Shown here piece by piece: positions 1-44,434 of a stretch of DNA of 44,434 nucleotides (its first letter is position 1; every line of letters begins with the position of its first letter). The translations under genes were made by a program, and so were the position numbers. Source of the stretch: Luminiphilus sp. GTDB taxonomy: Bacteria; Pseudomonadota; Gammaproteobacteria; Pseudomonadales; Halieaceae. The DNA lies in contig JADHQG010000009.1 in NCBI GenBank assembly GCA_016778045.1, forward strand, positions 1-44,434. Direction: 5' to 3'. The notes under the pieces were generated by a model. That model saw nothing but the letters and a program-made list of their open reading frames with translations. It had not been told where the DNA came from and did no database searches.

Positions 1-2768
1 CGGCTTCGATACATCAGGTAGGCATCGGTCAGTGTGGTGGCGTCGTCACTTGAGATTAAATTCGCGGCGGCCAACACCTCGAGCAATCGCACGACATCAG
101 ACCACTGACTCAGTGCATCATTCTTGCTGGCGTTTGCCAAGACAAGGTATTGCACCAAGAATTCTATATCGACAATACCGCCGGGATCCCGCTTGAGATC
201 AAAGCCCGCCGCCTGAGCGGAGGCGACAACATGTTCTCCGCGCATCTTCTCACGCATCTCACACACCGCCGAAGCCAGCGCCGCCGTGTCTCGCGGCAGG
301 CCCAGCACCTCTGAACGCAATGCCTCTAGTGAAGACTTCAACGCGGCATCGCCCGCGACAACCCGCGTGCGAACCAAAGCCTGATGCTCCCACACCCAGG
401 CAGACTCCAGCTGATAGCGCCGCAACGCAGGCAAAGTGGTGGCAACCAGACCAGATGCCCCATCTGGTCGCAAGCGCAGATCGACCTCGTACAAGCGGCC
501 CGCGTAAGTCTGTGCGGATAAGACATGGACAACCCGCTGGGCAAGGCGAGTGTAAAAACGTGTGTTATCAATGGCACGCGGACCCGCCGTCTCTCCGTCT
601 GCACCATGGAAAACGAAAACCAGATCAAGATCCGAGGCGTAGCTCAGTTCCAAGCCGCCGAGTTTTCCATAGCCCATCACAGCGAAACCCGCGTTATCGG
701 CCTGCGGTTCACCATGCCGCTGTACGAGTTCTGCCCGCGCGACCGCCACGGCCTGCTCAATTATGACCTCCGCGAGGTAGGTGAGGTTGTCGCTGACCTT
801 CATGACCGGCAGGGTGCCGCTGAGCTCACTGGCCGCCACGCGCAGAATCACCGCATCTCTGATGCGACTCAGCGCGGCCATTTGCGCTTCTAAGTCCTCT
901 TCGGGTATCCGCAGTAATTGCTGCCGAACCAATGAACGTAGCTCGGCCCGACTCGGTGCGCTGTAAAGCGTTGCCTCATGCAACAACTCATCAACAAGCT
1001 CGGGCCTTGCGGCGAGCCGTTCAGCAATCCAAGCACTGGATCCCACCAGCGAGAGCAGATGTCTGAGCGCACGCGGATTTTCCTGCAACAAAACGAGGTA
1101 AGCACTTCGTCGGCCTACAGATCGCACAAAAGGTAGAGCGCGCGTCAAAGCCTGATCCGGATGTCGCTCCGAAGCTGCCGTCTCACAGAGGAGCGGCAGA
1201 AAGGACTCCAGTCGACGACGCCCCTCGGGTTGCAATGCCGTTACCCAGGCGCTGTCGAGCAGAGACTCGAGCGCAGACCAACTGTCTTCGGGAGAGAAGT
1301 AACCGATTTCGGCCAGTGCAGCGGCATTGAGTGTCGAGAACGACAGGCGGTTCTGAAACGCGTTATCGGAGGCACTGGGATGCGCAGAAACCTCGGGCTC
1401 TGCAATCAAGTCATTAAACAGTGCCTCAACCTCACGCCGCGCCTGCGTGAGATGAGCCGCCAGAGTCTCCCAACAGTCAAACCCCGAGAGCGCTGCCAAC
1501 TGCGCTCGGGGTAAGGCTTCAATGGGTAGCGACTGTGTTTGCTTGTCCTGCATCGCCTGCAGTGCATGCTCTACGCGCCGCTCGAGGCGATAATGCTGTG
1601 CGAGGCGCTCTGCCTGCTGGGTCGAGAGCACCCCGGCGTCATTCAGTGCAGCCAGCGCCGCGAGCAGGGGGCGCGGTCGCAGTTCATCCATACGCCCGCC
1701 ATGAATTAACTGCAGACTCTGAACGATAAACTCCATTTCGCGAATGCCACCGGCACCCCGTTTCAAGTCATCTTTTGCGCCAAGACGAGCGACCTCTGCG
1801 CGCATCATGCGCTTCATATCCCGGAGCGCCGCGATCACTGAAAAGTCGGTATAGCGGCGGTAGACAAATGATCTCAGCATCGCTGTCAGCGCTTCGCGTG
1901 CAGCCGGCGTGCCTGTTATCGGCCGGGCCTTGATCATGGCATAGCGCTCCCATTCCCTACCCTGTTCCTGGTAGTACACCTCAAGCGCGGCGAAGGAGCC
2001 GACCAATGCCCCGCTGTCACCATAAGGTCGCAACCGCATGTCCACACGAAACGCGAAGCCGTCCTCAGTGACGGCGTCCAACAGGCGAATCACCATCTGT
2101 CCGAGACGACTAAAGTAAGACTGATTGTCCAGCTGTTGCCGGCCACCTTCGGTGCTACCGGCCTCGGGGTAGGCAAAGATCAAATCAATATCAGAAGAAA
2201 AGTTGAGTTCGTGCCCTCCCAGCTTTCCCATCGCCAGCACCACAAACGACTGAGGTTCACCGCTATCCTCACCCATCGGCACACCGTATTTCGGCGCTAG
2301 CGCTGCGCTGGCAATGCCCACCGCTGCTCGGATACAGCTGTCGGCGAGCTCACTGAGTGCCTCAAAGGCCTCTTCAATGGGGGCGAGCCCTGCATGATCC
2401 CGCCACAGAATCCGCAACATCTGTCGGTGCCGAAAGGTGCGGAGGGCCGCCATCGATGCCGCCTCCGAGGAGCCCGAAGGTAATAATTCAGACAGCGCCT
2501 GACCCCAGTCGTCAGCCTCCCAATGACGCGACGTCAGTATGTCGCCGCGGCGGAGCGCACTCGTTAACCAGCCGTGTTGTCGCGCTACCTGCTCAACGAA
2601 AAAGTCGCTACACGCTATCAGTTCCTGAAAAACCAACCACTGGTCGAGTGCCTGCACAGCCGAAACGAGTTCCGTATAGGGCGCTTCGCCCAGTCGAGTG
2701 CAGAGCCGGGCAGTGGCGTCTCGAAGGCGATCCTCCATCCAGTCGGGCCTGTGCGGGTCCTGAGGCAT
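1..2768 (-). CDS. glnE: Bifunctional glutamine synthetase adenylyltransferase/deadenylase, 3' end cut by the window edge
   Basis: Controls nitrogen assimilation by adding AMP to glutamine synthetase and removing it again, responding to PII and glutamine. About 922 codons are visible, read leftward from ATG at 2768; the family is about 950-980 residues, so only the last few dozen are missing beyond position 1. Both nucleotidyltransferase modules are present: the N-terminal deadenylase has GKLGGHELNFSSDIDL near residues 181-196, and the C-terminal adenylylase has GYGKLGGLELSYASDLDL near residue 700. Both keep the S-D-x-D acidic pair. A later in-frame ATG at residue 11 is an alternative start; the only upstream GGAG lies about 11 nt from the chosen ATG. 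It is divergent from argA, with no partner gene visible on its own strand. Confidence 0.95.
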   Translation of the reverse strand, partial: MPQDPHRPDWMEDRLRDATARLCTRLGEAPYTELVSAVQALDQWLVFQELIACSDFFVEQVARQHGWLTSALRRGDILTSRHWEADDWGQALSELLPSGSSEAASMAALRTFRHRQMLRILWRDHAGLAPIEEAFEALSELADSCIRAAVGIASAALAPKYGVPMGEDSGEPQSFVVLAMGKLGGHELNFSSDIDLIFAYPEAGSTEGGRQQLDNQSYFSRLGQMVIRLLDAVTEDGFAFRVDMRLRPYGDSGALVGSFAALEVYYQEQGREWERYAMIKARPITGTPAAREALTAMLRSFVYRRYTDFSVIAALRDMKRMMRAEVARLGAKDDLKRGAGGIREMEFIVQSLQLIHGGRMDELRPRPLLAALAALNDAGVLSTQQAERLAQHYRLERRVEHALQAMQDKQTQSLPIEALPRAQLAALSGFDCWETLAAHLTQARREVEALFNDLIAEPEVSAHPSASDNAFQNRLSFSTLNAAALAEIGYFSPEDSWSALESLLDSAWVTALQPEGRRRLESFLPLLCETAASERHPDQALTRALPFVRSVGRRSAYLVLLQENPRALRHLLSLVGSSAWIAERLAARPELVDELLHEATLYSAPSRAELRSLVRQQLLRIPEEDLEAQMAALSRIRDAVILRVAASELSGTLPVMKVSDNLTYLAEVIIEQAVAVARAELVQRHGEPQADNAGFAVMGYGKLGGLELSYASDLDLVFVFHGADGETAGPRAIDNTRFYTRLAQRVVHVLSAQTYAGRLYEVDLRLRPDGASGLVATTLPALRRYQLESAWVWEHQALVRTRVVAGDAALKSSLEALRSEVLGLPRDTAALASAVCEMREKMRGEHVVASAQAAGFDLKRDPGGIVDIEFLVQYLVLANASKNDALSQWSDVVRLLEVLAAANLISSDDATTLTDAYLMYRS

Positions 2769-2867
2769 GCTTGAACGGACTCCATGGGGTGTTGACCTTA
2801 GCGTATCGGCAAGCCAACCGGCCCGCCACTCAGAGCAGAGCACGCAGTAGCATCGCGATTTTTACCC

Positions 2868-2896
2868 TTTTTCGGGCCATCAAGACTCGGTAGGAT
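2868..2896 (+). promoter_or_regulatory. Possible argA promoter
   Basis: TTTTTC at 2868-2873 and TAGGAT at 2891-2896 are separated by 17 nt, upstream of argA. Both hexamers are weak matches to sigma-70, so this is only a candidate. The rest of the 184-nt glnE/argA gap shows no recognisable element. Confidence 0.3.
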
Positions 2897-2952
2897 GCGC
2901 CTCCCTGAAAGGTGGCCTGTGCTGCCCTTCCCAAAGAACGTTCATCGACACC

Positions 2953-4251
2953 ATGACAGATACCTCAGATCACATTGCCTGGTTTCGCCACACGGGGCCC
3001 TATATCAAGGCACACCGTGGGCGTACCTTTGTCATTTATCTGGGTAATGGTGCCCTCGAGTCGCCCGCTTTGAATACGCTGGTGCACGACCTGGCGCTGC
3101 TCCATTCTCTCGGCGTCAAATTAGTACTGGTGCACGCCACGCGCTCGGCTATCGACGCAGCGCTACCGGCCGACGTCACTGCGCCGATTCACGCCGGGCT
3201 TCGGGTGACCGACGGCGCCACTTTGGCCATTGCCAGCCATACGGCTACGCAGCACCGGATCAAGCTCGAGCGATTACTGTCCATGGGTTTACCCAACACC
3301 CCGCTGACCGGTGCCCGTCTGAGGGTAATGGGCGGTAATTTTGTGACCGCCAAACCGGTTGGTATTCACGACGGCATCGATTATCAGCACAGTGGCCAAG
3401 TGCGGCGCATCGACGCGGACGGCGTGCGCGCGATTTTGAACCATGATGCGATCGCACTGCTTTCTCCATTGGGCTACTCGTCCACCGGCGAGCTGTTCAG
3501 TGTCAGTGCGAGCGACGTGGCGGAACACACGGCTGTGGCCGTTGGCGCCGACAAACTGATTTTTATGGACCGGCACTCGGGCTTGCAAGATCAAGACGGT
3601 GCGCTGATTCGTCAGTGCACCATCGATTCGGCACTGTCCCTAAACATCCCAGATGATGAACAAAAACGATTGCGCGACGCGGCGTGCCGCGCGTGTTCCC
3701 GCGGCGTCGGCCGTGGGCATCTGCTGAGTTTCGAGCGCGATGGCGCATTGCTTGAAGAGCTCTTCACCCACGACGGGTCGGGTACGCTGATTGCGCAAAA
3801 TCCCTATGAGCAAGCGAGAACAGCCGACATCGACGACATCGCCAGTATTGTCGAGCTAATCCGGCCCCTTGAAGACACCGGCGCACTGGTCAGAAGGTCG
3901 CGCGAGCGTCTCGAGGAAGAGATTGGCTTTTTCTCCATTCTTGAGCGCGACGGGCGGGTACTGGCTTGCGCAGCACTTTACCCTTGTGCCGAGGACGCCG
4001 TGGGAGAAATCGCCTGCGTCGCTACACACCCCGATTATCGGAATGCCGGGCGCGCAGAACAGTTGCTCAACGAACTGATGCTTCAGGCTAAAGACCAGTC
4101 CTTAACACACGTTTTTGCGCTGACGACCCAGAGCACCCACTGGTTTCTGGAGCAGGGTTTTGAGACGGCCAGCCCCGACCGACTACCCGTTGAAAAACAA
4201 CGTCTTTATAACTGGCAGCGCAACGCCACAGTGCTGTGGCGCAAGGTCTGA
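2953..4251 (+). CDS. argA: Amino-acid N-acetyltransferase (N-acetylglutamate synthase), classical ArgA
   Basis: Acetylates glutamate from acetyl-CoA, the first step of arginine biosynthesis; usually feedback-inhibited by arginine. The 432-residue length fits the classical fused form (E. coli 443). Residues 1 to about 285 are an amino-acid-kinase-like domain (FRHTGPYIKAHRGRTFVIYL near the start; HSGQVRRID mid-domain), and residues about 290-432 are a GNAT domain with CVATHPDYRNAGRAEQLL, the acetyl-CoA-binding stretch, and STHWFLEQGF near the end. The kinase-domain loop reads LGNGALES where E. coli has a double glycine, a position that varies in the family. ATG at 2953 is chosen by N-terminal similarity; the ribosome binding site is weak. 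It sits 59 nt before ilvD. Confidence 0.95.
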   Translation: MTDTSDHIAWFRHTGPYIKAHRGRTFVIYLGNGALESPALNTLVHDLALLHSLGVKLVLVHATRSAIDAALPADVTAPIHAGLRVTDGATLAIASHTATQHRIKLERLLSMGLPNTPLTGARLRVMGGNFVTAKPVGIHDGIDYQHSGQVRRIDADGVRAILNHDAIALLSPLGYSSTGELFSVSASDVAEHTAVAVGADKLIFMDRHSGLQDQDGALIRQCTIDSALSLNIPDDEQKRLRDAACRACSRGVGRGHLLSFERDGALLEELFTHDGSGTLIAQNPYEQARTADIDDIASIVELIRPLEDTGALVRRSRERLEEEIGFFSILERDGRVLACAALYPCAEDAVGEIACVATHPDYRNAGRAEQLLNELMLQAKDQSLTHVFALTTQSTHWFLEQGFETASPDRLPVEKQRLYNWQRNATVLWRKV

Positions 4252-4252
4252 C

Positions 4253-4268
4253 CCCGCCCGCAGGCGGG
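4253..4268 (+). terminator. GC hairpin after argA, weak terminator candidate
   Basis: CCCGCC (4253-4258) pairs with GGCGGG (4263-4268) around a CGCA loop, one base after the argA stop. No T-run follows, so it may be an attenuating hairpin or an mRNA 3' stabiliser rather than a true terminator. It separates argA from ilvD. Confidence 0.35.
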
Positions 4269-4310
4269 TGTTAAGCTAGCGGCCCTTCATACGATCTCCC
4301 GGAGCGCTCG

Positions 4311-6155
4311 ATGCCGCAATATCGTTCCCGAACCTCCACCGCTGGACGCAACATGGCAGGCGCCCGCGCCCTGTGGCGCGCCACCGGGATGCAGGACGAG
4401 GATTTCGAAAAACCCATCATCGCCGTGGTGAATTCTTTTACCCAGTTCGTGCCAGGACATGTTCACCTGAAAGATCTGGGACAGTTGGTAGCCAGGGAAA
4501 TTGAATCTGCCGGAGGCGTTGCCAAAGAATTCAATACCATCGCGGTCGATGACGGCATCGCCATGGGGCACGATGGCATGCTGTATAGCCTGCCCTCACG
4601 CGACCTGATCGCGGACTCCGTGGAATATATGGTCAACGCTCACTGCGCTGACGCGATGGTGTGCATTTCCAATTGCGACAAGATCACGCCCGGCATGCTC
4701 AATGCCGCCATGCGGCTCAATATTCCCGTAGTGTTCGTCTCTGGCGGCCCCATGGAGGCCGGTAAAACGGCACTGTCTGAACACAAGCTGGATTTGGTTG
4801 ATGCCATGGTCATTGCCGCAGATTCCAATGCCGACGATGCAACGGTAGAGGCCTATGAGCGCTCCGCCTGCCCGACCTGCGGTTCCTGTTCGGGGATGTT
4901 CACCGCCAACTCGATGAATTGCCTCACCGAGGCCTTGGGACTCAGCCTGCCCGGCAACGGTTCTTTGTTAGCTACCCATGCCGACCGGGAGCAGCTTTTT
5001 CTGCGGGCGGGCCGTCTCATCGTTGATCTGGCGCGGCGATGGTACGAGCAGGATGACGCAACCGCGCTACCCCGCGAGATCGCCGACAGGCGGGCCTTCG
5101 AAAACGCCATGAGTCTCGACATCGCTATGGGCGGCTCAACCAATACCATTCTGCACTTGCTTGCAGCGGCGCAGGAAGCCGGTGTGGACTTTGGCATGAC
5201 CGACATCGATGTGCTGTCACGCAAGATACCGCAACTCTGCAAAGTGGCGCCCAGCACCCCGCTTTATCACATGGAGGACGTGCACCGCGCTGGTGGCGTG
5301 ATGGCGATTCTCGGCGAGCTGGCCCGAGGCGGCCTGCTACACCTCGACTGCCCAACAGTCCACTGCGCCAGCCTTGGCGAGGCTCTGACGCAGTGGGACA
5401 TCATGCAAACGGATGAAGAAGCCGTCCGAACGCTTTATGCCGCAGGACCTGCTGGCATTCCAACTCAGCAAGCCTTCAGCCAGAACCTGCGCTGGCCCAG
5501 CCTCGATACTGATCGGGAGGGTGGCTGCGTGCGTGAGATGGCCCATGCTTATTCACAAGAGGGCGGTCTGGCGGTCCTGTTCGGCAATATCGCCGAGCAA
5601 GGTTGTGTGGTGAAGACCGCAGGGGTCGACGAGGCGTCGCTGCGCTTCTCGGGCCCCGCACATATTTGCGAGAGTCAGGAAGCTGCGGTCGCCGATATTC
5701 TGGAAGACCGCGTTAAAGCCGGCGACGTGGTGGTGGTTCGCTACGAGGGTCCCCGCGGTGGTCCGGGGATGCAAGAGATGCTCTATCCGACCAGCTACCT
5801 GAAATCCAAGGGCTTGGGGAAAGCCTGCGCATTGATCACAGACGGTCGATTCTCGGGCGGCACCTCCGGCTTATCCATCGGGCACGTTTCGCCTGAAGCC
5901 GCAGGCGGCGGCGCGATCGCCTTAATTGAGCAAGGAGATCAGATCGATATCGATATCCCTGCAAGGACGATCAATGTGCGCCTCGATGAGGCGACGCTGG
6001 CCAAGCGGCGCGCAAACATGGACCAACGCGACCGGGCGTGGCAACCCGCAGAAGACAGGCCCAGGCAAGTCTCCACCGCACTCAAGGTTTACGCGAGCAT
6101 GGTCACCAGTGCTGATAAAGGTGCCATCCGAGACCGCAGTCTCATTGAGGGCTAG
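4311..6155 (+). CDS. ilvD: Dihydroxy-acid dehydratase
   Basis: Dehydrates 2,3-dihydroxy-isovalerate and 2,3-dihydroxy-3-methylvalerate to the keto acids of valine, leucine and isoleucine synthesis. The 614 residues match the E. coli-type enzyme (616) end to end. Fe-S and active-site regions are intact: [12 protein letters not shown] near residue 80, [13 protein letters not shown] with Cys122, and [15 protein letters not shown] with Cys193. [19 protein letters not shown] is present near the C-terminus. GGAG lies 6 nt before the ATG. It is a single rightward gene after argA; its last 14 nt overlap the 3' end of the convergent lipoprotein gene. leuA, which consumes a product of this pathway, is nearby on the other strand. 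Confidence 0.98.
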
Positions 6156-7008
6156 GCGCGGGCTCACTTGGCTCAGACAAGGCGGCCAAATCATCTCGCA
6201 ACGCTTGCAGGCGACCCCGGAGTTTTCGGTCCTGTTTGTCGGTGCGCAGTATCAGCACATCGCGAGAGAGCTGCAGAATCACTTCGCCGTTGTGGTCGAT
6301 CCCTTCGCGGTAAGCGGGCAGCAGAGCCTCGTCACGCCCGGCTATGAGCGCCCGCACTTGGTCAGGCCAATCGGGATCAGCCGCCAGCAGAATCGCTGAC
6401 AAATCCGCTATCCAGACCCGCCGATCTTCCAACCAAAAGCGGTCCAAGCGCGTCATTTCCGCCACCCCCTCTTCGATTCGGTTGGTTTGCTCAGCGGTCA
6501 GTGAGCCCAAGTAGCGACTGAGCTGCTTATCAAAGCGCGACGCTAAGTCATCGCGATATTCCTGATCGCTGCGGGTCAGGCGGTCCTCCTCAAACTCCTG
6601 CTGCTTGGCCGTTAAAACGGCGACAAACGCCTCCTTTTGCTCAGGCCTGAGGTCTTGACCGGTGCTCAGCAGGAGCTCCAGAAAAGGGTCCTGAAAGCGG
6701 ATAGCGGCCTCTTCAATTCGGTCCGCCATCGCGCGGGTGTCATTCAGCGGCACCCCGTTATCCAGAATTGTCTGTGCATCATCGAGCAGGACAACATATG
6801 CAGGTAGCTCTTCACGACGATGCCACTCCAGCAAGACGGTCAGACGCTCATCGAATCGAGCTTGCTGGTCGCGATCCAATGACACGTAATCATCGAGATA
6901 CCATCTCACCAAAACATCGACGCGGTTGTAGATAAACTGCGTTGCGGAGCACCCGTTTAGGGTCAGGAGTATGAGGGCCCACAGTAGCCAGCGTGCGCCA
7001 CGGGCCAG
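6142..7008 (-). CDS. DUF6279-type outer-membrane lipoprotein, non-canonical start
   Basis: Function unknown; the family is made of secreted lipoproteins of about 280-300 residues. Reading from CTG at 7008 gives 288 residues starting (M)[19 protein letters not shown]: a short positive n-region, a hydrophobic core and a LNG-C lipobox (Cys20), a textbook type II signal. The mature part is soluble, helical and charged ([18 protein letters not shown] just after the lipid Cys is typical of the family). No in-frame ATG, GTG or TTG lies near the signal peptide; the only canonical start is GTG at 7257, inside leuA, which would put over 80 unrelated residues ahead of the signal. ATT at 7059 is another candidate. 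The start is therefore uncertain, but the body is clearly coding. It follows leuA by about 113 nt on the same strand. Confidence 0.8.
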
Positions 7009-7121
7009 GCCCGTAGTCGTTTGACGGCGGGTGCTTCGTAACCGATTAGGCTGTTCAATATGGCGGGGCCGCAGCGGTGACCAGCAGCGACCCCACCCGG
7101 CGGGATGGGCGTTAACCGTCG

Positions 7122-8798
7122 CTAAGCAGCGCTTGCCAACACCAGATCTCGCCCATCCAGGGCCGAGAGGATGGCAGCCAACGAAGCCTGCACGATATCG
7201 TGACTGCGGCCGACACCACAGGGGCGCTCGCCATCGATATTGAGTTGCACGTAGCACACTGCCTCCGCGTCTGCACTCTGACCCAGCGTGTGTTCAGAGT
7301 ACTCCACTACGACGATGTGTCGACTTGTGAAGGCCTCCATCGCCTGCACAAATGCATCGACCACACCATTTCCCTGACCTGATAGCGCCACTTCCCCCTG
7401 CGGGCCGTGAAGCGTCACCTCTAGACCATCTGAACCATCTTGCCGGGATAACTGATAGTTACCCAGCTGCCAGCGATCCGCCGTCTGCAAATAAGTGTTG
7501 CTAAACAACGCAAAGATGTCCTCAGAAGACACCTCAGCCTCGCTATCCTCCGCCAGCCCCTGGACCGCCGAACTGAAATCCACTTGTAACCAGCGCGGCA
7601 ACTCGAGCCCGTAATCGCGCCGTAACACGTGAGCCACACCACCTTTGCCGGACTGGCTGTTGATGCGAATCACCTCTTGATACGTGCGACCAATGTCTGC
7701 GGGATCAATTGGCAGGTAGGCGACATCCCACGCGGCATCATCATCCCGCTTGGACAAACACTTGTGGATGGCATCCTGGTGACTCCCTGAAAAAGCAGTG
7801 AACACCAGCTCTCCGGCGTAAGGGTGTCGGGGGTGAACCGGCAACTGCGTGCACTCACGGGCAACCGTGCAGATCTCATCCATGTGTGTGAAATCAAGCT
7901 CCGGGTCGACGCCCTGGCTATACAGGTTCATGGCCATCGTCATGATGTCCATGTTGCCAGTTCGCTCACCGTTACCTAGCAACGTGCCCTCGACGCGATC
8001 AGCGCCAGCCATGACGCCGAGCTCCGCTGCCGCAACTGCGCAACCGCGGTCGTTGTGGGTATGAAGCGAAATGATCAACGCCTCACGGTTTTGTACGTGG
8101 TCACAAAACCATTCGATCTGGTCGGCATAAATATTCGGTGTGCTCATCTCTACCGTCGCAGGCAGGTTAATGATGACTGGGCGCTCGGGCGTTGGTTGCA
8201 AAACCTCGTTCACAGCATCGCAAACCGAAACGGCAAAATCGATCTCAGTGCCGGTAAAACTCTCGGGGCTGTACTCAAAAACCCACTCGGTTTCGGGTCG
8301 CGCATCGGCGGCCTCTTTAACCAAGCGGGCGCCGTTCACAGCAATGTCCCGAATGCCATCTCGGTCCAAGCCAAACACGTACTCTCGCTGCACTGTGGAC
8401 GTGCTGTTATAAAAATGCACGACCGCGCGCTTTACGCCTTGCAACGCGGCAAAGGTCTTCTCAATAAGATCGGGCCTCGCCTGCGTTAGCACCTGTACCG
8501 TGACCCCGTCAGGTATGCGATTTTCTTCAATCAACTTTCTCAAAAAAGCAAAGTCGTGGCTCGAGGCGGACGGAAAGCCGACTTCGATCTGCGTAAACCC
8601 GATCTCCAAGAGCAGCTCCCACAACCGGAGCTTTTGCTCCGCATTCATCGGCTCAACAAGCGCCTGATTGCCGTCGCGTAAATCCACAGAACACCACTCG
8701 GGTGCGCGCGATATTGTGTGATCCGGCCAACGACGATCAGCTTTTGCGATCGGCTGGAAAGCGCGGTATTTACGATGATCAAAACGGGGCGTGTCCAC
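7122..8798 (-). CDS. leuA: 2-isopropylmalate synthase
   Basis: Condenses acetyl-CoA with 2-oxoisovalerate, the committed step to leucine. At 558 residues it is the long LeuA type best known from actinobacteria and many proteobacteria, rather than the 523-residue E. coli type. The TIM-barrel catalytic domain shows VDLRDGNQAL (Asp42) and the metal ligands in SLHTHNDRG (His246, His248), followed by LLGNGERTGN. The C-terminal regulatory domain covers roughly residues 430-558 and ends in the GVGRSHDIVQASLAA region expected for leucine feedback. The start is GTG at 8798, with AGGA 7 nt upstream. It is transcribed away from the Lrp-family gene across a 150-nt AT-rich region. Confidence 0.96.
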   Translation of the reverse strand: MDTPRFDHRKYRAFQPIAKADRRWPDHTISRAPEWCSVDLRDGNQALVEPMNAEQKLRLWELLLEIGFTQIEVGFPSASSHDFAFLRKLIEENRIPDGVTVQVLTQARPDLIEKTFAALQGVKRAVVHFYNSTSTVQREYVFGLDRDGIRDIAVNGARLVKEAADARPETEWVFEYSPESFTGTEIDFAVSVCDAVNEVLQPTPERPVIINLPATVEMSTPNIYADQIEWFCDHVQNREALIISLHTHNDRGCAVAAAELGVMAGADRVEGTLLGNGERTGNMDIMTMAMNLYSQGVDPELDFTHMDEICTVARECTQLPVHPRHPYAGELVFTAFSGSHQDAIHKCLSKRDDDAAWDVAYLPIDPADIGRTYQEVIRINSQSGKGGVAHVLRRDYGLELPRWLQVDFSSAVQGLAEDSEAEVSSEDIFALFSNTYLQTADRWQLGNYQLSRQDGSDGLEVTLHGPQGEVALSGQGNGVVDAFVQAMEAFTSRHIVVVEYSEHTLGQSADAEAVCYVQLNIDGERPCGVGRSHDIVQASLAAILSALDGRDLVLASAA

Positions 8799-8847
8799 GG
8801 ATCATTCCTAATGCGTTTTTGGGCCGCCTAGTCTACCGACACCCGAT

Positions 8848-8866
8848 GAGTGATTTTCACTATATA
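8848..8866. promoter_or_regulatory. Candidate Lrp operator and leuA -10 element
   Basis: AGTGA-TTT-TCACT (8849-8861) is a perfect inverted repeat. The 15-mer at 8848-8862 fits 11 of 15 positions of the E. coli Lrp consensus (YAGHAWATTWTDCTR) by hand alignment. On the minus strand TATAGT at 8866-8861 could be the leuA -10, which would put the palindrome over the leuA transcription start. Regulation is inferred from position and fit only. Confidence 0.4.
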
Positions 8867-8948
8867 TTTCAATAAATCGCTTTAATTTAGTTTTTTTCGC
8901 TATTTTAATGATATAAATTAGAGATTATTATTTTTATTTAGGCAAAAA
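8862..8948 (+). promoter_or_regulatory. AT-rich divergent leuA/lrp promoter region
   Basis: Runs of A and T dominate from 8862 up to the lrp start, in sharp contrast to the GC-rich surroundings. TATAAA at 8912-8917 is a reasonable -10 for the rightward lrp-family gene, and TAGG at 8939-8942 lies 6 nt before its ATG. Such tracts are typically flexible or bent DNA bound by Lrp-like or nucleoid proteins; that role is inferred. Confidence 0.45.
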
Positions 8949-9434
8949 ATGGACAATATGCTCCCAGCGCTCGACCGGCTAGACCGGCGCATACTGCAAG
9001 TGCTTCAGGACAACGCTGAGGTCAGCAACCTAGAGCTTGCCGAACGCGTCGGTTTATCGCCCACCCCCTGCGCGCGACGGGTGAAGCGGTTGTTCGCGGA
9101 AGGCGTCATCACACACCAAGTGGCCATGGTCGACCCCAGAAAACTGGGGCTCAACCTCACCGCACACATCAGCATCACGATGGACAGGCACACGCCTGAC
9201 AGGTTCGAAGCCTTCGAAGAGACAGTGCTCGCGCTACCAGAGGTGGTCGACTGTTGCGTCGTGACCGGGCAAAGCGCGGACTATCTGATGAAGGCAGTGG
9301 TGAGAGACATGGCGCATTACGAGCAATTCTTGCTGGGCAAGTTGACTCGCATTCCGGGCGTCACCGGCGTGCACTCAAGTTTTGAACTGCGCAGGGTCGT
9401 GACACGGACAGCGATATCCGTGTCGGAGGATTGA
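8949..9434 (+). CDS. lrp: Lrp/AsnC-family transcriptional regulator
   Basis: A feast/famine regulator that binds DNA as oligomers and senses amino acids, often leucine. The 161 residues have the family layout: an N-terminal winged HTH (LDRRILQVLQDNAEVSNLEL, with recognition helix LSPTPCARRVKRL, residues about 8-60) and a C-terminal RAM ligand domain (about 70-155) containing VVDCCVVTGQSADYLMKAVV. The first ATG (8949) is preferred over the one at 8958 because TAGG sits 6 nt before it. Placement head-to-head with leuA suggests control of leucine synthesis and of itself. Whether it is the global Lrp or a local paralogue cannot be decided here. Its stop codon abuts the stop of dsbA. Confidence 0.9.
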   Translation: MDNMLPALDRLDRRILQVLQDNAEVSNLELAERVGLSPTPCARRVKRLFAEGVITHQVAMVDPRKLGLNLTAHISITMDRHTPDRFEAFEETVLALPEVVDCCVVTGQSADYLMKAVVRDMAHYEQFLLGKLTRIPGVTGVHSSFELRRVVTRTAISVSED

Positions 9435-10088
9435 TCAGCGGGCTGCCAATTCCTTGTCGACCAGATACCGCGCAATTTCCAGCATATTCGTCTGACTGCC
9501 GGCCGCTCGTGTCTCGATCAGATATTTGCCTGCGACCATCAGCGAGGGCGTACCGGAAATTTTTGCAGACCGCGCCCTAGAGTCTGCCTGTCTCACCTGC
9601 GAATCAACGCCAAATGAGTCAAAGGCCTTGTCAAACTGCGCGGGATCAACACCGTTGTCCTCGAACAAATCACGGAGCTCCAGCCGGGATACCAGGCGCT
9701 TTCGCTGTACGTGCATGGCATCGAAAATCGCAGGATGCAGCTTTTCCTTCACATCAAGCACTTCGGCAATGAAGTACGCTTTGGCATGGATTCGCATGGG
9801 CTCGTTCCACACTGCCGGCGATGGCTTCACCACAGCGCCTTCCGGTAACTGCTTACCCCACGCGGTGAGCATAGGCTCGAAGGTGTAACAGTGGCCGCAG
9901 CCGTACCAAAAAAACTCGGTGACCACGACGTCATCACCGCGACTGACAGCCACCGGAGGATTCAGGGTTTGGTAGTGCTCCCCCTCGACCCAGCGCTCCT
10001 CTGCTGAGGCCGTGCCTGCGAAGACGATAGACAGCAGCGCCGCCATCGCCCAGGCCATTGAAGAAAAGTGAGTGCGGATGCCGGTCAT
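9435..10088 (-). CDS. dsbA: Periplasmic thiol:disulfide interchange protein DsbA
   Basis: Introduces disulfides into exported proteins and is normally reoxidised by DsbB. 217 residues from ATG 10088, which has an AAGGAGG ribosome site about 9 nt upstream; reading further upstream would only add an implausible leader. Signal peptide residues 1-29, ending TASA before EERW. Active site WYGCGHCYTFEP (Cys64, Cys67): the dipeptide between the cysteines is Gly-His, as in protein disulfide isomerase, not the Pro-His of E. coli DsbA. The cis-proline loop is GTPSLMV. It is the last gene of the c5-c4-dsbA run, 49 nt after cytochrome c4, which suits joint maturation of periplasmic cytochromes. Confidence 0.94.
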   Translation of the reverse strand: MTGIRTHFSSMAWAMAALLSIVFAGTASAEERWVEGEHYQTLNPPVAVSRGDDVVVTEFFWYGCGHCYTFEPMLTAWGKQLPEGAVVKPSPAVWNEPMRIHAKAYFIAEVLDVKEKLHPAIFDAMHVQRKRLVSRLELRDLFEDNGVDPAQFDKAFDSFGVDSQVRQADSRARSAKISGTPSLMVAGKYLIETRAAGSQTNMLEIARYLVDKELAAR

Positions 10089-10137
10089 GTCGTTCTCCCT
10101 CCTTGGAATATGCCCGGGGCAACTGGCCCCTGAAACG

Positions 10138-10788
10138 CTACTGAGTGGGTTGCAGGCCTGCAATATAGCTTGCGACCGCCTCGATCTCCATATCGCTCAT
10201 GCGGAATGCGGTTGTGCGCATAATTTTGGCCTCGCCGCCGTTGGTGCGCCCGGTAGGGTCTTCATAGCCTTTTCGGAACATCTTCAGCTGAGCCGCGATG
10301 TATTCGGCGTGCTGACCACCCAAAGACGGGTAACCAGCCGGACCATTGCCATTACCCGTAGGGCTGTGACAACCAGAGCAGGCCGGCACCTGCCGCTCAG
10401 CAATGCCGGCGAGATAAACCTTGCGGCCCAGAGCCACTTTGTTGGGATCAGCCATGCCACCCGTTCGCGGCTGAGCATCATAAAACGCGGCGATATCGGC
10501 CAGGTCCTGATCTGACATGTTGTCGACCTGCCCCGCCATCAGCGCAACGGGCCGACGGCCGTCTCGGATGTCTTTCATCTGCTTCAGCAAGTACTTGTGC
10601 CCCAGTCCGGCCAGCTTTGGAAAGGCAGGGACGGCACTATTACCATCAACGCCGTGACACGCGACACAGGTTGCAGCCTTCGCCTGGCCCGCCTCGACAT
10701 CGCCGCCGGCCATCGCTTGATCGCCGGCCAGCACCAGCGTGAGCGCGATGGAAAATTTGCTTAAAGACTGAAACATAAGAATACCCAT
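10138..10788 (-). CDS. Dihaem cytochrome c4
   Basis: A periplasmic, usually membrane-associated electron carrier that can feed terminal oxidases. 216 residues with an N-terminal signal (core SIALTLVLAGDQAMAG) and two repeated cytochrome c folds: CVACH (Cys41, Cys44, His45) and CSGCH (Cys137, Cys140, His141). Methionines at LMAGQVDNMSD and IMRTTAFRMSD are candidate sixth ligands. ATG 10788 is taken as start; ATG 10776 is equally possible and leaves a cleaner signal peptide, since neither has an obvious ribosome site. It lies between cytochrome c5 and dsbA on the same strand. Confidence 0.95.
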   Translation of the reverse strand: MGILMFQSLSKFSIALTLVLAGDQAMAGGDVEAGQAKAATCVACHGVDGNSAVPAFPKLAGLGHKYLLKQMKDIRDGRRPVALMAGQVDNMSDQDLADIAAFYDAQPRTGGMADPNKVALGRKVYLAGIAERQVPACSGCHSPTGNGNGPAGYPSLGGQHAEYIAAQLKMFRKGYEDPTGRTNGGEAKIMRTTAFRMSDMEIEAVASYIAGLQPTQ

Positions 10789-10843
10789 CAAATCGGACTT
10801 GGGGGCGCGGCCATCTGCACCCCAGTAAATCAGCGACCCGTGT

Positions 10844-11161
10844 TTACTGTGCAGTGGCCATGTAAGTAATCAGTGCTGCGTAATCCTCATCGCTACAGCT
10901 GTTGCACAACCCGCCTGGGGGCATTGCGTTAAGGCCATTGCGAACCGAAGCCACCAACGCCTCCATGCCCTTTTCCATACGAGGCGCCCAGGCTTCGGCA
11001 TTGCCAGTCGCTGGCGCACCCGCCACGCCAACTGCATGGCACGCACCGCACGAGGCGGCATATTGAGGAGGTGGATCACCCGCAAAAACTGCCGGTGCAG
11101 CGGCCAGTGCCGCGAGAGCAACAACCCGTGCAGTGTTGCGAATAAAAGCTACTGTTCTCAT
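10844..11161 (-). CDS. Monohaem cytochrome c5-family protein
   Basis: A small exported electron carrier. 105 residues with a signal peptide ending AVFA near residue 27, haem site CGACH (Cys38, Cys41, His42), probable axial Met80 in AMPPGGLC, and the extra cysteine pair CNSC (Cys86, Cys89) that forms the disulfide typical of the c5 family. ATG at 11161. Its ribosome binding site lies in the loop of a perfect short inverted repeat (11163-11177). It is the first gene of the leftward c5-c4-dsbA operon. Confidence 0.93.
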
Positions 11162-11162
11162 G

Positions 11163-11177
11163 ATCAGACCCTCTGAT
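11163..11177 (-). promoter_or_regulatory. Inverted repeat enclosing the cytochrome c5 ribosome binding site
   Basis: On the minus strand ATCAGA-GGG-TCTGAT is a perfect 6-bp inverted repeat starting two bases before the cytochrome c5 ATG (11161). The purine-rich GAGGG that would pair with 16S rRNA lies in and next to the loop. It may act as an RNA hairpin limiting translation, or as a DNA operator; neither is shown. Confidence 0.4.
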
Positions 11178-11441
11178 GTCCTTTATTTCTATTACCGGCT
11201 TACGCCAGTACATCTTCGCCCTAGCGACGACGTGGTTCATTTACGCCCATTTCAGCCCAGTGGCTCAAACAACGTTGCTTATCTGGCGATCGACCTGCAG
11301 TGTGATGGTATTACCGGTCGATCTTGCCGCACCGCTTACCCGAGCTTTGGCCCGCAAGGCCAAAATTACAGCGGTTTTCAGGCGTCAAAGCCCAAAGAGC
11401 GTGGCATTATAGACGTTCCTTGTCGCGGCACAAATCGCAAA
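11178..11441. other. Cytochrome c5/engB intergenic region, with a short perfect hairpin
   Basis: About 280 nt divide the two divergent genes, unusually long for this window. TTTGGCC (11346-11352) pairs perfectly with GGCCAAA (11358-11364) around a 5-nt loop. A 78-codon open frame (11176-11412) has some hydrophobic stretches but no ribosome site or recognisable family, so I do not call it a gene. No strong sigma-70 promoter was identified by eye. Confidence 0.4.
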
Positions 11442-12104
11442 ATGACCGACTCGGGGGCCTCCTCCAGCTACATCAACTTTCGCAATGCCGCGTTTTTACA
11501 GAGCGCCAGTGCTATTGAAAATGCCCCGAGCGATACCGGCTCGGAAGTAGCATTTGCGGGCCGCTCCAATTCTGGAAAATCCAGCGCCATTAATACGCTG
11601 ACGGCGCAAGGAAAGCTGGCACGCACGTCTCGCACGCCCGGCAGAACACAGTTGATCAACTTCTTTTCTCTCAGTCAAAGCCAGCGACTGGTTGATCTTC
11701 CGGGATACGGCTTTGCCAAGGTGCCGCTAGCCGTTAAGAAAAAGTGGAATCAGCAGTTGGAGCGCTATCTTCAGTACCGGGAGAGTCTTCGCGGTCTGGT
11801 CATGCTAATGGATGTCCGCCATCCCTTAACTGATGCCGACAACCAAATGCTGGGATGGGCAGTGGCGGCCAGCATGCCGGTGCATATCCTGCTCACCAAA
11901 GCTGACAAACTGAAGCGAGGCCCGGCACAAAGCACGCTGCTGTCAGTGCGTGGTGAGCTTGCTGCGCAATCTGAATTGATCAGCGTTCAGTTGTTTTCCT
12001 CACTGAAACGCCAAGGCGTGGATGAGTTGAGCCGACAGCTCAACCAGTGGTTAACAGACGACTCAGTGTTTGAAGATCTCGCGACGCCCGCTAGCGACGC
12101 CTGA
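11442..12104 (+). CDS. engB: Ribosome-biogenesis GTP-binding protein EngB (YihA/YsxC)
   Basis: An essential GTPase used in large-subunit assembly and linked to division. 220 residues from ATG 11442; upstream in-frame sequence has no family similarity, so the longer reading is rejected. Motifs: G1 GRSNSGKSS (residues 40-48), the [11 protein letters not shown] switch region, G3 [11 protein letters not shown] (84-94) and G4 LLTKADKL. It converges on polA with an 8-nt gap, the same partner as in E. coli, but there is no room for a small RNA between them. Confidence 0.96.
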
Positions 12105-12112
12105 GCGTTAAC

Positions 12113-14869
12113 TCAGTGTGCCTGATCCCAATTATCACCGGTACCCGCCTCTACCAGCAGCGGCACATCCAGTACCCCTACTCCTGACATCAACTGGGTG
12201 ACCGTTGCGCAGAGTTCCTCAACAGCACTGGCCTCGACTTCAAACACCAGCTCATCATGAACCTGCATAATCAAGCGCGCGTCGACGCCGGAGGTGGCCA
12301 GCCAGTCGTCCACCGCCAGCATGGCCATTTTGATGATATCGGCGGCGGTGCCCTGCATCGGTGCGTTGATAGCCGTGCGCTCGGCAGCCTGTTGCCGCTG
12401 GCGATTGCGCGCGTTGATCTCTGGGAGGTAAAGCCTGCGCCCCCGGAGCGTCTCGACATATCCGATGTCATGCGCTGACTCTCGGGTGCGGGCCATGTAC
12501 TCCGCCACCCCGGGGTAGCGCGCAAAGTAAAGATCGATGTATTCCTGCGCTTCGTTTCGACCGATACCCAGCTGCTTGCCAAGCCCGAAAGCCGACATGC
12601 CGTAGATCAAGCCGAAATTGATGGCCTTGGCTTTGCGCCGCTGATCGCCCGAAACCGCATCGATGCCAACGCCAAAGACCTCCGCCGCCGTGGCGCTGTG
12701 CACATCCAGCCCCTCGGCAAAAGCGGTGAGCAAGCCGGAGTCCTGGGAGAGGTGCGCCATGATGCGCAACTCGATTTGGGAATAGTCGGCGGCCACAATT
12801 TTATTGCCTGGGGAGGCGATAAAAGCCTGGCGGATACGCCGACCTTCTTCCGTTCGAATGGGGATATTCTGAAGGTTAGGGTCAGAGGAAGAGAGGCGGC
12901 CTGTTGCCGTAACCGCCTGATGGTAAGAGGTATGGACCCGACCTGTCCGCGAGTCAATCATCTCTGGCAGCTTGTCGGTATAGGTCGACTTCAGCTTACT
13001 CAGACCACGGTACTCCATCAGCACGGCGGGTAACGGGTAATCCAGCGCAAGCTCGGCCAGAACATCCTCAGCGGTAGAGGGGGCGCCCTTGGGTGTCTTT
13101 CTCAAGACAGGCAGCTCAAGCTGGTTGAATAAAATTTCTCCCAACTGCTTTGGCGAGCCCAAATTAAAGGGGCCACCGGCCAATTCATGAGCCTGAGACT
13201 CCAGCGCGAGGATTCGCTCCCCCAACTCCTGACTATGAGCTGCCAGTGTATCGCGGCATACCAGTGCGCCATTGCGCTCGATCCGTGACAACACAGGGAC
13301 TAGCGGAATCTCCAACTCACGATAAAGCGCAGAAAGCGCTGGCTCTTGTTTTAGTTTTTCAGACAGCTGCTGATGGAGCCTGAATGTGACCTCCGCATCC
13401 TCCGCCGCGTAGGGTGCGGCTTGCTCAATCGGCACCTGATTGAAGGTGAGCTGCTTGGCACCTTTGCCCGCGATATCCTCAAAATGAATCGTGCGCTGTC
13501 CAAGATATTTCAGCGCCAGCGTGTCGAGATCGTGTCGGCTACCTGCCGAATCAATCACGTAAGACTCCAGCATGGTGTCCTCGTGAATGCCGCGTAGCGT
13601 AATGCCGTGGTTGACCAGCACGTTGGCGTCGTACTTCAGATGCTGGCCGACTTTGGCGACGCGCTCGTCTTCCAGCAGCGGCTTGAGCGCCTCCAGCACC
13701 GCGTCTCGGTTTAGCTGGTCCGGTGCACCCGGATAATCGTGGGCCAGCGGCACATAGGCAGCCGCACCTGCCTCTACGGCAAAAGACACCCCCACGACTT
13801 CGGCAGCCATGTAATTCAGGCTGGTCGTCTCGGTATCAAAGGCAAACAGCGATGAGCGGCTGAGCTTGGCAAGCCACTCGTCAAAAGTCGACTGATCGAA
13901 CACGGTGGTGACTTCGACAGCTTCGCTCGCCTGCGCAGGCTCAGCGGCCGGCACATCATCCTCGGCCGTGCGACCTGACAAAGCCGCCGCATCATTGCCA
14001 CCTTGTAGCAGCGCGTCCAGCCAGGTCTTGAACTCGAGCTCGCGAAACAGGGTGATCAAAGCGTCTTGGTCCGGCGGATCTGAATCGAGGTCACCCTCCG
14101 CAAGACCCAATTCGCAATCTGTCTTGATAGTTGCCAGTTCGTAACTCAGTTCTGCGTCGCTTTTGGCACCCTCTAGCTTGGCGGCGAGACCCTTGGCACC
14201 GCGAATCGGCAGCTCGGCGACCGCATCGAGCTGCGCGTAAATCGAGTCGAGACCGCCAAGGTGCTGCAATAGCGCCGTCGCCGTTTTCTCACCCACTCCC
14301 GCGACCCCCGGGATGTTGTCGACCTTGTCGCCCATCAATGCCAACAGATCAATAATCAGCTCGGGAGGCACACCGAACTTTTCCACCACGCCGTCACAAT
14401 CCATGGCGGTATTGTTCATGGTGTTGATGAGCGTCACGTGGTCATTCACCAATTGCGCCATGTCTTTATCGCCGGTCGAAATCACGACCTCACGGGCGTT
14501 GGCGGCAGCCTGCACCGACAGCGTGCCAATCACATCGTCCGCTTCCACACCGCCGATACAGATCAGCGGCAATCCCATTGCACGAATCGCGTTGTGGATC
14601 GGCTCGATCTGCTCTCGCAGTTCTTCCGGCATCGGTGGGCGATTAGCCTTGTATTCAGAGTAGATCTCGTTGCGAAACGTGGGACCTTTTGCATCGAACA
14701 CCACCACCACCTGATCGCCGGCATAGTCCGACACCAGTTTGCGAATCATGCCAATGACACCTTTGGCCGCACCGGTATTGAGGCCTTTGGAATTCGTGAG
14801 CGCAGGTAGTGCGTGATAGGCCCTGAATAGGTATGAGGATCCGTCGACCAAAATCAGGCGGTTAGCCAT
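12113..14869 (-). CDS. polA: DNA polymerase I
   Basis: Repairs gaps and removes Okazaki primers. 918 residues (E. coli 928) with all three domains. The 5' nuclease occupies about 1-300 (start MANRLILVDGSSYLFRAYHA; GDKVDNIPGVAGVGEKTA). The proofreading 3'-5' exonuclease keeps its acidic pair in FDTETTSL near residue 342. The polymerase has motif A AADYSQIELRIMAH (about 692), motif B RRKAKAINFGLIYGMSAFG (about 743) and motif C MQVHDELVFEV (about 869). The start lies 4 nt after the SCO stop, so it is probably co-transcribed with, and possibly translationally coupled to, cytochrome oxidase assembly genes, an odd partnership. Confidence 0.98.
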   Translation of the reverse strand: MANRLILVDGSSYLFRAYHALPALTNSKGLNTGAAKGVIGMIRKLVSDYAGDQVVVVFDAKGPTFRNEIYSEYKANRPPMPEELREQIEPIHNAIRAMGLPLICIGGVEADDVIGTLSVQAAANAREVVISTGDKDMAQLVNDHVTLINTMNNTAMDCDGVVEKFGVPPELIIDLLALMGDKVDNIPGVAGVGEKTATALLQHLGGLDSIYAQLDAVAELPIRGAKGLAAKLEGAKSDAELSYELATIKTDCELGLAEGDLDSDPPDQDALITLFRELEFKTWLDALLQGGNDAAALSGRTAEDDVPAAEPAQASEAVEVTTVFDQSTFDEWLAKLSRSSLFAFDTETTSLNYMAAEVVGVSFAVEAGAAAYVPLAHDYPGAPDQLNRDAVLEALKPLLEDERVAKVGQHLKYDANVLVNHGITLRGIHEDTMLESYVIDSAGSRHDLDTLALKYLGQRTIHFEDIAGKGAKQLTFNQVPIEQAAPYAAEDAEVTFRLHQQLSEKLKQEPALSALYRELEIPLVPVLSRIERNGALVCRDTLAAHSQELGERILALESQAHELAGGPFNLGSPKQLGEILFNQLELPVLRKTPKGAPSTAEDVLAELALDYPLPAVLMEYRGLSKLKSTYTDKLPEMIDSRTGRVHTSYHQAVTATGRLSSSDPNLQNIPIRTEEGRRIRQAFIASPGNKIVAADYSQIELRIMAHLSQDSGLLTAFAEGLDVHSATAAEVFGVGIDAVSGDQRRKAKAINFGLIYGMSAFGLGKQLGIGRNEAQEYIDLYFARYPGVAEYMARTRESAHDIGYVETLRGRRLYLPEINARNRQRQQAAERTAINAPMQGTAADIIKMAMLAVDDWLATSGVDARLIMQVHDELVFEVEASAVEELCATVTQLMSGVGVLDVPLLVEAGTGDNWDQAH

Positions 14870-14873
14870 TGCG

Positions 14874-15524
14874 TCAGTGCTCCCACAAGTACTGAGTGGA
14901 ACGTAAGGTTACCCGCATTTTGGGGATGTCGAGGGGCGCACGAAAAAAACCGTGGTAATCGCCGCGCGGATTCATGAGCATGACATTCGCACTGTGCTCC
15001 ATTTGGTAGTCGCCAGTCGGCTCACTCACCTTGCGGAACGGCGCATTAAGCCGTTGCGCAAAACTGAGAATATCGGCGAACTCCCCGGTGACACCCAAAA
15101 AGTCGGCGTGAAAATACGGCACATACTCGGCGAGCCGATCCGGTGTATCGCGAGCCGGATCGACCGACAGCATGACCACACGCGCATCGCTGGCTTCGGT
15201 ATCAGCGAGCTGCGCCTTCAGCTCCGCCAGTTCTGCCATCGTTGTAGGGCAGATATCCGGGCAGTGGGTGAAACCAAAGAAAATCAGCGTCCAATGATTC
15301 GTCAAAGAAGCGCGGGTAAAAGGCATTCCGTGGTGGTCAACCAGTGAGAAATCGCCCGGGTCGCGAGGCGCGTCGAACAAAAACAAGCCATTGGCACGAG
15401 TTTCAGCGAGACTCATGACGCGAGGCTCGCCAACACGGTGAATAAAGCTGGCAACGATGACCGTCATAAACAGCAATACGCCTGCAATGGTCCAGCGAAC
15501 ACCGTTTCGAGTTGAATCCACCAC
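14874..15524 (-). CDS. SCO1/SenC-family copper chaperone
   Basis: Delivers copper to, or reduces, the CuA site of cytochrome oxidase subunit II. 216 residues: a single N-terminal membrane anchor (about 11-28) and a periplasmic thioredoxin fold with FTHCPDICPTTM (Cys88, Cys92) and the third copper ligand in QMEHSANVMLMNP (His177). Start GTG 15524 with GAGG about 8 nt upstream. It follows the SCO-like unknown gene by 6 nt and precedes polA by 4 nt. In related clusters ctaA and ctaB often lie next to sco; neither is present here. Confidence 0.95.
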   Translation of the reverse strand: MVDSTRNGVRWTIAGVLLFMTVIVASFIHRVGEPRVMSLAETRANGLFLFDAPRDPGDFSLVDHHGMPFTRASLTNHWTLIFFGFTHCPDICPTTMAELAELKAQLADTEASDARVVMLSVDPARDTPDRLAEYVPYFHADFLGVTGEFADILSFAQRLNAPFRKVSEPTGDYQMEHSANVMLMNPRGDYHGFFRAPLDIPKMRVTLRSTQYLWEH

Positions 15525-15530
15525 GCTGCC

Positions 15531-16193
15531 TCAGGCCCCTGAATGCTTCAATAAAAAGCGCAAATCGCTAATCACATCTTTGTAATAGAGGTCATCGGAT
15601 ATACGCATCATGATCCAGCCGGCCGGATCAACGACGTACCAGTGTTCGGCCTGGTCAACGGACTCGGGTACCAGCGCATTTAGCTGAGCCACAGGCAAGG
15701 TCAGTGGTGTTACGCCAAGATGCTCCTGGCCCAACCAATCCAACAGAGCGAGAGAGGCCTCGCCATCCTCGAGATTGGCAGGAACCGTCACCGAAGCCGT
15801 TGCGACATGACCCAACACGACTCGCCCAACGCGGTTGAAGTCCTTACCCAGTGCCAAGTGAATTTGTCGCGTTTGGTAAAGCTGCTGCTGGCAAGTGTCG
15901 CCGCAGACATCACCACGTTGCACCACCAGCAACCGCCACTTGGCCGGCAAATCCTCCCACAGTGTGTCTGCCACCCCCTCGTGTTGAAACACGACGTCTG
16001 TCAACGAGCGGGGGGGATTAATCAGCTCACCGTGATTCGCGGTGCCGACGCTGTCCAAAATATCAACGTATCCCTTTTCTACCGCCCACCACAGTGCAGT
16101 GGCAGCCACCATCATGCTCAGCGGGATTCCCGCAATGAGCAGCAATATGCGTCGCGCGCTCCGCTGCGCCATAGCTGGGCTTTGTGCTGTCAT
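15531..16193 (-). CDS. SCO-like thioredoxin-fold membrane protein of the oxidase cluster, not named
   Basis: I do not recognise a named function. The 220 residues have one N-terminal membrane segment (about 15-37) and a periplasmic domain. Cys97 and Cys101 (GDVCGDTCQQQL) form a Cys-x3-Cys pair, as in SCO (CPDIC), and His184 (AEHWYVVDPAGWIMM) is followed by the D-P-x-G strand typical of thioredoxin-like folds. The first-Cys-to-His distance is 87 residues, against 89 in the SCO protein next door. A second copper chaperone or thiol reductase for the oxidase is a reasonable inference. Its ATG overlaps the SURF1 stop (ATGA), so the two are translationally coupled. Confidence 0.85.
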   Translation of the reverse strand: MTAQSPAMAQRSARRILLLIAGIPLSMMVAATALWWAVEKGYVDILDSVGTANHGELINPPRSLTDVVFQHEGVADTLWEDLPAKWRLLVVQRGDVCGDTCQQQLYQTRQIHLALGKDFNRVGRVVLGHVATASVTVPANLEDGEASLALLDWLGQEHLGVTPLTLPVAQLNALVPESVDQAEHWYVVDPAGWIMMRISDDLYYKDVISDLRFLLKHSGA

Positions 16194-16951
16194 GATTTAC
16201 CGCCGCCGACTAACTTGCCAATATTGGTCAGACGCCAGAGCCCAATCAATACCAGTACCCCAGCCATGGCAAACCATTGCAGCGCGTAACCGATATGCTT
16301 TGAAGGCGCCTGATTCACAACAGGCCACTCTGCTGCCAAAGCAACCGGTGAGTCCGGCGCAATACGAACTTCGAAGGGCAGCACCTGTCTACCCGACAAC
16401 GTTGTCAGTGAGCTCGACCAGTCGTCCCAGTACAACGTCTGCACGGGAGCCGGCAAGGTGGCGGGTGGCTCGGGCTTTTGCATCATCAATGGCTTGCTAC
16501 TGGGCACATAGATCCGGCCGGACAGGGACACTTCGCCTTCAGGCAAGGTGGGCACCGGCAGAGTTTTGCGCGCAGGATCACCCGCAATCCATCCCAAATT
16601 GAGCGGCACCAGTGCATCACCAGCACTGACCAGCGCGATGACGTGGTAACCCACCCGCCCGCGATGCAGCCGGTTGTCCAACAAGAGATAGTGATTCGAT
16701 GTGAACCGACCTTGCCAAGCGACCTGCCGATCAGCCGTCGCAGCGATCGGCTGAACAGCGAGGGACTGGGGGGTGACGGCCGGTAACGCGGCCCGAGCTT
16801 GCCATCGATCCTCAAGAGCAGACTTCTCCCCGGCGCGACCCAGCTGCCAGAAGCCCAAGTTCAGCAACAGCGCCAGCAAGACCACGCCCGCCAGCGCCGC
16901 CCTTAAATCACCTCTGACCGCCAGAGGCCCGAGGCTTAGGTTAAACTGCAT
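16190..16951 (-). CDS. SURF1-family cytochrome oxidase biogenesis protein
   Basis: Helps insert haem a into subunit I. 253 residues with two membrane helices at the ends (about 17-37, with LLNLGFWQLGRAGEK just after, and about 225-243, within SKHIGYALQWFAMAGVLVLI) around a periplasmic domain; this hairpin layout and both signature stretches define the family. ATG 16951 is preferred to an in-frame start 14 codons upstream because the family begins close to the first helix. It is first in the leftward run SURF1 - SCO-like - SCO - polA, and divergent from DUF2909. Confidence 0.94.
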   Translation of the reverse strand: MQFNLSLGPLAVRGDLRAALAGVVLLALLLNLGFWQLGRAGEKSALEDRWQARAALPAVTPQSLAVQPIAATADRQVAWQGRFTSNHYLLLDNRLHRGRVGYHVIALVSAGDALVPLNLGWIAGDPARKTLPVPTLPEGEVSLSGRIYVPSSKPLMMQKPEPPATLPAPVQTLYWDDWSSSLTTLSGRQVLPFEVRIAPDSPVALAAEWPVVNQAPSKHIGYALQWFAMAGVLVLIGLWRLTNIGKLVGGGKS

Positions 16952-17017
16952 GCCATACTCTCTCTCTTGGTCGCGGCACTCTTCAGCGGCCACATCAGGC
17001 TCGCCGGGATACTCACC

Positions 17018-17263
17018 ATGCTCAAGACCGTCATCGTGCTGCTCATGATAGCGCTTGTCGCCAGCCTCGCGTCGGGCCTGGTTTTCCTGATGTCAGACCG
17101 AGGCAGCCCCGACAAAAAGCGTCTCTTCACGTCTCTCGGGGTGCGCCTCGGACTGGGTGTGTGCCTGCTTCTCGTCGTTCTTTACGGCGTGATCACAGGC
17201 CAACTGGGTCACCAAAACCCCTGGGACCCCGGCCCGATAAGTCCAGAGGGCTCACAACAATAG
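17018..17263 (+). CDS. DUF2909 twin-transmembrane protein
   Basis: Function unknown; a small inner-membrane protein regularly found in proteobacterial cox clusters next to SURF1 and coxC. 81 residues with two helices (about 3-24 and 42-60) joined by a short charged turn (SDRGSPDKKRLFTSLG), then a short polar tail. ATG 17018 gives the minimal two-helix protein; a longer reading upstream would overlap the SURF1 leader. It is transcribed opposite to both the oxidase and SURF1 operons. Confidence 0.85.
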   Translation: MLKTVIVLLMIALVASLASGLVFLMSDRGSPDKKRLFTSLGVRLGLGVCLLLVVLYGVITGQLGHQNPWDPGPISPEGSQQ

Positions 17264-17272
17264 CCAACCTGT

Positions 17273-17338
17273 CGTGATGTGCCGCCGAGGCCGGGTCAGG
17301 GCACCGAGCCCTACACGGGCGTCCGGCACGGCATCACG
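17273..17338 (+). other. Imperfect stem-loop element downstream of DUF2909
   Basis: CGTGATG (17273-17279) pairs with CATCACG (17332-17338), followed inward by GCCG with CGGC (17281-17284 with 17324-17327), and an internal hairpin GGGC-ACCGA-GCCC (17299-17311). The element sits between the DUF2909 stop and the terminator, so it would be the folded 3' UTR of that mRNA. No known RNA family is recognised. Confidence 0.35.
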
Positions 17339-17347
17339 CATCGCCAT

Positions 17348-17375
17348 AAAAAAAGGGCGCTGCGGCGCCCTTTTT
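17348..17375. terminator. Bidirectional rho-independent terminator
   Basis: An A-run, then GGGCGC (17355-17360), TGCG loop, GCGCCC (17365-17370), then TTTTT. The stem is perfect and the flanking A- and T-runs allow termination from both sides: DUF2909 from the left and the coxB-coxA-ctaG-coxC operon from the right. Confidence 0.9.
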
Positions 17376-17408
17376 ATCTCCTGTGCTCACCTCACTAGTG
17401 AAGACTTA

Positions 17409-18389
17409 TCACAGGATGTAAACGAACAAGAATAAGAAGACCCACACCACATCGACAAAGTGCCAGTACCAGCTCGACGCTTCGAAACCAAAATGTTCCG
17501 TTGCCGTGAAGTGTTGATTTCTCATTGAGCGCACCAGCTGAATCAATAACATGGTCATACCCATTGCAACATGAAAACCATGAAAGCCAGTCAACATAAA
17601 GAAGGTGGATCCATAAATGCCGGAGTTCAGCGTCAAACCGAACAGCTCATATGCTTCGTAATACTCGGCCGCCTGCAGGGCGAGAAAAATCAGTGCAAGC
17701 CCGACCGTAATGCCCAACCAACGATTAAATTTCTTGCGGTTGTCTGCGAGGATCGCGGTATGCGCAACGTGAACCGTAGCGCTGGATGAAAGCAGGATCA
17801 ACGTGTTCCACATAGGCAGCCAGGCGTACCACGCATGGGCATCGGCGGGCGCCATGGACTTCTCCTGGGAAACAAAGGCGCCATTGTTGGCGATGACCTG
17901 TGCATCCACCCCGCCCACGACTTCTTGGGGGGTCGTCACGGGCGGCCAGGCGAACTCAAAGCCAGGCCACAACAAGCCGTTCATACGGCCACCCTCACCT
18001 TCACCTGCCAACCACGGACCGGCAAACTGCCTAACGTAGAGCAGGGCGCCGAAGAAAGCGGCGAAAAACATGACTTCGGAAAAAATAAACCAGAACATCC
18101 CAAGAACGTAGCTCTGGTGCAACTGGCTACTGTTCATACCGGCGAGGTTTTCTCGAATAGCAGTACCAAACCAGCTGGCGAGGGTAAAGATGAAAAACAC
18201 GAGACCGACTGTCAGCACCCAAACAGAGGTGCTGGATTGCTCGTTGCCGCCAAAGGTCATGTCGTTCAGCACAAGCGCCGCGCCGAAGACCGACAGAATG
18301 AGGCCGATGGTTGCTCTGACCGCCAAGCTTGAGGATTCGGGCACGTAGTACTTTTCGTGGCCTGCTGGTGCGGATGGTGAACTCGACAT
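17409..18389 (-). CDS. coxC: Cytochrome c oxidase subunit III
   Basis: Membrane subunit stabilising the aa3-type oxidase. 326 residues; multiple helices with family stretches MFWFIFSEVMFFAAFFGALL (about 98-117), HVAHTAILADNRKKF, LGITVGLALIFLALQAAEYYE and TGFHGFHVAMG, ending SWYWHFVDVVWVFLF. It carries the extended loop (about 125-190) between helices seen in Pseudomonas-type subunit III rather than the short mitochondrial form. Last gene of the coxB-coxA-ctaG-coxC operon, 21 nt after ctaG, and followed by the strong terminator at 17348-17375. Confidence 0.97.
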   Translation of the reverse strand: MSSSPSAPAGHEKYYVPESSSLAVRATIGLILSVFGAALVLNDMTFGGNEQSSTSVWVLTVGLVFFIFTLASWFGTAIRENLAGMNSSQLHQSYVLGMFWFIFSEVMFFAAFFGALLYVRQFAGPWLAGEGEGGRMNGLLWPGFEFAWPPVTTPQEVVGGVDAQVIANNGAFVSQEKSMAPADAHAWYAWLPMWNTLILLSSSATVHVAHTAILADNRKKFNRWLGITVGLALIFLALQAAEYYEAYELFGLTLNSGIYGSTFFMLTGFHGFHVAMGMTMLLIQLVRSMRNQHFTATEHFGFEASSWYWHFVDVVWVFLFLFVYIL

Positions 18390-18410
18390 GGGTTTCTCCT
18401 GGGTCGGGCG

Positions 18411-18977
18411 CTAGCGCGAGGCGAGCCCGTTGGTCACCGCACTGGTGACGTCAAACAAAGTGTAGGAAAGCGTGATTGTGTGAATGTCCTTGGGCAGGTC
18501 CTGATCAACAATAAACTGCAGCGGCATGTCTGCCTCTGCCTGCCCGTCAAGCGCCTGCTGGTCAAAGCAGAAACACTCGGTTTTGTGGAAATAAGCCGCC
18601 GCGCGACTCGGCGAAATACTGGGTATGGCCTGAGCAACCATATTGTCTTGGGTCGGGTTCAGCGCTCTGTAAGTGATGCCATTGGCGGCACCGGGGTGGA
18701 CCCGCATCACGCGCGTCTCGGGCGTGAAAGCCCAAGGCATGCCGTCGTTGTTGATGGCAACAAATTGCACTGTCACCTCACGACTCTCGTCGATCGCCGC
18801 CGGCACCGCCGTGTAGGCCTGGCTTGAGGTCTTGCCGTTAATGCCCAAGGCATCACACAACACGTTGTAGAGGGGGACCATCACGACAAATACAAAAGCA
18901 AACATCGCCACGGCAACCGCCACCAGCTTCAGCGCAGTATCGATTGCCGGCACACGACTCAAGCGCAAACTGCTCAC
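18411..18977 (-). CDS. ctaG: Cytochrome c oxidase assembly protein CtaG/Cox11
   Basis: Places CuB in subunit I. 188 residues: one N-terminal membrane helix (about 17-36) and a periplasmic copper-binding domain. The copper motif is ECFCF (Cys135, Cys137), with the conserved helix-proximal Cys41 in NVLCDALG. GTG 18977 is chosen as start because GGAGGT lies 5-6 nt upstream; an in-frame TTG eight codons earlier would swallow that ribosome site. It lies between coxA and coxC, the standard order. Confidence 0.94.
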   Translation of the reverse strand: MSSLRLSRVPAIDTALKLVAVAVAMFAFVFVVMVPLYNVLCDALGINGKTSSQAYTAVPAAIDESREVTVQFVAINNDGMPWAFTPETRVMRVHPGAANGITYRALNPTQDNMVAQAIPSISPSRAAAYFHKTECFCFDQQALDGQAEADMPLQFIVDQDLPKDIHTITLSYTLFDVTSAVTNGLASR

Positions 18978-19004
18978 CTCAGACCTCCATCTGATTATCA
19001 AGCC

Positions 19005-20585
19005 CTATATAGTGCCCGCAGGTTTAGGCACCAGCGGCGGCTCTTCAAAGGTGTGATAAGGAGCGGGTGTCGGTACGGTCCATTCCAACCCTTCCGCACC
19101 ATCCCAAACTTTCTCATCACTGACCGGCTTGCCAGCGACAATTGTTGCGATCACGTTGTAGAGGAACAGCAACTGAGAGGCGCCGTATATAAAGGCACCG
19201 ATCGATGACATCATATTGAAGTCAGCAAATTGCAGCGCGTAATCGGGTATCCGGCGCGGCATCCCCGCAAGCCCCACAAAATGCTGGGGGAAGAATGTGA
19301 TGTTGAAACCAATGAATGAGATCCAGAAATGGGTCTTACCCATGGCTTCGTTGTACATGCGGCCACACCACTTGGGCAGCCAGTAATAAACCGCTGCGGT
19401 CATGGAGAACACCGCACCCGCCACCATCACGTAGTGGAAGTGGGCCACGACAAAATACGTATCGTGGTACTGAAAATCAGCCGGCGCGATCGACAGCATC
19501 AGGCCGGTGAAGCCACCCAAAGTGAACAGAATGAGAAAGCCGATGCAAAAGAGCATAGGGGTCTCAAAGCTCAACGCGCCGCGCCACATCGTCGAGATCC
19601 AGTTAAAGACCTTCACGCCGGTCGGCACAGCGATCAGCATGGTCGCGTACATAAAGAACAGCTCGCCGGCGACGGGCATGCCCACGGTGTACATGTGATG
19701 CGCCCAAACGATAAATGACAGGAAAGCAATGGACGCCGTGGCGTAAACCATTGAGGCGTAGCCAAACAGTGGCTTTCGTGAGAACGCAGGAATAATCTGT
19801 GACACCACACCAAAAGCCGGCAGGATAATGATGTACACCTCAGGGTGGCCGAAGAACCAGAAAATGTGCTGGAACAATACGGGGTCACCGCCACCAGCGG
19901 CGCTAAAGAAGCTGGTCCCAAAGTGGATGTCCATCAGCATCATCGTGACGGCACCCGCCAAGACTGGCATCACCGCAACCAACAGGAATGCGGTAATGAG
20001 CCAGGTCCACACAAATAGGGGCATCTTCATATAAGTCATGCCCGGCGCGCGCATGTTCATCACCGTCGCAATGATGTTGATCGAGCCCATGATGGAAGAC
20101 ACACCCAGAATGTGGATCGCAAAAATAAAGAAGGTGACCGAGGGTGCCGCGTAAGTCGTCGATAGCGGCGCGTAGAAAGTCCAGCCGAAGGCCGGCGCAC
20201 CGCCCTCCATAAAGAGCGTTGACGCCAGCATCAGGAAAGCTGGCGGCAAAATCCAGAAGCTCCAGTTGTTCATGCGGGGCAGCGCCATATCCGGCGCACC
20301 AATCATCATGGGAATCAGCCAGTTAGCCAGGCCTACAAACGACGGCATGATGGCACCAAAGACCATCACCAAGCCGTGCAGGGTCGTCATCTGATTGAAG
20401 AAGAGCGGCTCCACTAACTGCATGCCGGGCTGGAACAACTCTGCGCGAATGACCATCGCGAAGAAACCGCCCAGCAAAAACATGGCGAAAGAGAACCACA
20501 GGTACATTGTGCCGATGTCTTTATGGTTGGTGGTAAAGAGCCAGCGCGAGATGCCCTGAGCCGGTCCGTGATGATGATCACCCAT
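19005..20585 (-). CDS. coxA: Cytochrome c oxidase subunit I, A1 type
   Basis: Catalytic subunit: reduces oxygen and pumps protons. 526 residues, 12 helices expected. All key residues are present: haem a His70 and His384, haem a3 His382 (HDTYFVVAHFHYVM), CuB His247, His296 and His297 (WAHHMYTVG), and the cross-linked Tyr251 in GHPEVYIIILP. The proton channels are of the A1 class: Asp99 (GAPDMALPRMNN) for the D channel with Glu249 at its end, and Lys325 (AVPTGVKVF) for the K channel. Second gene after coxB, 14 nt apart. Confidence 0.99.
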   Translation of the reverse strand: MGDHHHGPAQGISRWLFTTNHKDIGTMYLWFSFAMFLLGGFFAMVIRAELFQPGMQLVEPLFFNQMTTLHGLVMVFGAIMPSFVGLANWLIPMMIGAPDMALPRMNNWSFWILPPAFLMLASTLFMEGGAPAFGWTFYAPLSTTYAAPSVTFFIFAIHILGVSSIMGSINIIATVMNMRAPGMTYMKMPLFVWTWLITAFLLVAVMPVLAGAVTMMLMDIHFGTSFFSAAGGGDPVLFQHIFWFFGHPEVYIIILPAFGVVSQIIPAFSRKPLFGYASMVYATASIAFLSFIVWAHHMYTVGMPVAGELFFMYATMLIAVPTGVKVFNWISTMWRGALSFETPMLFCIGFLILFTLGGFTGLMLSIAPADFQYHDTYFVVAHFHYVMVAGAVFSMTAAVYYWLPKWCGRMYNEAMGKTHFWISFIGFNITFFPQHFVGLAGMPRRIPDYALQFADFNMMSSIGAFIYGASQLLFLYNVIATIVAGKPVSDEKVWDGAEGLEWTVPTPAPYHTFEEPPLVPKPAGTI

Positions 20586-20599
20586 CTGGTGGTTCCCCC

Positions 20600-21712
20600 T
20601 TAACCGTTGTTCATACCGGCGATATCGCCGGGCTGGACGACATCGCCCGTGTTGTTACCAAAGGCGTTGCGCTGATAGGTCAGCACTGCCGCCATCTCGA
20701 CATCATTAAGCTGGCCGCCGAACGCCTGCATGGCGGTACCGGAGACGCCTTTTGACACGACGGCCATGTGGTTACCGAGATCCCCCATAACGACGGCGCT
20801 TCCGGCAATCGCGTTGCCGATGCCGCCTTGGCCTGCAGCGCCATGGCATGCGAGGCATGCGCTGTCATAAACCGCTTTACCCCTGTCCATCAGGTCATCC
20901 ACAGTCAATGTCTGCATCGCCAGCTGCGTCTCAGCCACCGCCGCGCCGCGCTTGGCAGCCATCCAGGCATCGAACTCGGGGCGTGAAACCGCGTGTACTT
21001 CTACTGGCATAAAACCGTGATAAGCGCCGCATAGCTCGGTGCACTGGCCACGGTATATCCCTTCCTCGGTAACACGGGTCCATGCTTCGTTGATGAATCC
21101 GGGAATGGCGTCGCGCTTGACGGCAATTTCGGGGACCCACCACGAGTGAATGACGTCATTGGCCGTAATAAGAAAACGAACCTTCGTATTGGTGGGAATC
21201 ACCAGCGGCTCATCAACCTCGAGGAGGTAGTTATCCCCTTTCCGCTCGGTGTTATAGATCTCTTCTTGCGAGGTTGCGAGGTTTGAGAAAAAGGCGACAG
21301 GCTCACCCGACTCGTCGAGGTACTCATACCTCCACTTCCACTGATAGCCCGTGATGAGAATATCGAGCTCTGCCTCGTCATTGTCATAGACCTCCAACAG
21401 GGTTGAAGTCGCGGGCACTGCCATTGCGATCAAGATAAGAAAAGGCACAACGGTCCACGCGACTTCCACTTTGGTGCTCTCGTGGAACTGCGATGCCTGA
21501 TGCCCCTTGGACTTCCTGTGGGCATAGATCGAATAAAACATGACCGCGAATACGGCAACACCGATGACGACGCAAATCCACATGATGAGCATATGCAACT
21601 CAAAAATATCAGCGCCAATCTCTGTCACGCCTGGCGACATATTGACCTGATTTTGAGCAAACGCCACTGGCGACATTAACGCCACGGCTGCTCCTGAGAC
21701 ACGTTTCCCCAT
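20600..21712 (-). CDS. coxB: Cytochrome c oxidase subunit II with fused C-terminal cytochrome c domain (caa3-type)
   Basis: Accepts electrons at the CuA centre. 370 residues: signal peptide (cleavage near AFA-Q, residue 19), two helices (about 38-60 and 85-104), then the CuA cupredoxin domain with His189, Cys224, Glu226, Cys228, His232 and Met235 (GQCTELCGAYHGFM) and the aromatic entry patch YQWKWRYEY. Residues about 275-350 are a class I cytochrome c: CLACH (Cys286, Cys289, His290) with likely axial Met328. ATG 21712 has GGAG 8 nt upstream. First gene of the operon, transcribed from a 227-nt leader region. Confidence 0.97.
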   Translation of the reverse strand: MGKRVSGAAVALMSPVAFAQNQVNMSPGVTEIGADIFELHMLIMWICVVIGVAVFAVMFYSIYAHRKSKGHQASQFHESTKVEVAWTVVPFLILIAMAVPATSTLLEVYDNDEAELDILITGYQWKWRYEYLDESGEPVAFFSNLATSQEEIYNTERKGDNYLLEVDEPLVIPTNTKVRFLITANDVIHSWWVPEIAVKRDAIPGFINEAWTRVTEEGIYRGQCTELCGAYHGFMPVEVHAVSRPEFDAWMAAKRGAAVAETQLAMQTLTVDDLMDRGKAVYDSACLACHGAAGQGGIGNAIAGSAVVMGDLGNHMAVVSKGVSGTAMQAFGGQLNDVEMAAVLTYQRNAFGNNTGDVVQPGDIAGMNNG

Positions 21713-21781
21713 CGCGCGCGAACTCCAGTTGTTGATGTGGCGCTTGTCCCCGGGCCACTAAGGGGGCTAAAAAGCGCCGGG

Positions 21782-21787
21782 ATTATA
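21782..21787 (-). promoter_or_regulatory. -10 element of the cox operon
   Basis: A perfect TATAAT on the minus strand, about 70 nt before the coxB ATG. No good -35 hexamer lies 15-19 nt upstream, so an activator may be needed; that is inference. The rest of the gap between coxB and the YheV-like gene (21788-21939) shows nothing else recognisable. Confidence 0.55.
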
Positions 21788-21939
21788 GCGAAGTTATTGA
21801 AAAATCCATGGGCAATAGGCCACAGCCCCGAACCGCGCGTATGGTCGGCCCAAGGCGCCATGAATGCCAATGCTTTTTATTGATTCCGCTCATAAACAGC
21901 AGTTATCTCTGAACGCGACGGACCCGACCTAAAACCGGC

Positions 21940-22182
21940 TCAGTCAAGCAGCTTAATGGCCTCAGCAGGGGTTTCCACCCGACGCGCCGAAGCCCGCGTC
22001 ACCCGGGTCACCGGCAATTCGGTAGGCCCATCGGGTCGCGCCTCGACAAACTCACACGCCACACAGCGTCTTTCGTCCCCTGTTGGGTCGATCACCATGC
22101 GATCAACCGCCCCACAATTGGGACAAGTCGCCCCGGCGACGAACCGCGGCCGCTGTTTGGGTTCGGGATGAGAATCGGACAT
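21940..22182 (-). CDS. YheV-like (DUF2387) putative zinc-ribbon protein
   Basis: Function unknown. 80 residues from ATG 22182, which has a GAGG-type ribosome site; an upstream GTG would add seven residues. The core RFVAGATCPNCGAVDRMV ... RRCVACEF places four cysteines (20, 23, 40, 43) as a zinc ribbon, the layout of E. coli YheV. The C-terminal 35 residues are rich in Thr, Arg and Glu and look disordered. It stands alone, upstream of the cox operon on the same strand and divergent from the carbonic-anhydrase-like gene. Confidence 0.85.
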   Translation of the reverse strand: MSDSHPEPKQRPRFVAGATCPNCGAVDRMVIDPTGDERRCVACEFVEARPDGPTELPVTRVTRASARRVETPAEAIKLLD

Positions 22183-22301
22183 ACTCGCCTCGCACACTGT
22201 CACGACCGCCAGTTTAACAACTCTGGCCGCGCCCTCAGCACAACGTCGTGATCACCCCCATCGCACTGGGCGAGTAGCAAGATGGCATTCGGAGACAAAA
22301 A

Positions 22302-22865
22302 GTGAAAAACGGTAGTTTTCGTGGCGAAGCCAATGTCCGCGATGCCTTGGGCATTACTCCAAAACTGGGCCATCGAGTGATGATTGACCCCACAGCGGTG
22401 GTGATGGGTGATGTGCACCTAGGTGATGATGTCAGTGTCTGGCCTCATGCTGCCATGCGCGGCGACGTACAGATTATCCGCATCGGTGCGCGCACCAACG
22501 TTCAAGACGGCACGGTTCTGCATGTGACCCACGACGGCCCTTACAACCCGGGCGGCTATCCGCTCCACATTGGTGATGATGTAACGATTGGCCACCGCGC
22601 GCTGTTGCACGGCTGCACTGTAGGGAATCGGGTTTTGGTAGGGATGGGTGCGATTATTATGGACAACGTCATTGTCGAGGATGACGTCATGATCGCCGCT
22701 GGCGCCCTTGTTACCCCGGGCAAACACCTGCAAAGCGGCCACCTCTATGCAGGGAGTCCGGCCCGGGAAGTGCGCGCATTGACGGAGGAGGAGATAACTT
22801 TCTTGCCTTACAGTGCTCAGGGCTACATTAATTTAAAGCAACGATATCTGGACGACTCGATTTAA
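22302..22865 (+). CDS. Gamma-carbonic anhydrase-like hexapeptide-repeat protein (YrdA family)
   Basis: Left-handed beta-helix trimer; some members hydrate CO2, others have no shown activity. 187 residues with the hexapeptide repeats across about 25-150 and the three metal histidines in LHVTH (His74), IGHRALLHG (His98, His103). IGARTNVQDGTVLH and the C-terminal YSAQGYINLKQRYLD helix match YrdA. Start GTG 22302 with GGAG about 7 nt upstream. Its TAA stop shares four bases with the stop of the convergent aroE. Confidence 0.92.
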   Translation: MKNGSFRGEANVRDALGITPKLGHRVMIDPTAVVMGDVHLGDDVSVWPHAAMRGDVQIIRIGARTNVQDGTVLHVTHDGPYNPGGYPLHIGDDVTIGHRALLHGCTVGNRVLVGMGAIIMDNVIVEDDVMIAAGALVTPGKHLQSGHLYAGSPAREVRALTEEEITFLPYSAQGYINLKQRYLDDSI

Positions 22866-23728
22866 TGTGGGGACTGTTGGGCTGCTCGCAGAGCGTTGAT
22901 GACCGGCGCGGTGTCAGGGTAGTCACCCAGCCAGAGGAGAAAACTCTCAGCGGCCTGCTCTACCAACATGCCCAACCCATCGCGCACCTCTGACACGCCG
23001 CGCTCTCTGGCCCACGCCATGAATGCGGTCGGTTTGTCCGCGTAGGCCATGTCGTAACAACAACACCCCGCAGCAAGTGCCAGATCTTCCGGCAGGGGTG
23101 GCATCTCGCCGGACAGACCCGTGCTGGTGCCATTAATCACCACATCCCACTCGCCCGAGGCGGCCAACTCGAGTCCCCCTCCCTGAACAGATGCGCCCTG
23201 CTGACGCCATAATGCGGCCAGGGATTCAGCACGATCAGCGCTGCGATTGACCACCAAAATGTTGGCCGGCCCAGCGTCTAGGAGCGATGGGATCACACCT
23301 TTGACAGCACCACCGGCGCCTACCAACAGAATACGCGCTCCGGTGAGAGACCAGCCTGCCCCGGCAGTCATATCCGCGACCAGTCCTTTGCCATCAGTAT
23401 TGTCAGCGACGATCTCGCCGGCGGCGTCTTGCATCAGAAAATTGGCCGCGCCCGCCATTTGCGCCCGGGTCGATACCTGATCCGCCAGTTCAAAGGCGCG
23501 GGTTTTAAAGGGCAGCGTGACATTCAAGCCTCGGCCACCCTGCTCAAAGAATCGGCCTACCCAAGCCTCGAATTGGTCTTCTGCGACAAGCTCTGCGCGG
23601 TAATCGATCTGTCGACTGGATTGCGCGGCAAACGCGGCATGAATCGCTGGAGACTTGCTGTGTTGGATGGGATTACCCACCACCGCGAAGCGGCCGGGTA
23701 TGGACTCACCCGCGCTCACTGCGCCCAC
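22862..23728 (-). CDS. aroE: Shikimate 5-dehydrogenase
   Basis: NADPH-dependent reduction of 3-dehydroshikimate in aromatic amino-acid synthesis. 288 residues. Substrate side: NPIQHSKSPAIH, catalytic Lys75 in NVTLPFKTRAFE and Asp112 in DNTDGKGLV. Cofactor side: GAGGAVKGVIPSL and NRSADRAESL. The start is GTG 23728 or the next in-frame GTG three codons later; neither has a strong ribosome site. Last gene of the LysM-dprA-tsaC-hemF-aroE run, 48 nt after hemF; the same order is known from Pseudomonas, though there a quinone oxidoreductase gene is also present. Confidence 0.96.
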   Translation of the reverse strand: MGAVSAGESIPGRFAVVGNPIQHSKSPAIHAAFAAQSSRQIDYRAELVAEDQFEAWVGRFFEQGGRGLNVTLPFKTRAFELADQVSTRAQMAGAANFLMQDAAGEIVADNTDGKGLVADMTAGAGWSLTGARILLVGAGGAVKGVIPSLLDAGPANILVVNRSADRAESLAALWRQQGASVQGGGLELAASGEWDVVINGTSTGLSGEMPPLPEDLALAAGCCCYDMAYADKPTAFMAWARERGVSEVRDGLGMLVEQAAESFLLWLGDYPDTAPVINALRAAQQSPH

Positions 23729-23776
23729 TCTTTGCTGATGTTGAACCCGCAGTAGGTTGCGCCGCCAGGTAGAGGC

Positions 23777-24715
<939 letters not shown>

Positions 24716-24739
24716 TTATTTTTTAGGCGCGAGCTGTGC

Positions 24740-25318
24740 TCAGCCACGAATCACTTCCCCGTCACCCGCACGACGTATTGTTGATGGTTTGCCTTCTGGG
24801 TCAATAGCCCCCGGCAACGCCGGCAGTAGCGGCCCGAAATACCGCCTGACCTCCCAGAGTCGGTGCGGCGGCGCCAAACCCGTCGGGTTGGCACTGGTTG
24901 ACACTACCGGCCCCCCAAGAGCATGGCAGAGTGCCTCGAGAGCCGGGGCTGAGGTAACACGAATAGCCACGTCCTCACTGTTGCCGGTCACCCAATCGGG
25001 AAACGCACCTCGATGGGGTACCAACCACGTATTCGGCCCGGGCCAACTTAGTGCGATCGCTTTTTGCACACGCTCTGGCAACGGCAACAACACCTCTGAA
25101 AAAACCGCCGCATCAGCGGCAACGACAATCAAGCCTTTGTCCACCGCCCGGTGCTTCATCGCCAGTAATGTGAGCACTGCTTGCTCACTAAACGGGTCAC
25201 AGCTGAGGCCCCACACCCCCTCTGCTGGACAGGCGATGACCTCGCCTGATGCGATCTTGGATGCCATCAGGGGTGCCCGCCATCGAGCGTAATATGGGTT
25301 GGACTGAGGCGATGTCAT
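24740..25318 (-). CDS. tsaC: Threonylcarbamoyl-AMP synthase TsaC (YrdC)
   Basis: Makes threonylcarbamoyl-AMP for the t6A modification of ANN-decoding tRNAs. 192 residues (E. coli 190): the YrdC fold with IACPAEGVWGLSCDP near residue 28, KHRAVDKGLIVVA (residues 55-67, the Lys-Arg-Lys nucleotide-binding group) and VSTSANPTGLAPP. ATG 25318 matches the family N-terminus; a longer in-frame reading would overlap dprA. Lies 74 nt after dprA and 36 nt before hemF, in the usual dprA-tsaC-hemF-aroE order. Confidence 0.94.
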   Translation of the reverse strand: MTSPQSNPYYARWRAPLMASKIASGEVIACPAEGVWGLSCDPFSEQAVLTLLAMKHRAVDKGLIVVAADAAVFSEVLLPLPERVQKAIALSWPGPNTWLVPHRGAFPDWVTGNSEDVAIRVTSAPALEALCHALGGPVVSTSANPTGLAPPHRLWEVRRYFGPLLPALPGAIDPEGKPSTIRRAGDGEVIRG

Positions 25319-25392
25319 GACACAAGAAAATAAAACAACAGAGACGCACCTTACCCCAGACGACAGCCGCCCGGCCAATACTGCCGCGGCCC

Positions 25393-26541
25393 TCAGTGTA
25401 CTGTGCGCGGTTGTCGCCTCACCCGGTAGCCTCCGGCAACCTTGACCACCCAGCCATCCACCTCCAACGCAGACAGGCAGGCAAGGCAACGGTCCAGCTC
25501 CCACTTCAGAGTATCTGCCAACACATCAGCGTGGTGGGTGCTATCCCCCAATAACCCGAGCAGGCGGCGCTGATCAGGCGTGAGCTGAGGCATCTCGCTA
25601 TCAGCACTACCAAAGGCCCACCCAAGCGATGCGTCGGTAGGGCCGACAGCAGGAGTCACATTCAGATAGGCCCAGAGGTCCTCAACCGACTGCATCAGCG
25701 TCGCGCCATCAGCCAGCAGATAACGACAGCCCGCTCCGTTGGGGTGATAAATGGACCAAGGCAACACCAACACATCCCTGCCCTGATCCGCAGCCGACGA
25801 CGCGGTGAGTAATGTTCCACTGGGGCGGCCGGCCTCAACCACCAATGTCGCCATGCTTAACCCCGATAAAGTACGGTTGCGCCGATGGAAGTGATGCTTT
25901 CGCGGGGGCGTCCCAAAAGGAAATTCGCTCACCAACGCCCCACCAGTAGCCACCCGCTGTGCTAAATCGCGATGACGGTGTGGATAGATGCGATCAATAC
26001 CACAGGGCAGCACGGCGATCGTCGCGCCCCCTGCTCGCAGGGCAGCATCATGGGCAATGCCGTCGATACCCAGTGCCAATCCACTGACCACGCAGATGGC
26101 GGCGTTGGCAGCGCCAGCAGAAAATTCCGCAGCCGCTCGCTGGCCATCCAATGATGGTTTTCGAGTACCTACGATCGACAGCGTCGTTGTATCAAGATGC
26201 TTCAGGTCGCCACGAACGAACAAAAATGGTGGTCGATCTGCGCACTCTGCAAGGAGAGCCGGATACTCAGGATCATGTGGCGTGACCAGGTACAGGCCCG
26301 ACCCATCCACCAAGCTGTCGGGTAAAGACAGTGGCCGGCTTTCTTCAATAGAACGCCGCACTATTTCCGCGCCGCGGTTTTGTCGCGATAGTGCTGATGC
26401 TGACGCATTGAGTAGCGACTCGGGGGTCGGAAAGGCGGCCAGCAATTGGTCAAGCCAGCGCGCATCGTTGAGCAAAATGCTGCGTGTCAGCGCTAACCAG
26501 CGGCCATCTGCCTCGGCGTTTAAACCAAACTGAAATGCCAT
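25393..26541 (-). CDS. dprA: DNA-processing protein DprA
   Basis: Loads RecA on incoming single-stranded DNA during transformation. 382 residues. The Rossmann-like core shows SIVGTRKPSLDG (122-133), VSGLALGIDGIAHDAAL (152-168), the GGALVSEFPFG region and RRNRTLSGLS (220-229) with VVEAGRPSGTLLTA. Several consensus spots differ: His instead of Pro in HFHRRNR, YPHRHRDL instead of YP-x-x-N, and LPWS instead of VPG. An N-terminal region (1-80) and a C-terminal winged-helix-like domain (about 320-382) flank the core. ATG 26541; sits between the LysM gene and tsaC. Confidence 0.93.
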   Translation of the reverse strand: MAFQFGLNAEADGRWLALTRSILLNDARWLDQLLAAFPTPESLLNASASALSRQNRGAEIVRRSIEESRPLSLPDSLVDGSGLYLVTPHDPEYPALLAECADRPPFLFVRGDLKHLDTTTLSIVGTRKPSLDGQRAAAEFSAGAANAAICVVSGLALGIDGIAHDAALRAGGATIAVLPCGIDRIYPHRHRDLAQRVATGGALVSEFPFGTPPRKHHFHRRNRTLSGLSMATLVVEAGRPSGTLLTASSAADQGRDVLVLPWSIYHPNGAGCRYLLADGATLMQSVEDLWAYLNVTPAVGPTDASLGWAFGSADSEMPQLTPDQRRLLGLLGDSTHHADVLADTLKWELDRCLACLSALEVDGWVVKVAGGYRVRRQPRTVH

Positions 26542-26571
26542 CGCTCTTCCATGAGGTCTCAGGACTTATTG

Positions 26572-26592
26572 GTCGCGCCTGAGTGGCGCGAC
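26572..26592. repeat. Perfect hairpin in the LysM/dprA gap
   Basis: GTCGCGCC (26572-26579) pairs with GGCGCGAC (26585-26592) around a 5-nt loop. It lies in the 85-nt gap between the LysM gene and dprA and has no T-run on either strand, so it is more likely an mRNA-processing or stability hairpin than a terminator. Confidence 0.5.
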
Positions 26593-26626
26593 GGCTATCG
26601 CAACATCGTGATCTGCTGCAGGTCAG

Positions 26627-27787
26627 TCAGGGGTTGACCAGTTTATCGCCTACCCGAAGCGCTCTTGTTGCCTCCAGCACCAAGCCGAAGCTCGCGCGGT
26701 CGTAAACAGCGAATATCATCAGTACCCCGGCCCGGGTGTCAGGGAGGCGCACCATTTTCTCAGAAATGGGATCTTTGACTTCCTGTCCGGCCTGGTCGAT
26801 GGCCAATACATCACCCACCCGCAGAGCATCCCGCTCCCCTTTGTTGATCACAACAATATCCAGTACGCCGATCTGCGTGACGCCTCCGGCCACAGCGATC
26901 ATGAACGCGTTGTCGACCGAGGTACTGGGTGCCTGTGGCTGAAAGACGGTGTCAAGCGCGGCCTCGGTAACAGGCAACATGCGGTCACCGATGCGGATTT
27001 CTTCACGCATTTCCGTCACCGTCATGGCAGCCAAGCCAGCGGCCGCTTCGCCGTCGTGCAACATCGCTTCCCCGATATCGCTGACAAATATGCCCAAGCC
27101 CTCACCAGATACAGGATCGGTAAGCTTTCCTAACCGGCGCACTAATCGGAAGCTGCGGTCTTCGTGCCATGCTCCCGTGCCGTAGACAGTGTCGCCAACA
27201 CCGCTGATCAAACGCCCGTCGTCACCCGACACAATATAGGGTGCGCTCTCCAGGGCCTTCACCTCTGCTACCCGGTGCTGACGCAGAAAAGGGTCAATGT
27301 GCTGACGAGAGATAGGCGGAATAGCAAGGTCTAATGGGCTGGGGCGCATCGTGGGTGAGAGCTTCACCACGCTTTGTTGCGCGCGAACTAACCGGGGAAT
27401 GCCGTCCTCCCAAATCAGCCTCAGCTCATCGCCGGGGTAGATGAGATGCGGATTATCGACTTGGGGATTGCCGGCCCACAGCTCCTGCCAACGCCAAGGG
27501 TCTCGCAAAAACAGTGTCGAGATATCCCACAAGGTGTCGCCCGGTTTTACCGTGTACGTCAGGGGCACATCTGAATTGAGCGTCAGTGGCTCCTGTGCGT
27601 CAGATAGGGCCGGCTGCACTGCAAGCGACAATAACAGCGCTCCATAAACCATTAGCCGCCGAGGCCATGACCGACCGCAATGCCCTTGCAAGGGCAAACC
27701 AACGGCCACCCCGGCCACCGATCTCAAGTGCCGGCCTTGCTTGGTTCGAGAAAACCCGCAGATCGCAATCCAATTGCTCGCGTTCAC
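26627..27787 (-). CDS. LysM-domain exported protein
   Basis: Probably periplasmic peptidoglycan binding; function otherwise unknown, but regularly found upstream of dprA in Pseudomonas-like genomes. Reading from GTG 27787 gives 386 residues; AGGAG lies 8 nt upstream, which decides this start. A hydrophobic export segment (VYGALLLSLAVQPALSDA) comes only at about residues 47-64, after a long, basic N-terminal stretch ending RSWPRR. ATG 27652, just before that segment, is an alternative but has no ribosome site. One LysM domain covers about 78-124 (YTVKPGDTLWDISTLF ... LIYPGDELRL). The remaining 260 residues are a beta-rich region typical of this family. Confidence 0.85.
   Translation of the reverse strand: MNASNWIAICGFSRTKQGRHLRSVAGVAVGLPLQGHCGRSWPRRLMVYGALLLSLAVQPALSDAQEPLTLNSDVPLTYTVKPGDTLWDISTLFLRDPWRWQELWAGNPQVDNPHLIYPGDELRLIWEDGIPRLVRAQQSVVKLSPTMRPSPLDLAIPPISRQHIDPFLRQHRVAEVKALESAPYIVSGDDGRLISGVGDTVYGTGAWHEDRSFRLVRRLGKLTDPVSGEGLGIFVSDIGEAMLHDGEAAAGLAAMTVTEMREEIRIGDRMLPVTEAALDTVFQPQAPSTSVDNAFMIAVAGGVTQIGVLDIVVINKGERDALRVGDVLAIDQAGQEVKDPISEKMVRLPDTRAGVLMIFAVYDRASFGLVLEATRALRVGDKLVNP
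27681..27696. repeat. 16-bp perfect palindrome near the LysM gene start
   Basis: TGCCCTTGCAAGGGCA reads the same on both strands. It falls in the unusual N-terminal extension of the LysM gene, or, if ATG 27652 is the true start, 29 nt upstream of it. About 0.7 such 16-mers are expected by chance in a window of this size, so significance is modest. Confidence 0.4.
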
Positions 27788-27831
27788 AGCATCCACTCCT
27801 TTGTAACTGCTCGCTCCGCCAACCGCCTTGG

Positions 27832-27860
27832 CCTACAACCCTCAGGCATCGCGGTATAAT
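27832..27860 (+). promoter_or_regulatory. Promoter of def-fmt-rsmB
   Basis: A perfect TATAAT at 27855-27860, with a weak -35 (CCTACA, 27832-27837) 17 nt upstream. The start would lie near 27867, giving a leader of about 85 nt before def. Confidence 0.6.
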
Positions 27861-27881
27861 CCGAGTGTGCGGCGGTGTCAC
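27853..27881 (-). promoter_or_regulatory. Promoter candidate for LysM-dprA-tsaC-hemF-aroE
   Basis: On the minus strand GTGACA (27881-27876, 5 of 6 to the -35 consensus), a 17-nt spacer, then TATACC (27858-27853, 4 of 6). It overlaps the rightward def -10 element, so the two promoters would compete or be co-regulated. Confidence 0.5.
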
Positions 27882-27951
27882 AGGTGGGGCAAGACCAAAT
27901 CCGAACACTTTTCGCCGCCTCCATACCTGATGAATACCGGACCGAACCTGC

Positions 27952-28458
27952 ATGGCATTACTTCCCATTCTCGAATTTCCGGATCCGCGATTGCGGACCC
28001 GCGCGACACCGGTTAAAGAAGTTGATGCGAGCATTCAGACGCTGGTCGACGATATGTTTGAAACCATGTACGACGCACCCGGGATTGGTTTAGCGGCCAG
28101 TCAGGTGGATGTTCATAAACGCGTTATCGTCATTGATCTCACTGATGATCACTCTGACCCGAGAGTCTTTATCAACCCGGAGATCAAGGTCATTGACGAA
28201 GTGCTGGGCTCTTATGACGAGGGCTGCCTTTCGGTACCCGGCTTTTACGAGACCGTAGAACGCCCGAGCGTGATCGAAGTCAACGCACTGGATCGAGAAG
28301 GACAGGCATTTACTGAGCAGCTGGATGGGTTAATGGGTATCTGTCTACAACACGAAATTGACCACCTCGAAGGCAAGCTGTTTGTGGACTATCTGTCGCC
28401 ACTGAAAAGACAGCGCATCCGTAGCAAGCTCGTTAAAGAACAGAAGCGACGCGACTGA
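27952..28458 (+). CDS. def: Peptide deformylase
   Basis: Removes the formyl group from new proteins. 168 residues with all three metal-enzyme motifs: GIGLAASQ (44-51), EGCLS (90-94, ligand Cys92) and QHEIDHLEG (ligands His134 and His138, catalytic Glu135). The C-terminal [13 protein letters not shown] matches the E. coli-type enzyme. ATG 27952 is set by N-terminal similarity; the ribosome site is weak. First gene of def-fmt-rsmB, 3 nt before fmt. Confidence 0.98.
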
Positions 28459-28461
28459 TCA

Positions 28462-29424
28462 ATGTCGGCGCCGCTACAACTCGTGTTTGCGGGCACCCCC
28501 CAGTTCGCGGCGCTTCACCTCGAGAGTTTGATCGCAGGGCCTCATCACATCAAAACGGTCATGAGCCAGCCAGACAGGCCTGCCGGTCGCGGAAAGCGGC
28601 TGCAGCCTTCTCCGGTCAAAGCACTGGCCCTCGAGGCGGGGTTGCCGGTGTGGCAGCCTGAATCATTGAAAACGCCGGAGAGCCAGAGCACGCTCGCAGC
28701 GTTGCAGGCCGACGCCTTGGTAGTGGTGGCTTACGGCTTGATATTGCCCGCCAACATTCTGGCGATACCACGATTGGGCTGCCTAAACGTCCATGCCTCC
28801 CTGCTACCGCGATGGCGGGGGGCGGCACCCGTGCAACGCGCCATTGAAGCGGGCGATCAGGAAACCGGCGTCAGTATTATGCTCATGGAACCCGGCCTCG
28901 ATACGGGTCCCGTGCTGCTAACAAGCCGCCTACCCATCTTGGCACATCACACCAGTGGCACATTACTCGAGGACTTGGCCGCGTTAGGTACGCAAGCGCT
29001 CTCCCAAACTCTGGCGCACACCGACTCGCTGCTGGCCAATGCCAGACCACAAGATGATGCCGGTGCCACTTACGCGCATAAAATTGATAAACAGGAAACG
29101 GCCTTGGATTGGTCCTGCTCGGCTTTAGAGCTGGCGCGCCGTATTCGCGCCTTCCAGCCTGCGCCGGGCTGCCATACTTTCATCGACAACGAACGACTCA
29201 AAGTCATCGCCGCACATGCCGCCGCGACCTCACAGTCCGGCGCCCCCGGGGAGATATTGGTAGCAGACGAGTCCGGCCTGCAGGTCGCCTGCGGCGAGGG
29301 CATGCTCGTGATTACCGAGGCGCAGCTTCCGGGCGCCAAGGCGCAACCTGTATCGGCGCTGTTAAACGGTTATCGCGACCGAATGCTGCCCGGCAAACAC
29401 CTCACCACCGCAAGTGTTCACTGA
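28462..29424 (+). CDS. fmt: Methionyl-tRNA formyltransferase
   Basis: Formylates initiator Met-tRNA using 10-formyl-tetrahydrofolate, the counterpart of def next door. 320 residues (E. coli 315). The catalytic triad equivalents are Asn109, His111 and Asp147 (LNVHASLLPRWRGAAPVQRA; MEPGLDTGPVL); FAGTPQFAALHL and SQPDRPAGRGKRLQPSPVK are the N-terminal signatures. The C-terminal OB-like tRNA-binding domain runs from about residue 210. Starts 3 nt after def and ends 2 nt before rsmB. Confidence 0.98.
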   Translation: MSAPLQLVFAGTPQFAALHLESLIAGPHHIKTVMSQPDRPAGRGKRLQPSPVKALALEAGLPVWQPESLKTPESQSTLAALQADALVVVAYGLILPANILAIPRLGCLNVHASLLPRWRGAAPVQRAIEAGDQETGVSIMLMEPGLDTGPVLLTSRLPILAHHTSGTLLEDLAALGTQALSQTLAHTDSLLANARPQDDAGATYAHKIDKQETALDWSCSALELARRIRAFQPAPGCHTFIDNERLKVIAAHAAATSQSGAPGEILVADESGLQVACGEGMLVITEAQLPGAKAQPVSALLNGYRDRMLPGKHLTTASVH

Positions 29425-29426
29425 CA

Positions 29427-30719
29427 ATGAATAGCCCAAGGGCGGTGACCGCCCGCATTCTTCATCGGGTGCTCGGTGGCGAGTCGCTAAACAAGCTACT
29501 TCCCCATGCGCTTGACCCGGCGGTGCCTGCTGACCGGCCGCTGTGTCAGGAATTGATCTATGGCTCGCTGCGTCAGTGGCCATACCTTGAGGCCCTCTCT
29601 CAGCGTTTCCTCCGAAAACCGTTGCGGCGCAAGGATCACGACGTTTTGGCGCTCATTTGTATGGGGCTGTATGAACTCTTGCACCTGAACACACCTGAAC
29701 ACGCTGTGGTGTCGGAAACGGTCAATGCCTGCAAAGCATTAAAAAAACCCTGGGCAACTGGGCTTGTCAACGGCGTACTGCGATCGTTCCAACGGCGGGG
29801 TGGCAATCTCACCCCACCACTGTCAGCGGCGGCAGAGCAGGCCCTTCCAGAGTGGCTGCATGAAGCGCTCTGCCAGGAATACGGTGAGCACGTTGAGCAG
29901 ATTGCCGCGAGTGCCCGCCATCGGCCGCCCATGATCCTCCGAGTTAACCAACAGCGCACCTCCAGAGACCAGTATCTGAGAAAGCTCGCTACGAGCGATA
30001 TCCCTGCACAGCCCTGCAATGCCGATGAGGGCGGTGTGATGCTCGAGAATCCTCTGGATGTGAGTCAGCTCCCGGGTTTTAAAGAGGGCGAGGTCAGTGT
30101 GCAGGACAGCTCGGCACAGTTGGCCGCGCGATTAATGAACCCAATGCCGGGCGAGCGCATTCTCGACGCCTGTGCGGCTCCGGGCGGAAAGGCCTGTCAT
30201 TTGCTCGAGCAACAACCTGACCTTAACGAGCTGGTGGCACTGGACATTAGCGAAAAGCGGTTACAGCGCGTCTGGGAAAATAGTCACCGGCTCGGGCTCA
30301 CCCTAACAGCGGCCGTGGCAGACAGCACCCATTTGCCAGATAACGTCTTGGCGCCTCCCTTTGATGCCATTTTGGCTGACGTACCCTGCTCTGCCACCGG
30401 TGTCATGCGCCGCAACCCGGATATCAAAATCCTGCGCCAGGCGGAAGATATTGGCCGGTTCGCCACACAACAGCTCGCTATTCTGTGTGGGCTGTGGCCG
30501 GCACTGAAACCCGGTGGACGGCTGCTTTATGTCACCTGCTCACTGCTACACAGAGAAAACGACGACATCGTCAGCGCCTTCTGCCTACAGCAAGGTGCCC
30601 TAGCTGAACAGATCTCGCTACCCGAGGGGGTCGCCAAGCAACATGGCTGGCAAGTGCTACCCCGCTCCGATGGCGGCGACGGCCTGTATTTTGCAATGCT
30701 GCGAAAAGCATCAACCTGA
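29427..30719 (+). CDS. rsmB: 16S rRNA m5C967 methyltransferase RsmB
   Basis: Methylates C967 of 16S rRNA. 430 residues (E. coli 429): an N-terminal NusB-like RNA-binding domain (about 1-140) and a SAM methyltransferase with DACAAPGGKACHLLE (motif I, 247-261), ADVPCSATGVMRRNPDIK (catalytic Cys321) and YVTCSLLHREND (Cys371). ATG 29427, 2 nt after the fmt stop; a longer in-frame reading would run inside fmt and is rejected. Followed by a 99-nt gap before trkA. Confidence 0.97.
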   Translation: MNSPRAVTARILHRVLGGESLNKLLPHALDPAVPADRPLCQELIYGSLRQWPYLEALSQRFLRKPLRRKDHDVLALICMGLYELLHLNTPEHAVVSETVNACKALKKPWATGLVNGVLRSFQRRGGNLTPPLSAAAEQALPEWLHEALCQEYGEHVEQIAASARHRPPMILRVNQQRTSRDQYLRKLATSDIPAQPCNADEGGVMLENPLDVSQLPGFKEGEVSVQDSSAQLAARLMNPMPGERILDACAAPGGKACHLLEQQPDLNELVALDISEKRLQRVWENSHRLGLTLTAAVADSTHLPDNVLAPPFDAILADVPCSATGVMRRNPDIKILRQAEDIGRFATQQLAILCGLWPALKPGGRLLYVTCSLLHRENDDIVSAFCLQQGALAEQISLPEGVAKQHGWQVLPRSDGGDGLYFAMLRKAST

Positions 30720-30818
30720 GCAGGCGGAGCTGAAAAGCCAACGTGACTAATCCACATGGCGTGGCAGCTTTGACATGGTTTAAGGTGGGCGCGGGTCGTT
30801 GGGAGGGTCCAGAGGCCG

Positions 30819-32195
30819 GTGAAAATCATTATTCTCGGAGCCGGACAGGTCGGCGGAACACTCGCTGAACACTTGGCCGATGAGCAAAACGATATCACCG
30901 TTGTTGACGAACAGGCGGCGACGCTAAAGCGCCTTCAAGAACGTCTTGATATACGCACCGTCCTTGGCAATGGCGCCCACCCCTCAACACTGATGAACGC
31001 CGGCGCCGAAGACGCCGACATGCTCGTTGCCGTGACAGACAGTGACGAGATCAATATGCTGGCGTGCTCTGTGGCATTTACCTTGTATCGCACTCCCACC
31101 AAGATCAGCCGCGTGCGGTCCTCCGACTATCTCACTCAACATCAGGCGCTATTTGCTTCTGGCGCGATCCCAGTCGATGTGATTATCGGCCCGGAACAAC
31201 TGGTCACCAGCAATATCGAACAGTTGATTGCCAACCCCGGCGCGCTACAAGTACTGGATTTCGCGGAGGGTCGCATCCGATTGGTAGCCGTCAAGGCCGT
31301 CACTGGCGGGCCGATTGTCGGACGAGAGTTGCAGGAAATTCGGGAACACATGCCCAAAGTGGATACGCGCGTGGCAGCGATTTTCCGCGCCGGCGGCGAC
31401 CCGATTATCCCGGAGGGGGCCACCGTGGTGGAGCCCGATGATGAAGTGTTCTTCATCGCAGCTCGGGAACACATTCGCGCCGTGACCTCGGAGCTGAGAG
31501 AGGTCGACAAGCCCTATTGGCGCATCATGATCGCCGGCGGAGGCAACATTGGCGCCAACCTCGCACAGCGCCTGGAAAAGCAGTATCAGGTCAAAGTGAT
31601 CGAGCGGTCGTATGACCGATGCCGACAGTTATCGGACATGTTGGAGAACAGCATCGTCTTGCACGGCAGTGGCAACGAGCCGCTCCTATTACAGCAAGAG
31701 AATATCGAGAATACCGATGTCTTTTGTGCTCTCACTGACAACGACGAGTCCAACATCATGATGTCGATGTTGGCTAAACGTCTCGGCGCCAAGAAGGCGA
31801 TCACACTAATCACCAATGCTGCCTATGCCGACCTTATTGGTGAAGAAATCGACATCGCGATTTCGCCACAGCAAATCACGATCAGTAGCTTGCTCATGCA
31901 TGTTCGGCGCGGCGATATCAGTGCGGTGCACTCGCTCCGCAGAGGCGCAGCAGAAGCGATCGAGGTCACGGCCCATGGCGACGCCCGCTCTTCCAAAGTG
32001 GTGGGGCGCCGTCTGGATGAGTTGAATCTCCCATCCAGCGTCACCGTTGGCGCCATTTTGCGGGGAGAAGAGGTACTGATAGCCCACGGCCACATCGTCA
32101 TTGAAGCCAATGATCACGTGATTCTCTTTCTAACAGACCGCGCACAGATCTCGGCGGTAGAAAAACTCTTCGCGGTGGGCTTCGGCTTTATCTGA
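30819..32195 (+). CDS. trkA: Trk potassium uptake protein TrkA
   Basis: Cytoplasmic gating subunit of the Trk K+ system; binds NAD(H) or nucleotides. 458 residues in two repeats, each an RCK-N Rossmann domain (IILGAGQVGGTLAEHL near residue 4 and IAGGGNIGANLAQRLEKQY near 236) followed by an RCK-C domain; the length fits the E. coli protein. Start GTG 30819 just after purine-rich GGGAGG and AGAGG. The stop overlaps the trkH start by one base (TGATG), so the pair is coupled. Confidence 0.97.
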   Translation: MKIIILGAGQVGGTLAEHLADEQNDITVVDEQAATLKRLQERLDIRTVLGNGAHPSTLMNAGAEDADMLVAVTDSDEINMLACSVAFTLYRTPTKISRVRSSDYLTQHQALFASGAIPVDVIIGPEQLVTSNIEQLIANPGALQVLDFAEGRIRLVAVKAVTGGPIVGRELQEIREHMPKVDTRVAAIFRAGGDPIIPEGATVVEPDDEVFFIAAREHIRAVTSELREVDKPYWRIMIAGGGNIGANLAQRLEKQYQVKVIERSYDRCRQLSDMLENSIVLHGSGNEPLLLQQENIENTDVFCALTDNDESNIMMSMLAKRLGAKKAITLITNAAYADLIGEEIDIAISPQQITISSLLMHVRRGDISAVHSLRRGAAEAIEVTAHGDARSSKVVGRRLDELNLPSSVTVGAILRGEEVLIAHGHIVIEANDHVILFLTDRAQISAVEKLFAVGFGFI

Positions 32196-33643
32196 TGCAA
32201 TTCGCGATGGCGCTTAAAATTATCGGCGTTCTGCTGATTATCTTCAGCACCGCCATGTTGCCTTCGCTATTTCTGTCCCTCATTACGGAGGATGCCATCG
32301 AGTCGGCCTTCGCTACGGGGTTCGCTGCCACGCTGCTGGCCGGCGTGCTTTTGTGGTTGCCAACGCGCCATGTCAGCCGCGATCTCAATATCCGCGACGG
32401 GTTTCTTGTCACCGCTTTGTTTTGGATTGTGCTGGGTTTATTTGGCGCCATACCGCTCTGGCTGACACCCCAGCTGGCGATGTCGCCTGCGGGCGCCATT
32501 TTTGAGTCTATTTCTGGGTTAACGACTACCGGCGCCACGGTGATTACGGGGCTAGACGCACTCCCTCAGTCGATTCTGCTTTATCGACAGTTACTCCAAT
32601 GGTTAGGCGGTATCGGCATTGTAGTGCTGGCCGTCGCCATCCTCCCCATGCTGGGTATTGGCGGCATGCAGCTCTATCGGGCGGAAAGCGCCGGCCCCTC
32701 GAAAGACAGGAAATTGACGCCCCGTATTACCAGCACTGCAAAGGCACTCTTTGGTATTTATCTGCTGTTAACTATTGCCTGCGCGGCCAGCTACTTCGTG
32801 GCCGGGATGTCGATATTTGATGCCCTGTGTCACGCCTTTTCGACCGTCGCCATTGGCGGGTTTTCGACCCATGACGCGAGCTTGGGCTATTACGAACAAA
32901 ACTCGGTGTTGCTGGTGAGTTCCGTTTTTATGTTGCTATCCGCCCTCAATTTCGGGTTGCACTTTTTGGCGCTGCAACGCCGCAATATCTGGGTTTATGC
33001 ACAAGACTCTGAGGCGGCTTTCTTCATAACGGTTATCGCACTCGCCACGGTCGTCGTGTGGTGCCTGTTATTGACCACAGAAACCCTCAACCTAGAGGAC
33101 AGCCTCATTCATGGTCTGTTCCAAACCGTTTCCATTGCCACGACCACGGGTTTCACGACGCAAGATTTTTCAATCTGGCCACTATTCCTGCCCGTGTTGC
33201 TATTAATGCTCAGCTTTATGGGTGGCTGTGTGGGCTCAACTGGCGGCGGTATGAAAGCCATGCGCATCCTGTTGATTTTCAGACAGGGAATGCGGGAATT
33301 GCGGCAGCTGTTGCACCCCAACGCCGTCATTCCGCTCAAACTGGATGCCCGCCGTGTTCAAACCGAGGTCATCAGTGCCGTTTGGAGCTTTTTCGCTGTC
33401 TACATGTTCTGCTTCGTGCTCATTTGGCTGGCGCTGCTGGCAACTGAACTCGATTTTATTTCGGCCTTCTCTGCCGTTGTTGCCACGATGAACAACCTCG
33501 GCCCGGGATTGGGCGAGGTGGCAGATCACTACGCGACGGTCAGCGAACCCGGCAAGGTCATCCTCTGCCTCGCCATGCTAATGGGTCGCCTCGAAGTATT
33601 TACGCTGCTGGTGTTGCTCACGCCGGCCTTTTGGAGACATTAG
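32195..33643 (+). CDS. trkH: Trk potassium uptake protein TrkH/TrkG
   Basis: Membrane K+ channel subunit driven by TrkA. 482 residues with four M-P-M repeats; the four pore loops are visible as GLTTTGATVITGLD, FSTVAIGGFSTHD, VSIATTTGFTTQD and ATMNNLGPGLGEV. A further helix pair precedes the first repeat. FMGGCVGSTGGGMKAMRIL after the third repeat is the family stretch for the intramembrane loop. Starts on the last base of trkA. It converges on djlA with 25 nt between. Confidence 0.97.
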   Translation: MQFAMALKIIGVLLIIFSTAMLPSLFLSLITEDAIESAFATGFAATLLAGVLLWLPTRHVSRDLNIRDGFLVTALFWIVLGLFGAIPLWLTPQLAMSPAGAIFESISGLTTTGATVITGLDALPQSILLYRQLLQWLGGIGIVVLAVAILPMLGIGGMQLYRAESAGPSKDRKLTPRITSTAKALFGIYLLLTIACAASYFVAGMSIFDALCHAFSTVAIGGFSTHDASLGYYEQNSVLLVSSVFMLLSALNFGLHFLALQRRNIWVYAQDSEAAFFITVIALATVVVWCLLLTTETLNLEDSLIHGLFQTVSIATTTGFTTQDFSIWPLFLPVLLLMLSFMGGCVGSTGGGMKAMRILLIFRQGMRELRQLLHPNAVIPLKLDARRVQTEVISAVWSFFAVYMFCFVLIWLALLATELDFISAFSAVVATMNNLGPGLGEVADHYATVSEPGKVILCLAMLMGRLEVFTLLVLLTPAFWRH

Positions 33644-33668
33644 TCACCGCATGTGTGAAGCGAGCGCG

Positions 33669-34496
33669 TTACTTCAGACCTCTCGCATTTTGTATCACTT
33701 CATAGGCCGCCGTGATCTCTTGAGCGCGCTCTGTTGCCACGCGCAATAACTCGTCAGGCACGCCCTCGGCGATCAGCTTGTCGGGATGGTTCTCACTCAT
33801 TAATTTCCGATAACGACGTTTGATATCGGTATCGCTTGCGCCCTTATCGATACCCAACGCAGCATAAGCTGTATCCAGTTCGGAGACGCCGGGGCCGGCA
33901 GATGAGCGCCCGCCGCCCGCCGATTGTCGGTACCGGCCCTGCTGAAACTGCGCCTGGGCGCTCACCATGGAAATCAGTTGATCGACTTCGCGACGCGGCA
34001 ACCTGAGCAGGTCTGAAAGACCATAGATAGCACCGCGTTCAGTCTCTGAAAAGGTCCCGTCGGCCATAGCAATGCCGACCAAAAACGCCATCAACGTATG
34101 CCGTGCCTGCCGGCGCGGCCCGAGGCAGTCGTTAAATTTGGAGACAGTGGGTGCTGGGTCGAAGCCCGCCGTCGCGCCAAGCTTAAAGTGTTCGATGGCG
34201 CTACGCCGCTGCGCCGCAGTGAGACGCAGCTGTGCAAACAACGCCTCTGTTTGGGCCACCTCAGCTTCAGACACCCGCCCATCCGCTTTTGCAACGAAAC
34301 CCAACAACGTAAAGGTGGTCTCAAAAAACTGTGCACGCATAATGTGCACGGCCTCCGGCCCCGATAGTTGCAGCGCGCGCCACAGCCCCTTGTCGAAGGC
34401 GTGCCCCAAGACCAGACCAAACAAGAGCCCGGCCGGACCGAAGGCCATCAGTCCTATGAGGCCCGCAATCAACTTGCCTGTTACCCTGGTAATCAT
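33669..34496 (-). CDS. djlA: DjlA-type membrane-anchored DnaJ co-chaperone
   Basis: Stimulates DnaK at the inner membrane. 275 residues: a Gly-rich N-terminal membrane segment (about 9-31, LIAGLIGLMAFGPAGLLFGL), a TerB-like helical domain with the acidic motifs KADGRVSEAE (70-79) and MADGTFSETE (144-153), a Gln/Gly-rich linker (about 182-203), and a C-terminal J domain with HPDK (237-240). ATG 34496 overlaps the lpxL stop (ATGA); an in-frame start further upstream is inside lpxL and rejected. Confidence 0.93.
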   Translation of the reverse strand: MITRVTGKLIAGLIGLMAFGPAGLLFGLVLGHAFDKGLWRALQLSGPEAVHIMRAQFFETTFTLLGFVAKADGRVSEAEVAQTEALFAQLRLTAAQRRSAIEHFKLGATAGFDPAPTVSKFNDCLGPRRQARHTLMAFLVGIAMADGTFSETERGAIYGLSDLLRLPRREVDQLISMVSAQAQFQQGRYRQSAGGGRSSAGPGVSELDTAYAALGIDKGASDTDIKRRYRKLMSENHPDKLIAEGVPDELLRVATERAQEITAAYEVIQNARGLK

Positions 34497-35443
34497 TTCA
34501 AATCCACCTCGTCCAGCAAAGGCGTGGCCACCCAATCGTAGTGATCGACCTGCCCCTTCGGCCGACAGCGGAATCTTTTGTACTGCCACTGGTACTGTGA
34601 TTCATTGCCGGCAACCAGCTTCTCTACACCACGGTTGATTGCTGTGAGTGCTTCCAGCAGGTTGTCGCTCTGAACGGCGGGCTCGGCAGGCCGGTAAACG
34701 GCACGAAAACCTGTTGCGGTGCGCAAGACGGTGCCCATCACCGGTGCCGCACCCGACTTTCTGATCAAATTGCTGGCCAACGACGCAGTGAAGCAATCGA
34801 CCCCAAAAAAAGGCGCATTGAGGCCCGCTCTTTCATCACTGGGTACTTGGTCCGGAAGGATACCGGTGATCCCACCAGCCCTCACAGACCGCACTAATTC
34901 TGCAATACCCCGTGGCGTGGTGGGCACCAGCTTCCCGCCCGTACCTTGCCGACCGCGATGGACCAGCGCATCAAGCTTCTTCAGAGTAATCGGCTCGTAA
35001 AGGGCGACCAAATCACCGAGGGTAGCGAGGTGCATACCGAGTAACTCCCAGTTCCCGAGATGCGGACCCAGCACGATCACGCCTTGCCCTGTTGCGAGTG
35101 GCTCAGTCACATAGGTCAGCCCATCCACCTCAAGAAGCGCCTCAGTCCTGGACCAATGCTGCCTCCACAGCCGACCCATTTCGGCCATCAGCTCTCCCGT
35201 TGACTGGACGCTTTGTCGCGCCACCATTCTGCGCTGACTGGAGGTCCACTGTGGGTAAGCCAATTCGAGGTTTCGAATGGCCACTCGCCGCATGCGGCTA
35301 TTCAAGTGATACAGGCCCGCACCCACACCTCTCCCCAGCGCGCGCGCCCAAGCGAGGGGCATAAAACGCGTCACGGTGATCAACAGTCTGACAAGGAAAG
35401 CAACGGTCCATTCCAGCCAGAGTGGTTTAGGTGATGCGGGCAT
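34493..35443 (-). CDS. Lysophospholipid/lipid A acyltransferase (LpxL/HtrB family)
   Basis: Adds a secondary acyl chain to lipid A or a related lipid at the inner membrane. 316 residues: an N-terminal membrane anchor (about 12-32) and the family catalytic motif PHLGNWE (His128, Glu133), with [12 protein letters not shown] further on and [13 protein letters not shown] near the end. Whether it is LpxL, LpxM or a 2-hydroxyacyl version cannot be told from sequence alone. It is upstream of, and coupled to, djlA, and divergent from glyQ. Confidence 0.9.
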
Positions 35444-35481
35444 AGGTAAGGAGGAAATTGGCGCAGTCAGTGCTGGGAAAT

Positions 35482-35512
35482 TTGATTATGGCGCGGGCAA
35501 CGCAGTTATACT
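35482..35512 (+). promoter_or_regulatory. Promoter candidate for glyQ-glyS-rmuC
   Basis: TTGATT (35482-35487) and TATACT (35507-35512) with a 19-nt spacer, slightly long. The start would be near 35519, leaving only about 16-25 nt before the proposed glyQ TTG codon. Confidence 0.4.
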
Positions 35513-35534
35513 AACTGCTCTCATCGACTTTAGG

Positions 35535-36488
35535 TTGCATCCCTTGGCGCCTGCGACATTTCAAGAGGTTATCCTGCGGTTGCAGGATTACTGGGCCCAG
35601 CACGGCTGTGTGGTTTTGCAGCCCCTTGATATGGAGGTTGGCGCCGGAACCTTTCATCCCGCGACCTTTCTGCGCGCACTGGGCCCCGAAAACTGGAATG
35701 CCGCCTATGTGCAGCCCAGCCGCCGACCTGCAGATGGCCGCTACGGTGAAAACCCCAACCGCTTGCAGCACTACTATCAGTTTCAGGTGGTCATGAAACC
35801 ATCTCCTGCCGACTTCCAGGATCTCTACCTAGGTAGCCTGTTTGCGCTGGGCGTAGACCCACTCGTCCATGACATCCGCTTCGTAGAAGACAACTGGGAA
35901 TCGCCGACGCTGGGCGCTTGGGGTTTGGGGTGGGAGGTGTGGTTGAACGGCATGGAAGTCAGCCAGTTCACCTACTTTCAGCAGGCCGGCGGGCTGGAGT
36001 GTTACCCCGTTACGGGCGAGCTGACTTACGGCCTCGAGAGAATCGCAATGTACCTACAAGGCGTCGAGTCAGTTTACGACCTCGTATGGGCTAACACGCC
36101 GTCAGGCCCCGTGACCTATGGTGATGTGTACCATCAGAACGAAGTTGAGATGTCGACATTCAATTTTATCGAGGCTGATGTCGACTACCTGTTTTCACAG
36201 TTTGAGTTTTGTGAACGGGAAGCCCTAAGACTGGCCGAAAAGCAGCTACCGCTCCCCGCTTACGAGCACGTGATGAAAGCCTCACATACTTTCAACTTGT
36301 TAGACGCTCGCCATGCGATCGGCGTCACAGAGCGCCAGCGCTACATTTTGCGGGTCCGGGCACTGGCCAGATCAGCTGCCGAGGCCTATGTGGCATCAAG
36401 AGGAGCTTTGGGTTTTCCTCAGGCTGATCCGGACCTGGCCGCCGCCGCGCTCGCACAGCTGGCAGCAGCACAGGGCGAGACAGCATGA
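35535..36488 (+). CDS. glyQ: Glycyl-tRNA synthetase alpha subunit
   Basis: Class II catalytic subunit of the bacterial alpha2-beta2 enzyme. 317 residues from TTG 35535 (E. coli 303). Signatures: [20 protein letters not shown] (near 20), [19 protein letters not shown] (motif 2), [20 protein letters not shown], and the end motif [19 protein letters not shown]. An ATG 53 codons upstream is in frame but would add sequence with no family match and overlap lpxL. TTG at 35544 is another option, with TAGG about 9 nt ahead. The strong AAGGAGG at 35448-35454 does not serve any glyQ start well. Overlaps glyS by 4 nt. Confidence 0.93.
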
Positions 36489-38563
36489 GCACTTCGGACC
36501 TGCTTTTTGAGCTGGGCACGGAGGAACTCCCCGCTGGGGAGATTACCGCCATGGCCGAAGCGCTGTGCCGGGGCGTGACCACGGGACTGAACGAGCATGG
36601 GCTGCCATTTGGTACGGCACATCATTTTTCCACGCCGCGCCGACTGACCGTGTGGGTAGAGAATGTTGCCGCCAAAGGTCCCGATACAGATCAGCACGTA
36701 GTAGGTCCGCCCCTTAGCGCTGCGAGAGATGACCAAGGCCAATGGACCAAAGCCGCTGAAGGGTTTGCCCGAAAACAAGGCCTCACTCCTGACGACCTTT
36801 CTATCGTCGAGGAACAAGGCGTGGAAAGAATCGCCGTGAATGTGTCACACGTCGGCGCGGCGGCCACCGATGTGATTCCCAACATCATCAGTGCGGCTAT
36901 CTCCGCCATTCCTGTTTCGAAGCGGATGAGGTGGGGCCGCTCGCGCGATGAGTTTTTACGGCCAGTGCAATGGTTGCTGTTGTTATTTGGCGACAACGTG
37001 CTCCCTCTCGAGTTATTCGGGCTCAGGAGTGGCCGAGACAGTCGCGGTCACCGATTTCATCACAACGAGCCGGTGGCCATCTCTGAACCTTGCGCTTACC
37101 GCGAGACATTGCGCGAGGCGCGGGTACTGGTCGACAGTGAAGAGCGGCGGTCGCGTATCGCAGAGCAAGTCCTGGCACTGGCCAATCAGGGCGAGGCTGT
37201 CTCTCTGTCTGATGACTTGCTCGACGAGGTAACGGGTTTGGTGGAATGGCCAACAGCGCTACGTGGCAGTTTTGATCCCGCATTTCTGGATGTGCCAGCC
37301 CAAGCGCTGATTTCGGCGATGAAAACACACCAAAAGTACTTCCATCTTACCGATGCCAAGAGCGGCGCATTGCTGCCCACTTTCATCACAGTCTCCAATA
37401 TCGAGAGCCAGCAACCAGCGCAGGTCGTATCCGGTAACGAACGCGTAATCCGGCCACGCTTAAGCGACGCCGCATTTTTCTTTGCCAACGACAAACGGGT
37501 TACGCTGGCGTCAAGGCAAGAGCGCTTGGGGAGTGTGGTATTCCAGCAAAAACTGGGTAGCTTGCAAGATAAAACCGCGCGCATTGTCGCGAATGCGAGA
37601 CAGGTGGCGGCTCTTATCGACGCGGATGTCGATGTTGCCGAAAGGGCCGCGCAGCTGAGCAAGTGTGACCTCGTCTCAGAAATGGTGCTCGAATTTCCCG
37701 AGCTGCAAGGTATCGCCGGCGGGCACTATGCGAAACATGATGGGGAGTCAGCGGCCGTCTCAGAAGCTATCGAGTCACACTATTACCCGCGATTCGCTGG
37801 AGACGACTTACCTCCCTCTCCGGAGGCGATGTCAGTTGCCCTCGCAGATCGGCTCGATACATTGGTCGGCATTTTTGGCATTGGCGAGCCACCAACGGGC
37901 TCAAAAGATCCTTTTGCACTGCGCCGGACATCTCTGGCAGTGATCAGAATGCTCATTAATTTGGGTAGACCCCTGCCCCTCAACACTTTGCTTCAGTCTG
38001 CCTGTGACCAGCACGCTGCCGAGCTGGCACCCGATACAGCTGAGGCGGTAGCGCAGTACATCCTAGAGCGACTTGGCAGCTGGTACGACGACGACGATAT
38101 TCATATCTCGGTAGTGCGGGCTGCGCTGGCTAGTGGCAGCCAAGACCTTTACGACGCAGACCTTCGCGTCCGTGCGCTGGCCGCCTTTGCAAAAAGCGAT
38201 ACTGCTGAGCATCTTGCTGCGGCCAACAAACGGGTCGCGAATATTCTCGCTAAGGCCGAGAGCGCCGAAAGCGCCACTTCTCCAGACCCAGAGCTGTTTG
38301 TCGAACCAGCTGAGACGGCCCTCTACGAAGCGATTAAAGTCAGCGGTGACAATTTGGCACCCCTTCTCGCCGAGCGGAACTACCAGAGCGCTCTGGACCA
38401 GCTAGCCCAACTACGAGGGCCGGTCGACGCTTTCTTCGATACGGTCATGGTCAATGCAGAGCACCCCGCGGAGCGTTCGAACCGGCTGAGGCTGCTCGGC
38501 GAACTCCGCGCACTGTTTACGCAAGTGGCTGATCTGGCATTGCTCTCGTCGGCGGCCGAGTGA
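36485..38563 (+). CDS. glyS: Glycyl-tRNA synthetase beta subunit
   Basis: Binds and positions tRNA-Gly for the alpha subunit. 692 residues (E. coli 689) starting [16 protein letters not shown], with [20 protein letters not shown] near 145, [16 protein letters not shown] near 280, and [10 protein letters not shown]; the C-terminal half is the helical tRNA-binding region with [17 protein letters not shown] 36485 overlaps the glyQ stop (ATGA), tight coupling expected for subunits made in equal number. Confidence 0.98.
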
Positions 38564-39930
38564 CTTCAGGCGCCTTATTCTGGATAGGACTGGCGGCGGC
38601 CAGCGGCGCGGGTTTGCTTTACAGTTTGCTTCAACTAAGCAAGCGACGTCAGGAACTGACGACGCTGCAAGCGGAGTTAGTGGCGCAATCGACTTCAGCA
38701 ACTCTGGCCGCTGAGCGCACTCGCAAGCTAGAGGCTGAGCTGGCTACGCTGCAACAAACCTTGACGGACCTCAATGCGCAGTTGAGCGCGCAGACGGCCA
38801 CGCTGTCCGAGCGCGGCTCGCATCACCAGCAACAGATGAAATGGGTCGAGGAATCGCGCAGCACCCTTCGAGCCGAGCTGGAGGTCATTGGTCAAAAGTT
38901 GCTGTCATCGTCAGGTAAAGCGCTGGAGACCACAAATCAAAAAAGTCTGGACAGCCTGCTCAAACCGTTAGCCGAGAAGATCGACCAGTTTCAAACACGC
39001 GTGAATCAAGTACACACTGACATGGTGCGCAACAGCGCGTCGCTGAGTGAGCAAATCAAGCACCTCGAGTCGGTCGGGGTATCGATGTCAGGCGAGGCAC
39101 AAAACCTCACTCGCGCTCTTAAGGGCGACAAAAAATTAGTCGGCAACTGGGGAGAAGCGCAGCTCGAGAAAACCCTGGAGCTGGCCGGACTTCGCCGGGG
39201 CGAGCATTACGACGCTCAGGTGGCATTCAAGGATGAGCAGGGGGACCGCCACCTGCCAGATTTTGTTATTCGACTGCCCGAGGGGAAAAACCTCATCGTC
39301 GACAGCAAGGTCTCTCTTGTGGACTATGAGCGGGCGGTAACCGCCGAGAGTGATACCGAGCGAGCCGCCGCACTCGAGGCGCATGCAAAGGCGGTTCGCA
39401 ATCATATCGATGCCCTTTCCGCGAAAGATTACGCAAACCTGCCTGGCATGGAGAGCCCTGACTTCGTATTGATGTTTATGCCGGTAGAGCCCGCTTATAT
39501 TGAGGTCATGCGCAGCCATCGAGAGCTTTTTAATCACGGATACCAGAGAAACGTGGTGCTGGTGTCACATACGACACTCATGCCGATTCTCCGAACAGTC
39601 GCCAATCTGTGGATGATCGAGCACAGCAACCAGGAGGCACGAGAAATCAGCGAACGTGCTGGCGACATCTACAACACGGTTTGCCTGCTGGGAGAGCGGC
39701 TGTTCGCACTAGGTTCGTCAATTTCAACGACCGCGAATCGCTACAACGACGCAGTCAAAGCAGTTCAGGGAAAACAAGGGCTACTCGGGAAGGTCTCTCG
39801 GTTTCGCTCGCTGTCGCAGCGAGCCAACAAATCTTTTCCAGAGACGCTGGCCCCTATCGAGCCCGATGTAGAGAACATGCGCCTCGAAGATTTAGAAGAC
39901 ATCGAGTCCGGGCAGCCGGATACCGAGTAA
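38560..39930 (+). CDS. rmuC: DNA recombination protein RmuC
   Basis: Predicted nuclease-related protein that limits DNA rearrangement; its exact activity is unclear. 456 residues: an N-terminal membrane-anchor segment (about 5-25), a long coiled coil (about 26-110, rich in Glu, Gln, Leu, Ala), then the RmuC domain with GNWGEAQLEKTLELAGL, RHLPDFVIRLPEGKNLIVDSK split across about 225-250, and FMPVEPAYIEV. The Asp and Asp-Ser-Lys positions resemble the restriction-endonuclease fold. GTG 38560 overlaps the glyS stop (GTGA). Third gene of the operon. Confidence 0.93.
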   Translation: MTSGALFWIGLAAASGAGLLYSLLQLSKRRQELTTLQAELVAQSTSATLAAERTRKLEAELATLQQTLTDLNAQLSAQTATLSERGSHHQQQMKWVEESRSTLRAELEVIGQKLLSSSGKALETTNQKSLDSLLKPLAEKIDQFQTRVNQVHTDMVRNSASLSEQIKHLESVGVSMSGEAQNLTRALKGDKKLVGNWGEAQLEKTLELAGLRRGEHYDAQVAFKDEQGDRHLPDFVIRLPEGKNLIVDSKVSLVDYERAVTAESDTERAAALEAHAKAVRNHIDALSAKDYANLPGMESPDFVLMFMPVEPAYIEVMRSHRELFNHGYQRNVVLVSHTTLMPILRTVANLWMIEHSNQEAREISERAGDIYNTVCLLGERLFALGSSISTTANRYNDAVKAVQGKQGLLGKVSRFRSLSQRANKSFPETLAPIEPDVENMRLEDLEDIESGQPDTE

Positions 39931-40086
39931 GTGGCACACAACTAGTCGGCCCCAAAGTGTCACGCCTGTCGCTTGCGGTACACCTATTTTCCCCCAAGCG
40001 CGCCAGTATTTCTCCGTTGCTCTGCCTACGTATTTGACCCATATGGTTAGACAGGCCCTGCGTCGCTAAGAAGCCTGACTCAGCAT
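39931..40086. other. rmuC/gyrB convergent gap
   Basis: 156 nt between two stop codons. I see no convincing terminator hairpin with a T-run, no repeat and no small gene. Confidence 0.5.
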
Positions 40087-42528
<2,442 letters not shown>

Positions 42529-42578
42529 TCATTACTGGCTAATGATCATTCAATCGTAAAAAACTGGCATTTCTGCCG

Positions 42579-43658
42579 TCAGGCGCCGCAAGCCGTCACA
42601 TGCCCCTGTTCCACGTGGAACATTTGCAAGGGCTCACCGCCCCAAGCGGCTTCCAGCGAACCACGATCCACCGCCGTCAACACCACCTGCCGCCCAGACG
42701 CCAATTGCGAACACACGCTGGCGCAGTGGTTTTTGTCCAACTCTGCTGGCAAATCATCGACCAGATAGAGCGGCGAGCGCGCGGCCGCACGCTCCACCAG
42801 ACGACCCTGAACCAGTTTTAACGCCACCACCAGCAGTTTCATCTGGCCGCGCGACAATAGGTCCGATGCGGCCACGCCCTCAACAATGAGGCGAAGATCT
42901 GCCCGATGCGGCCCAATCTGCGTAAACCCCTGCGCCGCATCGCTCGCAGCCGACCGCTCCAGCGCCTCTGATAACGTCACGCTTCGATCCCAACCAGGCC
43001 GAAACACTACCTGCACAGCCGCCAAATCAGAGGAGATCACTGGGCCTAGGGCGGCCAATTCAACTGCCAGCTCTGTAGCGATCCTGGCTCGCGCGTCTGT
43101 TAATTGCTCGCCAATTTGAGCTAGCTCAGCGCGCCATGCTGCGTCGCTGGTAATGATACCACGTCGCAAACCACTATTTCGCTGCCGAACCGCTTTCGCG
43201 TACCGCCTCCACAACAGCAAGAACTCCTGTTCCACGTGGAACAATGTGCCATCCAAAAGGCGCCGCCGCCCTTCAGGCGGGCCCGTCACCACGCCCAGCG
43301 AATCGGTATCAAAAACAATGAGCGGGAGATTCTGCGCCAACTCAGACAGCGAGGGCGCGTTCTGCCCGGCGACTCGAGCACGCACAGCGCCATCGCGATG
43401 TTTCTCAACACCCATGGTCACCTTGTGGCCTGCTGTCTCGACGCGACCGACCACTCGGCAGAAGTCTGTGTTGTGTTGAATGACGGGCTTAGACTGGTGT
43501 GTGCGGAATGACCGACCCACGCCCAAAAGGTGTATCGCCTCTAAGAAACTGGTTTTACCTGACCCATTCGCGCCGTATAGCGCGGAAGCGCCTAGTGGCA
43601 ACGCCACCTTGACATCAGACAGGTTTCTGACGCCCTCTATCGACACGTGCTCCAACAT
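42579..43658 (-). CDS. recF: DNA replication and repair protein RecF
   Basis: SMC-like ATPase that loads RecA at gaps with RecO and RecR. 359 residues: Walker A GANGSGKTS (29-37), ABC signature LLSRGQMKLL, Walker B LYLVDDLPAELD, and RRRLLDGTLFHVEQEFL near 131-147. ATG 43658. The codons for Phe-His-Val-Glu-Gln at residues 140-144 and again at 347-351 form two perfect parS sites. The gene lies 21 nt after dnaN and is probably co-transcribed with it and gyrB. Confidence 0.98.
   Translation of the reverse strand: MLEHVSIEGVRNLSDVKVALPLGASALYGANGSGKTSFLEAIHLLGVGRSFRTHQSKPVIQHNTDFCRVVGRVETAGHKVTMGVEKHRDGAVRARVAGQNAPSLSELAQNLPLIVFDTDSLGVVTGPPEGRRRLLDGTLFHVEQEFLLLWRRYAKAVRQRNSGLRRGIITSDAAWRAELAQIGEQLTDARARIATELAVELAALGPVISSDLAAVQVVFRPGWDRSVTLSEALERSAASDAAQGFTQIGPHRADLRLIVEGVAASDLLSRGQMKLLVVALKLVQGRLVERAAARSPLYLVDDLPAELDKNHCASVCSQLASGRQVVLTAVDRGSLEAAWGGEPLQMFHVEQGHVTACGA
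42607..42622. promoter_or_regulatory. parS: ParB-binding centromere site parS, recF 3' end
   Basis: TGTTCCACGTGGAACA is a perfect 16-bp palindrome identical to the parS form known from Pseudomonas (general consensus TGTTTCACGTGAAACA). It lies near the recF stop, encoding Phe-His-Val-Glu-Gln, and close to the predicted origin, where ParABS nucleation sites cluster. Confidence 0.92.
43228..43243. promoter_or_regulatory. parS: ParB-binding centromere site parS, within recF
   Basis: A second identical TGTTCCACGTGGAACA, 621 bp from the first (start to start). It too encodes Phe-His-Val-Glu-Gln in RecF (residues 140-144). Two perfect copies so close, next to the origin, are very unlikely by chance. 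Confidence 0.92.
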
Positions 43659-43679
43659 ACGAAGCGGGCAGGACGCGAA

Positions 43680-44434
43680 TCAGAGCCTCATCGGCATGAC
43701 GACATACAGTCGCTCAGGCTCTTGGTCAGAGGGCGGTTCCGCGTGCTCCAGCAGGGCAGAGCTGGCCTCATCAGAGAGTGATAGTTTGACCTGAGACTGA
43801 CTCAAAACCGACAGCACATCGAGTAAGTAACTGACATTAAACCCAATTTCAAGCTCTGCGCCAGTATAATCTACCGCCACCACTTCTTCGGCCTGCTCTT
43901 GCTCGGGGTTGTTCGCTGTAATATCCAGATTATTATCAGATAGCTTCAAGCGGACCCCACGATATTTCTCGTTAGATAGGATCGCCGTCCGCGTGAATGC
44001 CTGCTTGAGCTCGGCGCGGTCGCCTACCACTGACTTGTCGGCATTTTTCGGGATTACACGCTCATAATCGGGGAACTTGCCGTCAACAAGCTTGGACGTA
44101 AAGGTAAACTGCTCGTTTGTCGCCCGGATATGATTGCTGCCAATGGTCAACTCCAGGGGCGCGTCACCCTCGAGCAAGCGGGATAGTTCGAGCACACCCT
44201 TGCGAGGAATGATAACACCAGTGTCAGCTGCCTCGACCCTGTCGGGGCCCGTCGCCAACGCCAGGCGGTGCCCATCAGTAGCAACCACGCGAAGCCTGCC
44301 GCCCAACACCTCAAAATACAGGCCATTCAAGTAATAGCGAACATCCTGCTGAGCCATGGCAAAAGCAGTGCCATCAATCAGCTGTTTCACCAACGACTGC
44401 TGGAGTGACAGCGCCACATCGCCCGCACCGGCCT
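43680..44434 (-). CDS. dnaN: DNA polymerase III beta clamp, N-terminal part cut by the window edge
   Basis: Sliding clamp that tethers polymerase III to DNA. The last 251 codons or so of a roughly 366-residue protein are present; the start is beyond 44434. Visible: LVKQLIDGTAFAMAQQDVRY, LYFEVLGGRLRVVATDGHRL, the PRKGVLELSRLL region of the second domain, and the C-terminal RLYVVMPMRL, part of the protein-binding pocket. The adjacent recF and gyrB give the classical dnaA-dnaN-recF-gyrB order, which predicts dnaA and oriC just to the right. Confidence 0.98.
   Translation of the reverse strand, partial: AGAGDVALSLQQSLVKQLIDGTAFAMAQQDVRYYLNGLYFEVLGGRLRVVATDGHRLALATGPDRVEAADTGVIIPRKGVLELSRLLEGDAPLELTIGSNHIRATNEQFTFTSKLVDGKFPDYERVIPKNADKSVVGDRAELKQAFTRTAILSNEKYRGVRLKLSDNNLDITANNPEQEQAEEVVAVDYTGAELEIGFNVSYLLDVLSVLSQSQVKLSLSDEASSALLEHAEPPSDQEPERLYVVMPMRL

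Follow-up and report, generated by a model that had tools for sequence, protein, structure and literature searches.

In the ParABS system of chromosome segregation, ParB is loaded onto the DNA at parS, from where it spreads, and the resulting complex is moved by ParA. Where do parS sites lie in the systems closest to the one described here? The nearest described arrangement is that of Pseudomonas aeruginosa. In the available parts of three reports, parS1 and parS2 of this organism are placed within recF, and parS2 is the 16-mer that concerns us below (PMC5521831, PMC3909081, PMC4368675). According to the accessible text of PMC4368675, parS2 and parS3 of strain PAO1 carry the exact 16-mer while parS1 is off at its last base; nine of the ten parS sites most likely lie inside coding sequences; the intragenic sites were disabled by mutations that kept the amino acids; and any single one of parS1–4 suffices for segregation. 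The two recF sites of PAO1 are the parS nearest to oriC, at about 4 kb, with parAB about 7 kb away on the other side of oriC. Do they also regulate the genes around them? An excess of ParB lowered expression over most of PA0003–PA0015, and in the parB-null and parS-null strains expression rose only in PA0010–PA0015, the genes beside the intergenic sites (PMC5521831, in the part available). Since only those genes went up, that part of the report leaves regulation of recF or gyrB through the sites, at normal levels of ParB, unsupported in P. aeruginosa.

Two other systems bear comparison. When a parS-bearing transposon was added to Caulobacter crescentus it was enriched in a hot spot that covers recF, gyrB and one other gene; the authors call the reason unknown (PMC5815017, in the part available). 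However, the native parS cluster of Caulobacter lies elsewhere, and the transposon work deals with an extra parS cluster instead of sites that are dual-coding. Escherichia coli K-12, which is without chromosomal ParABS, has recF in the order gyrB–recF–dnaN–dnaA, but it has no site: at the two RecF columns considered below it reads TGC TTT CAC AAC GAA CCC and ATG TTT ACC GTG GAA AAG.

Two parS sites in recF are thus not new, being in print for P. aeruginosa. What seems to be new is the class-wide fixity of parS in recF and the imprint of the site on the RecF sequence. The literature searched, whose scope excludes the older parS surveys, holds in its available parts no report of class-wide conservation of parS in recF; this applies to the accessible text of PMC5521831, PMC3909081, PMC5815017, PMC4368675, PMC7022226, PMC7383237, PMC8743542 and PMC5603330.

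The recF locus of Luminiphilus

The window, that is the whole stretch of DNA analysed, is a contig of 44434 bases from Luminiphilus sp. The features that matter here are as follows.

40087–42522, minus strand: gyrB, the downstream neighbour of recF (NF011501, 1273.9 bits)
42579–43658, minus strand: recF, host of both sites, an ORF of 359 aa (TIGR00611, 303.4 bits, cut-off 172)
42607–42622, no strand assigned: predicted parS site 2, TGTTCCACGTGGAACA, RecF codons 346–351 (M-F-H-V-E-Q), exact palindrome
43228–43243, no strand assigned: predicted parS site 1, TGTTCCACGTGGAACA, RecF codons 139–144 (L-F-H-V-E-Q), exact palindrome
43680–44432, minus strand: dnaN, its 5' part absent at the contig end (TIGR00663, 227.6 bits, profile positions 124–367 of 367)

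The local gene order is dnaN–recF–gyrB. The recF product covers positions 1–338 of the 339 in the TIGR00611 profile, and its nearest named relatives are RecFs from Luminiphilus sp. and Halieaceae bacterium metagenome assemblies, at 66–75% protein identity. Two alignments to RecF structures in the PDB end at query residue 334, short of site 2. Beyond gyrB, at 35376–39930 of the window, glyQ-, glyS- and RmuC-like ORFs (names by eye) lie on the plus strand, convergent towards gyrB, with a four-base overlap between each and the next.

A search of the window gave the two exact copies of TGTTCCACGTGGAACA listed above, in one common reading phase of recF, as the preliminary description had claimed, and no further copy at up to three mismatches. 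In 100 dinucleotide shuffles the mean was 0.15 matches at up to three mismatches, and two matches were reached in one shuffle. The source assembly comprises 1.87 Mb in 110 contigs and is 68% complete; within it neither the 16-mer, apart from the pair, nor the reversed-pattern control has any match at up to two mismatches. On the shuffles and the reversed-pattern controls, a chance origin of the pair was rejected. Both copies agree exactly with the 16-bp palindromic parS consensus TGTTYCACGTGRAACA. They are few and close to the origin: the pair stands one gene from the contig end in dnaN, and oriC lies beyond the contig. The assignment to the Pseudomonas type of ParB site is strongly supported, the 16-mer being identical to parS2 and parS3 of P. 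aeruginosa, and the proposed origin-proximal position is matched by that organism, where the two sites nearest to oriC are also in recF. The similar residues claimed for RecF relatives are found as well, E. coli RecF reading C-F-H-N-E-P and M-F-T-V-E-K at the matching columns.

Sites and ParB in the genus and the class

How constant is the pair among congeners? The exact 16-mer occurs in 50 of 57 genus genomes, the source included (two copies in 39, one in 10 and three in one, G008). It is absent from the other seven; in the four of these that were examined (G007, G009, G012 and G050), no RecF match exceeds the cut-off. We searched ten near-complete genus genomes (96–100% completeness) at up to two mismatches. 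Nine of them have a single pair only, the members lying 618–624 bp apart; G040 has one mismatch in one member of its pair, and G025 has one additional match at two mismatches. The reversed pattern, searched in the same way, gave seven matches over the ten congeners, spread over five of them, so isolated matches at two mismatches are meaningless. The position of the pair in recF was established by tblastn in G006, G016, G031, G040 and G049 and deduced from the spacing in the other five. Neither in the source assembly nor in these congeners is the 16-mer scattered over the genome. Here the arrangement differs from that of PAO1, whose ten parS sites, in the parts of the reports available, include parS3 and parS4 among the four nearest to oriC; in Luminiphilus the recF pair stands alone at up to two mismatches.

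Is there a ParB to bind the sites? The preliminary description had made its reading depend on parA and parB being present. In the source assembly parB was undetected, the assembly being incomplete and its contig broken in dnaN. On the other hand, of the remaining 56 genomes of the genus 48 encode ParB, and in nine of the ten near-complete congeners parB lies on the same contig as the pair, 11.3–11.9 kb from it; in G004 it lies on another contig. The presence of parB is therefore borne out for most congeners, at some 11–12 kb wherever contigs permit the measurement, and not for the source assembly itself. At one congener locus (L077) parA adjoins parB, with an rsmG-like ORF beside parA (names by eye). 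The best PDB matches of this congener ParB are ParB/Spo0J chains, Noc chains being weaker. The protein reads GKSR...AGHA, and its equivalence to Arg173 and Gly201 of Caulobacter, which separate the ParB from the Noc type in the available part of the source, was judged by eye only. Since no parB is detectable in the incomplete assembly of the source organism, we infer ParB binding at its sites.

Is the placement a property of the genus, or of a larger group? We surveyed the class, which in the genome sampler we take to be Gammaproteobacteria in the wide sense, the former Betaproteobacteria included. In a search of 274 class genomes with the RecF model, 273 had a match, and in 224 the match exceeded the cut-off. 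From the best-scoring 150 of the matches listed with coordinates we kept 148 recFs, one per genome (30 loci and 118 fetched), leaving out the second recF of G365 and the recF of G299, which is at a contig end. The sample leans to high-scoring RecFs; the presence of a site was no selection criterion.

A site within one mismatch of TGTTYCACGTGRAACA is present in 133 of the 148 recFs; 106 have two sites and 15 have neither. Site 1 is found in 123 and site 2 in 116, always at the same RecF columns, and all 239 sites are in one reading phase. Paired sites are 612–651 nt apart, with a median of 621 nt. An exact-consensus site, in one or more copies, occurs in 179 of the 274 genomes, against one match in total for the reversed pattern. 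Within the 148 genomes, 157 of the 187 exact sites lie inside recF, a count that stands apart from mismatched sites, which can also function. An exact site of any kind occurs in 113 of these genomes, and in 93 of the 113 every one is in recF; the other 35 are without any.

The rule has exceptions. Among the 15 genomes whose recF is siteless, 13 have a ParB match (11 strong and two weak, in G144 and G282), so ParABS does not require sites in recF. One genome, G096, has seven exact sites, none of them exact in recF. In six members of family f224 (L238, L244, L245, L246, L250 and L255) site 2 encodes MFHVEH and reads CATGTG in all six despite the presence of ParB; with CAT for CAC, the palindrome of site 2 is broken by a single synonymous base. 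In G225 (L362, 1924–1939) a parS with one mismatch is found 23 bases further downstream than the aligned place of site 1, in another frame, where it encodes G-S-T-W-N. It is as if the DNA site were kept while the peptide changes, in a single case from a fragmented 90% draft with no ParB match. Runs of exact 16-mers were also seen from near the recF C-terminus onward downstream: six in Halochromatium glycolicum (L028, 11004–14512) and five in a gammaproteobacterial MAG (L027, 3995–5232).

Codon constraint and the loss of ParB

If the sites were kept for the sake of the peptide, their codons should be no more uniform than those elsewhere. We measured codon purity, the share of the commonest codon, in the 127 degenerate RecF columns that have a majority residue. 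The seven purest columns are all parS codons; the eighth has a purity of 0.77 and the median is 0.36. At site 1 the values are 0.98 for Glu143 (GAA, 110/112), 0.98 for Val142 (GTG, 122/125), 0.96 for His141 (CAC, 129/134) and 0.95 for Val139 (GTG, 71/75); at site 2 they are 0.97 for Glu350 (GAA, 101/104), 0.97 for His348 (CAC, 122/126) and 0.94 for Val349 (GTG, 123/131). Elsewhere in the same recFs GTG makes up 33% of the Val codons, CAC 40% of the His codons and GAA 54% of the Glu codons. The Phe codons of the palindrome fall outside the pure set, TTC and TTT standing at 76:72 and 66:73, a roughly even split that the C/T position of the consensus permits. Protein conservation as the sole cause was rejected on codon purity.

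The constraint also has edges. The third base of codon 6 lies outside the 16-mer, and at site 1 we counted 11 CAG and nine CAA, against a background of 51:49, and 36 CAT and 17 CAC, near the background of 60:40. At the other end the first base of codon 1 is outside, and the residues there are mostly Val, Leu or Met, with NTG codons. Because usage is near background at the first base past the palindrome, the constraint shares the palindrome's edges. Within those edges the bases covary. At site 1, Lys (AAA) in place of Glu (GAA) accompanies none of 68 TTC codons and 16 of 56 TTT codons (Fisher 7.7e-7, relatedness ignored); at site 2 it accompanies five of 61 and 22 of 61 (Fisher 3.5e-4, relatedness again ignored). 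Mean third-position GC differs between the covariation groups, from 0.45 to 0.55. For this reason, and because relatedness is ignored, we treat the covariation as supporting evidence only. The nucleotides of the palindrome are nevertheless kept far past the need of the protein, which supports the earlier suggestion that protein and centromere constrain one another, in an overlapping code.

What becomes of the sites when ParB is lost? The order that we compared includes G346 and, judging from RecF similarity and the tree, E. coli as well; it comprises 119 genomes, 111 of them with recF. The comparison took 92 of these recFs and that of E. coli K-12; ParB is present in each of the 19 not used. 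At least one of the two sites has the CACGTG core in 49 of the 67 recFs accompanied by a chromosomal-type ParB, against none of the 26 without it (25 together with G445, whose strong ParB match is on a second contig only). At up to one mismatch the corresponding counts are 60 of 67 and two of 26; site 1 taken alone is present at that level in 26 of the 67 ParB-bearing genomes. The two exceptions, L260 and L279, are ParB-less relatives of E. coli that read TTC CGC GTG GAA CA at site 2. One base off parS, these are perhaps fossils of a lost centromere.

A Fisher test of CACGTG against ParB gives 1.3e-11 with relatedness ignored. On the RecF tree, which was built with the site columns included, the ParB label needs two changes only. 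With just two losses of ParB the 26 recFs are not independent, and we set the Fisher p aside as evidence of association. The smaller of the losses (family f222) is uninformative, since four of the five adjoining ParB-bearing rows of f207 also lack the core. A further case lies outside the order sample, in family f63: G267, of 1.0 Mb, 99% complete and with no ParB match, has two to three mismatches at the two sites, against none or one in its congener G122, in which ParB is present. G226 and G309 have no ParB match, yet at least one exact site is in place; being drafts in hundreds of contigs, they may lack ParB only in the assembly.

Which residues of RecF, then, belong to the protein and which to the site? 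In the ParB-less recFs F-H is found at site 1 in 21 of 25, and Val follows in none of 26; at site 2 the third motif position is V or I in 22 of 25, and the second is His in five. Where ParB is present, 34 of 67 recFs have V at site 1 and 61 of 67 have His at site 2. We also examined 20 recFs of the same phylum, drawn from the better-scoring ones in its other classes. None of these 20 has a site within two mismatches, and 11 have F-x-V at site 2. The simplest history would be that F at site 1 and F-x-V at site 2 are RecF's own, the rest having been added with parS when the class arose or soon before or after. The synonymous codons appear to have been fixed by selection for the DNA site, which also seems to have dictated several residues of RecF, V142 and H348 most clearly.

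A probable centromere within a gene, and its alternatives

We conclude that the two 16-mers are almost certainly chromosomal parS sites, ParABS nucleation points next to oriC that are dual-coding in RecF. Our own data provide the position, the palindrome, the codon-level constraint, the scarcity of the sites and the parA and parB of congeners near them. Binding by ParB in the source organism, and a role in segregation, would follow by analogy with the identical P. aeruginosa sequence. On this model ParB dimers would load at the recF pair, besides which no parS was detected in the lineage at up to two mismatches, and spread over dnaN–recF–gyrB; ParA would then move the ParB complex and in this way part the new origins. 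The same 16 bases also encode x-F-H-V-E-x in RecF, at two fixed columns.

Might FHVEQ simply be a conserved RecF motif, the match of its codons to parS a coincidental by-product? Parts of the motif do occur in siteless RecFs (F-H-x at site 1 and F-x-V at site 2, as in the CFHNEP and MFTVEK of E. coli). However, the His, Val and Glu codons of the palindrome are 94–98% uniform, against 33–54% elsewhere, and the uniformity ends at the palindrome's edge; moreover the 26 ParB-less recFs have no Val at site 1 and only five His at site 2. We consider this explanation highly improbable. The codon data by themselves show a constraint on nucleotides and not its cause, and that leaves room for a signal unrelated to ParB: a site for some other DNA-binding protein, a CACGTG modification site or an mRNA hairpin. 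Yet the full 16 bp is a measured ParB site, in the available parts of the P. aeruginosa reports; the CACGTG core is lost in the ParB-less clade; and the sites have two or three mismatches in G267, which has no ParB match, against none or one in its ParB-bearing congener G122. A signal of this kind is very unlikely to be the reason for the sites.

The pair might also consist of old, inactive ParB sites, the working centromere lying in the missing part of the genome. The assembly is only 68% complete and ends beside oriC, and P. aeruginosa, as far as the available text goes, has additional parS sites. But nine of the ten congeners of 96–100% completeness have one pair only, and the tenth adds a single match at two mismatches; two perfect palindromes, furthermore, would hardly persist without selection. 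Inactivity of the pair thus seems to us improbable in a high degree, and active, dual-coding parS remains the reading that we prefer.

What do such sites mean for the class? The usual description of parS is that it is loosely origin-proximal. The survey suggests that most exact-consensus parS across the class have kept to two invariant codon positions in recF, and that a centromere wrote part of a conserved protein. This makes recF a natural case of an overlapping code with internal controls, namely the codon edge, the covariation within the palindrome and the loss of ParB. It also calls for caution in reading the conservation of RecF residues, and it makes recF alone a means of guessing the centromere of a species. 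The question of parS placement becomes testable, given the hot spot for parS insertion at recF–gyrB in Caulobacter (PMC5815017, in the part available).

A further step is possible but doubtful. The gammaproteobacterial centromere may have had its original place in the dnaA–dnaN–recF–gyrB segment and been held there because the loading of ParB at that place is itself useful; the sites would then be a functional link and not a chance result of where there was room. If so, the occupancy and spreading of ParB would tie the segregation of origins to the expression of replication genes or to RecF-dependent fork repair, and the F-H-V-E peptide of RecF would have been imposed by the centromere, the protein then being tuned around it.
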